Part shown: positions 1-64,000 of the stretch, one piece after another
Numbering within the stretch: the stretch's first letter is position 1
Layout: each line of letters starts with the position of its first letter
NCBI RefSeq assembly: GCF_900110875.1
Contig: NZ_FOFM01000002.1
Location: 124,001-188,000, forward strand
Reading direction: 5' to 3'
Length of the DNA stretch: 64,000 bases
Source of the DNA: Pseudovibrio axinellae
GTDB taxonomy: Bacteria > Pseudomonadota > Alphaproteobacteria > Rhizobiales > Stappiaceae
The notes under the pieces: generated by a model
Databases searched by the model: none
What the model saw: the letters and a program-made list of their open reading frames with translations, nothing else
What the model was told of the DNA's origin: nothing
Program-made: the position numbers and the translations under genes

Positions 1-216
<216 letters not shown>

Positions 217-318
217 TCATAGCCTCCCCTTGCCTTCGTTTCCAGCAAAATAAGCGCCATACCGACGACTTTGCAATAAGTGCTGGGTGTAGACTATCAC
301 TGCTTACCGCGAGCATTA

Positions 319-1554
319 TTAAGGGATGAGCGACTGCTCTTCTAATGTTGGCTTTTTACGCGGCACGAATAGAAGGCACAGCGCGATTAAGGCCATGCTC
401 GGCATAACCAGACCAAGTGCTGCAACCGAGTCTTGCACAATAACCGCGGTGACGAGGCTGCCGAAGAAACCGCCTGCCATCTGAATGAAGCCCATCAGCG
501 CAGAAGCAGCACCGGCAATCTCAGGAAATGGATCCATTCCGCGCATAGAGAGCGCAGGCAGTGCCATCGAGGCACCAAACGCAAATACACCAATCGGGAT
601 CATGATGCTGAGGAAACTCAGCTGGTCAAACTGGGTTACACCAAACAATGCCAGCCCACCTACGGCACTCAAAACCAAAGCCGGGGCAAGCAGCTCTTCT
701 GCATTAAACCACCTGAGCAGAAACCTGGTTGCAACCCCACCGGCAAAGAACGAGCCAGATTGAAACACCATGCCCAGACCGAACTGCAACGGCGTAAGAC
801 CAAGCCGCTCAATCAACACAAATGGCAAAATGGATGCAAGCGTATAAATAACGCCGATTGTGAACCCAAGGATGAGTGCGGGCTGCATGAATTCAAACGA
901 CCGTAGTAAGGTCCAGTAGGACGCTAACATTTTCTTGGGGCGAATAAGCGCGACATTTCGATAAGCGTTTGTTTCTGGCACAATCGTCAATGTCATCAGC
1001 AAAATAAACGAGGCATAGACAACCATCAGAATAAAGATCGCCTGCCACCCAAAAGCGTTCATTGTAAGCGCACCGATACTCGGAGACAGCGCTGGCCCGA
1101 TCCCCAAAATCACGGCCATCAAATTCATGATGCGTGCGCCAACTTCTCCAGAAAACTGGTCACGAACAATTGCACGCGCAACAGCAATGCCGCTTGATGC
1201 GCCGATCCCTTGTACCAACCGGCCAAGCAGCAGCACCTCGATAGAAGGTGCCAGCCATGCCAGAATACTTCCCAGCAGATAAAGGCTAAAGAACCCAAGG
1301 ATAACAGGACGCCGCCCAAACGCATCTGATAAAGGACCGCACAGCAACTGTGCGAGCGTAAAGCCCGCAAAATAAACTGTCAGAGTGAGTTTTATGACAG
1401 AAGCGGTCGTATCAAAAGTTTCAGCAAGAGTCGGCAAGGCTGGAGTATAAAGCGCCAGGGAAAGCGGGCCAATTGTCACCAGCATTGCACCAATGACGGC
1501 CGTTCTGCCTGCAGAAAGTTTAAGGCCCGAAGATGGGCCTATTGTCTTTGTCAT
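319..1554 (-). CDS. MFS multidrug exporter, Bcr/CflA type
   Basis: A 411-residue major facilitator protein with about 12 hydrophobic segments. The loop after helix 2 carries GPLSDAFGRRPV (MFS motif A) and helix 4 has the LVQGIGASSGIAVARAIVRD stretch (a 20-residue hallmark) typical of the Bcr/CflA drug-proton antiporter branch. It probably exports drugs or small metabolites across the inner membrane; the substrate cannot be read from sequence. I chose the ATG at 1552-1554, which has GGAAAG a few bases upstream; an in-frame TTG six codons earlier is the alternative. The AraC gene next to it lies upstream on the same strand and might regulate it, but nothing in the sequence proves that. Confidence 0.9.
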   Translation of the reverse strand: MTKTIGPSSGLKLSAGRTAVIGAMLVTIGPLSLALYTPALPTLAETFDTTASVIKLTLTVYFAGFTLAQLLCGPLSDAFGRRPVILGFFSLYLLGSILAWLAPSIEVLLLGRLVQGIGASSGIAVARAIVRDQFSGEVGARIMNLMAVILGIGPALSPSIGALTMNAFGWQAIFILMVVYASFILLMTLTIVPETNAYRNVALIRPKKMLASYWTLLRSFEFMQPALILGFTIGVIYTLASILPFVLIERLGLTPLQFGLGMVFQSGSFFAGGVATRFLLRWFNAEELLAPALVLSAVGGLALFGVTQFDQLSFLSIMIPIGVFAFGASMALPALSMRGMDPFPEIAGAASALMGFIQMAGGFFGSLVTAVIVQDSVAALGLVMPSMALIALCLLFVPRKKPTLEEQSLIP

Positions 1555-1725
1555 TCCAACTTTCCAAGGCAAGGCACGCAGCTAATCTGCAAGCGCTTCA
1601 CCATTTCTCTTGATGCTCATTAATATTGCGGCGACACAAGGCAGGATACTTGAAGGTACAACGCAAAACACGTGCTTCTGCTATCACAAAGCACGTGCAA
1701 CAACCTTAATCGAACAAATCGTCTT

Positions 1726-2649
1726 TTACGCCATCGTACGGAACTTGGCAGATTCCTGTGTCGGGGAACTACCAAAAAACCGTTTGAACTCACGGCTGAA
1801 CTGGGACGGGCTTGCATAACCAACACGGTATGCTGCCTGGCTGGCGCTCATATTTTGGCTCAGCATCATAGAGCGCGCTTTATGCAACCGAATTGACTTC
1901 ACATATTGCAACGGAGAAAGGCCCGTCGCCACTTTAAAGCCAGCATGAAACGCCGAGATACTCATGCACGCCATCTTCGCCATTTCATCGACGCTCAAGT
2001 TTGTTGAGAAATCGTCATGCAATACTTGAAGAACTCGCGCAATACCCTGTGATTTCTCGCTGTTTTGGAACAACACTCGCAGGCTGGCACCATACTCGGA
2101 CTTGAGGACATGGTACAAAAACTCGCGATAATAGTTGTCAGCCAGAATTTTCGTTTGTTCTTCGCTACTTAGCGTTTGAAGCAAACGGCAAATAGAGAAT
2201 AACGCATCTTCAGGCAAGTGAGCCGGTCTACCAAGCGCTTCACCGTACTCAAATTCTACAGGCTCCTGTTCAATGAGGAGCATTAGCTCCGCTAGAACAT
2301 TGATATCAATAGAAATATTTACGGCAAAGAGAGGTTTCTCTCGCGAAGCTTCTACAACTTCGACCTCAAGCGGGATCGGAGACACAAGCGCAACATAGCT
2401 CTGTTGGGAGTACAGAAAGCTTTGGCTGCCCAGGTGACCTTTAACCAAGCCCTGAAAAACGATTCTAATGCTTGGTGAAAACATAACTGCGCGGGGCTTT
2501 GTCGCCGCTGTTATGCGAATCACTTCTACACATTCATGTCTGGATGCGCTCACGCCCTCGCTTGGGGCAAGGGGGGCGAACCACTCTTCTAACCACTGTT
2601 GGGTTGCAAACTGCATTGTTTTTCCAACAACTTTTGGGATTACGCACAT
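1726..2649 (-). CDS. AraC-family transcriptional regulator
   Basis: A 307-residue regulator. The last 100 residues contain the two helix-turn-helix units of the AraC/XylS family, including LSVDEMAKMACMSISAFHAG and the second-helix signature AAYRVGYASPSQFSREFKRFFG. The N-terminal 190 residues resemble the AraC_N (PF06719) effector domain found in regulators of the YqhC type. Its start region faces a small cupin-like gene across a 196-bp gap that holds a perfect 20-bp palindrome, a plausible shared operator. The first ATG (2647-2649) is used here; a second in-frame ATG at 2614-2616 has a better GGA spacing and could be the true start. The effector is unknown. Confidence 0.9.
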   Translation of the reverse strand: MCVIPKVVGKTMQFATQQWLEEWFAPLAPSEGVSASRHECVEVIRITAATKPRAVMFSPSIRIVFQGLVKGHLGSQSFLYSQQSYVALVSPIPLEVEVVEASREKPLFAVNISIDINVLAELMLLIEQEPVEFEYGEALGRPAHLPEDALFSICRLLQTLSSEEQTKILADNYYREFLYHVLKSEYGASLRVLFQNSEKSQGIARVLQVLHDDFSTNLSVDEMAKMACMSISAFHAGFKVATGLSPLQYVKSIRLHKARSMMLSQNMSASQAAYRVGYASPSQFSREFKRFFGSSPTQESAKFRTMA

Positions 2650-2702
2650 GAGGGCATTCTATTACTTTATAATAACCCACCACGAATAAGTTGGTGCAAA
2701 TA

Positions 2703-2722
2703 TTGGGTATTGCAATACCCAA
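2703..2722. promoter_or_regulatory. Perfect 20-bp palindrome, candidate operator
   Basis: The sequence TTGGGTATTGCAATACCCAA is its own reverse complement over all 20 bases. It lies between the divergent AraC regulator and the cupin-like gene, 54 bp from the regulator ATG and about 123 bp from the cupin-like start. A symmetric site suits a dimeric regulator; AraC proteins more often use direct repeats, so another protein is possible. Confidence 0.5.
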
Positions 2723-2845
2723 GGTTGCGATATTGAATGCTATTAGATTGCCACATTCCTTTTTGTAGTCAAACTACTGTTTGACGATGGCTTTAGCCCA
2801 TTTTTCTTGATCTAGTCAAAGGTCTTATTTTTAGAGGAGCACTGC

Positions 2846-3226
2846 TTGTTATTACCTGAACTGTCCGAAACAGAACAACAGATACAGGAACTACAAGCCA
2901 GTTTCCGAGAGCGCGGTTACGCCTATCATCATCAAATAGATACTCCAGGCCGGATTTGGAGAAACCTATTTGCAGAATCTGAAGAGGTCTTTGTTGCCCT
3001 GACCTCAGGCATGTTTTTAAGTATGAACGGGCAGATCATCAAGCTTGTCCCCTATGAAGAATATTACATTCCAGCAGGGCAATGCTTTGATATTATTGGG
3101 CGTTGCCCCGACAAATGCCAATGGATTCATGCATATGACCTTGCAGAAGTGAGCGTGGGCTCCCGGCTGGTACGGAAGTTTGGCCTGCTCTCTTATGATG
3201 ACTATAACTTTTTGAACGAAAAGTAA
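2846..3226 (+). CDS. Small cupin-like protein of unknown function
   Basis: A 126-residue soluble protein with no family I can name. The middle, from ALTSGMFLSMNGQIIKL to EEYYIPAGQCFDIIG, has the alternating strand-turn pattern and the 'YIPAG' turn of a cupin barrel, but the usual metal histidines are mostly absent, with only one His in the WIHAY segment. The start is a TTG at 2846: it follows an excellent AGAGGAG at 2833-2839 and no in-frame ATG exists before residue 55. It is transcribed away from the AraC gene, so it may be that regulator's target. Function is an open question. Confidence 0.65.
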   Translation: MLLPELSETEQQIQELQASFRERGYAYHHQIDTPGRIWRNLFAESEEVFVALTSGMFLSMNGQIIKLVPYEEYYIPAGQCFDIIGRCPDKCQWIHAYDLAEVSVGSRLVRKFGLLSYDDYNFLNEK

Positions 3227-3533
3227 GCCTAGGCCATCACTGCCCCGAAATCTTCATTTAGATCAATTTCTACGAAAATCGAGCACGCTCAGATCACCGC
3301 ATTTGCGTCCATTTTTGGGCGTAACCTGCCGAACGGACCAAACTTGCCAATAAAAACGTGAGATCTAATAAATACTTAGCAGTTTTTTGGCGAGATGGTT
3401 TGAAATAACAATAAAATAGGATAGAAGAGCGCATCTTTCATTAGAGAAAAACTAGATTGAAGGACTGGCGTGGATTGGGCGTTCCCATGATCCTCCCACA
3501 CGTCACGACTTCCCATGGCCAAACGGAGCCTCC
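3227..3533. other. Intergenic region upstream of typA
   Basis: About 300 bases between the cupin-like gene and typA. It must carry the typA promoter and leader. I see no hairpin with a U-tract, no repeat and no supported small gene; the only clear signal is a GGAG ribosome-binding site just before the typA ATG. Confidence 0.4.
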
Positions 3534-5354
3534 ATGAAACTTCGCAATATTGCGATCATCGCCCACGTTGACCACGGCAAAACGACCCTGATCGACGTCC
3601 TGTTGAAGCAGTCCGGCGTCTTCCGTGACAATCAGCGCACCGAAGAACGCATGATGGACTCCAACGATATCGAGCGTGAACGCGGCATCACCATTCTTGC
3701 CAAGAACACCTCTTTGGTCTGGAACAACACACGTATCAACATTGTAGACACCCCAGGTCACGCTGACTTTGGTGGTGAAGTAGAACGTATTCTGCACATG
3801 GTTGATGGTGTTGTTCTTCTTGTTGACGCCGCTGAAGGTCCTATGCCTCAGACAAAATTCGTGCTCGGCAAAGCCCTTAAGCTTGGCCTGAAGCCGATTG
3901 TTGCGATCAACAAAATCGACAAGCCAGAACAGCGTGCTGACGAAGTACTCGACGAAGTATTCGATCTGTTCGCATCTCTTGACGCGAACGAAGATCAGCT
4001 CGACTTCCCTGTTGTCTACGGTTCTGCAAAGCAAGAGTGGATGTCACTCGAGCCAGCTGGCCCGCAAGAATCCATGTCTCCTCTCTTCGACATGATCCTT
4101 GAGCATGTAAAAGAGCCTGAGTCCGAAGAAGGCGAGTTCCGCCTCTTGGCAACGACGATCGAATCCGACCCGTTCCTTGGCCGCATTTTGACTGGCCGCG
4201 TTGCTTCTGGCGTTGCGACACCAAACATGGCGATCAAAGCGCTTACGCGTGATGGTGAAGTCGTCGAAACCGGTCGTATCTCCAAGGTTCTTGCGTTCCG
4301 TGGTCTTGAACGTTCAGCAATCGACGAAGGCGAAGCAGGCGACATCGTTTCCATCGCTGGTCTGACCAAGGCAACTGTGGCAGACACAATCGTTGCGCCT
4401 CAGGTTACTGAGCCAATTCAGGCGCAGCCAATCGATCCACCAACATTGTCCATGATGTTCCGCGTGAACGATGGTCCACTGGCAGGCACCGAAGGTTCCA
4501 AAGTTCAGTCCCGCGTTATCCGCGAGCGTCTGATGAAGGAAGCTGAAGGTAACGTTGCGCTTAAGATCGAAGAAACTGCTGAAGCAGATGCCTTCATCGT
4601 TTCTGGCCGCGGCGAACTTCTGCTTGCTATCCTGATTGAAAACATGCGCCGTGAAGGCTTCGAGCTCTGTGTAGGTCGTCCTCGCGTTGTGTATCAGGAA
4701 GATGAAAACGGTAAGCGTCTTGAGCCTATCGAAGAAGTCATCATCGACGTTGACGAAGAGTACTCAGGTGCTGTTGTTCAAAAGCTGACAGAACGCAAAG
4801 CTGAACTGCTTGAAATGCGTCCTTCCGGCGGTGGTCGTACCCGTTTGGTGTTCAATGCTCCAACACGTGGCCTTATCGGTTACCAGGCTGAGCTGATGTC
4901 AGACACACGCGGTTCCGCAATTTTCAACCGTGTGTTCCATGAATACGCACCATACAAAGGTGCTATCCAGGGCCGTAACACGGGTGTTCTGCTGTCAAAT
5001 GGTGACGGTAACGCAGTCGCATTTGCTCTGTTCAACCTTGAAGACCGTGGTCCAATGATGATCGATCCGGGCACAAAGGTTTACGCTGGCATGATCGTCG
5101 GTGAACACACACGCGGCAACGATCTGGAAGTTAACGTGTTGAAGGGCAAGCAGCTCACCAACATGCGTTCTTCCGGTAAGGATGATGCAGTTAAGCTGAC
5201 AACTCCAATCAAGCTAAGCCTTGAAGGTGCACTGTCTTACATCGCAGAAGATGAGCTGGTGGAAGTAACTCCAGATTCCATCCGTCTGCGTAAAGCTCTG
5301 CTGTGCCCACACGAGCGCAAACGCGCTGAACGTGCGTCAAGCAAAGCTTCTTAA
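3534..5354 (+). CDS. typA: Ribosome-associated GTPase TypA/BipA
   Basis: A 606-residue translational GTPase of the EF-G superfamily, the usual length for TypA/BipA. It binds ribosomes and helps large-subunit assembly and growth under stress. GTP-binding motifs are intact: AHVDHGKTT at 10-18, the switch threonine in GITI at 51-54, DTPG at 73-76 and NKID at 126-129. These are followed by domain II, the EF-G-like domains and the C-terminal family-specific region. The ATG follows a GGAG at good spacing. A strong terminator follows the stop codon. The codon use is that of a highly expressed gene, unlike the weaker bias of its neighbours. Confidence 0.97.
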
Positions 5355-5378
5355 GTTCATCTTTCAGATGAAGCGCTT

Positions 5379-5405
5379 AAGGGAGGGCCTCGGCCCTCCC
5401 TTTTT
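5379..5405 (+). terminator. Intrinsic terminator of typA
   Basis: The inverted repeat AGGGAGGGCC / GGCCCTCCCT with a two-base loop is followed by TTTTT. It lies 25 bases after the typA stop codon and separates typA from the repeat element downstream. Confidence 0.9.
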
Positions 5406-5498
5406 GTATCTGCCCTCTCCAGACCGACCATTCAGCAGCCACCACCACCTGCCTCCCTGCTATCCGCCCCATCGCCATCCTTGCCCCCCCACCGGATG

Positions 5499-5611
5499 TC
5501 ATCCCGGACAAGCGAAGCGAAGAGCCGGGATCCATAACCACCGCACGGAAAAACGAAACTCACAGCATGCAGCAATCGCTGGGTGGGTCCCGGCTCAAAG
5601 GCCGGGATGAC
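5499..5611. repeat. REP-like palindromic repeat, copy 1
   Basis: GTCATCCCGG at 5499-5508 is the reverse complement of CCGGGATGAC at 5602-5611, and a second inner pair (CCGGGATCC at 5525-5533 with GGGTCCCGG at 5585-5593) gives a long imperfect palindrome. A related copy is at 57645-57753. Short palindromes beginning GTCATCCCGG are widespread between genes in alphaproteobacterial genomes. Here it sits between the typA terminator and the structured element, in the same order as in the second copy. Confidence 0.8.
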
Positions 5612-5680
5612 ACTGAGTTGGACGCTAGTTCATGACCTGAGTTAGCGCTAGCGCGCACCATAAGCCAGCAATTACCCACC

Positions 5681-6126
5681 TCTCCCCAACCAACAAGGCG
5701 GGTGAATGCGGGAAAAGTTATTCCCCTGGGCCAAAGCACCCTTATTCTAAATCCTGTGCTCACGTAAACGGGCAGCTGGCGGACCGTCCGTCAGTGCGGC
5801 GTGGGCTGGGCGGAGCTACTGGAAGAAGTAACGTATCTTTCGGCGGGTTCGTTGAAACACCCCTTGAAAGCCAACAGTGCAGAGGCCAAGCGGAAGCTGG
5901 TCAACCTGATGGGTGTCGGCACTGGCAGATGGATGTTTTTGGCACTTATCTGCTCACAATGCCTGTCGGGGATGACCTTGTTTCATACAAAAACGCCCAG
6001 GCAAGGTGATCAGCCAATGCCGAAGACTCATATTTAACCAAACTGCGCAGGTATTGCCTGCTCACCTTGCCTCCCCCGTTTTACGGGAACACATAAACCC
6101 ACACTGCATGTAAACCCATGCGGTGT
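5681..6126 (+). ncRNA. Candidate structured RNA, copy 1 (family unknown)
   Basis: This 446-base stretch is repeated at 57821-58268. Helices I can pair by eye: 5776-5783 with 5787-5794; 5857-5862 with 5911-5916, enclosing a hairpin at 5884-5902 capped by a GGAA (GNRA) tetraloop; the variable helix 5925-5936 with 5942-5953; 5999-6009 with 6062-6072 (11 pairs), stacked beside 6047-6051 with 6057-6061; and 6101-6110 with 6117-6126. Wobble pairs are G-U only if the plus strand is transcribed. Short reading frames cross it, but the second copy has a stop where this copy reads on, so protein coding is unlikely. It resembles no RNA family I know. It ends five bases before the sodC stop codon. Confidence 0.65.
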
Positions 6127-6131
6127 TAAAG

Positions 6132-6737
6132 CTATTTGCGGTCACTCGGCATTTCTTCAGGGTAACTCTGAAAACCATCGGCATTTTGTGTCACTGGCAC
6201 AATTACACCGCATGCGATCCGCCCCCCGGCATCACCGCTCGGCTGGCTATGATAATCGTCAGCGTTTTCATGAATAACCAACGCCCGGCCAGACCCTCCG
6301 ATCAAACTGTTCTTGTCATCAGGCGCCAAATGCAGCGTCTTGGAAAACACCTCAAGGATAAGCTTGCCGTTAAGCGGTACATGCAGGTTTGGCAAATCAC
6401 CTGCATGTGCTCCATTTTTCACGTCAATTCCGTGGTCATGGCCTTCCGGTGCAAAATGTCCTCCCGCTGCTGCAAAAGTAGGTTCGCAGAGTCCATTTTC
6501 ATGCACATGAAACCCATGCTCTCCAGGTGGCAGCCCGTCAAACATTGCCGTGATATGAAGGATGCCGCTCGGTGTTTCATTCAAAACAACCTTGCCAACC
6601 GCCTTGCCATCAACGTCCTTCATAATTGCAACCGCAGTCGGCCCACCAGGAACGCGCTCGCTCTCAGCAGCCGCCCCTGCTCCACTCACAACGACAAGAC
6701 CAGCCACAACAATGGCTGCACATCCACTCAGCTTCAT
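6132..6737 (-). CDS. sodC: Periplasmic Cu/Zn superoxide dismutase
   Basis: A 201-residue secreted SOD that converts superoxide to oxygen and peroxide in the periplasm. The first 24 residues (MKLSGCAAIVVAGLVVVSGA...) form a signal peptide. Copper ligands appear in GFHVHENG, the zinc loop in GGHFAPEGHDHG, and the last copper histidine in DDYHSQP; the disulfide cysteines are in GLCEPTF and RIACGV. I use the ATG at 6735-6737, preceded by AGGAG, rather than an in-frame start 26 codons upstream that would bury the signal peptide. It converges on typA across the repeat region. Confidence 0.93.
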   Translation of the reverse strand: MKLSGCAAIVVAGLVVVSGAGAAAESERVPGGPTAVAIMKDVDGKAVGKVVLNETPSGILHITAMFDGLPPGEHGFHVHENGLCEPTFAAAGGHFAPEGHDHGIDVKNGAHAGDLPNLHVPLNGKLILEVFSKTLHLAPDDKNSLIGGSGRALVIHENADDYHSQPSGDAGGRIACGVIVPVTQNADGFQSYPEEMPSDRK

Positions 6738-6894
6738 GGTCTTAGAACTCCTAACAAGGCCACATGAAGCAAGAGAGTATTCACCGCTCCCCAAGTCACA
6801 AAGCTTCCCTTGCAACCTCGGTAAACCAATAGCGTCCTGCCTCCCACAAAATTGAAAGGTCTCAGTTATATCTGCAAGATATCGAGGGTTTGCC

Positions 6895-6941
6895 CAAAAG
6901 AAAGCCCGGATCAGATTTGCTCTGACCCGGGCGGTTTTTTT
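6895..6941 (-). terminator. Terminator downstream of tyrA
   Basis: A 12-position stem with one mismatch, 6904-6915 (beginning GCCCGG) against 6921-6932 (ending CCGGGC). On the minus strand it is followed by CTTTCTTTT, so it can end the hisC-tyrA transcript. The plus strand also has seven T after it, so it could work both ways. Confidence 0.8.
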
Positions 6942-6959
6942 GCGATGAGGAGTAAAGAC

Positions 6960-7895
6960 CTACTCCGCTGGCTCACCTTTTTCGTTCTCACGACCGAAGT
7001 TTGGTGCCGCAGATTCCTGACCAGCTTCGACAAGTTGCTGACGAATTCCCTTGGTGCGGGTGAACAGCTTAAACAACGCATCGCCATCGCTCCAGCGAAT
7101 TGCCCGTTGCAGCGCAGAAAGGTCTTCAGAGAAGCGCGACAGCATCTCTAGGATTGCCTCTTTGTTGTTAAGGCAAACGTCACGCCACATGGTTGGATCA
7201 GAAGCCGACAGACGCGTAAAGTCACGGAAACCGGAGGCTGAGTACTTGATCACTTCGGACTTGGTTACAGTTTCCAGATCATCAGCCGTGCCAACAATAT
7301 TATACGCGATGATATGTGGGAGATGCGACACAACGGCGAGCACCAGATCATGGTGCTGAGCATCCATCGTGTCGACATGAGAGCCACAGCCTTCCCAGAA
7401 GGCCGTCAAACGTTCAATCGCTGCGGTGTCGGTGTCCTCGTCAGGAGTAAGGATGCACCAGCGATTTTCAAAAAGAGACGCAAACCCGGCGTCTGGGCCA
7501 GAGTATTCCGTACCTGCAACCGGGTGCCCTGCAATAAAATGGACGCCTTCGGGTATATGCGGCTTCATTGCGGACACGACAGCAGCCTTTACAGAGCCGA
7601 CGTCCGTGACGATAGCGCCTCGAGCCAGGTGCGGGCCAATAGCTTGCGCCACTGCTCCACATGCGCCAACTGGCACACACACGATAACAAGGTCTGCCCC
7701 TTTAACGGCTTCTGCTGCGTCCAGATAATATCGGTCCCCAAGCCTCAGCTCTTCCGCACGCTTCAGAGTAACTTCTGAGCGTGTGGAAACAACAATTTCA
7801 CCCGCCAGCTTTTCGCGGCGCATGACATGCGAAAGAGAGGAGCCGATCAGACCGATACCAATCAGTGCGACCCGGCTAAACAAGGGTTCAGACAT
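6960..7895 (-). CDS. tyrA: Prephenate/arogenate dehydrogenase
   Basis: A 311-residue NAD(P)-dependent dehydrogenase that oxidatively decarboxylates prephenate or arogenate in tyrosine synthesis. The Rossmann fingerprint LIGIGLIGSSL is at about 11-21, the catalytic-region motif GHPVAGTEYSG near 125, and the helical dimerisation domain with the FRDFTRLSASDPTMWRD stretch near 225-241. The length matches the single-domain enzymes without chorismate mutase. It lies 18 bp after hisC on the same strand, and the pair is a common alphaproteobacterial arrangement in which the HisC paralogue can transaminate aromatic precursors. Cofactor and substrate preference cannot be decided here. Confidence 0.93.
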   Translation of the reverse strand: MSEPLFSRVALIGIGLIGSSLSHVMRREKLAGEIVVSTRSEVTLKRAEELRLGDRYYLDAAEAVKGADLVIVCVPVGACGAVAQAIGPHLARGAIVTDVGSVKAAVVSAMKPHIPEGVHFIAGHPVAGTEYSGPDAGFASLFENRWCILTPDEDTDTAAIERLTAFWEGCGSHVDTMDAQHHDLVLAVVSHLPHIIAYNIVGTADDLETVTKSEVIKYSASGFRDFTRLSASDPTMWRDVCLNNKEAILEMLSRFSEDLSALQRAIRWSDGDALFKLFTRTKGIRQQLVEAGQESAAPNFGRENEKGEPAE

Positions 7896-7913
7896 GGAGA
7901 CCTTCTACTAGGG

Positions 7914-9014
7914 CTACTTCAGAAATTCAGCGAGAACAGCAACAACATCTCTGTTGGCTTCTTCACTACCAATTGACATGCGAAGCGCATTGTCAAATCC
8001 ATAGGCTTTCACTTGCCTTAGCACACACCCGCGCTCAAGCAAAAAGGCATCAGCATCAGCAGCTCGCTTACCCTGCTCGTCAGGGAAGTGGATCAAAATG
8101 AAATTGCCGACACTTGGCGTGACGTCAAGACCTAGTTTGGTCATTTCATCAACGACCCATGGCAACCACTCACTATTGTGACTAACCGATTGCTCAACAA
8201 ACGACTGATCACGCACAGCAGCAGCACCGGCCGCAATTGCAGCCGAATTCATATTAAACGGCCCACGAATGCGGTTTAAGGCGTCGATCATGTGTTCAGG
8301 GCCATACGCCCAGCCGACACGCAGCGCAGGCAAACCATACACTTTGGAGAACGTCCGCGTCATCACGACGTTTTCTGAATTCGCAACCAACTCAATCCCG
8401 GCCTGATAATCGTTGCGGCGCACATACTCCGCATAAGCCGCGTCCAGCACCAAAATACAGGACTTCGGAAGACCAGCATGCAAACGCTTTACTTCATCGA
8501 AGGGAATATAGGTACCAGTCGGATTATTTGGGTTCGCCACAAAAACCATTTTGGTTTTCTCGGTGACCCGCTCCAGAATTGCATCGACATCGGTCGTCAG
8601 TTTTTTTTCTGGCGCGACAACAGGTGTTGCACCAGCTGCATGGATCGCAATCTTATAAACTAGAAAGCCATGCGTGGTATAAATAGCTTCGTCACCCTCG
8701 CCGAGATAAGCATAGGCAAGCAAGCTCAACACTTCGTCAGAGCCACAGCCGCAAATAATGCGCTGCGGATTCAAGCCATAGACTTCACCTATAGCTTCGC
8801 GCAGCAACGTAGCGCTGCCATCAGGATAATACTGAAGGTCAGAAATGGAGCGGTAGGCTTCCAGCGCTTTTGGGCTGGCCCCTAAAGGAGACTCGTTGGA
8901 AGAGAGTTTATGCAGTTTATGACCACCACTAGCCTTCGCCTTACCTGGGATATACGGGTCAATTGCCAACACACCAGCACGAGCGACAGGGCGCACTATC
9001 TGCTCTTCCATCAT
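7914..9014 (-). CDS. hisC: Histidinol-phosphate / aromatic aminotransferase
   Basis: A 366-residue fold-type I PLP aminotransferase of the HisC family, which makes L-histidinol phosphate and often also transaminates phenylpyruvate-type acids. Visible landmarks are [12 protein letters not shown] near 40, NPNNPTG near 162, the DAAYAEY segment with the cofactor aspartate, the Schiff-base lysine in [17 protein letters not shown] near 217, and a C-terminal arginine in [11 protein letters not shown]. It is the first gene of a hisC-tyrA unit, which suggests a role in tyrosine and phenylalanine synthesis as well as, or instead of, histidine. The first of two adjacent ATG codons is used. Confidence 0.92.
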
Positions 9015-9829
9015 TTCAATCCTTCACTCACAAAACACGCAGTTTAACGAACTACGTCTGCTTCACTATCAAATTCATCATCTAGGTCAAGCGGCGCGCG
9101 AGATCCACCAACATGTCATATCTCACTCATCAGTGGTTCTGCTGTCTAATACAGACCAGCCGCTCTCACTCCAAAAGACCAAGCGCTCCAGTTAATAACG
9201 CATCTACACCTTCAAAACTGCGATAAAAACTCAACACTCCAGTATCTTTGCGCATTAATCAGTCAGGCATCAGGCCATTCAAGTGCACATCGCAGGCATA
9301 AATATCTAGGGCTTTGATCTCACAGTCTGGGCGCACTCACGAATACGGTCGTACCAACGGAACATTTTGTGTTCCCTCACACAGATGCCTGAGTATACTC
9401 AAAGCATCTGCCTGCTACCATATTCACCCTACGGCACGATTCGCAAAACAGAGCTCGACCTCCAACCTCCGGCACATAGTATTTGCATCACGAAACCACT
9501 GAAAAACAGCAGACCTAAAACCCTCTTCAACGTTTACCGCAACAATCTGCTCAATCAGATCTGCGCACGCTATGCAATATATCATCTTCTTCATACGGCA
9601 GCATATAATATTGAGACTAACTCATTTTTCCATCAGCACTAGATAAAGAGCCGTGCACCTTGCTAACTCATTCAAATTGTTAAACAGGACCTGTGTAAAT
9701 CCGTAGAAAACAACAGGAATGGAAACAAAAGAAAACGTTGACACACTGACCATAGACACCTAGCAAAAACTCTCTTGTAATCCCCTAGAGGTACATCCAC
9801 TTCGCTTATCCAACCCTTTGGAAAAAAAT
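9015..9829. other. 815-bp intergenic region between hisC and metX
   Basis: This divergent region is unusually long for this compact chromosome. It must hold the promoters of hisC-tyrA (minus) and metX-metW (plus). I looked for a SAM-II riboswitch before metX and found none: the GTGATTTG and GTTAAACAAG...GCTAAA cores seen before metZ are absent. A TTGACA at 9738-9743 could be a -35 box, but the -10 match is poor. Short open frames here lack ribosome-binding sites and recognisable protein character. Confidence 0.4.
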
Positions 9830-11074
9830 ATGACTGAGACTGCCAGCGCAAAACCGGAGAAGACTCCGAATATCTTGCCCTCAACACAAGCCAGTGTTGC
9901 AGCGGAGCAGATGCAAATGCCTGCCAGCAAGCTCATGCGATTTGGACCAGAAAACCCTCTGCGCCTTGATGAAGGTACCGAGCTTGCCCCGTGGCAGATC
10001 GCCTATGAAACCTATGGCGAGCTCAATGAGGACAAGACCAACGCTATCTTAGTGTGCCATGCACTCACGGGTGATCAGTACGTGGCCTCGGAAAATCCGG
10101 TTACGGGCAAGCCGGGCTGGTGGTCAATGATGGTTGGTCCCGGTCGGCCTGTCGATACAGATAAGTACTTTATCATCTGCGCCAATGTCCTTGGCGGCTG
10201 TCTTGGTACAACAGGCCCTGCCTCCACAAATCCAGAAACTGGCGAAACCTACGGGCTCGACCTCCCCGTCGTGACTATCGGCGATATGGTGCGCTCACAA
10301 GCAAAGCTGGTGGAAGCTCTCGGCATCGAAACGCTGTTTGCAGTGGTTGGTGGCTCTATGGGCGGCATGCAGGTGTTGCAATGGGCTGCTGCTTATCCCG
10401 AAAAGGTGTTTGCCGCTGTTCCAATTGCATCAGGTCCACGGCACTCCAGCCAGAACATTGCCTTCCATGAAGTTGGTAGACAGGCTGTAATGGCGGATCC
10501 GGACTGGTGTCACGGCCAATATGCAAAGGAAGGCAAACGCCCAACAAAAGGCCTTTCAGTTGCGCGTATGGCAGCGCATATCACCTATATGTCTGATGCC
10601 TCGCTACACAACAAATTTGGTCGCAACCTTCAGGACCGCTCAAGGATAACCTTCGGCTTTGACGCTGACTTCCAGATTGAAAGCTACCTGCGGCACCAGG
10701 GCATGACCTTCGTGGATCGCTTTGACGCGAACTCCTATTTGTATGTCACACGGGCAATGGATTATTTCGATCTGGCAACCGCACATGGCGGAAAGCTAGC
10801 GAACGCATTTTTGCATAGCGAAACCCGTTTTTGCGTTATGTCCTTTACAACGGATTGGCTTTTCCCGACCTCTGAAAGCAAAGATGTTGTCCGCGCGCTC
10901 AATGCTGCAGCAGCAAACGTTTCCTTTGTTGAAATTGAAAGCTCTCGCGGCCACGACGCGTTCCTGCTTGATGAACCTGAACTGTTCAAAACCATGCGCG
11001 GCTTCCTGACGGGAGCGGCAAAAGCGCGGGGCATCCCTGCTCCCGGCAACGGTGAAACACACTCACCAGCATAA
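9830..11074 (+). CDS. metX: Homoserine O-acetyltransferase (MetX)
   Basis: A 414-residue alpha/beta-hydrolase-fold acyltransferase that activates the hydroxyl of L-homoserine in the first committed step of methionine synthesis. The nucleophile serine lies in GGSMGG at about 174-179, the catalytic aspartate in TTDWLFP near 345 and the histidine in SRGHDAF near 380. Because metZ in this window normally uses O-succinylhomoserine, the enzyme may be a succinyl rather than acetyl transferase, as known for many alphaproteobacterial MetX proteins. The ATG at 9830 follows GGAAAA; an in-frame TTG four codons earlier is the alternative. metW follows 33 bp downstream. Confidence 0.94.
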
Positions 11075-11107
11075 ACGGCAGAGTTCATTCAATAAAGTAG
11101 ATCCGAT

Positions 11108-11731
11108 ATGACAAAAACAGATTTGAAGAACGAACGCGGCGACCACCGAATTCTCTGCGATTTTGTAGTGCCGGGTGCCCGTGTTTTAGATATTGGGTGC
11201 GGTACCGGAAAACTTCTGGAGCTTCTGATTGAAACCAGAGGCGTGGATGGACGCGGCTTTGACACTTCCCAGCAAGGCGTGAACGAGGCCGTCTCTCGCG
11301 GGCTTTCTGTGGTTCAGGGCGATGCTGATAATGATCTGGCAGCTTATCCAGATGACGCCTTTGACTACGCCATCCTCAGCCATACACTTCAGGCCACGAT
11401 GGACCCGAAACAGGTTCTTGAGCAGTTACTCCGCATAGGCAAGAAAGTTGTCGTCTCGTTCCCTAATTTCGGGCATTGGCGCAACCGCTTACAGCTCCTG
11501 TGCAACGGCAAAATGCCGGTCACCGACTATCTGCCTTACCAGTGGTACGACACACCAAACATCCATTTCTGCACGATCCGTGACTTTGTCGCTCTTTCAG
11601 AAGAGGTCAACGCCAAGGTCATCAAGGCCGAGGCTTTGGACGCAAAAGGACGACGCATTGGTTTCAATGCCCCATGGTGGGTTTGGAATCTGATTGGCGA
11701 TCAGGCCGTTTTCCTACTGGAACGCAAATAA
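11108..11731 (+). CDS. metW: Methionine biosynthesis protein MetW
   Basis: A 207-residue class I SAM-dependent methyltransferase-fold protein, the usual MetW length. The SAM-binding motif I is VLDIGCGTGKLLELL near 25-39, and the family-typical VVSFPNFGHWRNRLQLL segment is near 114-130. MetW is almost always encoded right after metX and is needed for full MetX activity, so it probably acts as its partner in homoserine acylation. It lies 33 bp after metX on the same strand with its own ATG, consistent with one transcript. Confidence 0.93.
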   Translation: MTKTDLKNERGDHRILCDFVVPGARVLDIGCGTGKLLELLIETRGVDGRGFDTSQQGVNEAVSRGLSVVQGDADNDLAAYPDDAFDYAILSHTLQATMDPKQVLEQLLRIGKKVVVSFPNFGHWRNRLQLLCNGKMPVTDYLPYQWYDTPNIHFCTIRDFVALSEEVNAKVIKAEALDAKGRRIGFNAPWWVWNLIGDQAVFLLERK

Positions 11732-11736
11732 AAAAG

Positions 11737-12537
11737 CTACCGGTCGCTTCTGTTGCTGAGCGACCCACCTTTTTGACCGCGATGGCCACTCATAACCTGC
11801 GCCCCTGCTGTCTTGCCATTTGGCAGAAAGACAGGTCGTAAAACACGTGCCACATGACGTGCTTTGAGTGGAATGCCCCTGTACACCTGCTTCTCGGCTT
11901 CGGTGACCAACAGGCCAGCAAATGCAGGCCATGCAACAGCACCCAAACGCTCAAAGCTACGCGCATTTTTCAAGACGACTCTCGAATTGGTTGGAGGCAC
12001 AAATAAAGCCTCCTCACGAGAAACAACAGACAAGTGATGATTATTCAAAAAGTTATCAAGCTGAGGCCTTGAGTAAGGGCGGCCATACCCAAAAGGAGAA
12101 ACCTCTGAGCGCGCCCAGGCTCCACGGCGGTTAGGCACGATCACAATGACACGGCCACCGGGCGACAACACACGGTAGACCTCATCGAGTAAAGCGCTGG
12201 GTTCTCCCGCCATTTCTAGCGAGTGAACCAACAATATCCGGTCAATGCATGAATCTGGAAATGGGAGCTGTCCATCTTCCATAAGAAAGGCTTTATTTGG
12301 CACATCCACTTCACGCGGCCACTTCACAACCCCCTGTGCAGCGGGCATCCCTGCAAACACACGATTGGTTTTTTTCAAGTAAGGCCGCAAGTAAGGCGCA
12401 GCATATCCGATACCCAACAGCCTTTGACCACGCATTTCAGGCCACAGCATCTTTACGCGGCTCCCCACCAGCACTCGAAGCATTCGCCCAAGTGGCAGAT
12501 CGTAGAACTCTTTTAAGTGAGTAACATCAAGATACAA
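11737..12537 (-). CDS. Class I SAM-dependent methyltransferase, unknown substrate
   Basis: A 266-residue protein whose first 200 residues form a methyltransferase domain of the Methyltransf_11 type. The glycine-rich SAM loop is degenerate (RLLGIGYAAPYL), but the acidic strand end (DGQLPFPDSCIDRILLVHSLE) and the post-motif LSPGGRVIVIVPNRRG are clear. The last 60 residues are basic. It converges tightly with metW, with 5 bp between the stop codons, and its start faces gloB across about 185 bp. A methyltransferase of this kind divergent from gloB is a common alphaproteobacterial neighbour pair. No specific substrate can be claimed. Confidence 0.85.
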   Translation of the reverse strand: MYLDVTHLKEFYDLPLGRMLRVLVGSRVKMLWPEMRGQRLLGIGYAAPYLRPYLKKTNRVFAGMPAAQGVVKWPREVDVPNKAFLMEDGQLPFPDSCIDRILLVHSLEMAGEPSALLDEVYRVLSPGGRVIVIVPNRRGAWARSEVSPFGYGRPYSRPQLDNFLNNHHLSVVSREEALFVPPTNSRVVLKNARSFERLGAVAWPAFAGLLVTEAEKQVYRGIPLKARHVARVLRPVFLPNGKTAGAQVMSGHRGQKGGSLSNRSDR

Positions 12538-12721
12538 CTGGGTCTCCGCCTATTGCCTATTCTTATCATGGGGTGCCAAAGGCTCGGACGCAACGCTTCT
12601 TCGAGATGATTTGCAAGCATACATCAACCACTCTCAGAGTTTTATGAGTTTGCAGTTGAATTTAATAGCGTGTCCAACCATGATCCAATAGAGAATTTAT
12701 TACGTGCTTGGGAGCCGGTTG

Positions 12722-13495
12722 ATGATTGAAGTTGAAGTTCGACAGTTTGGTTGTCTTAAAGATAATTTCGGCGTTATCATCCACCACCCTGAAAGCGGCT
12801 GCACCGCAGCAATAGACGTGCCCGAAGCAGCGCCATACCTTGAAGTTCTTAAGGAAACTGGGTGGAACCTCACTGACATATTGATAACCCATCATCACTG
12901 GGACCATGTGGCAGGACTTACCGAGCTCGTAGAAAAAACAGGAGCGGTCGTTACTGGGCCAGAACGATCCCGCCAGCACCTATCTGGGCTCGACAAATTT
13001 GTTGAAGATGGCGACGATATTCTCGTTGGCCCAATTGCCGTAAAAGCTATCGGTACACCCGGTCATACACTGGACCACATCACTTGGTGGTTCAAGGAGG
13101 CTGGCATCGCCCACACTGGCGACACACTCTTTGCCTTGGGTTGCGGGAGGTTGTTTGAAGGTGATGCAGAAATGATGTGGGCCTCACTCAGCCATCTGGC
13201 AAACACACTCCCACCAGAGACCACCATTTACTGCGGCCATGAATATACCCTGTCAAACGCACAATTCGCCCTTACGATTGACCCGAACAATCAAGCACTC
13301 CAAGAGCGTACAAAACGTATTGAAGCCTTGCGAGAAGTTGGACGCCCAACCTTACCAACCTCTATGGCAGCCGAACTTTCAACAAATCCATTTTTGCGTG
13401 TATGTGATGCCGAAGTTCAAAAAAGCTTAAATATGCTCAACGCAGAACCTGCTGATATCTTTGCGGAAATACGCCGCCGTAAGGACAATTTTTGA
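12722..13495 (+). CDS. gloB: Hydroxyacylglutathione hydrolase (glyoxalase II)
   Basis: A 257-residue metallo-beta-lactamase-fold hydrolase that splits S-lactoylglutathione to lactate and glutathione in methylglyoxal detoxification. The dinuclear metal motif THHHWDH is near 54-60, later ligands appear in GTPGHTLDH, HTGDTLFALGCGRLFEG and YCGHEYT, and the C-terminal RRRKDNF end is typical of GloB. I use the ATG at 12722, six bases after GGGAG; a GTG 18 bases upstream is in frame but lacks such a site. The stop overlaps the next start (TGATG), indicating translational coupling. Confidence 0.95.
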   Translation: MIEVEVRQFGCLKDNFGVIIHHPESGCTAAIDVPEAAPYLEVLKETGWNLTDILITHHHWDHVAGLTELVEKTGAVVTGPERSRQHLSGLDKFVEDGDDILVGPIAVKAIGTPGHTLDHITWWFKEAGIAHTGDTLFALGCGRLFEGDAEMMWASLSHLANTLPPETTIYCGHEYTLSNAQFALTIDPNNQALQERTKRIEALREVGRPTLPTSMAAELSTNPFLRVCDAEVQKSLNMLNAEPADIFAEIRRRKDNF

Positions 13496-13938
13496 TGTCC
13501 CTTGATCAAATTTCCAACACTGCAACCTCTGAGGAAATCATTGCAGAATTGCAGATGCAGGAACACCCGGAAGGTGGCTTCTACACCGAAACCTTCCGCG
13601 ATTCAGAAGGGCCAGAAGGACGCGGTTACTCAACAGCCATCTACTACCTTCTCAAGAGAGGCCAAAAATCACATTGGCATAGGATCGATGCAATTGAGAC
13701 CTGGCACTACTACGGCGGAGCCCCTTTACGCCTATCAATCAGCACAAAAGATGGCAATCCAAGTGAGATCATACTCGGTATGGACGTATTAAACGGTCAA
13801 CGACCTCAAGGGATTGTGCCAAGACAAGCTTGGCAATCAGCAGAAAGCCTTGGCGATTGGACATTGGTCGGCTGTACGGTAGCACCCGGCTTCTTGTTTG
13901 AAGGCTTTGAACTCGCTCCAAAACACTGGAGCCCATAA
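13495..13938 (+). CDS. DUF985 (cupin_5) family protein
   Basis: A 147-residue cupin of the DUF985 family. The characteristic segments are HPEGGFYTETFR near 23-34, YYLLKRGQKSHWHRIDAIETWHYYGG near 50-75 (split here by position, with three histidines that could bind metal), and the C-terminal VGCTVAPGFLFEGFEL. Biochemical function is not established for the family. The ATG overlaps the gloB stop, so the two are likely co-translated; a link to glyoxal or sugar metabolism is therefore possible but only an inference. Confidence 0.9.
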   Translation: MSLDQISNTATSEEIIAELQMQEHPEGGFYTETFRDSEGPEGRGYSTAIYYLLKRGQKSHWHRIDAIETWHYYGGAPLRLSISTKDGNPSEIILGMDVLNGQRPQGIVPRQAWQSAESLGDWTLVGCTVAPGFLFEGFELAPKHWSP

Positions 13939-14432
13939 AGAACTTCACCGAATCAAACACCATAGCCATCGCGAAAATTGACCAAAACGTCAAAATCGGC
14001 AGCGCATAAGAGGAACCTCACTACACACAAACACTTCAGTGAAATCCTCTAAAATACAGAGACTTGTTCGTTTATTGCGAACTGTTGATTTATTTTCTGC
14101 GAATAAAATATACTGTTTTTCCATAGAAACCGTTGAGCTAAGATACAGTTGATCAACTACAAACACACACTCTAAGGGTGTACTTGAAACGCTCCGTCCT
14201 GCAGCGCATACGTCATTACCCCTACGTTTTCAGCTATTTATCTTTATATACGTTGATCTTAACAACAACATCACCTGTACGCACCACTGTGGATACCTGC
14301 AAACTTCTCAACTATCGAGATTAATAAACAGGCCCGCAACCATCAATCATCACTTGCGTTGTCCGCTACGCTCGGTAGATTGCGGCCCGTAGGCGCTTTA
14401 CGCGCCCGAACACACTATTTGGATATTAATCT
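13939..14432. other. 494-bp intergenic region upstream of argG
   Basis: An AT-rich region in its first half, more GC-rich near argG. A small perfect hairpin GGCGC / GCGCC at 14392-14406 lies in the probable leader of argG, without a U-tract. I see no tRNA, riboswitch or supported small gene. It presumably contains the argG promoter. Confidence 0.4.
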
Positions 14433-15677
14433 ATGGCCCAAGGCGACATCAAAAAGGTTGTGCTTGCCTATTCTGGCGGGCTCGACACCTCGATTATTCT
14501 CAAGTGGTTGCAGGCAGAATACGGCTGCGAAGTTGTAACATTCACAGCTGACTTAGGTCAGGGTGAAGAGTTGGAGCCAGCACGACGAAAAGCTGAACTG
14601 CTTGGCATTCGAGAAATCTATGTTGATGATCTCCGAGAGGAATTCATTCGGGATTTCGTATTCCCAATGTTCCGGGCCAACGCAGTTTACGAAGGCGTTT
14701 ATCTCCTCGGCACCTCTATCGCCCGTCCGCTCATTTCCAAGCGTCTCATTGAGATTGCAGAAGAAACTGGCGCTGACGCAGTTGCGCACGGCGCAACCGG
14801 TAAAGGCAACGATCAGGTACGCTTCGAGCTGGCTTGCTACGCACTGAACCCAGACATCAAGGTGATCGCACCTTGGCGAGACTGGACGCTGAAGTCCCGT
14901 ACTGACCTGATCGAGTTCGCTGAACAGCATCAGATCCCAGTACCAAAGGACAAGCGCGGCGAAGCTCCGTTCTCTGTTGATGCAAACATGCTGCATTCTT
15001 CTTCCGAAGGTAAAGTTCTGGAGGACCCGAATGAAGAAGCTCCAGACTATGTTTTCCAGCGTACTGTTGACCCGCTCAGCGCACCCGACGAAGTCACCGA
15101 GATCGAAATCGGCTTTGAAAAAGGCGACGCGTGCTCCATCAATGGCGTACACATGTCTCCGGCAACCCTGTTTGCCAAGCTGAACGATTATGGCCGTGAC
15201 AACGGTATTGGCCGTCTCGATCTGGTAGAAAACCGCTTCGTTGGCATGAAGTCTCGCGGCATCTACGAAACACCAGGCGGAACAATCCTCCTGTCAGCAC
15301 ACCGTGCGATGGAATCCATCACACTGGATCGCGATGCAGCGCATCTTAAAGACGAGTTGATGCCACGTTATGCAAAGCTCATTTACAACGGGTTCTGGTT
15401 CTCACCAGACCGTGAGATGTTGCAGGCAATGATCGACAAGTCTCAAGAGTTTGTAACAGGTACTGTTAAGCTGAAGCTCTACAAAGGCAACGTCATCGTT
15501 ACAGGTCGTGCGTCCCCCTACTCTCTCTACTCAGAAGAGCTGGTGACCTTCGAAGACGACCACGGCGCTTACGACCAAAAAGATGCTGCTGGCTTCATCC
15601 GCCTCAACGCCCTGCGCCTGCGCACACTGGCAAAGCGGAACCAGATGAACAAAGCAAAAGAGCTCGCAGACGCCTGA
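14433..15677 (+). CDS. argG: Argininosuccinate synthase
   Basis: A 414-residue enzyme that condenses citrulline and aspartate with ATP in arginine synthesis. The N-type ATP pyrophosphatase P-loop AYSGGLDTS is near 12-20. The citrulline/aspartate-binding region includes [17 protein letters not shown] near 92-108 and [15 protein letters not shown] near 118-132. The C-terminal region carries the helix used for tetramer formation. Length is as expected. The ribosome-binding site before the ATG is weak. The gene is alone in its unit and is closed by a strong terminator, so arginine genes are dispersed, as usual in this class. Confidence 0.97.
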
Positions 15678-15711
15678 AAGGGTAAAAGCTCAAAAGCTTA
15701 GCTAAACTCAC

Positions 15712-15746
15712 AAACCCGCAGTGGAAACACTGCGGGTTTTGTTTTG
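15712..15746 (+). terminator. Intrinsic terminator of argG
   Basis: A perfect 12-bp stem AAACCCGCAGTG / CACTGCGGGTTT with a GAAA tetraloop, followed by TGTTTTG, starts 35 bases after the argG stop. Confidence 0.92.
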
Positions 15747-15818
15747 TAAATGAACGTCTGCACAGTTGAAGCTCCTTGATTACCAAACTCAATAATCAGC
15801 AGGCTTCGGCGATCTCCC

Positions 15819-16364
15819 TCACAAACCCGCCATCAAGCTAACCATAATGGCCAGCAGCATGAATATAGTTGGATAGAACGTCAGCACAAAACCGGTGCCG
15901 CGCCAGGGAGCGCCTTTTTCATAGCTTGTAAAAAACAAGATACGTCCAAGAGCAAAGAACAGCGCCGCAAGTGGCGGTACGGACATTGTGCTACCTGGCA
16001 TAATAGCAACCCACGCCACATAGACGAACCCTGCCAGCACAGCCTGCTCAAGGGTGTTTTGCAAGATGCTCTGCAACATTTTGGCTTCAGAACTGCCACG
16101 TGTCAGACCTCCACCATCGATGTCATCGGCATGTGTAAACCGATGCATCGCCAAACGCCCAATCCCTATCATCAGAAACAACGATGGAGACAACATAGAG
16201 ACGGCGGCGACCCAAAACCGTGCCACTGCATTCCAGTCTTCGGCAAAACCAAATGGATTGAGAAGTGCCCCTAATAAAAGCACAGTCGCAGTTACGAGTG
16301 CTCCAACAACCATTCGCTGCAACACACCCCGCTGTTTCTCTACAAAATCCACTACAATCTCCAT
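15819..16364 (-). CDS. MAPEG-family membrane protein
   Basis: A 181-residue integral membrane protein with four hydrophobic segments. The SILQNTLEQAVLAGFVYVAW stretch near 105 and GRILFFTSYEKGAPWRGTGF near 145 match the MAPEG family (membrane proteins of eicosanoid and glutathione metabolism), whose bacterial members are mostly uncharacterised. I use the ATG at 16362-16364; a TTG seven codons upstream is also in frame. It is divergent from the YcaQ-like gene. Substrate and reaction are unknown. Confidence 0.8.
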   Translation of the reverse strand: MEIVVDFVEKQRGVLQRMVVGALVTATVLLLGALLNPFGFAEDWNAVARFWVAAVSMLSPSLFLMIGIGRLAMHRFTHADDIDGGGLTRGSSEAKMLQSILQNTLEQAVLAGFVYVAWVAIMPGSTMSVPPLAALFFALGRILFFTSYEKGAPWRGTGFVLTFYPTIFMLLAIMVSLMAGL

Positions 16365-16475
16365 TAAAGAACAAAATAAGAACAAATCACAACTATCTGT
16401 ATGTATTTGCTTGCAGCAAGGCCTCGGCTCTCATAGCCTAGGCACACATTTTCAATCTATGTGAGGCTGTTAGAC

Positions 16476-17696
16476 ATGAAGGCGCAGTTGGTTTTAAAAG
16501 TAGACAACATCGCTGCGCGCCGCCTGTTTCTGCAAAAACATGCACTTCTTGAATCTCCCAATGGGGCATCCAAAGGTGAAGACCTCCTTACACTGATCAA
16601 ACGAATTGGCTTCGTACAAGTTGATAGCATCAACACAGTCGAGCGCGCGCACCACATGATCTTGTGGTCCCGTCGTCAAAACTACCGCCCCCCAAACCTT
16701 GCACAACTACTGGAGAAAGACCGCAGTCTGTTTGAACATTGGACGCACGATGCCTCCATCATTCCAACCGAATTCTTCCCTCACTGGCATTATCGCTTCA
16801 AACAAAGCGCAGAGAGTCTGCAATCCAGATGGAAGGTTTGGCGCGGTGCTGAGTATCAAGAAAAACTCAATCTGATCCTTCGACAGATTGAAGAAAATGG
16901 CCCAGCTGGCACGTCGGACGTCGGAAAAGATGAAAAGCGCAGCAAAGGGGGCTGGTGGGAATGGAACCCCTCCAAAACAGCTCTTGAATACCTATGGCGA
17001 ACAGGCCACATCTCTGTATCCCGACGCGAGAAATTCCAAAAGCTATACGACCTGACAGAACGCGTCATTCCCCCAGCACATCGCTCAGTCAAACCCACAA
17101 AAGAGGACACCGTGGAATGGGCATGCAGCTCAGCACTAGAGCGCCTTGGGTTTGCAACGCCCAGCGAAATTGCTGCGTACTGGGACAAGCTCAGCCTTAC
17201 CGATGTAAAGGCCTGGTGTGAACAAGCCCAAACACGCCAAGAGCTCATCCCAGTTGAGATTGAAGCAGCAAACCAAGGGAAAGCAAAACTCTGCTTCGCC
17301 CGGCCCCAGATCGAAACAGATCTGTCTGCACTCGGCAACCCGGCACAGCGGGTCCGCATCCTAAGCCCCTTTGACCCGGCCTTACGTGACCGCAAACGCG
17401 CTGAGTTCCTATTCGATTTCAACTACCGCATCGAAATCTTCGTACCTGAAGCCAAGCGACAATACGGCTATTATGTCTTCCCCGTTATGGAGGGAGATAA
17501 ACTGATTGGCCGCATAGACATGAAGCGTGACAAAGCCTCAAGCGCCTTAGTGGTAAAACGTTTTTGGCCAGAACCTGGTGTTCGTATGGGGAAAGGGCGC
17601 ATCAATCGTTTAACCTGTGAACTGGAACGTTGCGCACAGTTTGCAGGATGTAGCGACCAGGTAGTTTCACACACCGACCTTACCTCTGATCATTAA
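16476..17696 (+). CDS. YcaQ-like winged-helix DNA glycosylase family protein
   Basis: A 406-residue protein of the HTH_42/AlkX family, to which the E. coli interstrand-crosslink glycosylase YcaQ belongs. The motif region IGFVQVDSINTVERAHH near 45-61 corresponds to the family's Q-x-D catalytic segment, and three winged-helix-like units follow, including SKTALEYLWRTGHISVSRRE near 167-186. It probably unhooks alkylated DNA. The ATG at 16476 has GAGG nine bases upstream; the GTG five codons earlier is less likely. The gene is monocistronic. Confidence 0.85.
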   Translation: MKAQLVLKVDNIAARRLFLQKHALLESPNGASKGEDLLTLIKRIGFVQVDSINTVERAHHMILWSRRQNYRPPNLAQLLEKDRSLFEHWTHDASIIPTEFFPHWHYRFKQSAESLQSRWKVWRGAEYQEKLNLILRQIEENGPAGTSDVGKDEKRSKGGWWEWNPSKTALEYLWRTGHISVSRREKFQKLYDLTERVIPPAHRSVKPTKEDTVEWACSSALERLGFATPSEIAAYWDKLSLTDVKAWCEQAQTRQELIPVEIEAANQGKAKLCFARPQIETDLSALGNPAQRVRILSPFDPALRDRKRAEFLFDFNYRIEIFVPEAKRQYGYYVFPVMEGDKLIGRIDMKRDKASSALVVKRFWPEPGVRMGKGRINRLTCELERCAQFAGCSDQVVSHTDLTSDH

Positions 17697-17886
17697 CATG
17701 AGCCCCTTGCCTCTGCTCTTGAGTTTCCAAAACAGATCCATTTTGCCAACCCAACTAGGCTCAATGCACAGCTTTAACGCTGCGCCCCTAAAGAGCCTTG
17801 GAATCTAGGAATCGCAATTTCTGGTAGTTGTGTTAACCTTACGCAAGTTTGGTGTATCTGAACAGCCTTGCGAAGGGACCAACCTG

Positions 17887-18321
17887 ATGAAAGCTATACC
17901 ACTTACCCTTTTTCCGCTTTTGGCTTACAACGCAGTTGCATTTCGCTGGTTCGATGATCTGGAGCCAGTTCTGGACCAGGGGTATAACGTCACCCCTTGG
18001 GCAGCTGTCCTCTACAGTATCCCACTGCCTTCTGGCCTCGTGGTTCCTCTGGATATAGCAACTCTGTTGCTCGCCGCCTCTCTCGTGCTGCTGTTTATTG
18101 AGATCATCAAGGCAACCAGAACCTCAGCTATATCGCTATTAGATCACAGCCTCTCTCTGATCATACTTGTCACCTATCTGGTTGAGTTCCTCTCCGTTCA
18201 GGAGGCAGCAACGCCTTTGTTCTTCTTGCTCATGACCATCACCTTTCTAGATGTCATAGCAGGCTTTATCGTTACAATTTCCGGCGCCCGGCGAGATCTT
18301 TCAGTCAGCGCAGATGGTTAA
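17887..18321 (+). CDS. Small integral membrane protein, unknown function
   Basis: A 144-residue protein with about four predicted membrane helices: one at the N-terminus (IPLTLFPLLAYNAVAF), then segments near 40-60, 78-98 and 108-128. No catalytic motif or named family is visible. I use the ATG at 17887 with AAGGGA upstream; the in-frame GTG 19 codons earlier would place a polar stretch before the first helix. It stands alone between the YcaQ-like gene and metZ. Confidence 0.75.
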   Translation: MKAIPLTLFPLLAYNAVAFRWFDDLEPVLDQGYNVTPWAAVLYSIPLPSGLVVPLDIATLLLAASLVLLFIEIIKATRTSAISLLDHSLSLIILVTYLVEFLSVQEAATPLFFLLMTITFLDVIAGFIVTISGARRDLSVSADG

Positions 18322-18445
18322 GTACGATGCTTGCAAGGGGTAAGTGGGTAAGGCCCGAAACAAAGGCGCTTTCATAGCCTGCCGTGTTTTCCAGGGCGAG
18401 AGCACATCAGCAGCAGCGTCTTCGCGTCATATGGCATGCGCCAAG

Positions 18446-18471
18446 TAAAAAGGGCGCCTGAAATGGCACCC
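18446..18471 (-). terminator. Intrinsic terminator of metZ
   Basis: On the minus strand the stem GGGTGCC / GGCGCCC (7 pairs, one G-U) is followed by TTTTTA. It lies about 40 bases after the metZ stop. Confidence 0.85.
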
Positions 18472-18511
18472 TTATTGATCTTCAAACTAAAGCTTGCTCT
18501 CACGCTTTCCG

Positions 18512-19702
18512 TTAGCCCTTTAAACTCTCCAACGCGCGCGAAACATCTATCAGCAAGTCCTCTGGGTCTTCCAAACCAACCGACAAACGCAGTGTCTTGT
18601 CCGTGATACCAAGCTCAATGCGCGCATCTTCCGCTACACTTTGGTGTGTTGTCGTTGCCGGATGAGTGATCAGGCTCTTCGCGTCACCAAGGTTGTTAGA
18701 CAGGCTAACAATATCCAACGCATTTGAGAATTTAAACGCCGCTTCCTTGCCACCAGCCAAGTCAAACGCCAGCATGGTTGAACCACCTTGCATCTGCTTC
18801 TTAACAATGTCCGCTTGCGGATGGTCGTCTCGCCCAGGGTAAATCAGTCGGGAAACAGCAGAGTGATCTGCCAGATATTCAGCGATTTTGCCTGCGTTAG
18901 AGGTCTGGCGTTCAACGCGCAATGAAAGCGTCTCCAGCCCCTTCAGCAGCACCCATGCGTTAAACGGGCTCATAGCTGGGCCGGTGTGCTTGAACGGGTC
19001 ATGGAACTCCTCCAAAATCCACTTCTCGTCCGATAGAACAATGCCACCCAAACAACGACCCTGCCCATCAATATGTTTGGTCGCAGAGTAAATAACCACA
19101 TCAGCACCCAGAGCCAGCGGGCTTTGCCAGATCGCAGTTGCGAACACGTTATCGACAATAAGGCGTCCGCCAGCTTGGTGAATAATATCTGCGACCGCTG
19201 GAATATCGATCACTTCAAGGGTTGGGTTGGTAGGGCTCTCCAAAAACGCAACTGTGGTATTTGGACGAACAGCTGCTTTCCATTGCTCAATGTCAGTGCC
19301 ATCAATCAACGTGGATTCCACACCGTAACGCGGCAAAAGCTTTTCAATGATGTAACGACAGGAACCGAACAACGCCTTAGGAGCAATCACATGGTCGCCA
19401 GCTTTCACACAGGCCATGATCGCAGAATTAACAGCCGCCATACCAGAAGCCGTGCCGCGTGCAGCCTCGGCCCCCTCTAGGTCACACATTCGCTGCTCAA
19501 ACATTCCAACAGTTGGGTTTGCATAACGGGAATAAATATACCCCGGATTTTCGCCCAAAAAGCGTGCTTCTGCAGCTTCAGAGCTATCGTATACATACCC
19601 TTGTGTAAGGAAAATAGCTTCGGATGTTTCACCAAAGCTGGAGCGCGTTGTGCCCCCATGAACAAGCCGTGTTGCCGGCTTCCAGTTCTTTGCGTCTGTC
19701 AT
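18512..19702 (-). CDS. metZ: O-succinylhomoserine sulfhydrylase
   Basis: A 396-residue PLP enzyme of the Cys/Met metabolism family that makes homocysteine directly from O-acylhomoserine and sulfide. The substrate-binding YSRYANPTVGMFEQRM stretch is near 57-72, the phosphate loop near 87 (TASGMAAVN) and the PLP lysine in VIYSATKHIDGQGR near 210. Together with MetX-MetW it forms the direct sulfhydrylation route to methionine. The gene is preceded by a SAM-II riboswitch and a terminator-like hairpin and followed by its own terminator, so it is a single-gene unit under SAM control. Confidence 0.95.
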   Translation of the reverse strand: MTDAKNWKPATRLVHGGTTRSSFGETSEAIFLTQGYVYDSSEAAEARFLGENPGYIYSRYANPTVGMFEQRMCDLEGAEAARGTASGMAAVNSAIMACVKAGDHVIAPKALFGSCRYIIEKLLPRYGVESTLIDGTDIEQWKAAVRPNTTVAFLESPTNPTLEVIDIPAVADIIHQAGGRLIVDNVFATAIWQSPLALGADVVIYSATKHIDGQGRCLGGIVLSDEKWILEEFHDPFKHTGPAMSPFNAWVLLKGLETLSLRVERQTSNAGKIAEYLADHSAVSRLIYPGRDDHPQADIVKKQMQGGSTMLAFDLAGGKEAAFKFSNALDIVSLSNNLGDAKSLITHPATTTHQSVAEDARIELGITDKTLRLSVGLEDPEDLLIDVSRALESLKG

Positions 19703-19742
19703 CGCTCATTCCTGCCCGAAGAGGTGTTATTCTACCCCTTCA

Positions 19743-19768
19743 TTAAAAACCCCCGGCGCGGGCCGAGG
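19743..19768 (-). terminator. Terminator-like hairpin between the SAM-II aptamer and metZ
   Basis: On the minus strand CCTCGGC / GCCGGGG forms a seven-pair stem (one G-U) with a CCGC loop, and is followed by G and TTTTT. It lies between the SAM-II aptamer and the metZ ATG, so it is the probable expression platform, working by premature termination rather than by hiding the ribosome-binding site. Confidence 0.75.
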
Positions 19769-19783
19769 TCTGTGCAAGAACCC

Positions 19784-19845
19784 GACCCTTTAGCTACTTG
19801 TTTAACGTGGTTGCAAGCCGGTCGACCAAATCACCACGGAATAGG
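19784..19845 (-). promoter_or_regulatory. SAM-II riboswitch upstream of metZ
   Basis: On the minus strand the leader contains CCGTGGTGATTTGGTCGACC, then GGCTTGCAACCACGTTAAAC and AAGTAGCTAAAGGGT. These are the conserved blocks of the SAM-II (metA-type) pseudoknot: P1 from GTGG pairing with CCAC, the GATTTG loop strand, the GTTAAACAAG strand and the GCTAAA strand. SAM-II elements occur before metX, metZ and metC genes of Alphaproteobacteria and lower expression when S-adenosylmethionine is plentiful. The assignment rests on sequence motifs and is firm; the exact ends are approximate. Confidence 0.93.
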
Positions 19846-19969
19846 TCGCGATTTTACCTTGAAAATACAGTAGGGTCAATCAATCAGCACAGGTTGCAGA
19901 CTTGGCCTACGATCAAACTTACGTTAATCAGTAAACCAACGAATTGAATATGAGTGGGCGAAATCAAAA

Positions 19970-21076
19970 ATGACAGGCATTCTTCCGGCAAAAGCGATTG
20001 AGGCCATGTTTGAGCAAGGCGTGATTTGCGCCGATAAAGCTCCTGATGAAGATCAAATCCAGCCTGCCAGCCTTGACCTGCGCCTGAGTGCCAGAGCTTG
20101 GCGCGTGCGTGCGTCTTTCTTGCCCGGTCCAAACTCCAAGCTGGAAGACAAGCTGGAAAACATCATCCTGCACGAGATCGACCTGTCCAAAGGCGCCGTG
20201 CTAGAAACAAACTGCGTTTACATCGTCCGCCTTCAGGAAACTCTCGACCTGCCTGCTGAACTGTCCGCGACAGCCAACCCGAAAAGCTCTACCGGTCGTA
20301 TCGATGTGTTTACACGCGTCATTACAGATCATGGCCGTGCCTTCGACCGCGTCGAAGCTGGATACACCGGCCCGCTTTATGCAGAAATTTCTCCCAAGAC
20401 ATTCCCAGTTCTGGTCCGCGAAGGCTCCCGCCTCTCTCAAATCCGTTTCCGCAATGGCGAAGTCATCATCAATGATGAAGACCTGAAGGCAGTCCATGAC
20501 CAGCACACACTGGTTTCTGGTGGTATGGATGAAGATGCCATCAACAACGGCGTACAGGTCTCAATCGATCTGCAAGGTGACGGCAAAGGAAGTCTCATTG
20601 GTTATCGGGCAAAGCGCCACACAGGCGTGATTGATGTCGACCGCAAAGACGCGCAGGACCCCGCAGAGTTCTGGGAACCACTTCACAATCGCGGCGATGC
20701 CACACTCATTTTGGACCCGAACGAATTCTACATCCTCGTCTCGCAGGAAGCTGTCCACGTGCCGCCGCAATACGCAGCCGAGATGGTTCCGTTTGACCCA
20801 CTCGTGGGCGAGTTCCGTGTTCACTACGCTGGTTTCTTCGATCCAGGCTTCGGCCATTCAACCGTTGGCGGCACGGGCTCACGCGCTGTCCTAGAAGTGC
20901 GCTCACATGATGTGCCTTTCATCGTTGAGCACGGTCAGACTGTTGGTCGCCTTGTTTACGAGCACATGCAAGACGTACCAGAGACTCTTTACGGCGAAGG
21001 TATCGGTTCCAACTATCAGGGACAAACGCTCAAGCTCTCCAAGCACTTCAAATCCACAGAGCCGGTAGGAGCATGA
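19970..21076 (+). CDS. dcd: dCTP deaminase, long tandem-domain alphaproteobacterial form
   Basis: A 368-residue protein of the 2'-deoxycytidine 5'-triphosphate deaminase family (PF06559), which converts dCTP to dUTP for thymidylate synthesis. It is about twice the length of ordinary Dcd. The N-terminal half carries QPASLDLRLS near 32, ANPKSSTGRIDVFTRVITD near 101-119 and GYTGPLYAEI. The C-terminal half repeats the dUTPase-like beta fold (PFDPLVGEFRVHYAGFFDPG, then SRAVLEVRSHDVPFIVEHGQ). It is divergent from metZ, and a YigZ-family gene follows 4 bp after its stop codon. Confidence 0.9.
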   Translation: MTGILPAKAIEAMFEQGVICADKAPDEDQIQPASLDLRLSARAWRVRASFLPGPNSKLEDKLENIILHEIDLSKGAVLETNCVYIVRLQETLDLPAELSATANPKSSTGRIDVFTRVITDHGRAFDRVEAGYTGPLYAEISPKTFPVLVREGSRLSQIRFRNGEVIINDEDLKAVHDQHTLVSGGMDEDAINNGVQVSIDLQGDGKGSLIGYRAKRHTGVIDVDRKDAQDPAEFWEPLHNRGDATLILDPNEFYILVSQEAVHVPPQYAAEMVPFDPLVGEFRVHYAGFFDPGFGHSTVGGTGSRAVLEVRSHDVPFIVEHGQTVGRLVYEHMQDVPETLYGEGIGSNYQGQTLKLSKHFKSTEPVGA

Positions 21077-21080
21077 ATCC

Positions 21081-21629
21081 ATGCCCCTGTTCACCGTCGA
21101 GCGTGAGTACTATGCAGAGCTAGAGGAGAAGAAGTCTCGCTTCCTCGCTTTTCTGGTCCCTCACGCTGATTTCGCTCCAACACTGGCGGATCTACGCGAT
21201 GAGCACAAAAAGGCAAACCATCACGTCACCGCCTTCAGACGCATGCTGCCAGAAGGCCGCATCGATGAAGGCGGCAAGGATGATGGTGAGCCTTCAGGCA
21301 CGTCAGGGATGCCAACCCTGAAAACATTGATTGGCGCTGATCTGGTCGATGTTGGCATCATTATTGTTCGCTACTTCGGCGGAACCAAACTTGGAACGGG
21401 CGGGTTGGCGCGCGCCTACTCCGGCGTGACCAACCTTGCAATTCGCGAGGCTGAGCTTGTGCCATGGTTGCGCATAAAGACCCGTAGCGTCTCAGCAAGC
21501 TTCGCCAGAAGTGCCGAACTGGAACGCCAAATCATTTTGCTACAGCTGGAAATCATAGAGCGCACGTTTACTGAGGATGGCGTCACCCTCCTCGTCTCTG
21601 GCCCCGAAGGTCAAATCGACAAACTTTAA
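21081..21629 (+). CDS. YigZ/IMPACT-family protein
   Basis: A 182-residue protein of the UPF0029/IMPACT family. The N-terminal domain holds EKKSRFLAFLVP near 17-28, GEPSGTSGMPTLKTL near 70-84 and IIIVRYFGGTKLGTGGLARA near 93-112, the family signature. Eukaryotic IMPACT modulates GCN1-dependent translation control; the bacterial role is unclear. The start lies 4 bp after the dCTP deaminase stop, so both are probably on one transcript. Confidence 0.92.
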   Translation: MPLFTVEREYYAELEEKKSRFLAFLVPHADFAPTLADLRDEHKKANHHVTAFRRMLPEGRIDEGGKDDGEPSGTSGMPTLKTLIGADLVDVGIIIVRYFGGTKLGTGGLARAYSGVTNLAIREAELVPWLRIKTRSVSASFARSAELERQIILLQLEIIERTFTEDGVTLLVSGPEGQIDKL

Positions 21630-21713
21630 CCTACTGAAATAAAGCGGCTTTCATATTTCCACACCAGTCATAAACTAACCGAAATATTTAAAATACTAAT
21701 AAAAACTTACAGC

Positions 21714-21729
21714 TTGGCATGAGCCTTGC
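21714..21729 (+). promoter_or_regulatory. Sigma-54 promoter
   Basis: TTGGCATGAGCCTTGC matches the sigma-54 consensus TTGGCACG-N4-TTGC with one base changed, and the GG and GC doublets have exactly ten bases between them. It lies 60 bp before the ATG of the small gene at 21789, so transcription would start near 21741. Confidence 0.8.
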
Positions 21730-21788
21730 GGCTTGAATATCAGGAAACTGGTATTCGTCTCATTCTGAGACAGTCGGGGAGCTAAGTC

Positions 21789-22196
21789 ATGCGTGTCACC
21801 CGCACGGGAAAAGCGACAAACACTAATGTAGGCGCCAATAATCGCAATCGCGATAGTGTTGACCCGCGCACGGCAAATCAACGTGATCGCAAAGACGCAC
21901 CTGTCTCAAACAAAGACAATCACGCCAATCCCGGTAAACAACTGACAACACAAAACGATGCGCAGGCAGCCAACCATCCTGATACGCACAGCCTTCATCT
22001 GGACCCACACCGGAAGATACACATTTTCCGCAGCAATTCAGCCTTCGTCGCACACCTGATTGCAGTAAAGGAAAACGCCCCGCATCTCAGGAAGCATCGG
22101 CGTGTAGAACCCAAAGACGGCATCACCAGCTACCTCACCACCGCCCGCGCGCCCCGCAAAATCGGCGAAGGCCGGATCATTGAGTATCATGCGTGA
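21789..22196 (+). CDS. Small hydrophilic protein of unknown function under a sigma-54 promoter
   Basis: A 135-residue protein. Residues 1-75 are polar and rich in Asn, Asp, Gln, Arg and His, probably disordered. The last 55 residues look structured: SAFVAHLIAVKENAPHLRKH followed by a segment ending TTARAPRKIGEGRIIEYHA, a pattern I recall from short uncharacterised alphaproteobacterial proteins. The ATG follows GGGGAG, and a sigma-54 promoter lies just upstream, so expression depends on RpoN and an activator, pointing to nitrogen, motility or another RpoN programme. No enzymatic motif is visible. Confidence 0.75.
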   Translation: MRVTRTGKATNTNVGANNRNRDSVDPRTANQRDRKDAPVSNKDNHANPGKQLTTQNDAQAANHPDTHSLHLDPHRKIHIFRSNSAFVAHLIAVKENAPHLRKHRRVEPKDGITSYLTTARAPRKIGEGRIIEYHA

Positions 22197-22294
22197 GTTT
22201 GGGTCGTTGATCAGCTTTGTATCCGGCAGCTTTCAATCTGAAAAGCCGACCTGTTCCCAGATCGGCATTTACTCAACCCAATTGCAACTACCGC

Positions 22295-23890
22295 CTAATA
22301 CCCAAGCGCACAGCCGTCTTTGCGGGGGTCAGAACCGCCAATGAGACTGCTATTTGCGCGGTCGAACAAGATCGCCTGAGATCCACCAATTGGATCGCTT
22401 GACCGCACGACCTCATGTCCCAGCGCTTTTAGGCCATCCACTGTGCTTCCAGGAACAGATGTTTCCACCTGCAATGCCAAGGACGTTTCATCCATAAACA
22501 CACGAGGGCAATCAATCATCTGCTGCACATCCATGCCAAAATCCAGATGGTTAGAGAGCACATGCGCATGCCCACATGGTTGATACCCACCACCCATGAC
22601 ACCAAATGTCATGTACGGTTTATTATCCTGCACTGCCATGGCAGGAATGATTGTATGCATTGGTCGTTTTCCGCCCGCGATCTGATTAGGGTGACCGCGC
22701 TCCAGCGTAAAACACGCACCACGGTTTTGTAAAAGAACGCCAGACTTTGGCGTTGCAATTCCAGAACCGAAACCATGATAGATAGAATTGATGAGCGAAA
22801 CCGCCATTCCGCGATCATCAACCACCGTTAGATAAGTTGTGTCAGACTTAGGAGACAAAATTCTTTCTGGCTGACGAGGTAAAACAGCTTTCGGGTTGAT
22901 CAACGCAGCAAGGCGATCAATCTGATCGGAGCCGAGCAACTCTTCTGGCGAGAACCGCATATGATCACGATCGGCAAGAAACCGATCCCGACCTGAATAC
23001 GCAAGCTTTGCAATTTCCACCTCAAGGTGGAAGCGCTCAACTCCGACAGGGTCCATTCCCTTAAAGTCAAACCGCTTCATCAGCTCCAGCATCACCAGCG
23101 CAACAATGCCCTGCCCGTTCGGCGGCAGCTCGGCCACAGTAACACCCTGATAGTCTGTCGTAATTGGTGAAAGGTCGATCGCCTCATGCGCAGCTAAATC
23201 ATCAGCAGAAAGATAACCACCCTTTGCCTGCACAACAGCAGCGATTTCTTCGGCAATAGCTCCTTCATAAAAAGCAGTAGCACCTTCTGCTGCAACAGCT
23301 TCCAGCGTCTCAGCTAAGGCAGGGAGGCGCATCACTTCACCTTGCAAAGGAGCGCGTCCATCCTTGAGGTAATACCGGCTTGCACCTGCATCTCGCTTCA
23401 GGAAGTCAACACGGCTTTGCCAGTCAAACGCGGTCCGTGGGGTCACCGCAAAACCATCACGCGCGTATCCAATTGCCCGCTTTAAAACATCGGCAAAGGT
23501 CATCTTGCCGTGGTCCCGCAGCAGCTTCTCCCACCCGCGAAGTGCACCAGGTACAGTCACAGCATGAATAGAGTCAGGCGTAATATCCTGCAAACCGCCT
23601 TCAATCAGCTTTTCTGCTGTCACTGCTTTTGCAGCACGGCCGGATGAATTCATGCCAGACAGCGAACCATCTGGTTGTGCAACGATCGTAAAACAGTCGC
23701 CACCAATACCAGTCATATGGGGCTCAACAACACTGTGCACCGCAATTGCAGCAACTGCCGCATCAGCGGCGGTTCCACCCTCTCGCAAAATCTCTAATGC
23801 AGCATGTGTTGCCAGTGGGTGGGATGTTGCAGCCATAGCTGACGGCGCAAATATCGGTGAACGACCTGGACGTTGAAAATCTCTAAACAC
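22295..23890 (-). CDS. ggt: Gamma-glutamyltransferase family protein
   Basis: A 531-residue Ntn-hydrolase of the gamma-glutamyltranspeptidase family. The N-terminal helical part has GGTAADAAVAAIAV near 38-51 and HMTGIGGDCFTIV near 58-70. The autoprocessing site is the threonine in KSDTTYLTVVDDRG near 352-365, followed by SLINSIYHGFGSG. There is no signal peptide, unlike the periplasmic E. coli enzyme, so it is likely cytoplasmic and may act on gamma-glutamyl compounds or related amides rather than glutathione. The family's exact substrate varies, so the symbol is tentative. Confidence 0.88.
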   Translation of the reverse strand: MFRDFQRPGRSPIFAPSAMAATSHPLATHAALEILREGGTAADAAVAAIAVHSVVEPHMTGIGGDCFTIVAQPDGSLSGMNSSGRAAKAVTAEKLIEGGLQDITPDSIHAVTVPGALRGWEKLLRDHGKMTFADVLKRAIGYARDGFAVTPRTAFDWQSRVDFLKRDAGASRYYLKDGRAPLQGEVMRLPALAETLEAVAAEGATAFYEGAIAEEIAAVVQAKGGYLSADDLAAHEAIDLSPITTDYQGVTVAELPPNGQGIVALVMLELMKRFDFKGMDPVGVERFHLEVEIAKLAYSGRDRFLADRDHMRFSPEELLGSDQIDRLAALINPKAVLPRQPERILSPKSDTTYLTVVDDRGMAVSLINSIYHGFGSGIATPKSGVLLQNRGACFTLERGHPNQIAGGKRPMHTIIPAMAVQDNKPYMTFGVMGGGYQPCGHAHVLSNHLDFGMDVQQMIDCPRVFMDETSLALQVETSVPGSTVDGLKALGHEVVRSSDPIGGSQAILFDRANSSLIGGSDPRKDGCALGY

Positions 23891-24004
23891 GGAAAACCCC
23901 TCTTTTTGCTTGGCGTAGCACTTCGCTCCCCAACCGAAGAATACTCCACATCATCAACCTCTGATAAAATAAGGTGATTCAGCAAAATCTATCAGGAAAT
24001 ACTC

Positions 24005-24436
24005 ATGGCGCAATTTAATCTTGACCACGCCCGAACAATCATCTCAGCAGCATAAACAAAAGCAAAAGAACTCGGCCTGAAACCACTCACCATCGCTGTT
24101 TTAGATGCAGGCGGGCACCTCGTTGCACTCGAGCGTCAAGATGGTTCATCGATTCTCCGTCCTCAAATCGCAATGGGCAAAGCCTATGGCGCAGTAGCAG
24201 TTGGCGCTGGATCCCGTTGGCTCAACGACAACGCACAAACACGCCCTCACTTCGTGCAAGCACTCAACGGCGTCGCGGGCGGCAGCAATGTACCTGTGCC
24301 TGGTGGCGTGCTTGTACGCGATGCGGACAAAACGATCATCGGCGCAGTCGGTATCACCGGCGACACATCAGAAAATGACGAAGCCGCCGCAATTGCAGGC
24401 ATTGAGTCTGCTGGCTTCAAAGCAGACGCAGGCTGA
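24005..24436 (+). pseudogene. GlcG/HbpS-type heme-binding protein, interrupted by an in-frame stop
   Basis: From the ATG at 24005, preceded by AGGAA, the reading frame gives MAQFNLDHARTIISAA, then a TAA at 24053-24055, then TKAKELGLKPLTIAVLDAGG and onward to a stop at 24434-24436. The whole frame of 144 codons is the full length of the DUF336 (GlcG/HbpS) family, and the core landmarks GKAYGAVAV, PVPGGVLV and GAVGITGDTSENDEAAA are intact. One base change (for example from CAA, GAA or AAA) explains the break. An ATG at 24173 could restart translation of the last 87 residues, but that fragment lacks half of the fold. A sequencing error cannot be excluded. Confidence 0.85.
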
Positions 24437-24519
24437 CACGACATGGCCGCAGTTGTTGTCCTATAGTATGTCCATCAACTGCTTCACCTTTGTAAGTTAA
24501 TTAGTTTCGGGCCAGTTTT

Positions 24520-25134
24520 ATGCAGATCAGCTTTGTCATTTTTGATATGGACAATGTTCTTTACGATTACGATCATCCCAAACGCCTCACCGCTCTTTCC
24601 AAAATGACGGGCAGGTCGAAGGAAGACATCGACAGAACTGTCTTTGCTGGCCCGGAAGAAAACACTGCTGAAGAAGGCACACCCAACACAGCAGAAGGAT
24701 ATTTAGCGCAATATCAAAGACTTCTGGAATATCCAATTTCACGTGAAACATGGGTAGACATCCGCCGTGATATGATGACCGAATGGCCAGACATGCTCGC
24801 CCATGTGGAGGCAATCAAGCAAAGCCACGAAGTCGCGCTGCTTACAAACAACGGCATGATGCTGCAGGATGCGCTTTACGAAATTGCTCCCGCACTTGAA
24901 CCCATTTTCGGAGACCGAGGGCACGCATCTGCCGAGTTTGGCACACGCAAACCAGACCCAAATATTTATTTAACTCTCTGTGAGAAGTATGGTTTCAAGC
25001 CAGAAGAAAGCCTGTTTGTCGATGACCGGCTCGACAACGTCGAAGGCGCTCGCGAGGCTGGTTTAACAGCTTATCAATTTACAACAGAACCGGCATTTGC
25101 CAGCTACATCCGCACTCTTGGTCTGATCGACTAG
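24520..25134 (+). CDS. HAD-superfamily hydrolase, subfamily IA
   Basis: A 204-residue haloacid-dehalogenase-type phosphatase. Motif I is FDMDNVLYDYD near 8-18 with an Asn replacing the more usual Gly/Thr after the second Asp, motif II is the LLTNNG near 107-112, motif III lysine is in GTRKPDPNIY near 143-152, and motif IV is FVDDRLDNVEGA near 166-177. This layout resembles the YihX/epoxide-hydrolase-like branch. The substrate is probably a small phosphorylated metabolite, not identifiable here. It stands alone after the broken HbpS-like gene. Confidence 0.88.
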   Translation: MQISFVIFDMDNVLYDYDHPKRLTALSKMTGRSKEDIDRTVFAGPEENTAEEGTPNTAEGYLAQYQRLLEYPISRETWVDIRRDMMTEWPDMLAHVEAIKQSHEVALLTNNGMMLQDALYEIAPALEPIFGDRGHASAEFGTRKPDPNIYLTLCEKYGFKPEESLFVDDRLDNVEGAREAGLTAYQFTTEPAFASYIRTLGLID

Positions 25135-25317
25135 CCCGCATTCTAAGGAGCGCGCTAACCCACTATTCAGCAGATAAGCATTCTATTGCCCTCAAGCGCG
25201 ATTTCTCCTCGTAAGCTTTCCAATTAATCAGGCCAGCGTGCTGAGAGGGAGAGAGAACTGTATCTTCGCCTAACCAGGAGTTCTGCTGTACTCGCCGTAT
25301 TCATTGCGCTTGCAATC

Positions 25318-25950
25318 ATGCCAGCGATTGCCCTTGCCAGCTCATCTTTCGCGTGGCCGCGCGGTTGGATGGTTGTTGCATTGGTTTACTTCGCGCAGGT
25401 CGGCGTGGGCCTTTGGCTTGCCCGCATCAACCCCGTCTTGTTTAGAGAACGAACCACGATCCCAACCGCTCCCCTCAAACAAGACCAAAAAGCTACAGGC
25501 ATATTGTTTGGTTCCGTCTTTATCTACTTTTTCCTAGCGGCACTTGATGCACACATCTGGCAAGTTCTACCTCAAGACGGAGAGATCACACCGATCCTCA
25601 GAGGCCTATTTCTATACATGTGTGGCATAGCGCTCATCGTCTGGACCTTCAGCAAGAGTCCTTTCGCCAGACCCACTGCACAAGTCGACTTGGCAAAGGA
25701 ACAATGCGTCGATACCTGCGGTCCCTACGCTTTGATACGCCATCCAATGTATTTGGGGCTTATGATGTGCATCGCAGGCCTTTCTCTCATATTAGGGTCA
25801 AAGCTCTTCGCATTCATAGCCATTCCCCTGGTCTTCCTTGGCTTTTTACCTCTGATGAGAACTGAAGAAACCGAGCTGTGCGAAAGTGTGAAAGGGTACA
25901 CCAACTACACACAAAGAGTCCGCTGCCGCCTGTTTCCTTGGATTTATTGA
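25318..25950 (+). CDS. Isoprenylcysteine methyltransferase-like membrane protein
   Basis: A membrane protein of at least 210 residues with about five hydrophobic segments and the C-terminal ICMT/PEMT-type SAM-binding signature: GPYALIRHPMYLGLMM near 134-149, then RTEETELCES near 180. Bacterial members methylate unknown lipids or small molecules. The start is uncertain: the frame is open upstream to 25228 and encodes an extra hydrophobic stretch. The ATG at 25318 has no ribosome-binding site, whereas a CTG at 25258 follows a GAGGGAG-rich run. If the CTG is used, the protein gains 20 residues completing a first membrane helix. Confidence 0.8.
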   Translation: MPAIALASSSFAWPRGWMVVALVYFAQVGVGLWLARINPVLFRERTTIPTAPLKQDQKATGILFGSVFIYFFLAALDAHIWQVLPQDGEITPILRGLFLYMCGIALIVWTFSKSPFARPTAQVDLAKEQCVDTCGPYALIRHPMYLGLMMCIAGLSLILGSKLFAFIAIPLVFLGFLPLMRTEETELCESVKGYTNYTQRVRCRLFPWIY

Positions 25951-25955
25951 AGCAA

Positions 25956-25985
25956 AAAGCCGGAGACAATGCTCCGGCTTTCAAT
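25956..25985. terminator. Bidirectional terminator between the methyltransferase-like gene and phaR
   Basis: AAAGCCGGAG / CTCCGGCTTT is a perfect 10-bp stem with a six-base loop. On the minus strand it runs into TTTTTGC, serving phaR; on the plus strand it has only TTT before C, a weaker exit for the gene on that side. Confidence 0.85.
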
Positions 25986-26004
25986 CAGTATCTGCATAAA
26001 TGAA

Positions 26005-26622
26005 TTAGCTGTCTTTTTTCGTTGCAGCCAAGGCAGCGATTTGTTTTTGCATTTCTGCAAGCTGCTCTTTCAAATCAGAGATATCTCCGCTACTAGCCTG
26101 CTTTTCCGCTGGCTTTTGCGCTGCGTTTGTTTCCTGCGGTTTTGGAGAAGCCGGAGCATCAGACCCATCGCCCCCCTCAAATGGCAGGAACATTTTAATC
26201 GCACGATCGAAAATATCTGCGTTTCGTTTCACCTGGTCTTCCAGAACTTCAAAGGCGGACGTTCCAAAGGACTGGTTCATCTGCGAACGAAGTTTCTCCT
26301 GTTCTCGAGTAAGAGATGACATGGAGAATTCCAGATAGCTTGGCACGAGGTTTTGCATGCTGTCGCCATAAAACCGGATAAGCTGTCGCAAGAACGCAAT
26401 AGGAAGCAAGTTCTGCCCCTTGCTTTCCTGCTCAAAGATAATCTGCGTCAAGACTGATCGCGTGATGTCATCACCCGATTTCGCATCAATGACGACAAAG
26501 TCCTCTTCATCCTTCACCATCACCGCCAGGTCCTCAAGGGTCACATAGCTGCTGGTTCCGGTATTGTAGAGGCGCCGGTTGGCGTACTTCTTGATAATAG
26601 TGGCTTCGCTTGTCTTAGCCAT
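26005..26622 (-). CDS. phaR: Polyhydroxyalkanoate synthesis regulator PhaR
   Basis: A 205-residue regulator. The N-terminal PHB/PHA accumulation regulator domain is plain: IIKKYANRRLYNTGTSSYVT near 8-27 followed by the DDITRSVLTQIIFEQE segment. The second conserved block with FYGDSMQNLVPSYLEFSMSS lies near 82-101. The C-terminus is a Pro/Ala-rich linker and a coiled-coil-like KEQLAEMQKQIAALAA. PhaR binds DNA and PHA granules and restrains phasin and synthesis genes when no polymer is present. I use the ATG at 26620-26622 (MAKTSE), not the start 15 codons upstream. It is divergent from phaA. Confidence 0.95.
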   Translation of the reverse strand: MAKTSEATIIKKYANRRLYNTGTSSYVTLEDLAVMVKDEEDFVVIDAKSGDDITRSVLTQIIFEQESKGQNLLPIAFLRQLIRFYGDSMQNLVPSYLEFSMSSLTREQEKLRSQMNQSFGTSAFEVLEDQVKRNADIFDRAIKMFLPFEGGDGSDAPASPKPQETNAAQKPAEKQASSGDISDLKEQLAEMQKQIAALAATKKDS

Positions 26623-26974
26623 CAGATTTGAGTACCTCAATGCGCGATTACGGCTGATCAGAAACACTATCCCAATTTGCTTCGGCCAGCTCCCCCCTTA
26701 TCCCACATTTTTTAGATATGGAATTAACTAGTAAGCCGCAGAGTAAGCTAAACCCCACCTTTCGCGCTAGCCGTTTCATTAGTCTACTATGGTCTTAATT
26801 GGAATTATCGAATTCAACTGGCTTTCCCCCCTACAAATTGAATAGTCTGCCATTAGGTGTTCTACGAATTTAAAGGACCTCTTATGCTGCAATGCACCAG
26901 CACAGCTGTCTGCTCTGTTGATCTGCGTGAAACCAAAGAAGTCCCGCCTCATATATAATATTGGAGAATTGCAC
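26623..26974. other. phaR-phaA divergent regulatory region
   Basis: About 350 bp between the two starts. Known PhaR sites are TGC/GCA-rich, and GCTGCAATGCACCAGCAC at 26885-26902 is such a stretch, so autoregulation or control of phaA is conceivable. The only firm signal is the GGAG at 26963-26966 before phaA. Confidence 0.3.
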
Positions 26975-28159
26975 ATGACCTCGCCTAATGATGTTGTAAT
27001 TGTAAGCGCGACACGCACCCCGATTGGTTCATTTAACGGCTCCTTTGCCAACACACCGGCCTCTGAGCTGGGCACTGCCGTTATCAAATCAGCTCTCGAT
27101 TTGGCAAAAGTGGAAACTGCCGACGTCAACGAAGTTATCTTTGGTCACGTGCTTACCGCTGGTCTGGGTCAAAACCCTGCACGTCAAGCCGCGATCAATG
27201 CAGGCCTTTCTGATGATTCCACCGCCGTGGTTATCAACCAAGTGTGTGGGTCAGGACTACGCGCTGTTGCAATGGGCATGCAGCAAATCCAGTCCGGAGA
27301 CGCTGACATCATCGTTGCAGGTGGTCAGGAAAACATGACCCTGTCGCCTCACTGCCAGCAATTGCGCGCTGGTGTGAAGATGGGTGACTATCAGATGACA
27401 GACACCATGATGAAAGATGGCCTGATCGACGCGTTCCAGGGCTATCCAATGGGCATAACCGCAGAAAACATCGCGGAAAAATACCAGATTTCCCGCGAAG
27501 CACAGGACGCATTCGCGGTTGCCTCTCAAAACAAAGCAGAAGCAGCATTGAAGTCCGGCAAGTTCAAAGACGAGATCACTCCGATCGCCGTGAAAGAACG
27601 CAGAGCTGAGCGCATTGTTGAAGATGATGAGTATATCCGCGCTGGAGCAACCATCGAATCCATGCAAAAACTGCGCCCGGCTTTTAAAAAAGAAGGTTCG
27701 GTTACAGCTGCAAACGCCTCTGGCATCAATGATGGTGCAGCCGCACTTGTGTTGATGAGCGCTGAGGCTGCAGACAAACGCGGACTGACACCGCTGGCAA
27801 CCATCAAATCATGGGCGACTGCTGGTGTTGATCCTGCATACATGGGTTTGGGCCCCATTCCTGCCTCCAAGAAAGCTCTAAAGAAAGCGGGTTGGGCCGT
27901 TGAAGACCTCGACCTTGTAGAAGCCAACGAGGCATTTGCAGCTCAGGCACTTGCAGTGGGTCAGGAACTTGGGCTCGACTCTGATAAGCTGAACGTCAAC
28001 GGCGGCGCAATTGCCCTGGGCCACCCAATCGGCGCTTCTGGTGCTCGCGTACTTGTAACACTTCTGCATGAAATGAAGCGCGAAGATAAGAAAAAAGGTC
28101 TAGCAACGCTTTGCATTGGTGGCGGCATGGGTATCGCGCTGTGTGTTGAGAGAAAATAA
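26975..28159 (+). CDS. phaA: Acetyl-CoA C-acetyltransferase (beta-ketothiolase)
   Basis: A 394-residue thiolase that condenses two acetyl-CoA to acetoacetyl-CoA, the first step of polyhydroxybutyrate synthesis. The acyl-accepting cysteine is in [11 protein letters not shown] near 86-96, the general-base histidine in [15 protein letters not shown] near 343-357 and the second cysteine in [11 protein letters not shown] near 378-388. The ATG at 26975 follows GGAG at good spacing; an in-frame start 19 codons earlier is rejected because it lacks one. phaB follows on the same strand, and the regulator gene phaR is upstream in the opposite direction. Confidence 0.96.
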
Positions 28160-28242
28160 CCTCAACATTGGTACTAGTGCCACGTATTTGGAATAATTAA
28201 GCTTTATGGTCCCTGCGTAAGGTTTAAGTCAATTCCCTAACT

Positions 28243-28271
28243 AATGACGGAGTTGTCTTTGCTCCGTCATT
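28243..28271 (+). terminator. Hairpin between phaA and phaB, possible weak terminator
   Basis: AATGACGGAG / CTCCGTCATT is a perfect 10-bp stem with a nine-base loop. The bases that follow are ATTATTA rather than a full U-run, so it may be an attenuator or a transcript-stabilising hairpin that sets the ratio of phaA to phaB message. Confidence 0.55.
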
Positions 28272-28327
28272 ATTATTACCTGTAAACGTGGTTTCCAATA
28301 TTTTATTCCTAAGGCGGGGATTTATCG

Positions 28328-29056
28328 ATGAGCAGGGTAGCAATTGTAACTGGTGGAACGCGCGGCATCGGCGCGGCAATTTCCAAAGGTCTTAAGGATG
28401 CGGGATACACAGTTGCGGCAACGTATGCAGGCAACACGCAGGCGGCTGATAAATTCAGCGCAGAAACCGGCATCAAGGTTTACAAGTGGGACGTGTCCGA
28501 CCCAAAAGCTTGTGAAGCTGGCATAGCACAAGTAGCTGACGACCTCGGAGACATCGAGGTACTCGTCAACAATGCAGGCATCACGCGCGATGGCTGGTTC
28601 CACAAGATGGACTATGACCAATGGTCAGCAGTGATGAAAACCAACTTGGATTCCATGTTCACCATGAGCCGTCCAGTGCTGGATGGCATGCGCGCACGCG
28701 GTGCAGGTCGGATCATCAACATTTCTTCCATCAACGGACAGAAAGGCCAGATCGGCCAAACCAATTATTCCGCAGCAAAAGCAGGTGTTATTGGTTTCAC
28801 AAAAGCCTTAGCGCAGGAAACAGCGCGCAAGGGCATCACCGTAAATTGCATTTGCCCAGGTTACATTGATACAGACATGGTCTCCGCAGTGCCAGAAAAG
28901 GTGCTGGAGGGCATTATCGGCCAGATCCCGGTCGGACGTCTTGGCAAAGCAGAAGAGATCGCAGGCATGGTCTGCTACCTCGCTTCAACTGCCGCGGCCT
29001 TCGTAACTGGCTCTGTCATGACCATCAACGGCGCACAGTATGTCGCCAACGGTTAA
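28328..29056 (+). CDS. phaB: Acetoacetyl-CoA reductase
   Basis: A 242-residue short-chain dehydrogenase that reduces acetoacetyl-CoA to (R)-3-hydroxybutyryl-CoA with NADPH. The cofactor loop TGGTRGIG is near 8-15, NNAG near 84, the catalytic Ser in ISSINGQKG near 136 and the YSAAK pair near 151-155, with the family-specific FHKMDYDQW and NCICPGYIDTDM segments. The gene lies 168 bp after phaA and has its own GGCGGGG ribosome-binding site. The polymerase phaC is not in this window, so the monomer-supply genes are separated from the synthase. Confidence 0.96.
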   Translation: MSRVAIVTGGTRGIGAAISKGLKDAGYTVAATYAGNTQAADKFSAETGIKVYKWDVSDPKACEAGIAQVADDLGDIEVLVNNAGITRDGWFHKMDYDQWSAVMKTNLDSMFTMSRPVLDGMRARGAGRIINISSINGQKGQIGQTNYSAAKAGVIGFTKALAQETARKGITVNCICPGYIDTDMVSAVPEKVLEGIIGQIPVGRLGKAEEIAGMVCYLASTAAAFVTGSVMTINGAQYVANG

Positions 29057-29114
29057 GCCGGAGGCAATAAGCCACCTGCTCAACCGCCCATAAGAAATAG
29101 AAAAACAAAAAATG

Positions 29115-29150
29115 AAGCCGCCTCATCCGGGGCGGTTTTCTTTTTTTTGA
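29115..29150 (+). terminator. Intrinsic terminator of phaB
   Basis: AAGCCGCC / GGGCGGTT-type stem around a TCATCC loop, followed by TTCTTTTTTTT, about 60 bases after the phaB stop. Confidence 0.85.
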
Positions 29151-29221
29151 TCACTTTTTTGTGCGCCCTCAATTGCTACATACACGCAATCTCTATATAC
29201 ACGTTCGTTTGCAAATCGAAC

Positions 29222-29869
29222 ATGAGTGGTATCGACGTGCCTGACTATTCAACCCTACTTATATTTGCAGTTGCCTCCCTCGCCCTCACTGCCACTCCCG
29301 GTCCAGATATGTTGCTGATTGCCTCGCGCAGTGCGGCTCAAGGCCGGCGGGCAGGACTTGCAACCTTCGCTGGCATTGCAATGGGAACTTATGCCCACGC
29401 GCTTGCAGCAGCCTTAGGTTTATCTCAGCTCTTTCTGGCCGTACCAATTGCCTATGATGTTGTTCGCTTTGTCGGTGCAGGTTATCTGGCATTCCTCGCT
29501 TGGAAGGCATTTACGTCTCCTCCACAGGGCGACACCCTACCGTCAAAAATTCGCAAACATTCATCATCACAGATGTTTCGGCAAGGCTTCCTGACAAACC
29601 TACTCAACCCTAAAATGGTAGTATTCGTGCTTGCACTGTTTCCTCAGTTTGTAAAACCAGAGGCTGGTAACGTAGGAATACAAATCCTAGCTCTTGCAAC
29701 AGTTTTGAACGCCGTCGGGCTTATCATCAACGGGACGGTCATTATGGCTGCCAGCCGTCTCATGAAGTCATTCAGCGGCAGTGGCAAACTAAAGCACTTA
29801 GCCAATTATGTGCTCGGCACTGTATTTGCTGGGCTTGCCGCACGACTGGCGTTTGAGAGCCAACGATAG
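29222..29869 (+). CDS. LysE/RhtB-family amino acid exporter
   Basis: A 215-residue membrane protein with about six hydrophobic helices. The signature TATPGPDMLLIASRSAAQGR near 24-43 and the central FRQGFLTNLLNPKMVVFVLA near 118-137 are the LysE/RhtB family landmarks. Members export lysine, threonine, homoserine lactones or similar amphiphilic compounds, and the substrate cannot be fixed here. I use the ATG at 29222, which puts helix 1 at the N-terminus; an ATG at 29147 lies inside the phaB terminator and is rejected. Confidence 0.9.
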   Translation: MSGIDVPDYSTLLIFAVASLALTATPGPDMLLIASRSAAQGRRAGLATFAGIAMGTYAHALAAALGLSQLFLAVPIAYDVVRFVGAGYLAFLAWKAFTSPPQGDTLPSKIRKHSSSQMFRQGFLTNLLNPKMVVFVLALFPQFVKPEAGNVGIQILALATVLNAVGLIINGTVIMAASRLMKSFSGSGKLKHLANYVLGTVFAGLAARLAFESQR

Positions 29870-29877
29870 CGCAATAC

Positions 29878-29911
29878 AAAAGGCCACCCCGCATAGTGAA
29901 GTGGCCTTTTG
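29878..29911 (+). terminator. Terminator after the LysE-family gene
   Basis: AAAAGGCCAC / GTGGCCTTTT is a perfect 10-bp stem; the U-run is part of the 3' arm. It starts eight bases after the stop codon and could act in both directions. Confidence 0.85.
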
Positions 29912-29934
29912 TTATTCAATTCGAATCGATAAAC

Positions 29935-29967
29935 AAAAAAAAGACCGCCCAAAGGACGGTCTTTTTT
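29935..29967 (-). terminator. Terminator of rpmF
   Basis: AAAAAAGACCG / CGGTCTTTTTT-type palindrome around a short loop. On the minus strand it gives a GC stem followed by six or more U residues, about 30 bases after the rpmF stop. Confidence 0.85.
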
Positions 29968-29994
29968 AATCAACTCGCGCTGATATCTTCAGTC

Positions 29995-30180
29995 TTAGAC
30001 GTCGTCTTTAGCCTGAAGAATCTGACGACCCCGGTACATACCAGACTTCAGGTCAACATGGTGCGGGCGACGAAGTTCGCCGGAATCCTTGTCTTCCACG
30101 TAAGTCGGTTGTGCCAGAGCGTCAGCAGAACGGCGAAAGCCGCGTTTCATACGCGATACTTTTTTCTTAGGAACAGCCAT
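29995..30180 (-). CDS. rpmF: 50S ribosomal protein L32
   Basis: A 61-residue basic protein, the normal alphaproteobacterial L32 length. It opens [20 protein letters not shown] and contains [16 protein letters not shown] at its end, both diagnostic. It lacks zinc-binding cysteines, as expected for this class. The ATG at 30178-30180 follows a GAGAGAGAG run; an open frame 12 codons longer upstream is not part of L32. It is downstream of mtgA on the same strand, separated by 140 bp. Confidence 0.97.
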
Positions 30181-30320
30181 TGTAGCTCTCTCTCTCGTCA
30201 CAAACGCACGCGCCACTCAAGCGCGGCGTTAACGTGCGAAATACACAATCTGTCAGATTGGCGGGGGTTATACAGGCAAAGCAAAGCATTTGCCAGCCTT
30301 TTTACGAAAATAATTTCGCA

Positions 30321-31037
30321 CTACCTCTCCGTCGCCGAAATACAGCTAAGTACATCGCCGGCCACCTGAGCTCGGCTACGGTTTATACTGGCTAGCCTTC
30401 GATGTCCAGAGCTAGGTTTCGCAGGATTTCTCGCAACGGGATTAGGAAGCGCTGTTGCCAACAAAGCGGCCTGCGACAGCGATAGTTTTGCAGCACTTTT
30501 CCCAAAGAAAGTTTGCGAGGCAGCTTCCACACCAAAGATACCAGGACCCCACTCTGCCACGTTCAAATAAATCTCCAGAATCCGCCGTTTCGACAAGATC
30601 GCATCAAGCATAAATGCCAGCGGAACTTCCAGTGCCTTGCGCACATAATCGCGTCCATTCCAGAGGAACAGGTTCTTGGCAAGCTGCATTGTAATTGTGC
30701 TTGCCCCGCGAGGCCGTTTGCCTGCCATCAGTTTTTCAACCTGACCTTGAACAGCAGACCAATCAACGCCGAAGTTTTGACAAAACTTAGCATCCTCCGA
30801 AACAACGACAGAGCGTTGTAAATTAACGGTAATTTGCTCTAGTGGCACCCATTCACGCCAAACAGGTTGGCCAGTTACACTGCGATAAAGCATCAAACTG
30901 GAATAAGGAGGAACCACTGAATACAGCAATGTCAGCACCACTGGCAGAGCCACAATCACCCCCAGAGCACCTAACAGCCAACGCCTAATCCTGCGTTTCA
31001 ATGGCTCTGGTTTCTCCTTTAAGCGCGCTTTCTTCAA
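30321..31037 (-). CDS. mtgA: Monofunctional biosynthetic peptidoglycan transglycosylase
   Basis: A 238-residue GT51 glycosyltransferase that polymerises lipid II into glycan chains in the periplasm. After a basic N-terminus there is one membrane anchor (WLLGALGVIVALPVVLTLLY). The catalytic motif VVSEDAKFCQNFGVDW near 74-89 holds the essential glutamate, and RPRGASTITMQLAKNLFLW near 104-122 is the second conserved block. The start is a TTG at 31035-31037 that overlaps the oxyR stop (CTTGA) and has a GGAG eight bases upstream, implying translational coupling to oxyR, an unusual partner. Confidence 0.93.
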   Translation of the reverse strand: MKKARLKEKPEPLKRRIRRWLLGALGVIVALPVVLTLLYSVVPPYSSLMLYRSVTGQPVWREWVPLEQITVNLQRSVVVSEDAKFCQNFGVDWSAVQGQVEKLMAGKRPRGASTITMQLAKNLFLWNGRDYVRKALEVPLAFMLDAILSKRRILEIYLNVAEWGPGIFGVEAASQTFFGKSAAKLSLSQAALLATALPNPVARNPAKPSSGHRRLASINRSRAQVAGDVLSCISATER

Positions 31038-31978
31038 GCACCATTCTCCAATAAATGTTGAGGAACAGAGGTTTCTCTTTGCGCATCAACCATAAAGTTT
31101 TCCAGCGCATTGCAAAGCAGTTTTGCGTTCCCTTCAAAAGAAGATTTCCGTCTCCACACCAAGCCAATTTCTCGGCGCGCTTTCTTATCGGCAATCCGAA
31201 TGAGCTTCAAGGAGGTCCCGCGATCAATTGCAGCATCGACCGCAATGCTCGGCACCAACGTTACACCAATCCCGTTATCCACCATTTGCACAAGTGTTGA
31301 TAAAGATGTGGCTTGTGCATCTTCATTTGTCGCCAGCATACGACCTCCCGTTGCGGCAAGCACATGATTTCTCAAACAATGCCCGTCCTCCAGCAATAAC
31401 AGCACCTCATCTGCAAGGTCTTCCATCTTGACCTGTGTGGCCTCACACAGCCGATGCCCGTTCGGCACTGCAAGGTAGAATGCATCACTGGCGATTTCGG
31501 CCACTTCAAATCCAGATGTGTCATAGGGCAACGCCACCAACGCAGCATCAATCCGCCCTTCCCGCAATGCTGTCATCAAATTGCGAGAGACGTCTTCCCT
31601 AAGAAACAACTGTAAACCTGGATATAGCTGACGAAGGTGTGGCAAGAACCGAGGCAACAAAAACGGTGCGATGGAGGGAATCACCCCAAGGCGAAACCGA
31701 CCACACAGCGGCTTACTTTGAGCACGAGCACCTTGCACAAGGTCCTCTGCATCTCGTAGCAGCAAAGAAGCTTTTTCCAGGACCCGTTCGCCGGTTTCTG
31801 TCAAAACCAGCGCGCGACCGGATCTGTCGAGCAATTCACACCCCAGCACCCCTTCCAGCTGCTTGATGGAAGCTGACAGCGTTGACTGCGTGATGAAACA
31901 AGCCGCTGCAGCCTTGGAAAAGGACAGGTGTTTAGCGAGGCTCTTAAAGTACTGAAGTTGTTTTAATGTGGGTAACAT
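31034..31978 (-). CDS. oxyR: OxyR-type LysR regulator of the peroxide response
   Basis: A 314-residue LysR regulator. The helix-turn-helix covers KHLSFSKAAAACFITQSTLS near 16-35. The effector domain carries LLLLEDGHCLRNHVL near 194-208, where the cysteine is equivalent to the peroxidatic C199 of E. coli OxyR. The second redox cysteine, nine residues later in E. coli (and present in other alphaproteobacterial OxyR proteins as I remember them), is Thr here (HVLAAT). It faces ahpC-ahpD, a classical OxyR target. I use the ATG that gives MLPTLKQLQYF; a GTG six codons upstream is also possible. Confidence 0.9.
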   Translation of the reverse strand: MLPTLKQLQYFKSLAKHLSFSKAAAACFITQSTLSASIKQLEGVLGCELLDRSGRALVLTETGERVLEKASLLLRDAEDLVQGARAQSKPLCGRFRLGVIPSIAPFLLPRFLPHLRQLYPGLQLFLREDVSRNLMTALREGRIDAALVALPYDTSGFEVAEIASDAFYLAVPNGHRLCEATQVKMEDLADEVLLLLEDGHCLRNHVLAATGGRMLATNEDAQATSLSTLVQMVDNGIGVTLVPSIAVDAAIDRGTSLKLIRIADKKARREIGLVWRRKSSFEGNAKLLCNALENFMVDAQRETSVPQHLLENGA

Positions 31979-32066
31979 TGTGTGACCAGATGACACAGAT
32001 CAAAGTCTGTAGATTAGAATTTCTCTAAGTTTGGCTGAAATCGGCCATTCCTCAGATAACATAGCA

Positions 32067-32118
32067 TATCGTTCGATTTTATCGATAGACATCTTCGTTT
32101 TTATCGTTTTGACCGATA
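32067..32118. promoter_or_regulatory. TATCG/CGATA repeats in the oxyR-ahpC intergenic region
   Basis: TATCG occurs at 32067-32071, 32080-32084 and 32102-32106, and CGATA at 32083-32087 and 32114-32118. The last pair forms TATCG-N7-CGATA. Spaced ATAG/CTAT-like elements on one face of the helix are what a tetrameric OxyR site looks like, so this is a candidate operator for ahpC activation and oxyR autoregulation. The match to the E. coli consensus is partial. Confidence 0.4.
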
Positions 32119-32224
32119 TTGTTAATAGATGCATAAAGCCCCCAACGAAGACGCGAATTTTCAAATCTTCATTAGAACCACTAATCGGCGCTCATGAGGC
32201 GCCACGGATATTTAGGAGAGTTAC

Positions 32225-32776
32225 ATGCTCGGTATCGGCGAAAAACTTCCAGAATTTGAAGTTGTTGGCGTAAAGCCAGGCTTCAACAACCATGAAGAAA
32301 ACGGCGAAAGCGCGTTTGAAGCAATCACCGAAAAAAGCTTCGATGGTAAGTGGAAAGTAATCTTCTTCTACCCAAAAGACTTTACCTTCGTATGCCCAAC
32401 CGAAATCGCTGAATTCGCTCGTCTCGCTGGTGAATTTGAAGACCGCGACGCAATTGTCCTCGGTGGTTCTTCCGACAACGAATTCTGTAAGCTCGCATGG
32501 CGCCGTGATCACCCAGATCTCGACAAGCTGCCAATCTGGTCATTTGCTGACACCAACGGCTCTCTCATCGATGGCCTCGGCGTTCGCTCCCCAGACGGCG
32601 TTGCTTACCGTTACACCTTCATCGTCGACAACGAGAACACCATCCAGCACGTTTACGCAACCAACCTGAATGTTGGCCGTAACCCGAAGGATACACTGCG
32701 CGTTCTCGACGCTCTGCAGACCGACGAACTCTGCCCATGTAACCGTGAAGTTGGCGGCGAGATCATCGCAGCTTAA
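32225..32776 (+). CDS. ahpC: Peroxiredoxin AhpC
   Basis: A 183-residue 2-Cys peroxiredoxin that reduces peroxides and peroxynitrite. The peroxidatic cysteine is in KDFTFVCPTEIAEF near 51-64, and the resolving region LCPCNR near 170-175 has two cysteines. The form matches the AhpC/AhpD systems of Rhizobiales and actinobacteria rather than the AhpC/AhpF pair. GGAGAG before the ATG is a strong ribosome-binding site and codon use suggests high expression. ahpD follows after a hairpin, and oxyR is divergent. Confidence 0.96.
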   Translation: MLGIGEKLPEFEVVGVKPGFNNHEENGESAFEAITEKSFDGKWKVIFFYPKDFTFVCPTEIAEFARLAGEFEDRDAIVLGGSSDNEFCKLAWRRDHPDLDKLPIWSFADTNGSLIDGLGVRSPDGVAYRYTFIVDNENTIQHVYATNLNVGRNPKDTLRVLDALQTDELCPCNREVGGEIIAA

Positions 32777-32787
32777 TTCCGGATCTT

Positions 32788-32838
32788 CCAAGGCCGGAGC
32801 TTTTAATGCGAAACATCGCAAAGCTCCGGCCTTTTTGT
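32788..32838 (+). terminator. Terminator/attenuator between ahpC and ahpD
   Basis: AAGGCCGGAGCTT pairs perfectly with AAGCTCCGGCCTT and the stem is followed by TTTTT; the loop holds a smaller TGCG/CGCA pairing. It lies just after ahpC, so ahpD is probably made from read-through and at a lower level. Confidence 0.88.
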
Positions 32839-32893
32839 TCACTAAATTACACTTTGCACAAAACACAGCGCTAAATTCATCAGGAGAAACAAC

Positions 32894-33436
32894 ATGTCCA
32901 TCGATACTTTGAAGTCGCGCCTCGGCGATTTTGCTAAGGATATTCGTTTGAACCTAAGTTCAATGGCAACTGATGAATCTCTAAGCACGCAGCAGAAGTA
33001 CGGCTTGATTGTTGCCTGCGCGATCACCACACGCAACGACACTGTAAAGAAGGCTTTGATCGCCGAAGCAGCTCCGCATCTGTCCGCAGAAGCAATGAGC
33101 GCTGCCAAAGCTGCTGCATCCATCATGGGCATGAACAACGTTTACTACCGCTTTGTTCACCTCTCATCGAACGAGCAGTACTCAACCATGCCTGCCAAAT
33201 TGCGCATGAATGTCATTGGCAAGCCGGGTGTGGATAAAGTTGACTTCGAATTGTGGTCACTTGCCGTATCCGCAATCAATGGCTGTGGCATGTGCATAGA
33301 TAGCCATGAAGCTATTTTGCGCAGAGCTGGCGTCACGGCCGAGATGGTACAAACCGCTGTACGCTTCGCGTCTATCATCCAGTCCTCTGCAATTGCTCTT
33401 GAAGCGTCAGAGCTGGAACTGGAAGCGGCTGAATAG
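32894..33436 (+). CDS. ahpD: Alkyl hydroperoxide reductase AhpD
   Basis: A 180-residue all-helical protein of the carboxymuconolactone decarboxylase/AhpD family. The catalytic motif [14 protein letters not shown] near 130-143 contains the CxxC pair and the nearby His of the proton relay. AhpD reduces AhpC, using lipoylated partners as electron source. Length and gene order (ahpC then ahpD, opposite oxyR) fit the known peroxide defence operon. AGGAG precedes the ATG. Confidence 0.95.
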
Positions 33437-33467
33437 CCACTCAACGTTTTCGTAGGTGTAGGCTAAT

Positions 33468-33496
33468 GGCGTATCCACAGGACGCGCCCTTTTTTT
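33468..33496 (+). terminator. Probable terminator of ahpD
   Basis: GGCGT / ACGCGCC forms a short stem with one bulge around a nine-base loop, directly followed by CTTTTTTT. The stem is modest but the U-run is clear. Confidence 0.6.
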
Positions 33497-33611
33497 GTGC
33501 CACTCTTGCCGCACGCAAAGCCTTTGAGCTGACAGTCACGAGTCTGTTCAGACGATATCACGCCCAAGCTGAGGCCGTTTCGCGCCTCAACTGCTTTTAC
33601 CCGATGTCTGC

Positions 33612-34853
33612 CTAAGCCGATTTTCGCCGCTCATCGCGTTGCTCAATCATCGCCTCTTCATTTTCCGCAATGAAATCACGAACGATCGGCACAGCATCCC
33701 GTTTTTTCGAAAGCATGAGCTGGAACACCATCAGTCGTCCGTGAAGGAAAATCATCTCACAGCCAGACAGATAAAACTCCCACATTTTGCAGAAGCGCTC
33801 ATCGTACAGCTCTTTGATTTTATCGCGGTTCGCCTCGAACTTCTTCCGCCAGTCCCGAAGCGTGTAGTAGTAGTGTAAGCGCAGAATTTCGTTATCACAC
33901 ACCCACAGCCCTGTTTTCTCAAGATCAATGAAGGTCTCTGAAAGGGACGGACAGTACCCTCCTGGGAAAATATACTTGCTAATAAACGGGCCTGTCACAC
34001 TTGGTGGATTACAGCGTCCGATGGAGTGTATCACCGCGTAACCATCTTCCTTCAGGCAATCTCGTACTTTTGTAAAATAGGCTTCCAAGTTGCCTATTCC
34101 AACATGCTCCATCATACCGACGGAAACAACACGGTCGAACTCTCCATTAAACTCGTTATAGTCCAGGCAAACAAAGTCAACTTTGTCTTCAAGACCCGCC
34201 GCTTTTACCCGTTCCTCCGCAATCTTGATCTGCTCGGTAGAAACGTTAAGTGATGTCACCTGCGCACCAGCTTGAGCCATACGAATAGCCAAAGACCCCC
34301 AGCCGCCGCCAATTTCCAGCACGGACATGCCTGGCGAAAGATCCAGCTTCGCAACAATATGGTCCAGCTTAGCCTGTTGAGCTTCTTCAAGTGTGTCATC
34401 AGGATCACGATAATACGCGCAGCTGTAATTCAACCCTTCATCCAAAAAGAGCCGGTACAGGTCCGTTGACAGGTCATAGTGGTGTCGCACCTTCGCCTTG
34501 TTCTTTTTCAGATTCAGACCAAGGCGTCGCCGCGAGTGCCCCTCTCTCATGAACGTAAGTAAGCGGTGAATTGGATGGTCCGTGATCAAACCGTTATTCA
34601 TCATAACTATGGCTGTCAGATCATTCAATTTGTAACCTGGCTCGAGGGTAATCAAACCGTCCATATAAGCTTCTGCGGTCTTAAGCTCAGGATCAATCAA
34701 GAGCGTATATGGCAGCAGCTTACTGTGAAAACGTATTGCCACCGTTGGGCCGCTTCCTTCACTGCCAAAAACATATTTTCGGCCTTTGGCATCGAAAATT
34801 ATGAGTTGACCTTTCTGGAAGAACCTTTCCAGAACCTTGGAGAGTACACGCAT
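33612..34853 (-). CDS. cfa: Cyclopropane-fatty-acyl-phospholipid synthase
   Basis: A 413-residue SAM-dependent enzyme that turns unsaturated phospholipid acyl chains into cyclopropane chains at the inner membrane. The lipid-binding N-terminal domain is followed by HHYDLSTDLYRLFLDEGLNYSCAYY near 123-147, cut here as family landmark HHYDLS plus SCAYY, the SAM site VLEIGGGWGSLAIRMA near 179-194 and MMEHVG near 252, and the HSIGR and YIFPGG motifs near 277-296 that include catalytic bicarbonate ligands. Length and motifs are complete. No operon partner is evident. Confidence 0.95.
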   Translation of the reverse strand: MRVLSKVLERFFQKGQLIIFDAKGRKYVFGSEGSGPTVAIRFHSKLLPYTLLIDPELKTAEAYMDGLITLEPGYKLNDLTAIVMMNNGLITDHPIHRLLTFMREGHSRRRLGLNLKKNKAKVRHHYDLSTDLYRLFLDEGLNYSCAYYRDPDDTLEEAQQAKLDHIVAKLDLSPGMSVLEIGGGWGSLAIRMAQAGAQVTSLNVSTEQIKIAEERVKAAGLEDKVDFVCLDYNEFNGEFDRVVSVGMMEHVGIGNLEAYFTKVRDCLKEDGYAVIHSIGRCNPPSVTGPFISKYIFPGGYCPSLSETFIDLEKTGLWVCDNEILRLHYYYTLRDWRKKFEANRDKIKELYDERFCKMWEFYLSGCEMIFLHGRLMVFQLMLSKKRDAVPIVRDFIAENEEAMIEQRDERRKSA

Positions 34854-35149
34854 ATTTATTCCCCTATCATCTCTTATAGCTGACTTACTAGGGCGCCTTG
34901 TCGCGAGGTTCTTAATACCTACCTCAACGTAACTTTTAGTTTAACCTAATAAAAAAAAGCTACACAAGGCAACTCCGCAGGAAATCTCACCATAATATTT
35001 AATGAGCGGAAATCCGAGGTATCCTAACAGTAATATAGCATTTCACTTGACCTTTAGCAGTTTTCAGGACAAACGATCAGACTATCATTTGTTGCGTTGG
35101 TAAACGCTTTCAACCCCGCCGTACTTACTTGCTGTTAGGATAAGGTCCT
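34854..35149. other. Intergenic region between cfa and the prenyl synthase gene
   Basis: 296 bases, AT-rich, holding two divergent promoters. I see no hairpin with a U-run, repeat or small gene. Confidence 0.35.
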
Positions 35150-36055
35150 GTGTCTGTTGCATTAAAAGCGGTCATCACCGACACCGCTCAGTCTCTTGAA
35201 GAAAAGCTCACATCTTTACTTGGAGAGACGCTGCTTTCTCAGGAAGTCGCACGTCCTAAGCGCCTACAAGAAGCAATGAACTATGCCGCATTATCTGGCG
35301 GCAAACGACTGCGTCCAATCCTGATGGTGGAGGCTGCGCGGCTGCTCGGGCATACACAAGAAGGAACCCTCATCGCTGCATCAGCGCTGGAGTGTATTCA
35401 TTGTTACTCTCTTGCCCATGATGATCTTCCTGCAATGGATGATGATGATGTCCGCCGTGGTCGCCCAACAACCCACAAGGCCTTTGACGAAGCCACTGCC
35501 ATTCTTGCGGGCGATGCTCTCCTAACAATTGCATTTGATTTCATCGCTGATGAAAGAGTGCACCCAGACCCGGCAATCCGCCTGCGTCTGTCTCAGGAGA
35601 TGGCCCGTGCTTCCGGCATCGGCGGCATGGCCGGAGGTCAAATGCTCGATCTGGCTTCAGAACACCGAGACAGAACAGAAGCCGAAATCCGTCAACTCCA
35701 AGCCATGAAGACCGGCGCACTCATCCGCTTCGCATGTCGAGCAGGAGCAATCCTCGCCAGTGCTTCTGAAGATGATATCGCGCGACTCACCCGCTTTGGA
35801 GAAATTATCGGCCTGGCTTTCCAGTTAGCAGATGACTTGCTCGATTTAACCGGTGATGCGCAAGTTGTTGGCAAGGCCACAGGCAAAGACGCAGAAGCTG
35901 GGAAGGCAACTCTGGTTGGCTTGTTGGGTGAGGAGAACGCACGTCAGGAACTTGATCGCTTAATCCACGAGGCCGACGAGCTCTTGGAGCCATATGGCGA
36001 CAAAGCCCAAACCCTTAAAACGCTGTCGCGCTACATCGCAGACCGCGAGAGCTGA
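35150..36055 (+). CDS. ispA: Farnesyl diphosphate synthase type polyprenyl synthetase
   Basis: A 301-residue class I prenyltransferase that condenses isopentenyl diphosphate with allylic diphosphates. The first Asp-rich motif is DDLPAMDDDDVRRGRP near 91-106, the second is FQLADDLLDLTGD near 224-236, and GGKRLRP near 51-57 binds the diphosphate. The two residues inserted in the first Asp motif (DDxxxxD) are typical of bacterial short-chain FPP synthases. The start is GTG at 35150 with AAGG upstream. The dxs gene that often follows ispA is not here. Confidence 0.93.
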   Translation: MSVALKAVITDTAQSLEEKLTSLLGETLLSQEVARPKRLQEAMNYAALSGGKRLRPILMVEAARLLGHTQEGTLIAASALECIHCYSLAHDDLPAMDDDDVRRGRPTTHKAFDEATAILAGDALLTIAFDFIADERVHPDPAIRLRLSQEMARASGIGGMAGGQMLDLASEHRDRTEAEIRQLQAMKTGALIRFACRAGAILASASEDDIARLTRFGEIIGLAFQLADDLLDLTGDAQVVGKATGKDAEAGKATLVGLLGEENARQELDRLIHEADELLEPYGDKAQTLKTLSRYIADRES

Positions 36056-36109
36056 ACCAGTCAGGCCAGTTGGAATTTATGACACGTCTGGCCCAGCCGT
36101 TAGCTTTGC

Positions 36110-36778
36110 TTAAGAGGCGGCAGTGTCCATTCCAAATCGCCAGCGGAGGAATCTCAGCGCGAATGCTTCAGCTTTCGCGTCAATCGAATGCTCCAGTCCT
36201 TCAATCATGTGTGCCTCCACGTCGAAACCGGCTGATCGCAATACGCTTTCAGCCACATCCATAGACGTCGGATTAACAACATCATCATCGCTGCCTTGCA
36301 AAAGCATCACACGTGGGCGAACCACCATTTGTTCGATGAGGTGAGACGGCCCGGCCAAAATACCAGAAAAGCTCAGCAGACCGGCAGGTTCAACAAACCG
36401 CCTCGACCCAACATGCAATGCCACCATTGCACCTTGAGAGAAGCCACCAAGCACCATATCACGGTTGTTGAGGCCATAATGCTCCAACTCCGCATCCAAC
36501 ACTCGGTTGATCAGAGGAGCTGCAGCTTGAACACCATGCCAGATCTCTCGTGCATCAAAATCCATAGCCGCAAACCATTGTCTGCCCTCCACCCAATGTG
36601 CACAAGGTTCAGGGCCATTCACACACACAACAGCAGTGCCCGGCAAACCATCACGCAAAGCACGGCCAGTCGGCTCCATGTCGCCCGCATCACCGCCGTA
36701 CCCATGAAGCAGAACCAGTAACTTTCGCACTGGCGCATGGCTTGGCTCTAATCGGATGCTCTCAAGCTCATGAGGCAT
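36110..36778 (-). CDS. Phospholipase/carboxylesterase family hydrolase
   Basis: A 222-residue alpha/beta hydrolase of the carboxylesterase/thioesterase family (PF02230). The oxyanion turn LLVLLHGYGGDAGDM is near 20-34, the nucleophile serine in LGGFSQGAMVALHVG near 110-124, the aspartate in LLQGSDDDVVNP near 160-171 and the histidine in EGLEHSID near 193-200. It probably hydrolyses short acyl esters or thioesters. It sits 10 bp after the DNA glycosylase-like gene on the same strand, so the pair is co-transcribed. Confidence 0.9.
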   Translation of the reverse strand: MPHELESIRLEPSHAPVRKLLVLLHGYGGDAGDMEPTGRALRDGLPGTAVVCVNGPEPCAHWVEGRQWFAAMDFDAREIWHGVQAAAPLINRVLDAELEHYGLNNRDMVLGGFSQGAMVALHVGSRRFVEPAGLLSFSGILAGPSHLIEQMVVRPRVMLLQGSDDDVVNPTSMDVAESVLRSAGFDVEAHMIEGLEHSIDAKAEAFALRFLRWRFGMDTAAS

Positions 36779-36788
36779 ATAAAACTCC

Positions 36789-37478
36789 TCAAACTGGCAG
36801 TGTCTCTCTGCCTTCTTTCATCACACGGTAATACGCCCAAAACAATCGCGCGGCGGTTCCGCGATGTGGCGACCAAACTTTAGCGATACTCTCCAAAACC
36901 TTTCCTTTGGGTCGCTCCTCCAACCCAAAAGCATGTTGAACCGCAGCTTGCAACGCCACATCTCCAACCGGGAAAACGTCTGGATGCCCAGCGCAAAACA
37001 ACAAAAAAATATCCGCAGACCATGGGCCAATACCTTTGATCTCGCAGAGGCGTTTGTGTGCCACATCCCCCGGCCAAGTCACTGCTTCATCAAGTACCAA
37101 CCCACCCTTTAACTCATCTGCGATAGCCTTGAGCGTGCGCAGTTTGGGCTTGGAGAGCCCGGCCCCAAGCAATTCTTCATCACTTATGGAAAGCAACACG
37201 TCCGGCTCAAACGGCACCACAAGCGCTTCCAGCCGCGCCCAGATGCTTGCAGCAGCGGCAACGGAAAGCAGCTGCGCCACAACGATATTACAAAGCCCAG
37301 CGAAATCCGCAGATCGCCTGCGTAATGGAACCTCACCGGCAACTTCACTCACATGAACAAGCCGCTCATCCAACATCAAAAGGGCAGAAAGTTCCCGCTC
37401 AATATCCTCAAGCGTATCGATGGGTCTCAACGCCCCCTCCTCAAGCTGGCAAAGATGCTCTAATAACGTATCTGTCAT
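36789..37478 (-). CDS. DNA-3-methyladenine glycosylase II (AlkA-like)
   Basis: A 229-residue HhH-GPD-superfamily glycosylase that removes alkylated purines. The helix-hairpin-helix is CEIKGIGPWSADIFLLF near 146-162, and the catalytic aspartate follows in PVGDVALQAAV near 171-181. It lacks the N-terminal domain of E. coli AlkA, like the short alphaproteobacterial enzymes. The start is given as the ATG at 37476-37478; another ATG six codons upstream is possible. Its 5' end lies close to the divergent gluQ start. A hydrolase gene follows in the same unit. Confidence 0.88.
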   Translation of the reverse strand: MTDTLLEHLCQLEEGALRPIDTLEDIERELSALLMLDERLVHVSEVAGEVPLRRRSADFAGLCNIVVAQLLSVAAAASIWARLEALVVPFEPDVLLSISDEELLGAGLSKPKLRTLKAIADELKGGLVLDEAVTWPGDVAHKRLCEIKGIGPWSADIFLLFCAGHPDVFPVGDVALQAAVQHAFGLEERPKGKVLESIAKVWSPHRGTAARLFWAYYRVMKEGRETLPV

Positions 37479-37503
37479 TATTCCAAGTAGAACCATTTCG
37501 CAA

Positions 37504-38361
37504 ATGAGCTTGCCTGTCTATCGCTTTGCCCCCTCTCCAAATGGCCACCTACATCTGGGCCATGCCTACTCGGCCATTCTCAATTACGAGGCCGCGCAAA
37601 AATACAGCGGCAGGTTTTTGCTGCGTATAGAGGATATCGACACAGCACGCTGCACACCCAAGTTGCAGGCAAACATGCTGGAAGACCTGCAATGGCTAGG
37701 CATAAAATGGGAAACACCAGTTCGCAGGCAGTCCGGCCATTTTGAGGAATATGCAAAAGCACTGCAAAAGCTGGATACGATGGGCCTCGTCTACAAGGCG
37801 TACCTTACCCGCGCCCAGATCAAACGCTTTGTGGCTGAGCAGGATAAGCGAGGCACCCCTTGGGCCAGAGATCCAGACGGAGCGCCGCTCTACCCGGGAG
37901 ATCACAACATGCTCTCACAACAAGAACAGGCAGACCTTTACAAGATAGAAGCACCTTACGCCCTGCGCCTCAATATGGCCAAGGCGATTGAAATGGTCGG
38001 TATACCTTTATTCTGGCAAGAAGCGCATGGCGGAAAAATAGAGGCCGCCCCAGCCGCCTGGGGAGATGTGGTACTCGCCCGTAAAGATACACCAACAAGC
38101 TATCATCTTTCTGTGGTCTTAGATGACGCTCTGCAAGGCGTCACTCATGTACTGCGCGGAAGGGACCTTTACGACGCCACCAGTGTCCACCGCCTGCTGC
38201 AAACCCTGCTCAACCTACCTGAGCCTTGTTACGAACATCACGATCTGATCTTAGGCGACGACGGCCGCAAACTCTCCAAATCGGCCAAAGACACCTCCCT
38301 GCGTGAACTGCGAGCAAACGGCATGACACCTTCCCAGATCAAAAAGCGACTGCATCTTTAG
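37504..38361 (+). CDS. gluQ: Glutamyl-Q tRNA(Asp) synthetase
   Basis: A 285-residue truncated glutamyl-tRNA synthetase paralogue that attaches glutamate to queuosine 34 of tRNA(Asp). The class I signatures are FAPSPNGHLHLGHAYSAIL near 7-25 (HIGH motif) and DGRKLSKSAKDTS near 256-268 (KMSKS motif). The anticodon-binding C-terminal domain of GltX is missing, as in all GluQ proteins. A zinc-site remnant region (YKAYLTRAQIK) lacks the cysteines, which many alphaproteobacterial members also lack. I use the ATG at 37504 (MSLPVYRFAPSPNG) rather than a start 28 codons upstream that would overlap the divergent gene. Confidence 0.93.
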   Translation: MSLPVYRFAPSPNGHLHLGHAYSAILNYEAAQKYSGRFLLRIEDIDTARCTPKLQANMLEDLQWLGIKWETPVRRQSGHFEEYAKALQKLDTMGLVYKAYLTRAQIKRFVAEQDKRGTPWARDPDGAPLYPGDHNMLSQQEQADLYKIEAPYALRLNMAKAIEMVGIPLFWQEAHGGKIEAAPAAWGDVVLARKDTPTSYHLSVVLDDALQGVTHVLRGRDLYDATSVHRLLQTLLNLPEPCYEHHDLILGDDGRKLSKSAKDTSLRELRANGMTPSQIKKRLHL

Positions 38362-38363
38362 CG

Positions 38364-38996
38364 CTAGGACTGGGGCACAATGACAGATAGGAGCCCAGTT
38401 AGTTGCTTGTAAGATGAAAATGTATCTGCATTTACTTTATGGTCCGGCCCATCGCAAAATCTGAGCACCTTCATCCCTGCAGATTTTGCAGCTCTAACGC
38501 CAACATCACTATCTTCGACAACAATGCATCGCTCAGGTGCAAATTGTAGCGCTTTGGCAGCATATAAAAACAACCCCGGCTCAGGTTTCCAGCTACCGAC
38601 TTCATAAGAACTAAATATTCTTGAGCCAAAGAACTGGCTCAGGTTTGTTTTTTCAAGCGCTGCTTCAATCTTCGCCCGCGGCCCACTTGAAGCAACGCAC
38701 ATCCTCATAGGGATATCAGAAAGAGCCTCGTGCACGCCGGGAAAGGCTTCAAGCTCTGCGTTAAACAACAACTCCACTTGTGCCCGATACGTCTTTTCGA
38801 AACCTTCTGGCAGACTGCGCCCAAGAATACACTCTAGATCTTCCAAAATCGCAGAAAGCTTGCGCCCTCTAAAGCGTCTCATTAGCTCATAAAGTGGTAC
38901 GTTTATCTCTGGCAAAAGATCTAGAAAAGCCTGCGAGCATAAGGGCTCACTGTCAACCAATGTGCCATCTAGATCGAATATAAGACAAGTTTCCAT
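38364..38996 (-). CDS. HAD-superfamily phosphatase (YieH/phosphoglucomutase-like)
   Basis: A 210-residue HAD subfamily IA enzyme with a helical cap. Motif I is FDLDGTLVDSEPL near 7-19, motif II is CVASSGPRAKIEAAL near 99-113, the motif III lysine is in GSWKPEPGLFLYAA near 133-146 and motif IV is VVEDSDVGVRAA near 156-167. The pattern resembles 6-phosphogluconate phosphatase YieH. I use the ATG at 38994-38996; a GTG 21 codons upstream overlaps the end of the AEC transporter gene. It follows that gene closely on the same strand. Confidence 0.87.
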   Translation of the reverse strand: METCLIFDLDGTLVDSEPLCSQAFLDLLPEINVPLYELMRRFRGRKLSAILEDLECILGRSLPEGFEKTYRAQVELLFNAELEAFPGVHEALSDIPMRMCVASSGPRAKIEAALEKTNLSQFFGSRIFSSYEVGSWKPEPGLFLYAAKALQFAPERCIVVEDSDVGVRAAKSAGMKVLRFCDGPDHKVNADTFSSYKQLTGLLSVIVPQS

Positions 38997-39031
38997 CTCT
39001 AAATCTTTGCTACTCAAATTGATCTGGCCTT

Positions 39032-39994
39032 TCAGTATCCCAGCAAATTCAACACCCACAGCCAGAAGCTCAGCGTGATTATTGATAGGATTGTCGTCAA
39101 ACTAATGGAGTTTGCACTCATGGCATGCCCTGTGCCAAATTTGCTGGCATATAGGTAAGCCACAACACCAGTGGGGCACGCCGCCGCCAAAGTTGCAACA
39201 GCCACCCAAAGCGGCTCCAATTGAAACACATAGGCACCAAGCACAAGAACCAGTGCTGGCATAACCACGATCTTCAGCATACTCAGCACACTGCCAATCG
39301 CGATGTTCCCTCGAATACCATAATTCAGCAGGGTCATGCCGACAGAAAACAACGCAACAGGGCTCGCCGCTTTCGCTAAGGGAGACAACACCCCGTCCAA
39401 CAGTGTTGGTAATTCAAGCCCCGAGAAATTCCAGCTCAGTCCCAGAATGATAGCCAGAATCAACGGGCTCTTGAGCAGCGTGTTAAGCAGCCCATACACC
39501 ACCTCTTTAAACGGCTTTGCTTCTTGATAACCATCCACCACCACGGCCCGTTCCATGACAAGCACAAACACCAGTGTCACCGTTGGTGTGTGAACCGAGA
39601 TAATCAGGGAGATCGGAATGAGTGCATCCTGCCCGAGGGCTGATGTAATGACAGGAATGCCAACCAATGCGATATTGGAAAAGGCCGCAGAAAAACCACC
39701 GATGCATGCAGCTCTTGCTTCCCGGCCAAACAGCTTGCGAACCGTGTACCCACCCAGCAGCGCACTGGTCGCCAGCGCAGTGTAGTAAGTGCCCCAAAGC
39801 GCCCATGGATTGAGCCCGGCAAGATTAGATGTCGCCAGTGTTCGGAAAATAAGCGCCGGGATAAGTACCGAGATGCAAAAAGTGCTGAGGTTATCGCCAA
39901 CTTGTTTGCCCAGAACGCCGATATACCCGAATCCGTAACCAACACCCACAGTTGCAAAAATGGGAAACAATACATGTAGCGTACTAAAAAGCAT
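39032..39994 (-). CDS. AEC-family (auxin efflux carrier) permease
   Basis: A 320-residue integral membrane protein with about ten hydrophobic segments. The N-terminal FATVGVGYGFGYIGVLGKQV near 13-32 and the C-terminal ACPTGVVAYLYASKFG near 274-289 are typical of the AEC family, whose bacterial members transport malonate, malate or other anions. The substrate is unknown. The HAD phosphatase gene starts 35 bp after its stop (or overlaps it if the upstream GTG is used), suggesting one unit. Confidence 0.9.
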   Translation of the reverse strand: MLFSTLHVLFPIFATVGVGYGFGYIGVLGKQVGDNLSTFCISVLIPALIFRTLATSNLAGLNPWALWGTYYTALATSALLGGYTVRKLFGREARAACIGGFSAAFSNIALVGIPVITSALGQDALIPISLIISVHTPTVTLVFVLVMERAVVVDGYQEAKPFKEVVYGLLNTLLKSPLILAIILGLSWNFSGLELPTLLDGVLSPLAKAASPVALFSVGMTLLNYGIRGNIAIGSVLSMLKIVVMPALVLVLGAYVFQLEPLWVAVATLAAACPTGVVAYLYASKFGTGHAMSANSISLTTILSIITLSFWLWVLNLLGY

Positions 39995-40260
39995 TCCGCG
40001 CCCGTTCTCTTTTACTATTAAAGTGTATTCTTGGAAAAGAACCGCCGGTTTCCGGGCAGGAATACACGATAGAAGACAACCAAAAGCAGCTCATGAAACA
40101 CAAAACAAACAAGCTGCTTTAAAGCCAATACCCCAAAGCATAAGCAAACACACGTGCGATCTGCATCAATAAATTCTCGGTGGATGCTTGGCAGAATGAG
40201 GCGAACTTTTTCTGCCAGTGTTTTAAGCTCTTCTGTGAGCATTGATCAAGGAGCTATCCC

Positions 40261-41382
40261 ATGCCTGCGTCACATCAAGACCCAAAGCAGGATACGGCAA
40301 GGCTGGTGCACGACCTGAAAACACCATTGTCCGCCATGAAGACAGTCTCTGATCTGATCGCACAAGAGCCCCTCAGTAATCAGCAGCAGCACTATCTGGA
40401 AACGCTGCAAAAAGCCCTCAGCTCCTTAAATGAACTGACAAACCAGCTCCTTTCCTCTCATTCTCACACCCAAACCCACCACGGGACTGCAAGCCGAGCT
40501 GAAACCGCGCCAAAGTCCATTTTAGAGCAGTTGGTTTATATCGTGGACCTGTTCTCGCCAGAAGCCCAAAGTTCTGGCCACACCCTCACCAAACGCTGGT
40601 CACGCGATGCAATGTCGGCATACACAACGCACTCTGATGAGCTACAACGCATTCTTGCCGTTTTGGTCGACAATGCCATTTTGTACAGCAATCCAGGAAC
40701 AATCATCCTTAGCGCTCATATCAAGTTCTCTAATCACACACCTAATATTGTCGTAACGCTAAAAGACGCTGGCCCAGGCTTAAAGCCTGAACAGGCATCC
40801 CGTATGGATGCAGCACCCACGCTACAAAGGAAAGCCGATGGCCATGGCATTGGTTTGTGGAGCGCTCGTCACTTAGCATGCGAAATTGGCGGGGATCTGC
40901 GCCTCATAACCAACAGTAAGCGCGAAACCTGTTTTGAGCTGATCCTGCCTCTTCAAGAAATTCAGCGCGAGAAACAACCCGCAGCAGAGGCGACAGTAGC
41001 CACTCGCTCAGAGCTATCAGGCTCAGTGCTTCTTGTTGATGATAATACCGCAAACAGAGAGGTGCTCGCCGCAATTTTCTCATCATTCGGCCTACTGGTG
41101 CGTACAGCAAACAGCGGCAAACAGGCTTTAGAATTACAGCAGAAAACACCCGCTGACGTGATCTTTTTGGATCTGAACATGCCAGAGATGGACGGCTCAC
41201 AAACTCTTAGACAGATGATTGCAAGCGGTCTTACCAAACCAAAAGCCTGCTTTGCCATCACCGCAAGCGTTGCCCAACAAGAGCGACCAAGACTTTTTCA
41301 GGAAGGCTTCACGCAAATTCTGGAAAAGCCAATCAATCCCTCAGCTCTTTACAGCCTTCTTGAAAGCACGCTCCATTCCTAG
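40261..41382 (+). CDS. Soluble hybrid histidine kinase without sensor domain
   Basis: A 373-residue protein with three parts. Residues 10-65 form a HisKA dimerisation domain with the phospho-acceptor in LVHDLKTPLSAM (His17). Residues 100-235 form the HATPase domain with VLVDNAILYS (N box), LKDAGPGL (G1) and GHGIGLWSARHLA (G2). Residues 258-370 form a receiver with LLVDDN, the phospho-acceptor aspartate in VIFLDLNMPEMDG and the lysine in LEKPI. There is no membrane segment and no sensor or PAS domain, so the input must come from partner proteins. An AAGGAG precedes the ATG. No dedicated output gene is adjacent. Confidence 0.9.
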   Translation: MPASHQDPKQDTARLVHDLKTPLSAMKTVSDLIAQEPLSNQQQHYLETLQKALSSLNELTNQLLSSHSHTQTHHGTASRAETAPKSILEQLVYIVDLFSPEAQSSGHTLTKRWSRDAMSAYTTHSDELQRILAVLVDNAILYSNPGTIILSAHIKFSNHTPNIVVTLKDAGPGLKPEQASRMDAAPTLQRKADGHGIGLWSARHLACEIGGDLRLITNSKRETCFELILPLQEIQREKQPAAEATVATRSELSGSVLLVDDNTANREVLAAIFSSFGLLVRTANSGKQALELQQKTPADVIFLDLNMPEMDGSQTLRQMIASGLTKPKACFAITASVAQQERPRLFQEGFTQILEKPINPSALYSLLESTLHS

Positions 41383-41384
41383 AC

Positions 41385-41987
41385 CTAACCGATGCGAACA
41401 AAAGAAGCGTCCAGCGCTTCATCAAGCCGGTCATTGCCCCAGAATAACTCGCCTTTTTCGGTGATGAAGGTCGGGGCGCCAAACACCCCCAAAGACTCTG
41501 CCTCCGCAACAGCCGCCCGAACGCCGATTTTAACTTCAGTCGTTTCTGCTGTCCGTAAGGTTTTTTCGGCATCCAAATCCAACTCGCGCAGCAATGCAAC
41601 CATCAGCTCGGGTTTGGAGATATCCTCGTCCAGCGCAAAGGCCATATGAAACACCGCCCGTGAAAATGCACCGATCCACTGCTCCTTGCGCCCTGCATAG
41701 GCAATACGTGACGCCAGCAAACTATTGGCAGGAAAGATACGCGGCTTCGTCCAGGGCAACCCGAGGTTTGCTGCCGAACGTGCAACGTCCCGCCACATAT
41801 AAGCGCATTTGCGCTGGTTCTCTAGGAACGGAGAACTTTCATAGCCTTGACGCCTAAAGATCGGCCCAAGTAAGAAAGGGCGCCATTCAATCGTAACCCT
41901 TCTGTCCTTCGCAACTTGCTCAATACGCGCTGCGCTCAGGTAGGAATATGGGCTGGCAAATTCATAATAAAACGCAAGCCGAGGCAT
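41385..41987 (-). CDS. 2-hydroxychromene-2-carboxylate isomerase family (DsbA-like fold)
   Basis: A 200-residue thioredoxin/kappa-GST-fold protein. The opening FYYEFASPYSYLSAARIE near 6-23, the RPFLLGPIFRRQG segment near 36-48 and the C-terminal GVFGAPTFITEKGELFWGNDRL near 166-187 are the family pattern; the active-site CxxC is replaced by SPYS, as in glutathione-using isomerases. It probably isomerises an aromatic degradation intermediate or acts on a glutathione conjugate. It converges on the hybrid kinase gene with 2 bp between the stops. Confidence 0.9.
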   Translation of the reverse strand: MPRLAFYYEFASPYSYLSAARIEQVAKDRRVTIEWRPFLLGPIFRRQGYESSPFLENQRKCAYMWRDVARSAANLGLPWTKPRIFPANSLLASRIAYAGRKEQWIGAFSRAVFHMAFALDEDISKPELMVALLRELDLDAEKTLRTAETTEVKIGVRAAVAEAESLGVFGAPTFITEKGELFWGNDRLDEALDASFVRIG

Positions 41988-42215
41988 TAATTCTCTTTCT
42001 GCTTAAAGATGCCGATAAACCGCAGAGTATATGGTTAGACCTGCGCGAACCGGTATGGAAACCAATTATCTCTCTCGCATACCCGTATGTGAGTGCTTGG
42101 CAATACAAAGGTAATCTTGCTGAGCAGCAATGGAATTTCAAGCCAGCACATTGGCGCAACGCCCAAAAACAAGTATACCGCCTTGTAACCCAAAAAAGAG
42201 AGCTCAGGAATTCCC

Positions 42216-43055
42216 GTGGTGCAAAACGGCACAAAGTCTCCAATACTCAAGAAAATCACCAGTTTCTGCTGCGAGCGCCCAATCACAGCGGTCTCTGCAT
42301 ATATCCTTATTGTCTCGGCGATCTTTCTGATTTTCCCGGCGCTCGATATCTGGGTTTCCAGCTTCTTTTATAATGGCGAAGGAAGCTTCCCGGTTTCCAA
42401 AGACCCGTTTTGGCGCAGCGTTCGCTATTTTGGTATTTATATCTTCCAGTGGGTCGCTGGCCTTGCGGTGCTGGTGCTGCTCATCAAGCTCGCGCTGCCA
42501 AAACTCAAAGCCCTGATGGATCTCAGGCACCCTATCTTCGTGCTTTCCACCCTCATTCTGGGTCCGGGGATTATCGTCAACCTGCTCTTCAAAAATCAGT
42601 GGGGCCGCCCACGACCGCGCCAAACAGATATTTTCGGTGGGGATCTGCCATTTATCGGCGTATGGCAACCAACTAACACCTGTGATAGTAACTGCTCATT
42701 TGTGTCTGGAGAAGGTTCAGCATCCATCTGGCTGCTCACTTTGGTTTTCATTGCGCCAAAACCACTTCGCGCTCCGCTTGCCGCTGCCATTGGAACACTG
42801 GTGCTTGTACTTTCTGCAAACCGCGTGGCGTTTGGTGGGCACTATTTCTCAGACACATTGCTCTCTTGGGGCATCACCATGCTGGTGATCCTTGCAGTCT
42901 ACCAGTATCTGTACCAGCGCACGCCCACATGGGCACAACCAGACAATCTGGAAACCTCTTTCACCAAGGCTGGCAACTGGCTTTCTACCAAAATCAGCAC
43001 AACTACATGCTGGTGCGCCAAAGGCGTTAAAAGCTTCGTGCGCAAGTTCAAATAA
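42216..43055 (+). CDS. PAP2-superfamily membrane phosphatase
   Basis: A 279-residue membrane protein with about six hydrophobic segments and the acid phosphatase motifs: KNQWGRPRPRQ near 126-136, SFVSGEGSAS near 161-170 (Glu replaces the usual His of PSGH) and ANRVAFGGHYFSDTLL near 201-216. Such enzymes act on phosphatidic acid, undecaprenyl diphosphate or lipid A phosphates at the outer face of the inner membrane. The Glu in motif 2 is a feature of some lipid A phosphatase-like members. The start is a GTG. It stands alone in its unit. Confidence 0.88.
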   Translation: MVQNGTKSPILKKITSFCCERPITAVSAYILIVSAIFLIFPALDIWVSSFFYNGEGSFPVSKDPFWRSVRYFGIYIFQWVAGLAVLVLLIKLALPKLKALMDLRHPIFVLSTLILGPGIIVNLLFKNQWGRPRPRQTDIFGGDLPFIGVWQPTNTCDSNCSFVSGEGSASIWLLTLVFIAPKPLRAPLAAAIGTLVLVLSANRVAFGGHYFSDTLLSWGITMLVILAVYQYLYQRTPTWAQPDNLETSFTKAGNWLSTKISTTTCWCAKGVKSFVRKFK

Positions 43056-43069
43056 CACTTGCCTTCACA

Positions 43070-43103
43070 AAACAAAAAAGCTCCGCAGATCAATGCGGAG
43101 CTT
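43070..43103 (-). terminator. Terminator downstream of the LMW protein tyrosine phosphatase gene
   Basis: AAGCTCCGCA / TGCGGAGCTT is a perfect 10-bp stem with a GATCAA loop. On the minus strand it is followed by TTTTGTTTTG, so it closes the phosphatase gene; the plus-strand side, after the PAP2 gene, has no U-run. Confidence 0.85.
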
Positions 43104-43126
43104 CAATGAATCAGCGTGAGGAAACC

Positions 43127-43612
43127 TTAGATTTCCGTCGGTTCCATCACATCTCTGATTTCCTGAAGAAAATTGTAAGTCCCACCTCGCACGAGTTCGT
43201 AAACCTCGTCAAAGCCTTCATTTGCGCCATAGTAAGGGTCCGGTACATCTTTCTGCTCATCTTGCAAAAGCAGCCGCACGTTTGCCGTATGCAAATACGG
43301 AGCTTTGGCCTGAATATTGGCTAGATTGGTGGAATCCATCGCCACTATATAATGGAACTTCTCAAAGTCCTCATCCTCCAGCTGGCGCGCTTCTTGATTA
43401 GAAATATCAATACCATGTTTTTGGGCGGTCTGAATGCTACGGATATCGGGCTTCTTACCGCGATGCCAGTTCGCAGTACCCGCTGAATCAACGTAAATCT
43501 GCTCTTCCAGTCCGGCCTGTTTGACATGGTGCCGAAACACACCTTCAGCCAAGGGACTACGACAAATGTTACCAAGACATACAAAAAGAACACGACGCTG
43601 CTTCACGACCAC
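43127..43612 (-). CDS. Low-molecular-weight protein tyrosine phosphatase
   Basis: A 161-residue enzyme with the P-loop VCLGNICRSPLAEG near 11-24 (nucleophile Cys12, Arg18) and the general-acid aspartate in DVPDPYYG near 122-129. It dephosphorylates protein tyrosines or small aryl phosphates in the cytoplasm. It is not next to a Wzc-like kinase or capsule genes, so the exopolysaccharide role known for Wzb is not supported by context. The start region overlaps nothing; the ATG is the first in the frame. Confidence 0.93.
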   Translation of the reverse strand: MVVKQRRVLFVCLGNICRSPLAEGVFRHHVKQAGLEEQIYVDSAGTANWHRGKKPDIRSIQTAQKHGIDISNQEARQLEDEDFEKFHYIVAMDSTNLANIQAKAPYLHTANVRLLLQDEQKDVPDPYYGANEGFDEVYELVRGGTYNFLQEIRDVMEPTEI

Positions 43613-43765
43613 GTCTCCCTCCCAATCTGACTACCTGAATATTTAACCCAACTAAAACTCTGTCCAGAATTTCGCAGGACCCCACCCAAATATCCGCGGA
43701 TTTTACAAGCCCGAAAAACCTACTAAATCTGAGGTGATCTCCGCAATAACCCGAAAGGTGGTCTT

Positions 43766-44059
43766 GTGCCCGAGCTGTTGACCTCTACCGCAAAAGAATT
43801 CGCCCTTGCAGAGTTACCGCATTGGACATCTTCTGAAGATGATAACGCCATACAGCGCACCTTCACTTTCCGGTCATTTGCACGCGCGTTTGGCTTCATG
43901 TCCAGCGCTGCAATTCTGGCAGATAAAATGGACCATCACCCTACATGGACGAACACCTACAACAAAGTGGAGGTGTTACTTACCACCCATGATGCTGGTG
44001 GGATAACCGAACTTGATTTCAAGCTGGCCCGCAAACTAGACCAATTATATGACGCCTAA
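43766..44059 (+). CDS. phhB: 4a-hydroxytetrahydrobiopterin dehydratase
   Basis: A 97-residue pterin-4-alpha-carbinolamine dehydratase that recycles the pterin cofactor or acts in molybdopterin-related chemistry. The active-site block is ADKMDHHPTWTNTYNKVEV near 53-71, with the paired histidines and tryptophan of the family signature. The start is GTG after AAGGTGG. It converges with the TusA-like gene with about 19 bp between them. No phenylalanine hydroxylase gene is nearby. Confidence 0.93.
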   Translation: MPELLTSTAKEFALAELPHWTSSEDDNAIQRTFTFRSFARAFGFMSSAAILADKMDHHPTWTNTYNKVEVLLTTHDAGGITELDFKLARKLDQLYDA

Positions 44060-44078
44060 CTTACCTTGTTAGACAACG

Positions 44079-44306
44079 TCAGCATTCAATCGTGAACTGA
44101 CGCACATCATCCAACATCTTGCTCTCAATCAGCACATGGCCGTCTTCTTGGCACATATGTGGAATGTCGATCGCAGACATCGGGTCAGTGGCTTTCACAA
44201 CCAGTTGCTCCCCCTTCGTCATGCGCTTAAGGTGCTTGCGGGTCTTCATCACCGGCAACGGACAGTTGAGACCTCTCAGGTCCAGAATTTGTGTATCTTT
44301 CACCAA
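44079..44306 (-). CDS. TusA-family sulfur carrier protein
   Basis: A 75-residue protein with the SirA/TusA fold. The sulfur-accepting cysteine lies in DLRGLNCPLPVMKTRK near 9-24 (CPxP motif). TusA relays persulfide sulfur for tRNA thiolation or other sulfur transfer. The tusBCD genes are not nearby, and several TusA paralogues with other roles exist in Alphaproteobacteria, so I do not give a symbol. It converges with phhB. Confidence 0.9.
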   Translation of the reverse strand: MVKDTQILDLRGLNCPLPVMKTRKHLKRMTKGEQLVVKATDPMSAIDIPHMCQEDGHVLIESKMLDDVRQFTIEC

Positions 44307-44395
44307 TATTTCACCAGCTACTCTTTATGGCAATGTGCTTGATGCTGGGCTAATGGAACTCTGAGCAACAGTAAAGTTATTATTTGGGGGGGATT

Positions 44396-44968
44396 ATGTC
44401 GATTACAGAAGACTACGAAAAAGTAGAGACGGACAAAGCGCTTGAGATCCTAGATTTCTGGTGGTCTGCCGGCGGACCAAAGTGGTTTAACGGCGGCGAA
44501 GAGTTCGACATAGAAATTCGCGAGAAATTTGAAGCCGACGTAGAAGCAGCAGACCGTGGCGAGTACAACAGCTGGACCTCAACCCCACACGGTACTTTGG
44601 CCCTTATTTTGTTGTTCGATCAATTTCCCCGCAACATTTTTCGAGGGACACCAAAAGCGTTCGCATTCGATGCAAAGGCTTTACGCATTGCGTTGGAATC
44701 CCTGAACAAGAACTTTCATAAGGCCTTCCCCAAGGGATACCGCACATTCTTCTTCTTGCCTTTTGAGCACTCAGAGGAGATGGATATGCAGGATTTAAGC
44801 GTGGAGCTATTCAAAGGACTTGATGATCAGGACACCTACCACTACGCGCTCATCCATATGGACGTCATCCGCCGATTTGGCCGCTTCCCACATCGCAACA
44901 AAGTTCTTGGCCGCACCTCAACACCCATCGAAGTTGACTTCCTGGCTTCGGGTGGATTTAGCGCATAA
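44396..44968 (+). CDS. DUF924 family protein
   Basis: A 190-residue all-helical, TPR-like protein of the DUF924 family. Landmarks are ILDFWWSAGGPKWF near 18-31, LALILLFDQFPRNIFRGTPKAF near 62-83 (LDQFPRN motif), FFFLPFEHSE near 118-127 and RFGRFPHRNKVLGR near 161-174. Function is not established. I use the ATG at 44396 that follows GGGGGGG; the TTG four codons upstream lies inside this run. A strong terminator follows. Confidence 0.9.
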   Translation: MSITEDYEKVETDKALEILDFWWSAGGPKWFNGGEEFDIEIREKFEADVEAADRGEYNSWTSTPHGTLALILLFDQFPRNIFRGTPKAFAFDAKALRIALESLNKNFHKAFPKGYRTFFFLPFEHSEEMDMQDLSVELFKGLDDQDTYHYALIHMDVIRRFGRFPHRNKVLGRTSTPIEVDFLASGGFSA

Positions 44969-45011
44969 ATTGACTGACCTAAATTTGGGCACCTATCAGT
45001 TTTGATCACAT

Positions 45012-45048
45012 AATAGGCAGACTTCTTTCTGAAGTTTGCCTATTTTTT
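45012..45048 (+). terminator. Intrinsic terminator after the DUF924 gene
   Basis: AATAGGCAGACTTC pairs with GAAGTTTGCCTATT over 14 positions (one G-U), with a five-base loop and TTTT following. It begins about 43 bases after the stop. Confidence 0.92.
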
Positions 45049-45186
45049 GACAGGCCTCTCACCAGCCTCCAAGCCATTTCCCTTATCCCGCCAGAAAACT
45101 ATATTTCAAACAAAGCGCTGAATTTTATAATTTATTTCGCGTGCTACATCGCTCTAGATAGGAAAATAATCGATATTTATGGAAAC

Positions 45187-45201
45187 TGGCACGTTCTTTG
45201 A
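45187..45201 (+). promoter_or_regulatory. Probable sigma-54 promoter of glnK-amtB
   Basis: TGGCACGTTCTTTGA fits the sigma-54 -24 box (TGGCACG) exactly. The -12 box reads TTGA in place of TTGC at the right spacing. It lies about 130 bp before glnK, which is usually under NtrC and sigma-54 control. Confidence 0.55.
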
Positions 45202-45224
45202 AAGAGAGGGGGCAAACGTGTTGA

Positions 45225-45671
<447 letters not shown>

Positions 45672-45693
45672 TCTACTGAAGGGGATAGAGAAA

Positions 45694-47010
45694 ATGAAAC
45701 GCTCCACCACCCTTGTTGCCGCTGGATCATTCCTGGCACTTTCCACTCTTCCGGCGATGGCCCAAGAGAAATACGCACTTGCTGTCGACACGGCTTACAT
45801 CTTCAACACCCTGCTCTTCCTGATCGGTGGTTTCTTGGTGATGTGGATGGCTGCTGGCTTTGCCATGCTGGAAGCAGGCCTAGTGCGCACAAAAAACGTC
45901 TCGATGCAGTGCCTGAAGAACATTGCCCTATACTCCATCGCTGGCATTATGTTCTGGATCACCGGTTACAATCTCATGTACACCGGCGTTGATGGAGGAT
46001 TCATGGGGTCTTTCGGTCCCTACTCCTTCGATCCAGTGGGCGGTGATGCACTGGATGCTGGCTACTCCACAGCCTCCGACTGGTTCTTCCAGATGGTCTT
46101 TTGTGCAACAACAGCTTCCATCGTTTCAGGCACCATGGCAGAGCGCATCAAGCTCTGGGCCTTCCTGTTGTTCGTGGTTGTTCTTACCGGTGTTCTCTAC
46201 CCGATCACAGGCTCCTGGCAGTGGGGTGCAGGCTGGCTCTCAGAAATGGGCTTTGCCGACTTTGCTGGCTCAACCCTTGTGCATTCAGTCGGTGGCTGGG
46301 CGGCCCTTGCAGGCGCCATCATACTCGGAGCACGAAAAGGCAAATACGGCAAGAACGGTCAGGTCTTCGTAATGCCAGGGTCCTCAATGCCTCTGGCAAC
46401 ACTGGGTACCTTTATCCTGTGGCTTGGCTGGTTCGGCTTTAACGGTGCATCCCAGCTCGCAATGGGCACTATTGGCGACGTAACAGACGTCTCCCGCATC
46501 TTTGCAAACACCAACATGGCTGCTGCTGGCGGTGTCGTGGTCGCAATTATGCTGACACAAGCGCTTTACAAAAAAGTCGATGTCACAATGGCTCTCAATG
46601 GCGCTCTTGCTGGTCTGGTATCCATCACTGCTGAACCTCTGGCACCAAGCGTTCTTCAGTCTGTGCTCATTGGCGGCGCTGGCGGCGCAATCGTGGTCTT
46701 CGCGGTTCCAATGCTCGACAAGCTGAAGATTGATGATGTGGTTGGGGCAATTCCGGTTCACCTGCTAGCAGGCATCTGGGGAACTCTCATCGTTCCGTTG
46801 TCCAACTCAGACGCATCTTATGTCACCCAGCTCATCGGCGTTGCTGCGATTGGCACCTTCACTTTCACCGCCTCAACCATCGTATGGTACGCGATTCAGT
46901 TGGTGATCGGCCTGCGTGTCACTGAAGAAGATGAAGCACTGGGCCTCGACAAAGCTGAAATCGGAGTGGAAGCCTATCCTGAATTCGGAACTGGCTCACA
47001 GCGCCTCTAA
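45694..47010 (+). CDS. amtB: Ammonium transporter AmtB
   Basis: A 438-residue ammonium channel. The first 24 residues (MKRSTTLVAAGSFLALSTLP...) are a signal peptide ending AMAQ, followed by eleven membrane helices. Pore residues are recognisable in FCATTASIVSGTMAERIKLW (first gate region), the twin-histidine lines in STLVHSVGGWAALAGA and VHLLAGIWGTLIVP, and the signature GWFGFNGASQ. The ATG at 45694 follows AAGGGGAT; a longer frame runs back inside glnK and is not real. GlnK encoded just upstream would plug this channel. A strong terminator follows. Confidence 0.96.
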   Translation: MKRSTTLVAAGSFLALSTLPAMAQEKYALAVDTAYIFNTLLFLIGGFLVMWMAAGFAMLEAGLVRTKNVSMQCLKNIALYSIAGIMFWITGYNLMYTGVDGGFMGSFGPYSFDPVGGDALDAGYSTASDWFFQMVFCATTASIVSGTMAERIKLWAFLLFVVVLTGVLYPITGSWQWGAGWLSEMGFADFAGSTLVHSVGGWAALAGAIILGARKGKYGKNGQVFVMPGSSMPLATLGTFILWLGWFGFNGASQLAMGTIGDVTDVSRIFANTNMAAAGGVVVAIMLTQALYKKVDVTMALNGALAGLVSITAEPLAPSVLQSVLIGGAGGAIVVFAVPMLDKLKIDDVVGAIPVHLLAGIWGTLIVPLSNSDASYVTQLIGVAAIGTFTFTASTIVWYAIQLVIGLRVTEEDEALGLDKAEIGVEAYPEFGTGSQRL

Positions 47011-47060
47011 GTCGTGACAGAGAAAAGCGGCTCTTAAGCGGCTCACTAATCAAAAAGCAG

Positions 47061-47093
47061 AAAGCCCCGCACTTTATGTGGGGCTTTCTTTCA
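47061..47093 (+). terminator. Intrinsic terminator of glnK-amtB
   Basis: AAAGCCCCGCA / TGTGGGGCTTT forms an 11-pair stem (one G-U) with a five-base loop and is followed by CTTTC. It starts 50 bases after the amtB stop. Confidence 0.88.
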
Positions 47094-47171
47094 TCCAACT
47101 ACAACAATTAAGAATGCCGCCGTGGCGCAATACGCCTTAAAAATTAGAAATCATACTAGTGAGGTTTCTAA

Positions 47172-48122
47172 ATGGGCGGATTTCTAAAACAAAAACTGAT
47201 GAGCCGGAAAAATAAGCTTCTCAGCAAGGTCTGGCCAACCCCGTTTCGCTTCCAAAAAACACCCATAAAGAAGTCCGGCAGTGTGCCCAATATTCTAGAG
47301 CCACAAGAATACAGGGACCTACTCTTGAGGACCATGGCATTCCCGGACAATGCATCAAGGTCCATCATCTGCGATAAAATCGCGTTTCGCGGGTATGTTG
47401 AGGAAAAGCTGGGGGATGGATATCTCCCTGAAGCCCTAGATGTCCGCGACAATTTCAATGACCTCGCGCTCGAAAAATACCCAAAGCCATTCGTGTTGAA
47501 ACCAAACCACGCAAGCGGCCGCGTCCACCTCATATTCACGTCAGCAGACATTGCTGAAATTGAGGAGGATACGAAGCATTGGATGGACCTGCGACACAAC
47601 AAAGAGGTGGAATGGGTTTATCACGATATAAGCCCAAGCTACATTGTCGAAGAGATGCTGTGCGATAACAACAACCTGCCCCTGCCCGACTATAAAATCA
47701 CATGCTTTTTCGGCAAACCAGTCATGATCTGGAAGGACACAGACCGGTTTGGAACCCACTATCAGGATATCTTCACACCGCAATGGGAGCCCATCAAAGC
47801 TCAGCTCCTGTATCCAGGCAGCCCTAATAAGAAACCCGAAAGACCAGATAGTCTCGAACGGATGCTGGAAATCGCTCGCATCCTTTCCGAAGGGTTTAGC
47901 TTTATTCGCGTCGATCTGTATTCAGACAATCAAAAAGTATACGTGGGAGAACTGACCAGCTTCACTGAAGCAGGTAACTTTGTGTACACCCCCAGAGAAT
48001 TCGACCAGCACCTTTACAAGCTCTACCTGCAACACCGAGCCGATTGGATCAGTAAGCAACGGAAACACTATAAAAACAAAGCAATGCAAAAGCTTAGGAA
48101 AGTTGATACCCCAGCTTACTAG
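47172..48122 (+). CDS. TupA-like ATP-grasp protein
   Basis: A 316-residue protein resembling the TupA-like ATPgrasp family (PF14305). Landmarks are ICDKIAFRGYVEEKLGDGYL near 66-85, KPFVLKPNHASGRVHLIF near 104-121, IVEEML near 159, DYKITCFFGKPVMIW near 173-187 and IRVDLYSDNQKVYVGELTSF near 245-264 (metal-binding acidic residues). Family members are tied to polysaccharide or peptide-ligation loci, but no glycan genes lie here, so this is an orphan. The basic N- and C-termini could bind membranes or nucleic acids. The start is the first ATG, though the ribosome-binding site (AGTGAGG) is a little distant. Confidence 0.75.
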   Translation: MGGFLKQKLMSRKNKLLSKVWPTPFRFQKTPIKKSGSVPNILEPQEYRDLLLRTMAFPDNASRSIICDKIAFRGYVEEKLGDGYLPEALDVRDNFNDLALEKYPKPFVLKPNHASGRVHLIFTSADIAEIEEDTKHWMDLRHNKEVEWVYHDISPSYIVEEMLCDNNNLPLPDYKITCFFGKPVMIWKDTDRFGTHYQDIFTPQWEPIKAQLLYPGSPNKKPERPDSLERMLEIARILSEGFSFIRVDLYSDNQKVYVGELTSFTEAGNFVYTPREFDQHLYKLYLQHRADWISKQRKHYKNKAMQKLRKVDTPAY

Positions 48123-48278
48123 TCGGTTCAAATCCGCCCACCACATTTGAAAGACGGACTTCACCTTTCATAGGTGCTACTTTCAGGAATGCCCTACACA
48201 TCCATTTCTAATCAAGATTCGCTCTTCATCCTACGTCCAAACAAAGGGGTGCATACGCCCCAGCTTTGGAGCCCCACG

Positions 48279-48644
48279 ATGAACAGCGATCTGGAAGCAG
48301 CAGTTAAAAAGGGAAGCCAGAAGTGGCGAAATGCCTTTAACTCCGGAGATGCAGAAGGCTGTGCAGATTGCTACGAGGCCAATGCCATCATGGAAGCCCA
48401 GCCCTTTGGAACCTATCATGGACGCGCTGAAATTCTGGCATTTTGGCAAATGCTCATCCGCGAGGGCTTCTCCAATATGGAATACATCAACCCCAAACTC
48501 GTCGCGGCAGGCGACTGCTCAGCTATTCTCTCCGCTGACTGGAAAATGAACAAAGCCCACGGCAATATCTCAAAAGAACTATGGATCCTACAGTCGGACG
48601 GCACGGCACTGTTGCGGGAGGATTACTTCAAGGCTGCCTCGTAA
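48279..48644 (+). CDS. NTF2/SnoaL-like small protein
   Basis: A 121-residue protein with the cone-shaped NTF2-like fold expected from KGSQKWRNAFNSGDAEGCADCYEANAIMEA-type sequence near 11-40 (key residues W16, N19, D24, C28, Y32), followed by PFGTYHGRAEILAFWQML near 42-59 and a C-terminal beta sheet. Such proteins are ketosteroid-isomerase-like or have no known role. I use the ATG at 48279, nine bases after TGGAG; the open frame begins 35 codons earlier with sequence unlike the family. Confidence 0.8.
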   Translation: MNSDLEAAVKKGSQKWRNAFNSGDAEGCADCYEANAIMEAQPFGTYHGRAEILAFWQMLIREGFSNMEYINPKLVAAGDCSAILSADWKMNKAHGNISKELWILQSDGTALLREDYFKAAS

Positions 48645-48730
48645 AACAGGGAGCCTAAGCCAATGACCGCAGGCCTGTCAAAAAGGCAGATTCGCCGCCA
48701 TTCCCTTCCACGCGCACCCGCTTCCAATAC

Positions 48731-49618
48731 CTATAAAACCACGATCCCGGAATGTTTCGCGTGATTTTCAGGCTCAACATGTATCGTAACACGCGCACCT
48801 GGCATTTTATCTGCAATGCCTTCCTCGATGCGGTCACAGATCGCATGAGCATCCAGCACACTCATCTCACCGGGCACCACAAGGTGAAAGTCAACGAAGG
48901 TCACATGTCCGGCATGACGCGTTCTCAGGTCATGCGCTTCCAGTGCCCCATCACCAAACTTTGAAATCAGGGCCCGGATCGCAATTTGCTCTTCCTCCGG
49001 TGCAGCTTCATCCATAAGGCCACCCACAGATTCCCGCATAAGCTTCCAACCGGACCACATGATGTTCAGCGCGACAATACCTGCAAGGATCGGGTCAAAC
49101 ATCTGCCAACCCGTTGCCCAAACAAGCGCGATACCAACCAACACACCAACAGATGTATAAACATCTGTCAAAATGTGCCGCGCATCTGCTTGTAAAGCGG
49201 GTGACCTGTGTACCTTACCAATTCGCATCAACGCCATCGCCCAAACGCAGTTGATGACGGAGGAAAGGAAGTTCAGAGCAATACCTTCAATGCTGAAATC
49301 AAGTTCATACGGCTCGGTCAAACCCATATAAACCTTACGCAGAATAAGGATTGCGGCCAGAACGATCAGCACACCTTCCAAGACAGCAGCAAAATACTCG
49401 ACTTTGTAATGCCCATAAGGATGGTTTTGATCAGCAGGCTTCCGCGCCAGGTACAACGCCCCGGCAGCAGCACACGCACTGGCAATATTGATCGAACTTT
49501 CAAGAGCATCAGAGTAGAATGCGATGGAGCCAGTCATCACATAGGCAAAGTATTTTAGCGCTAATACCAAAATACCGATAACGATGCTGCCCAGCGCAAA
49601 GCGCATGCTCTGGTCCAT
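48731..49618 (-). CDS. Cation diffusion facilitator (CDF) metal exporter
   Basis: A 295-residue inner-membrane antiporter with six helices and a C-terminal cytoplasmic metal-binding domain. Metal-site residues appear in YSDALESSINIASA near 35-48 and ADARHILTDVYTSVGVLVG near 143-161 (the HxxxD pair of helix 5, here HILTD). The linker NHPYGHYKVEYF near 65-76 is a CDF hallmark. It probably exports Fe, Zn or Mn, but I cannot choose among these. It stands alone; the ATG is followed upstream by no strong SD. Confidence 0.92.
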   Translation of the reverse strand: MDQSMRFALGSIVIGILVLALKYFAYVMTGSIAFYSDALESSINIASACAAAGALYLARKPADQNHPYGHYKVEYFAAVLEGVLIVLAAILILRKVYMGLTEPYELDFSIEGIALNFLSSVINCVWAMALMRIGKVHRSPALQADARHILTDVYTSVGVLVGIALVWATGWQMFDPILAGIVALNIMWSGWKLMRESVGGLMDEAAPEEEQIAIRALISKFGDGALEAHDLRTRHAGHVTFVDFHLVVPGEMSVLDAHAICDRIEEGIADKMPGARVTIHVEPENHAKHSGIVVL

Positions 49619-49785
49619 TTACCACGCCCACCTTAATTCAAACTCAATGACTGCTACGAAGGTTGTTCGTCATCTATCAGGTTTCAGCGGCATATTAAAC
49701 AAAGGAACGTATTCAAAAAGGCAATTTTTCTCTTATTTACGCGCAGACTCTCGAAAAAATATCTCTTGGCTTCGATCAATAAATT

Positions 49786-50529
49786 CTACTCATCATAGAA
49801 CGCGGCACCAATGATTTCCCCTGGCATGTCGCCAGAGTTTGCCTGCACCAAAACAGCCCAGTTTTTAGAATTGAACATCTTCAACGCGGTACGCGGTAAG
49901 CGGAACACCTCTGCGGTACCAGACCACATTCCAATCGGCAGAATGCTACGCACCACGTTTGTGTAGGTTTGAGTTGTGCCTGCGTTTTCACCGCGCAGGA
50001 TCTTCACCACAGCTTCTTTTTCGATCCCAAGAAGATAGACATCAGCTTTCTTATCTAGCTCTTTTAATGAGCTGGAAAGCTGAACCTCCAGCGCATGCTC
50101 GTCCAGCATTGCATCAACCTTCACGCTCATACCAGACGCGTCCTTGATTGCGCGTTTGATCGCATCGCGGTCACTGCCAACCATATGCGTAAGCCCGTTT
50201 ATAACCACCTGAGGCGTATAGACCTGTGCATCACCACGGCTCTTGGCATAATCCTTCTGGCGCTGCGTAAACACGGGCGAAGCCAGCGTGTCCTTCCAGC
50301 CGAAGTAGTCCCAATAATCAACGTGATATGAAAGGGTGATAACGTCCGTCTGGTCAGAAACAAGATCTTCCAGAAATTGATCTGCGGGAGGGCATGAAGA
50401 GCAGCCCTGACTGGTAAACAGCTCAACCACCGCTGTGGGGTTTTGTGCCTGAGCAGCAAGAGAAGCCGCAGACACTGCCCCTGCTGCAAAAAACCCAATC
50501 GCTAAACTAAATAATGAAAACCGCCGCAT
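49786..50529 (-). CDS. DUF1223 secreted thioredoxin-fold protein
   Basis: A 247-residue protein with a signal peptide (RRFSLFSLAIGFFAAGAVSA) and the DUF1223 domain. The redox-like motif LFTSQGCSSCPPAD near 38-51 has a CxxC pair, followed by YHVDYWDYFGWKD near 68-80 and TPQVVINGL near 105-113. Its role is unknown; a periplasmic thiol function is likely from the fold. It follows ccmG on the same strand and DUF1223 genes are often found near acnA in this class, as here. Confidence 0.9.
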   Translation of the reverse strand: MRRFSLFSLAIGFFAAGAVSAASLAAQAQNPTAVVELFTSQGCSSCPPADQFLEDLVSDQTDVITLSYHVDYWDYFGWKDTLASPVFTQRQKDYAKSRGDAQVYTPQVVINGLTHMVGSDRDAIKRAIKDASGMSVKVDAMLDEHALEVQLSSSLKELDKKADVYLLGIEKEAVVKILRGENAGTTQTYTNVVRSILPIGMWSGTAEVFRLPRTALKMFNSKNWAVLVQANSGDMPGEIIGAAFYDE

Positions 50530-50651
50530 TTAGGCCCTTTGCAATCGTTCAAGTCATCGCTAACGCAGGGCTAACCTAAACAATAACCAGGTAACTGTAG
50601 AATCACATCCCAGTGAGCCCCTAAGAACTATTAGGCTTAGGGGCCTTGGTT

Positions 50652-51245
50652 TCACTTCGCTTCATTTAGAATTTTTTCTAGCTCAGGCAAGAAAACATCG
50701 CGGTAGCTGGCCTCACTTAGTGGCCCGACAAACTTGTATCGGATCTGTGCCTTCTCATCGACGATGAAAGTCTCAGGAACGCCGTAAACACCCCATTCGA
50801 TACCAACACGGCCAGTGTCAAAACCAACCCGATCATATGGATTTCCCAGCTCGCTCAAGAACCGGTTCGCCTTCACATCGGTGTCCTTATAATTAAGACC
50901 TGCGATCTGAAAACGGTCATCCTTGCTAAGGTCCATCAAGTATCTGTGCTCAGCACGGCAAGGCGCACACCAGGATGCAAAAATGTTTACGACAGTGACC
51001 TGACCAAGCAAATCGCTGTGCTGGAACCCTGGAACCGGCATGCCATCACGCTCCAGCCCAATAACAGAAGGCAACTTAAACTCAGGCGCAGGTTTATTAA
51101 TCAGCGCAGAAGGAAGTTCCTGCGGATCACGATCCGAGAACATCATTGCTGCAAACAAAATTGTAAGAGCCCCAAAAATAATCAGTGGCATAAGAAAAAG
51201 CGGTGAAATACCCGTTTTTTTTTCTTCGTCCATATCGTTTGCCAT
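50652..51245 (-). CDS. ccmG: Cytochrome c biogenesis thiol-disulfide protein CcmG (DsbE)
   Basis: A 197-residue membrane-anchored thioredoxin. After a short cytoplasmic stretch comes one helix (PLFLMPLIIFGALTILFAAM), then the periplasmic domain with NIFASWCAPCRAEH near 87-100. It reduces apocytochrome c or CcmH thiols before heme attachment. The GVEWGVYG-type loop appears as RVGIEWGVYGVPETFIVD near 146-163. It follows ccmD by 5 bp. Two nearby ATG codons are possible; the downstream one, four codons later, has better spacing from GGGA. Confidence 0.95.
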   Translation of the reverse strand: MANDMDEEKKTGISPLFLMPLIIFGALTILFAAMMFSDRDPQELPSALINKPAPEFKLPSVIGLERDGMPVPGFQHSDLLGQVTVVNIFASWCAPCRAEHRYLMDLSKDDRFQIAGLNYKDTDVKANRFLSELGNPYDRVGFDTGRVGIEWGVYGVPETFIVDEKAQIRYKFVGPLSEASYRDVFLPELEKILNEAK

Positions 51246-51250
51246 TCCCG

Positions 51251-51481
51251 CTAGGTCCCACTTTTTTCGTCAGGTGAAGTAGAGTTCACCTGATTTTTCT
51301 CAGTAGCTGCCCGACGTGACGAGCGGCGGCGAATACCGCTTGCTTCCAACGCCTGCATTTCTTTTTCCAACCGTGATTTGTCTGAACGTATCCAAAGGAT
51401 AAGCCCGGCAACAACAACCGCAGCCATCGAATAAGCAGCAACCACATATTCAGCGTGACGACCAAACTCTGAAAAATCCAT
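51251..51481 (-). CDS. ccmD: Heme exporter protein CcmD
   Basis: A 76-residue protein with a single membrane helix (MAAVVVAGLILWI near 19-31) preceded by the family signature FGRHAEYVVAAY near 6-17 and followed by a charged, probably disordered tail. CcmD links CcmC and CcmE and helps release holo-CcmE. It is sandwiched between ccmC (5 bp upstream) and ccmG, as in other Alphaproteobacteria. The C-terminal tail is longer than in E. coli. Confidence 0.93.
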   Translation of the reverse strand: MDFSEFGRHAEYVVAAYSMAAVVVAGLILWIRSDKSRLEKEMQALEASGIRRRSSRRAATEKNQVNSTSPDEKSGT

Positions 51482-51486
51482 GATCC

Positions 51487-52266
51487 TTACCTCACACCTG
51501 CAGGAGCTGCTTTTGTAACTGTGCTGCTCGAAGCAGCTGGTGCAATGGATGCCGCACGCATCCGCATTGCTCTGATCCGACGGCGCATAATCTCGTTACG
51601 CATACTCATCAGGTGCAAAGTCAGGAACAAAAGCACAAAAGCTATAGCCATCGATGCAAGCGGAATGAGGATGGAAGAGTGAATGGAAGGGCCACCGCTA
51701 CGAATAATGCTGGCTGGCTGGTGCAAGGTGTTCCACCACTCAACGGAAAACTTAATAATGACCACATTGATCACGCCAACCAGTGTGATGATTGCGTTCA
51801 CCTTTGCCGCCTTAATGGGGTCTTCAATCGCCTTCCACAGCGCAATAATGCCCAAATACATTATCAGCAGCACGAGAAAAGACGTCAGTCTTGCGTCCCA
51901 CACCCAGAACGCTCCCCACATTGGCTTCCCCCAAACAGCTCCGGAAAACAGCGCAAGGAATGTAAAAGCAGCGCCGATCGGGGCAGAAGCCTTGGCAGAA
52001 ACGTCTGCCAACGGATGCTTCCAGACCAATGAGCCAACAGAAGACAACGCCATCATCACATAACACATCATCGCAAGTTGAGCCGCTGGCACATGCACAA
52101 ACATAATGCGCACCGTCTGGCCCTGCTGATAGTCTTCAGGAGAGGCAAAAAACGCGAAGTACAAGCCAACTGCAAGAGCAGCGACAGTCGCTACGACAAG
52201 CCATGGAAGCACAGCTTTCACAAGCTTCAGGAACCGGGTTGGGTTTGCAAGATCGTATAAGGTCAT
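51487..52266 (-). CDS. ccmC: Heme handling protein CcmC
   Basis: A 259-residue membrane protein with six helices. The tryptophan-rich heme-binding signature is GKPMWGAFWVWDARLTSFLV near 113-132, the two flanking periplasmic histidines are in MFVHVPAAQ near 55-63 and WWNTLHQPASI near 176-186. CcmC loads heme onto CcmE. It is the first gene of ccmC-ccmD-ccmG; the 177-bp gap behind ccmB suggests that this group has its own promoter. Confidence 0.96.
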   Translation of the reverse strand: MTLYDLANPTRFLKLVKAVLPWLVVATVAALAVGLYFAFFASPEDYQQGQTVRIMFVHVPAAQLAMMCYVMMALSSVGSLVWKHPLADVSAKASAPIGAAFTFLALFSGAVWGKPMWGAFWVWDARLTSFLVLLIMYLGIIALWKAIEDPIKAAKVNAIITLVGVINVVIIKFSVEWWNTLHQPASIIRSGGPSIHSSILIPLASMAIAFVLLFLTLHLMSMRNEIMRRRIRAMRMRAASIAPAASSSTVTKAAPAGVR

Positions 52267-52443
52267 AGAGCCGTTCTAAACTGAGAATGACGAAGCATCA
52301 ATGTGTACATAGTGTCACGGATCGACCACAGTCTTTGATTACGCGCAATTTGTAGCTTCACTTCTTTAAAATTCACCAATTTTAGGCGAATTTACATAGA
52401 CTTAATGCTTCAGGTATTTTCTTCTGTGCCACAATCGCACGTG

Positions 52444-53112
52444 TTAGTCACCTGAAATGCGAAGCGCAGCTGCTGCTGCAAGCGGTCCAATAACGAGGCC
52501 AAAAAGTGTCAAAGCACACAAGAACAAGAACGGAGCTATGAAGTTATTCGAGCTTATCGTGTCCGCAGTTGCCGCACTCACACCAAAAATCAGAATTGGA
52601 ATTGCCAGCGGAATAACCAAAATGGAAAGCAGAACCCCGCCACGGCGCATGGAAACAGTAACGCCTGCCCCAACCGCACCAAGCAGTGTTAACGCCGGAG
52701 CCCCAACAAGCAACGTCAGTGTCACCATGAGGATACTTTGAAAATCCAGGCCCACAAAGAGCGACAGGATCGGCGTTGCCAGGACGAGTGGCAATCCAGT
52801 AGCTGCCCAATGTGCCGCGCATTTTATCAACACCACCAATTCAAGCGGTCGCCCAGACATAATCAAAAGCTCAAGAGTGCCATCTTCCCGATCAGCCTGA
52901 AACAGGCGATCCAGCCCCAACAAGGTCGCCAGCAACGCGCCGATCCATAAAATCGCAGCCCCGATGCGGGACAACAAAATCATATCCGGCCCGACACCAA
53001 ATGGAAAAATGGTCACCACTGCGAGAAAGAACAAAACACCGATCAAAGCACCGCCACCAACACGATTCGCCAATTGGTATTCGCGGAGAAAAAGGCTCTT
53101 CATCCACCCCAT
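52444..53112 (-). CDS. ccmB: Heme ABC exporter permease CcmB
   Basis: A 222-residue permease with six hydrophobic helices. The family region FFLAVVTIFPFGVGPDM near 28-44 and ADREDGTLELLIMSGRPLELVV near 72-93 is clear. It works with CcmA and CcmC to release heme-loaded CcmE. It starts 2 bp after ccmA. Its stop is 177 bp before ccmC, an unusually wide break in a ccm cluster. ccmE, ccmF and ccmH are not in this window, as commonly seen in this class. Confidence 0.95.
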   Translation of the reverse strand: MGWMKSLFLREYQLANRVGGGALIGVLFFLAVVTIFPFGVGPDMILLSRIGAAILWIGALLATLLGLDRLFQADREDGTLELLIMSGRPLELVVLIKCAAHWAATGLPLVLATPILSLFVGLDFQSILMVTLTLLVGAPALTLLGAVGAGVTVSMRRGGVLLSILVIPLAIPILIFGVSAATADTISSNNFIAPFLFLCALTLFGLVIGPLAAAAALRISGD

Positions 53113-53114
53113 GA

Positions 53115-53819
53115 TCAGTCCTCCCCCTGCTCAAAATAATCATCGAGATCTCTGTCAGCAAACATATGCTCACTCTCAGTCGTAATTGGTGACAGGTTGA
53201 GAAACTTGGTGTTTGGCAGGTTGAGTGGCAAATGGGTTGCAGCAACAACAAGGCCACCAGAGTGAATATGGTTGGCAATCAGGCCCAGCAGCACTTCTTC
53301 AGAGGCTTTATCCAGCGCAGATGTCGGTTCATCAAGCAACCAGATAGGGCGAGGAACCACAAGCAACCGCGCCACGGAAAGGCGTCTGCGTTGCCCGGCG
53401 CTCAAGTACCCAGCTGGTAAGCTGGCAGTATGCGCGATACCCAGAGTTTCCAGCGCTTCCAGCTCAGTCATGTTTTCGCGTTCTTTGCCGTCACCAAAAG
53501 GCGCAGGTTCAAAGAAGCTTCGCCAAAAACTCAGGTTCTCAAGCACTGACTGCAGCGGCTTCAAAGCATCAAGATGCCCAAAGTAATGAGATTGTTCAGC
53601 AACTGATCGCTCATCCACTCCGCCATGCAGCTCGATAGAGCCATGGGCCTTTGCCACAAGCCCTGCTATCACGCGTAGCAAGCTGGACTTGCCAACCCCG
53701 TTGGGGCCTTGCACAATCAGCGCTTCACTTGAGCCAACTTCAAAGTCGACGTGGTTTAATACTCTGCGGCCACCACGATCACAGGCAACACCTTGGCAGA
53801 TTAACTTCAAATTGAACAT
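53115..53819 (-). CDS. ccmA: Heme ABC exporter ATP-binding protein CcmA
   Basis: A 234-residue ABC ATPase with Walker A GPNGVGKSSLLR near 33-44, the signature YLSAGQRRRLSVARL near 131-145 and Walker B PIWLLDEPTSAL near 150-161. It powers release of holo-CcmE by the CcmABCD complex. The ATG at 53817-53819 (MFNLKLICQG) matches the family start; a GTG six codons upstream is also in frame. It is the first gene of the minus-strand ccmA-ccmB unit, upstream of which is the cupin gene. Confidence 0.95.
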   Translation of the reverse strand: MFNLKLICQGVACDRGGRRVLNHVDFEVGSSEALIVQGPNGVGKSSLLRVIAGLVAKAHGSIELHGGVDERSVAEQSHYFGHLDALKPLQSVLENLSFWRSFFEPAPFGDGKERENMTELEALETLGIAHTASLPAGYLSAGQRRRLSVARLLVVPRPIWLLDEPTSALDKASEEVLLGLIANHIHSGGLVVAATHLPLNLPNTKFLNLSPITTESEHMFADRDLDDYFEQGED

Positions 53820-53943
53820 CGCGCCCGAAATCACCACAACAGCTCACGCCATATCCCCGAAAAATGGATCCTAATTTCGGATAGGAATACGCTTCAACAA
53901 CGATTTAAAGCAGTCTGCATGATCCCGTTTTGCGCATACCACT

Positions 53944-54384
53944 TCATTCAGAAGGCCGTATCACATTCGGCACTCCCTTTGCTCCCATAAACACGGCTAG
54001 AATTCGCGTCGGCACTGTCCCGGTATTTTGTCCGTAGTGCCAAGTGTTTAAGGCCTCGATCAACGCCTCTCCCTTTTTGACGGTCACAGGAGCCTCTTCC
54101 TCATAGGTGATCGTCAGCTCCCCATCAAGTATATATCCGTAAAGCGGAACGGGGTGCTTATGCTCTTTCACCACCTCACCAGGGGCAAGGGTGATAATCA
54201 AAGACGTGATCTGAGCCTTCCCTTCACTCGGATAATAAAAGGGCTGCTTCGTGATCGTTGTCTCGCTCTTATCGAGCAGAACCTCAGGAGCATTATAAGC
54301 CTTTTCGGAGTCCTGAGCTGCCGCAGCACCCGGAAAACCACTCATCAACAAACAGCATGCACCTGCAACAATGAGAGATCTCAT
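53944..54384 (-). CDS. Secreted cupin-domain protein
   Basis: A 146-residue protein with a signal peptide (MRSLIVAGACCLLMSGFPGA) cut near AAAQD, then one cupin barrel. Motif 1 appears as PGEVVKEHKHPVPLYGYILDG near 67-87 (His-x-His present; cut to its key residues H74 and H76) and motif 2 as EALNTWHYGQNTG near 110-122. It may bind a metal and a small ligand in the periplasm; the role is unknown. The ATG follows GGAAGG; an open frame 74 codons longer upstream is not real. It is upstream of ccmA on the same strand. Confidence 0.85.
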   Translation of the reverse strand: MRSLIVAGACCLLMSGFPGAAAAQDSEKAYNAPEVLLDKSETTITKQPFYYPSEGKAQITSLIITLAPGEVVKEHKHPVPLYGYILDGELTITYEEEAPVTVKKGEALIEALNTWHYGQNTGTVPTRILAVFMGAKGVPNVIRPSE

Positions 54385-54849
54385 AGTGACACCCTTCCTA
54401 TAATTCTTGCGGTTATCCGCCCATTTCCAGCTAGAATGAAGTCTCTGTATCTCATGGGAATCGACGTTTTTAAAGCGCGCACTGTGCTCGCTCCTGAAAT
54501 CCCCGCATGCGCCCAAAGAACGCTGGACAAATTGTATACCGATGTATATAAGCCGCGACAAACAGATCACAATTTGACGGGGTGGCGAGTGCTGTACCAA
54601 CTCCACCTCGCTCCGGATAATTTATTAGCCTTCTGCCGCGGTTCGACTGGAACCTGCGTCAGAAAGACGCTATAGGGACGACAACTATAAGCTGATTGAT
54701 TTTCGCGAAGCACTTTTAATGCATATGTTAATTAATCAAGCTAACGCCATGACAACGAGCCGCTCAACTCCGGTAAGTCCCGGAGCAGTTCGTAAGATCA
54801 AAGCTCCGTGCTCTGCTCAGCGCAGATTACGAAATAAGGAGATCGCCGA
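54385..54849. other. 465-bp divergent region upstream of acnA
   Basis: This region contains promoters for the cupin gene (minus) and for acnA (plus). I see no riboswitch, repeat or small gene. The acnA ATG has AAGGAG at good spacing. Confidence 0.4.
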
Positions 54850-57528
54850 ATGACTCAATCTCTAGACAGTTTTAAGGCCAAAAGAACGCTGCAAGTCGGC
54901 GACAAGTCTTATACTTACTATTCCATTCCAGAAGCAGAAAAAAACGGCCTGACTGGCGTTTCCAAGCTGCCTAACTCTCTGAAAGTGGTACTGGAAAACC
55001 TGCTGCGCTTTGAAGATGGTCGCACCGTCACCAAAGAAGACATTCAGGCAATTGCTGATTGGCTCGGCTCACGCAAATCCACGCACGAAATCGCTTACCG
55101 CCCAGCACGTGTGCTGATGCAGGACTTCACCGGCGTTCCAGCTGTTGTTGATCTCGCTGCTATGCGCGATGCAGCGGTTAGCCTGGGTGGCGATCCGAAA
55201 AAAGTGAACCCACTGGTTCCTGTTGATCTGGTAATCGACCACTCCGTAATGGTTGACTACTTCGGCACCACCTCCGCTTTCGCACTCAACGTTGAGCGTG
55301 AATATGAGCGTAACGGCGAGCGCTACGAATTCCTGCGCTGGGGCCAGTCTGCATTTGATAACTTCCGCGCTGTTCCTCCAGGAACCGGTATCTGTCACCA
55401 GGTCAACCTTGAGTACCTTGCACAGACCGTTTGGACCAAAGAAGAAAACGGCGAAACCATTGCATACCCAGATACTCTGGTAGGCACTGACTCCCACACA
55501 ACCATGGTGAACGGCCTTGCTGTTCTGGGTTGGGGTGTTGGCGGAATTGAAGCTGAAGCAGCAATGCTCGGCCAGCCAATCTCCATGCTGATCCCAGAAG
55601 TTGTTGGCTTTAAGCTGACAGGCGAACTGGCAGACGGCATCACCGCAACTGACTTGGTTCTGACTGTTGTTGAAATGCTCCGTAAACAAGGCGTTGTTGG
55701 CAAGTTTGTAGAATTCTACGGCCCTGGTCTCGACAACCTTTCCCTGGAAGACGAAGCAACCATCGCCAACATGGCCCCAGAATACGGTGCAACCTGTGGC
55801 TTCTTCCCGGTTGACGGCGACACCATCAAGTACTTGAAGGCAACTGGCCGCGAAGCCGACCGCATCGCGCTGGTAGAAGCTTACTCAAAGGCACAGGGCA
55901 TGTACCGTGAAAGCGGCGCAGCTGAGCCTGTCTTCACCGACACTCTTGAGCTGGACATCTCCAACGTTGTTCCATCCATCGCAGGTCCAAAGCGTCCTCA
56001 GGATCGTATCTCCCTCGTAGATGCATCTGAAGGCTTCGCTAAAACCATGGCGGATGAGTTCAAGAAAGCTGGCGAACAAGGCAAGCGCGCTGCAGTTGAA
56101 GGCCGCGACCACGACTTGGGTAACGGCGATGTTGTAATTGCTGCGATCACATCTTGTACCAACACCTCCAACCCATCTGTGTTGATCGGTGCTGGCCTCG
56201 TGGCTCGTAAAGCGCTCGCAAAAGGCCTCAAAGTTAAGCCTTGGGTGAAGACATCACTGGCGCCAGGCTCTCAGGTTGTTACCGACTACCTGGAAAAAGC
56301 TGACGTTCAGAAAGACCTTGATGCGCTTGGTTTCAACCTCACCGGTTACGGCTGTACAACATGTATCGGTAACTCCGGTCCGCTGCCGGAAGAAATTTCC
56401 AAGTCCATCAACGACAACGATCTCGTCGCGTGTTCCGTTCTGTCCGGTAACCGTAACTTCGAAGGCCGTGTAAACCCAGACGTTCGTGCAAACTACCTGG
56501 CATCTCCGCCACTGGTTGTTGCCTACGCGATCGCTGGCTCCCTGAACATCAACGTTGCAACTGATGCTCTTGGCGAAGATCAGGACGGTAACCCAGTTTA
56601 CCTGAAAGACATTTGGCCAACCACTGCTGAGATCACCGACCTGATCCGTTCTTCCATCACTGAAGAGATGTTTGAAGAGCGCTACGGCGATGTATTCAAA
56701 GGTGATGAGCACTGGCAGGGAATTAAAGTTGAAGGCGGCATGACCTACGGCTGGCCTGCAGCGTCTACCTACGTTCAGAACCCGCCTTACTTTGAAGGCA
56801 TGACCATGGAGCCAACGCCACTGACTGACATCGAAGATGCAGCAGTCATGGGCTTGTTCCTGGATTCCATCACAACCGACCACATCTCTCCTGCAGGTGC
56901 GATCAAGGCAGACAGCCCGGCTGGCGAATACCTTGCGTCTCATCAGGTTGCAGCGAAAGACTTCAACTCCTTCGGCTCCCGCCGTGGTAACCACCAGGTT
57001 ATGATGCGCGGTACCTTCGGTAACATCCGCATCAAGAACCAGATGGTTCCAGGTGTTGAAGGTGGTTACACCATGAAGGACGGCCAGCAGCGTTGGATCT
57101 ACGACGCTTGCATGGAATACAAAGACGCAGGCACTCCACTTGTAGTATTCGCTGGTAAAGAATACGGCACCGGCTCTTCTCGTGACTGGGCTGCAAAAGG
57201 CACCAAGCTTCTGGGCGTTCGCGCTGTAATCGCACAGTCTTTTGAGCGTATCCACCGCTCCAACCTTGTTGGCATGGGCGTTCTGCCATTTACCTTCAAA
57301 GAAGGCGAAAGCTGGCAGTCTCACGGCATCGAGGGCACTGAAAAAGTGACCATCCTTGGCGTCGCAGACCTCAAGCCACGCCAGATGGTCAACATTCAGG
57401 TTGAGTTCGCCAACGGCACCAAGAAAGATATCGAAGTGCTTTGCCGCATCGATACCGAAGACGAACTGGAATACATCAAAGCTGGCGGCATCCTGCACTA
57501 CGTTCTGCGTAACCTCGTAACCAGCTGA
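54850..57528 (+). CDS. acnA: Aconitate hydratase A
   Basis: An 892-residue iron-sulfur enzyme that interconverts citrate and isocitrate in the TCA cycle. The [4Fe-4S] cysteine ligands are in [13 protein letters not shown] near 431-443 and [14 protein letters not shown] near 499-512, and active-site segments [10 protein letters not shown] near 217 and [14 protein letters not shown] near 772-785 are intact. Codon use is that of a highly expressed gene. Length matches the AcnA/IRP1 group. A terminator follows directly, and then the second repeat-plus-structured element. In many alphaproteobacteria acnA is next to the ccm genes, as here. Confidence 0.98.
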
Positions 57529-57556
57529 GACTATTCAAGACAACGCAAATAAAGAA

Positions 57557-57583
57557 ACGGGCCTCCAAGGCCCGTTTTTTTTG
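57557..57583 (+). terminator. Intrinsic terminator of acnA
   Basis: ACGGGCCT / AGGCCCGT is a perfect 8-bp stem with a three-base loop followed by TTTTTTT, 28 bases after the acnA stop. Confidence 0.92.
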
Positions 57584-57644
57584 ACCACAGTACTTTCCTG
57601 AGCGAACGCTCCCCTCGTGCCCCTTCACCATCCCCCACCCAGGA

Positions 57645-57753
57645 CATCCCGGACAAGCGAAGCGCAGAGCCGGGGGCCATAGCCGCCTGACGGTAAACAC
57701 AGAACTCACGCCATGCAGCAATCGCCGGGTGGATCCCGGCAAGCCGGGATGAC
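57645..57753. repeat. REP-like palindromic repeat, copy 2
   Basis: CATCCCGG at 57645-57652 is the complement of CCGGGATG at 57744-57751, with inner CCGGG and CCCGG segments as in copy 1 at 5499-5611. The shared words GGACAAGCGAAGCG and CATGCAGCAATCGC show common origin. It again lies between a plus-strand terminator and the structured element. Confidence 0.8.
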
Positions 57754-57820
57754 ACCAATACGGGTGCACACGCCCTAATTCGGCGTTGCCTCCATCACCC
57801 TGACTAAGCGCTGCCCCATC

Positions 57821-58268
57821 TCTCCCCAACCAACACGGCGGGTGCGTGCGAAAAAAGTTATTCCCGTAGGCCAAAGCCCCCCTATTCTAAATCCTGTGCT
57901 CACGTAAACGGGCAGCTGGCGGACCGTCCGTCAGTGCGGCGTGAGCTGGGCGGAGCTACTGGAAGAAGTAACGTATCTTTCAGCGGGTTCGTTGAAACAC
58001 CCCTTGAAAGCCAACAGTGCAGAGGCCAAGCGGAAGCTGGTCAACCTGATGGGTGTCGGCACTGGTAGGTAACTGTCGCAAACAGTTATTTACTCACAAT
58101 GCCTGTCGGGGATGACCTTGTTTCATACAAAAACGCCCAGGCAAGGTGTTCAGCCAATGCCGAAGAATTATATTTAACAAACAGCGCAGGTATTGCCTGC
58201 TCGCCTTGCCACTCCCGTTCCTACGGTACACAGGAGCGCTAACACTGCATGGGAATCCATGCGGTGTT
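57821..58268 (+). ncRNA. Candidate structured RNA, copy 2 (family unknown)
   Basis: This copy aligns with 5681-6126 at a constant offset of 52140 up to 58166. Between 57881 and 58064 only two bases differ from copy 1 (57944 and 57982). The helix 58065-58076 with 58082-58093 has 12 pairs around a CGCAA loop, although 9 of 24 arm bases and all loop bases differ from copy 1. The 11-pair helix of copy 1 is kept as nine pairs (58140-58148 with 58202-58210), with one A-U changed to U-G. The end hairpin 58241-58252 with 58257-58268 has 12 pairs. A stop codon just after 58069 ends the short reading frame shared with copy 1, which argues against coding. Confidence 0.65.
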
Positions 58269-58304
58269 ATGCGGGTTTTCCAGACACAGCACAAAACCAG
58301 CGCC

Positions 58305-58757
58305 TCAAGCTGCGGCGCGCTCTTTGGTCATGTGCAACCGCTGGGTATCTTCCCCTTGAAACTTATAGCCAAGCTGCTCGATGAACACTTTCGCAGGGTG
58401 CGTTTTGATCGGGCAGAACGTCCAGTGGCTAAAGCCTTTTCGCTGAATATCCTCTTCAGTACGCTCAAGCAGGTATTTCGCTAACCCGTACCTGCGAAAG
58501 TCCGGATGAACATAAACATTGAAGATATGGGCACTCTCGTTTTTGAGCCCCCAATAACAATAGCCTTTGATCTCATCGGCGATCTCGGCAACAAACGTGC
58601 GCTGCAAAACATCTTCCATACGCTTGCGGTGCACTGCTTCGCACGCTTTCCAGCGCTCAAAATTGTGCGGTTCCAGCTCAGCCATATAGTGAGACTCAAG
58701 CTCAAACACTGCCGGAATATCCTTGGAATCAGAAATTTTGATAATGGGAACAACCAT
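58305..58757 (-). CDS. GNAT-family acetyltransferase
   Basis: A 150-residue N-acetyltransferase. The acetyl-CoA-binding region is HIFNVYVHPDFRRYGLAKYLLERTEED near 76-102 (Q/RxxGxG/A reads RRYGLA), preceded by KGYCYWGLKNE near 63-73. The N-terminal part opens VVPIIKISDSKDIPAVFELE. The acceptor is unknown; the aromatic-rich central strand hints at a small amine substrate. It lies 11 bp downstream of the carbonic anhydrase gene on the same strand and its 3' end faces the structured RNA copy 2. Confidence 0.88.
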   Translation of the reverse strand: MVVPIIKISDSKDIPAVFELESHYMAELEPHNFERWKACEAVHRKRMEDVLQRTFVAEIADEIKGYCYWGLKNESAHIFNVYVHPDFRRYGLAKYLLERTEEDIQRKGFSHWTFCPIKTHPAKVFIEQLGYKFQGEDTQRLHMTKERAAA

Positions 58758-58768
58758 GTCCGACCCTT

Positions 58769-59512
58769 TTATGTCACCAGCGTTACCTTGCCCGTTTCAA
58801 GGTCATAAACCCCGCCAACAACCTTTAAAGTACCATCTGCAAAGTGTTTGGACAAAATAGGAGAAGCCTGCTGCAGCCCTTTCACGCCCCAAAGAACATT
58901 TGCCATAATAGCATTCTTCAAGATGTCGCCCTTTTCTGCCTGCGCCTTCTCCACCGGTGGCCGCATCAGATCAACAAGGTCCTGAATATGACCGGGGAAC
59001 TGGTTTCCACTTTGAACAGAAGAAATAGCAGCCTTTACCGCACCGCACCTTTCATGACCCAGCACCATTATGAGCTGGGTTCCAAGCACATCAACGCAGA
59101 ACTCAAGACTCGCCAGTCCCTCAGTGGTGACCACATTGCCTGCAACACGCACTACAAACAGGTCCCCCCGTCCAGTATCAAAGGTTAGCTCCGGCGCAAC
59201 TCGGGAGTCAGAACAGCCTAAAATCGCGGCAAATGGGTTTTGTCCAGCAGCCAGTGCTTCACGCGTACTGGCGAAATCAACAGGCGAAACACTGCCCTCT
59301 ACATAGCGTTTGTTTCCATCCACAAGGCGCTTGAGAGCATCGCTTCCATCAATCTCATTTTTCGGAATTGGAGACTGCTGCGCATTGGCGGAAGTTGCCA
59401 GACTCACGCTACCTGTCGCCAGCGCTGCGCCGAACACGCCGGCTGTTTTTAAAAACCGACGACGCTCTGGGGACCCGATCAGCCCCGCTTTTTCATTGCA
59501 CATCCAACACAT
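58769..59512 (-). CDS. Tat-exported beta carbonic anhydrase
   Basis: A 247-residue beta-class carbonic anhydrase. The N-terminus carries a twin-arginine-type signal, ERRRFLKTAGVFGAALATG near 16-34, so it is exported folded to the periplasm. Zinc ligands are in LGCSDSRVAPE near 97-107 (CxDxR) and LGHERCGAVKAA near 151-162 (HxxC). It hydrates CO2 outside the cytoplasm, perhaps to retain inorganic carbon or buffer pH. The start chosen is the ATG six bases after AGGAG; the ATG two codons earlier touches that site. A GNAT gene follows. Confidence 0.93.
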   Translation of the reverse strand: MCWMCNEKAGLIGSPERRRFLKTAGVFGAALATGSVSLATSANAQQSPIPKNEIDGSDALKRLVDGNKRYVEGSVSPVDFASTREALAAGQNPFAAILGCSDSRVAPELTFDTGRGDLFVVRVAGNVVTTEGLASLEFCVDVLGTQLIMVLGHERCGAVKAAISSVQSGNQFPGHIQDLVDLMRPPVEKAQAEKGDILKNAIMANVLWGVKGLQQASPILSKHFADGTLKVVGGVYDLETGKVTLVT

Positions 59513-59626
59513 AGGCATCTCCTGGCCAAACCAACGAATGTTGCATCCAGCTTAAAAGCCCATTCTGGAAATTCTGTTGTTGAATTAAGTGAAACAGCGC
59601 CAAACAGAAAGAACTCGCAAATGCGC

Positions 59627-60094
59627 CTAAATTTCTCTTTCCAACCGCGGGCCAATTTCTCTGAATTCGTTATGAAGATAAAAACTCAGAGTTGTTTTCC
59701 AGGCTGGCTGTCGCGGCGCACCCACTTCTAGGTAAGGCCAACCCATCTCCCGGCCCTTGTGCATCGCATGATTCAGCAAGGTTTTGCCAACACCAGCACA
59801 CCGTCCGGAAGGCACAACATAAAACTCGATGATTTCGCCAAAGCGCCCGCCAGCATAAATGGCTTTCTTCTCAACCAGAGTAATGAGCCCCAAAAGCTCT
59901 CCTTGAGACCGCGCCAGAAAAGCCCAGTAGCGCGAGCCATCATCAAAAAGAATATCCTCTGCGACCAACCTGAATCGCTCTACATCAAAGCCACCTTCAG
60001 GCCAGAGTTCGCGCTCCATCGCAAAGACAAGCTCTCCAAGGCGCTGCGCGTCCTCTTTTCTGGCAGGCTCAACTATAATCTCTTCAAATATCAC
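59627..60094 (-). CDS. GNAT-family acetyltransferase
   Basis: A 155-residue acetyltransferase. The acetyl-CoA loop is FYVVPSGRCAGVGKTLLNHAMH near 91-112 (RCAGVG), and YLEVGAPRQPAWKTTLSFY follows. The acceptor is unknown. I place the start at the GTG 60092-60094, eight bases after GGGAG, which gives VIFEEIIVEPARKED, a normal GNAT beginning; a start 20 codons upstream has no such signal. It stands alone between the carbonic anhydrase and glycosyltransferase genes. Confidence 0.85.
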   Translation of the reverse strand: MIFEEIIVEPARKEDAQRLGELVFAMERELWPEGGFDVERFRLVAEDILFDDGSRYWAFLARSQGELLGLITLVEKKAIYAGGRFGEIIEFYVVPSGRCAGVGKTLLNHAMHKGREMGWPYLEVGAPRQPAWKTTLSFYLHNEFREIGPRLEREI

Positions 60095-60207
60095 CGACCA
60101 ATCTCCCAAACCCAGTCGCCTTGAAGAACCTAGCAACTTTGCCAAGACCAACACACTCTCAAAAAAAGCGGGAGAACCGGCACAAGGATACTCGCCGCTA
60201 AAGGGCT

Positions 60208-61725
60208 TTACTTGCCCTCCGTCACAACAACAAAGCTATAATCAAAAGGGTACTTCGACCAATAATAATATGGCGCTGACTCCCTATGAATTTCTGAAGG
60301 GGGTAAAGGCTCGCCTTTTAATGTCTGATAGAGTTCAGCCATCTTCGCAGGTATTCTTGGTCCATGCCCTGTCCAGACGACGGCAACAGGATACGGATAA
60401 CTTATATCAAGGCCAGAATACTCAGGGATAGTAACAGCCCAGCCGGGTTTCAAATTTCCGATATTCCCCGCAATGCTATGCGACGTGGCAAAAACACTCC
60501 GCACTCCATATTGAGCAAGCGTGTCGACAATAGCTTGGGATGGTAACGCGTGCGCACTTGGCTTTTTAAAGTTGCCCCACGCAAAGTTGAGAGGAATGAG
60601 GATGATGATAATGACCGCCAAAATACTCGCAGTGCCGAGAATGATCTTCGCTTCACGCAAAGACACATCAGCAAACAACCAAAGCGATGCGACCAGAGGC
60701 GCTAAGAACAAAATTGGCTGCAACCAGCGGTCTTTCACAACATTCGCTCCGCTCAACACCACCGCGACCAACGCCAAAACCAACCCGAAAATAACAACGA
60801 GCGTGAGTAATTTGCGAGTAGATTCAATTACGTACTGATCATGCTGTTCGGTATCTTTCCAATAAAAGCTCGTCGCCCACGCACAAAAATACAAAACCAC
60901 AGCCACACTTACAAACCGCAGCGCTGCGCTGGTTAGAGAATACACGCCCGTCAGAAGCTGGTGCTCAGTCCTGTCGATCCCGAATTTGTGAACGCGGGAG
61001 TAAATCAAATCTTGATGTTGGAACACCCAGAACAAGGGCGGAAGGATCAGCACAAAAGCGACGACAACAGAACACAAAAAGTACTTGGAGCGAAGGAACT
61101 TACGCGCATCTGCAACACAAAACCCTGCCGCAAACAAAGCCACCAGCAAAAAGAAGTAGTTGTATTTTGAAAGCGCTCCGGCTGCGATTACCAGACCCAA
61201 TATAACGGCCCGCCACCACCGAGGTTTTTCCATACAGCCAATGAACAGGTAAACCGTCCAAGCCGAGCAGGCGAACATTAATACTGAGTGGCTCAATGCC
61301 CTTTGAGATTCCCATGCGATCTGAGGCAAAAAGATCAAGGATGCACTGGCAATCGCGGCCAATGTAATATCAGAGGCTTTCTTTGCACTCAGCCAAACCC
61401 CCAGATAACCTAGAAACAGCAGAGAATTTTTTAATAGGGCCGTAGCAAATAACCCTTTGCCAAAAATGGAGAAAAACAAAATCGTTAACCACGTATAAAG
61501 TGGAGGCTGTGGCCCGTATCCTAATTGCAAACTCTGACTTGCAATGATCTGCTCTGCCTCATCCAACCCTAAAACAGGGGATGCCAAATACCGAACACCA
61601 GTCTGGATCAAGAAGTATCCCGCAAGAAGCCAGACAAAATAGGTCGTTATGAAGGTAGCCCAACGATCAGAGGCCAAGAACGATCTTAGTTTTGATGAAG
61701 CCTGCAGCATTCTCACCACGCGCAC
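60208..61725 (-). CDS. GT-C type (family 39-like) membrane glycosyltransferase
   Basis: A 505-residue membrane protein with about ten or more helices and a soluble C-terminal part. Near 53-56 the first loop has LGLDEAEQ with the Asp-Glu pair that serves as catalytic base in ArnT/PMT-type GT-C enzymes, followed by PQPPLYTWLT. It would transfer a sugar from a lipid-phosphate donor in the periplasm to an unknown acceptor, perhaps lipid A or an envelope glycan. No linked donor-synthesis genes are present. The start is a GTG in the open frame; an ATG five codons later is equally possible. Confidence 0.85.
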   Translation of the reverse strand: MRVVRMLQASSKLRSFLASDRWATFITTYFVWLLAGYFLIQTGVRYLASPVLGLDEAEQIIASQSLQLGYGPQPPLYTWLTILFFSIFGKGLFATALLKNSLLFLGYLGVWLSAKKASDITLAAIASASLIFLPQIAWESQRALSHSVLMFACSAWTVYLFIGCMEKPRWWRAVILGLVIAAGALSKYNYFFLLVALFAAGFCVADARKFLRSKYFLCSVVVAFVLILPPLFWVFQHQDLIYSRVHKFGIDRTEHQLLTGVYSLTSAALRFVSVAVVLYFCAWATSFYWKDTEQHDQYVIESTRKLLTLVVIFGLVLALVAVVLSGANVVKDRWLQPILFLAPLVASLWLFADVSLREAKIILGTASILAVIIIILIPLNFAWGNFKKPSAHALPSQAIVDTLAQYGVRSVFATSHSIAGNIGNLKPGWAVTIPEYSGLDISYPYPVAVVWTGHGPRIPAKMAELYQTLKGEPLPPSEIHRESAPYYYWSKYPFDYSFVVVTEGK

Positions 61726-61804
61726 TTGCGTCTATTATTGTTCCCTCCATCTTAGATCGCGCATTTAAGGAATGACTTGCGGTATTGTTTAAAACCGCTG
61801 GCCC

Positions 61805-61841
61805 AAAAAAAAAGCCTTCGCAAGCATAACCTGCGAAGGCT
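61805..61841 (-). terminator. Intrinsic terminator of purH
   Basis: On the minus strand AGCCTTCGCA / TGCGAAGGCT is a perfect 10-bp stem followed by TTTTTTTTT, 23 bases after the purH stop. Confidence 0.93.
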
Positions 61842-61863
61842 CAAGGCAAAAAACGAAGATTTC

Positions 61864-63480
61864 TTAGTGTCGGAAGTGGCGCATTCCTGTAAACACCATC
61901 GCCAACCCAGCTTCATCAGCTGCTTTGATCACTTCGTCATCGCGCATTGAACCGCCTGGCTGAATAACAGCCGTTGCACCAGCTTCAGCAGCTGACAAAA
62001 GACCATCAGCAAACGGGAAGAATGCATCGGAAGCAACAACGCAACCTTTGGTCAATGGCTCTGCCAATCCCGCAGCTTGCGCAGCATCTTCTGCCTTACG
62101 TGCAGCAATGCGGGCACTGTCAATACGGCTCATCTGGCCAGCACCAACACCAACCGTCGCACCGTCTTTCACGTAGACAATCGCGTTAGACTTTACATGC
62201 TTGCCAACACGGAATGCCATCTTCAGATCAGCCAGCTCCTGCTCGCTCGGAGCGCGCTTGGTCACAACCTTCAACTCAAGATCATCAACCACACCGTTAT
62301 CGCGGTTCTGTACCAGCATACCGCCAGAAACAGTCTTCACGAACAAACCTTCAGCACGCGGATCGGAAAGACCACCAGTCAAAAGCAAGCGGAGATTTTT
62401 CTTCTTGGCAACCAGCTCAATCGCCTCAGGGCTTGCATCAGGGGCAATGATCACCTCAGTGAAAATCTTGGTGATCTCCCGTGCAGCGTCAGCGTCCAAA
62501 GTACCATTCAGGGCAACAATGCCACCAAAGGCAGAAACAGGATCGCACGCCAGAGCCTTCTCGTAGGCTTCCTTCAGCGTTGGCGCTTCAGCAACACCGC
62601 AAGGGTTCGCATGCTTGATAATCGCAACGGCAGCTGTACGAGCTGGATCAAACTCAGAAACAAGCTCAAATGCTGCATCAGTATCATTGATGTTGTTGTA
62701 AGAAAGCTGCTTGCCCTGCACCTGCTGCGCAGTCGCCACACCCGGACGCTTTTCGCCCGTAACGTAGAAACCAGCTGCCTGATGCGGGTTCTCGCCGTAG
62801 CGCATCACTTCGCTCAATTGCCCACCAACTGCACGGTAGTCCGGAGCACTTTCGCCGATCTGGGCAGCCATCCAATTGGAGACCGCAGCATCATATGCAG
62901 CGACACGCGCAAATGCTTTTTGTGCCAGTTTCTTGCGCAATGCGATTGGAGAACGCCCACCATGGGCGTCCATTGCCGCAATCACTTCCTCGTAATCGGA
63001 AGGATCAACAACGGCAGTGACATAGGCATGGTTTTTTGCCGCTGCACGGGTCATAGCAGGACCACCAATGTCGATGTTCTCAACACCGTTTGCATAATCA
63101 GCACCGGAAGCAACAGTCTCTTCAAACGGGTACAGATTCACACACAGCAGATCGATACCAGTGATACCGTGCTCGTTCATAGCAGCAACATGCTCAGCAT
63201 CATCGCGGATACTCAACAAACCACCGTGGACCATCGGATGAAGCGTTTTCACACGGCCATCCATAATTTCAGGGAAACCAGTCACCTCAGAAATATCTTT
63301 GACTGTGAGGCCCGCCTCCGCAATGGTTTTGCGAGTGCCGCCGGTTGAGACAAGCTCAACTCCACGCTCAGAAAGAGCTCGAGCAAATTCTACAAGACCA
63401 GTTTTATCGGAGACAGAAAGAAGCGCACGCTTAACCGATACGAGTTCAGGTATCGGAACGCCTTTGGAGACAACGGCCAT
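61864..63480 (-). CDS. purH: Bifunctional AICAR transformylase / IMP cyclohydrolase
   Basis: A 538-residue enzyme that performs the last two steps of purine synthesis, formylating AICAR and closing the ring to IMP. The N-terminal cyclohydrolase domain has [18 protein letters not shown] near 15-32 and [13 protein letters not shown] near 40-52. The transformylase domain has the conserved [13 protein letters not shown] near 227-239 and the [14 protein letters not shown] segment with the catalytic Lys-His near 279-292. Length is normal. The heparinase-like gene lies upstream on the same strand, the standard alphaproteobacterial order. Confidence 0.97.
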
Positions 63481-63647
63481 AGTTAAAAGCCTTATTCTCT
63501 ACATGAGGAAATGAACGGGGTTTGACGCCCGCCAGATAACACTTATTCACAGCTGTGGGAACCCATTTAATGTGTCTGCAAAGCCGTTTGTAAGGTAACC
63601 TTTAGGAGCAGTTGATAGCTTATTAAGACGCTTACAGATAGCTGACG

Positions 63648-64000
63648 TCAGGTGTTCCGCCGAACTTTACCAGAAGCTGTCTTACGCAACATCCAGGTTA
63701 CACTTTGGCTCTCTTTAACAGCAAGCGTGATTACGATTTGCTGTGTCTGCTGATGACCGAAGACATCAGAAAGGTAAATCGATTCTTCGACCGAGAACGC
63801 AAGTCCTTCAGCCGTAAATTCCCACGCCTCGCCATCAGCGCATTGCAAAACAGCAGCATCGCCCATCGGCAACATCGAGCATGTTACACGTGGGTGGAGG
63901 TGGAAACGGACCGTAACCTTCTCCTCCTGCTCTTTATCCTCATTAGGCTTAAACCGATCAATACCATCAAGCACCGTACCATCACGCGAGAGGGTTAGAT
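63648..64000 (-). CDS. Heparinase II/III-like protein, C-terminal part (cut by window edge)
   Basis: The visible 117 codons encode a beta-sandwich C-terminus, from LTLSRDGTVLDGIDRFKP through VRFHLHPRV and GDAAVLQCADGEAWEF to VTWMLRKTASGK. This matches the end of the heparinase II/III family, and such a gene immediately before purH is a familiar alphaproteobacterial arrangement. The catalytic alpha-helical domain lies outside the window, so substrate and activity cannot be judged. The frame is open to the window edge, with no start visible. Confidence 0.85.
   Translation of the reverse strand, partial: LTLSRDGTVLDGIDRFKPNEDKEQEEKVTVRFHLHPRVTCSMLPMGDAAVLQCADGEAWEFTAEGLAFSVEESIYLSDVFGHQQTQQIVITLAVKESQSVTWMLRKTASGKVRRNT

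Follow-up and report, generated by a model that had tools for sequence, protein, structure and literature searches.

The window (the whole 64,000-nucleotide stretch of DNA analysed here) lies in a 5.13 Mb genome of Pseudovibrio, family Stappiaceae, and its TypA protein shares 93% identity with the TypA of Pseudovibrio sp. Alg231-02. An NCBIfam scan covering five window neighbours returned typA and acnA above cut-offs; sodC, GNAT and carbonic anhydrase were best matches below cut-off. Rfam 15, searched across the window at gathering thresholds, gave only a SAM_alpha riboswitch at 19770-19847 on the minus strand. Two similar segments, copy 1 at 5681-6126 and copy 2 at 57821-58267, lie in the same orientation with about 90% identity. 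A sequence-only reading had taken copy 1 for an unassigned structured RNA with a second copy in the same orientation 52 kb away, and that copy is indeed there. The helices it had named are also all present: the GGAA hairpin (5884-5902), the rod (5999-6072), the variable helix (5925-5953) and the end hairpin (6101-6127). Its start for the RNA, position 5681, does not hold, as 5681-5755 consists of upstream flank and promoter-like sequence and is no part of the predicted transcript. The parts of the two copies are as follows.

5717..5726, plus strand: conserved upstream box, GTTATTCCCC in copy 1; the commonest form is AAAACTTATCCCC
5743..5748, plus strand: -10-like hexamer TATTCT of a putative promoter; often TATACT in Roseibium
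5756..6140, plus strand: predicted RNA, copy 1, ends approximate (5' end from the -10-like hexamer and the start of P1, 3' end from the end hairpin and U-rich tail)
5758-5764 with 5800-5806, plus strand: helix P1; two-sided changes at 7/7 pairs, 99.2% of cells paired
5775-5782 with 5788-5795, plus strand: hairpin P2; two-sided changes at 4/8 pairs, 98.7% of cells paired
5808-5812 with 5994-5998, plus strand: long-range helix joining the 5' and 3' domains
5813-5817 with 5846-5850, plus strand: helix P3; two-sided changes at 2/5 pairs, 98.4% of cells paired
5820-5825 with 5837-5842, plus strand: hairpin P4; two-sided changes at 6/6 pairs
5829-5833, plus strand: P4 loop TAACG, invariant across the 38 rows of the 5'-domain alignment A1
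5854..5984, plus strand: variable central domain, closed by 5854-5858/5980-5984 and 5860-5863/5968-5971
5884-5902, plus strand: GGAA hairpin with one bulged A, within the central domain, read from the sequence
5925-5930/5948-5953, plus strand: variable helix within the central domain, from type I consensus folds and sequence reading
5999..6072, plus strand: 3' rod, detected as an inverted repeat, with the internal loop GCCGAAGA / GCGCAGG
6101..6127, plus strand: end hairpin, then U-rich tail; 91.4% of cells paired
57857-57866, plus strand: upstream box of copy 2
57883-57888, plus strand: -10-like hexamer of copy 2
57896..58280, plus strand: predicted RNA, copy 2, ends approximate, downstream of acnA

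A GC-rich palindromic repeat, CATCCCGG...CCGGGATGACA, stands ahead of both copies (5498-5612 and 57643-57753) and extends their similarity upstream of the RNA. Pieces similar to this repeat occur near typA in several Roseibium loci.

The predicted fold has three parts, namely a 5' domain and a 3' rod that are both conserved and, between them, a central domain of several types; the long-range helix ties the two ends together. We analysed this fold by covariation in alignments anchored on conserved motifs, with significance taken from shuffles, which leave shared ancestry in place. Across 38 copies, the 5' domain has 26 pairs in four helices; 98.4% of cells are standard pairs and two-sided changes occur at 19 of the 26 pairs. 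Shuffled controls gave 90.1% pairing, with 0/500 attaining the observed values, and sliding the partners by 1-3 columns left 39-54%. Adding Roseibium (55 rows, 53 distinct) gave 98.8% pairing and two-sided changes at 21/26 pairs, in an alignment that was fitted to the model and is hence biased towards it. The 3' domain showed 94.2% pairing with two-sided changes at 12/25 pairs. For the rod in both genera the values were 92.7% and 10/18 pairs, and one measure, the number of further pair types, was matched by 4/500 shuffles. The long-range helix, in the best register among 196 scanned, had 11 two-sided changes and 98.4% of cells paired in 37 copies; the maxima of 1000 row shuffles were 8 and 96.2%. 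Because this helix covaries, the 5' and 3' ends belong to one molecule. Every pair of the 5' domain is kept in 28/38 rows (lowest 21/25) and every pair of the 3' domain in 12/38 rows (lowest 18/25). Single-sequence folding gave z = -3.9 on the plus strand and -2.4 on the minus strand. One copy of the source genome, L042 (G000:C86:524436-524716), has an end of the 3' rod and an end hairpin unlike the family; this row, degenerate in its 3' part, was omitted from alignments A1 and A2.

These compensatory changes, beyond shuffles and slid partners, speak for a structured non-coding RNA gene. The observation that changes between the two window copies preserve pairing thus extends to 38 copies and, in the wider alignment, to two-sided changes in the 5' domain, the 3' domain and the long-range helix. 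The direction argued from wobble pairs was also right. G-U cells outnumber A-C cells by 222:6 in the 5' domain and 101:16 in the 3' domain (38 rows each), and by 308:6 in the 5' domain with 55 rows, and the plus strand is therefore the RNA strand.

We then looked at the ends. In 56 Pseudovibrio copies the upstream box, with variants, stands at an equal place before the RNA, about 20 nt from the -10-like hexamer and ahead of P1. In the form CTTATCCNC it has no match elsewhere in the window, copies 1 and 2 carrying the GTTATTCCC variant. The exact motif CTTATCC, often as CTTATCCAC, occurs in 13 of the 15 Roseibium loci for which upstream sequence was available. Behind the end hairpin, the first 20 nt contain 40% T, compared with 25% at 60-120 nt (59 copies whose hairpin end was located by script). 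Each copy would thus carry its own promoter-like region, an end hairpin and a U-rich tail, and copy 1 has the appearance of a transcribed unit some 385 nt long. A box-plus-hexamer pattern so strict that it misses most RNA copies matched four places in the source genome, namely three RNA copies and one site ahead of gltX (L420, about 1495-1536, minus strand); its reversed control matched none. We considered a regulon sharing this promoter, and the single extra match is too few to call one. The gltX match may serve as a lead towards growth-linked control, no more.

No known family accounts for the RNA. Rfam gave zero matches overlapping it at four loci with copies, and at E up to 5 a search with copy 1, a Roseibium copy and a copy from another genome (G017) returned four miRNA/lncRNA matches, all far below cut-off; the view that the segment bears no known RNA signature stands even at such loose thresholds. 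The same reading had seen no convincing protein, and the wider set agrees. The copies fall into five types by central domain and total length (about 369, 409, 437, 456 and 461 nt), the central domain varying in both length and sequence among types. We followed six frames in each type, and none stays open throughout the RNA in every copy of any type. The longest run open in all copies was 57/122 codons in type I, 57/136 in type II and 32/153 in type V; a short ORF inside one type is possible.

Searches with a covariance model of the 5' domain showed that the window holds part of a larger set. The recurrence noted earlier was real, but the source genome (G000) has 19 copies at E 0.001, not two, and 20 at E 0.01; BLAST matches, after merging, fell at 18 places. 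The RNA is found in 14 of the 16 Pseudovibrio genomes searched, with 1-27 copies each and 17-27 copies in eight of them. From G000 to G015 the counts are, in order, 19, 24, 27, 10, 27, 2, 1, 0, 19, 23, 8, 24, 17, 7, 0 and 2. G006 thus has a single copy, and G007 and G014 are the only two of the 16 with none, by the 5' model as by the 3' model.

Within the family, 29 of 87 genomes matched the 5' model, comprising these 14 Pseudovibrio and 15 of 45 genomes of genus g6, which we call Roseibium in the wide sense (it includes Labrenzia sp. R4_2 and AO1-B); the other 30 gave no match to this model. The 3' model matched 33 of the 87, in four of seven genera. Copies in G017 and G027 score weakly with the 5' model and keep the upstream box (or CTAATCC), the GGACCG/GGGCCG hairpin and the rod, and G057 gave five weak matches, the GCCGAAGA motif being absent from the rows shown. 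An order-wide search with the 5' model matched 7/397 genomes, every one in Stappiaceae, and class-wide searches with either model found the source genome only (1/385). Weak 3'-model matches also occur in G344 and G310, which belong to a different family of the order, with no convincing 5' domain found beside them; two such matches in G344, L396 and L400, are rod-like. Absence beyond the family is weakly supported, because the large searches scored 9-15 candidates per genome.

We next compared the genomic sites of the RNA. In Roseibium three directly seen loci carry it downstream of typA, oriented like copy 1 (L059/L153, L060/L152 and L150, the paired names denoting 100% matches); at L060 two minus-strand ORFs stand between typA and the RNA, and L149 has the downstream flank common to the Roseibium typA loci. 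For acnA, the Roseibium evidence comes from a single locus, L148, where the RNA follows acnA as copy 2 does. L147 shares with L148 the RNA, the downstream flank and a short upstream piece, and no acnA was seen in its 3.1 kb. Within Pseudovibrio, locus L032 of G003 places the RNA next to acnA. In G006, GNAT and carbonic-anhydrase-like genes follow the only copy just as they follow copy 2, with protein identities of about 50-55%. Both window copies therefore occupy the two sites seen to be common to both genera. Since Roseibium has the RNA at both, the typA and acnA loci look old, and chance, which could explain one shared site, is less likely for two in equal orientation.

Positions are also shared between Pseudovibrio species. 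Of the 19 fetched G009 loci, 18 have flanks in common with a fetched G011 locus; in three of these only one flank matches, owing to contig ends. For the source genome, 10 of 18 fetched loci have a counterpart among the 19 fetched of the 24 G011 loci; of these ten, two match by a single flank and one is inverted. L051 of the source genome has its flanks inverted relative to the RNA when compared with L186 (G011) and L205 (G009). An empty-site proof attempted at the guaA locus gave no clean junction, the flanks in other species having diverged too far in between.

These patterns bear on the strongest alternative, a MITE-like or retro-copied mobile repeat, non-autonomous, that conserves its fold because its own spread depends on it. 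Up to 27 dispersed intergenic copies have the look of a repeat element, and both the modest overlap of 10 loci between the source genome and G011 and the inversion at one shared locus are what such an element could leave behind. Its footprints are missing, however. The mean longest word shared at the approximate ends was 5.16 compared with 5.07 in shuffles (68 copies, partly orthologous), giving no sign of direct repeats, and the two window copies have no terminal inverted repeats, their only repeats of at least 10 nt being internal. Positions are stable between species, with two sites common to both genera, and the copies carry the upstream box, which would be absent from any transcript. Plasmid and phage collections gave zero matches, which also led us to set aside a phage or plasmid origin. 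The motif pattern was found in at least 120 stretches of viral contigs, and the 5' model, run on the 80 listed stretches, gave one match at E 0.01, which we read as chance. On balance we regard a mobile repeat as unlikely.

The second alternative is an element acting in cis on its neighbour genes, as an insulator, a terminator or a long 3' region. The next ORF downstream, with ORFs called mechanically, is on the opposite strand at 15/18 loci of the source genome, many of these lying between convergent genes, which would suit such an element. Its neighbours argue otherwise: by reading, they are diverse, mostly housekeeping-type genes that are unrelated from locus to locus (typA/sodC-like, acnA/GNAT-like and others), and the RNA orientation varies at some loci. 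By reading, too, both window copies come after a gene's terminator-like hairpin, a point in favour of a cis role, but the RNA has a promoter-like region of its own and its size is far above what a terminator needs. We consider a cis-acting element very improbable. At the other three of the 18 loci, where the RNA and the next ORF share a strand, a leader role is possible. As improbable as a cis-acting element is a third alternative, a guide-RNA or intron-like element present at these sites as RNA alone, with its nuclease or reverse transcriptase encoded elsewhere and acting in trans. Such an element would be multi-copy and structured with a variable part flanked by constant parts, as here, but we found no Rfam match to any such family, no target duplications and, by reading of the nearest ORFs at 18 loci, which look unrelated, no common linked ORF and no HNH/RuvC nuclease.

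We favour, with a probability of about 0.8, a new family of large (about 370-470 nt) stand-alone structured RNA genes, without an Rfam match, that act in trans. Comparative sequence analysis establishes the structure and strand of the RNA, its range, the sites held in common and patterns of similarity that would fit slow homogenisation; the gene is probably transcribed. Action in trans is suggested because the neighbours are unrelated and the next downstream gene is usually on the other strand. The invariant loops TAACG and GCCGAAGA/GCGCAGG may bind a protein or another RNA, in which case the RNA would work as a ribonucleoprotein. Amplification of copies would raise the dose, and swapping of central domains would diversify the RNA. 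The ancestral copies would be those downstream of typA and acnA, the rest having arisen in Pseudovibrio by DNA-level duplication and gene conversion.

Evidence on gene conversion comes from positional counterparts. Among the distant species G000, G002 and G011 we compared 25 positional pairs, which share loci and are not independent; in 21 of them the RNA resembled its counterpart less than it resembled the best paralog in both genomes, and for G000 and G011 alone this held in 8/10. Between the close pair G009 and G011 the counterpart was less similar than both best paralogs in only 3/17 cases and more similar than both in 7/17. Given these values, homogenisation is probably slow or occasional. 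Central domains also differ at equal sites: copy 2 belongs to the 369 class, and its counterparts in G011 and G002 belong to the 437 class. In the Roseibium genome G038, two contig-end copies, L156 and L165, are 99.3% identical over 450 bases. Gene conversion among copies is the likely and simplest account, and loss with regain at the same sites is less likely. A bolder version is a cassette system, in which gene conversion would move central domains between constant 5' and 3' scaffolds at about 20 fixed sites, giving each lineage its own repertoire of RNA specificities that recognise proteins or nucleic acids. We offer this as a speculation with a rather small chance of being right.

An RNA of about 385 nt that compensatory change has conserved in a family of marine bacteria, and that has 17-27 genes per genome in eight of the 16 Pseudovibrio genomes, is unusual for a bacterial RNA outside rRNA and tRNA. 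Pseudovibrio species with about 20 copies, one or none would provide a ready genetic system, and the differing central domains at equal sites across species amount to a natural experiment on the function-setting part of the RNA. A literature search outside subscription papers and preprints found no report of the Pseudovibrio RNA, and the main texts of PMC11109978 and PMC8632094 contain no mention of Pseudovibrio, Labrenzia or Roseibium.

We rate the RNA as a new class, although structured RNAs that have genes of their own and no assigned role are in themselves a familiar kind. REP elements and MITEs are likewise dispersed, intergenic and hairpin-rich, but the Pseudovibrio RNA has a promoter-like region and stable positions, and it showed neither terminal inverted repeats nor target duplications.

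Some OMEGA/HEARO RNAs exist as RNA-only copies served in trans by an unlinked partner. HEARO/OMEGA RNA resembles the Pseudovibrio RNA as a structured RNA in many dispersed copies, whereas the latter has no linked nuclease ORF that we saw, no Rfam match and no insertion footprint. The alpha-r families are multi-copy, trans-encoded, intergenic sRNAs of Rhizobiales. They too are intergenic RNA genes with several copies in an alphaproteobacterium, while the Pseudovibrio RNA lacks an Rfam match, is heavily structured and is longer than the alpha-r RNAs. OLE, ROOL and GOLLD are large structured bacterial RNAs whose function is unclear. Like them, the Pseudovibrio RNA is several hundred nucleotides long, with many conserved helices and stand-alone genes. 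It differs from them in having no Rfam match, in being found here in one family only, bar weak 3'-domain matches, and in reaching up to 27 copies per genome.
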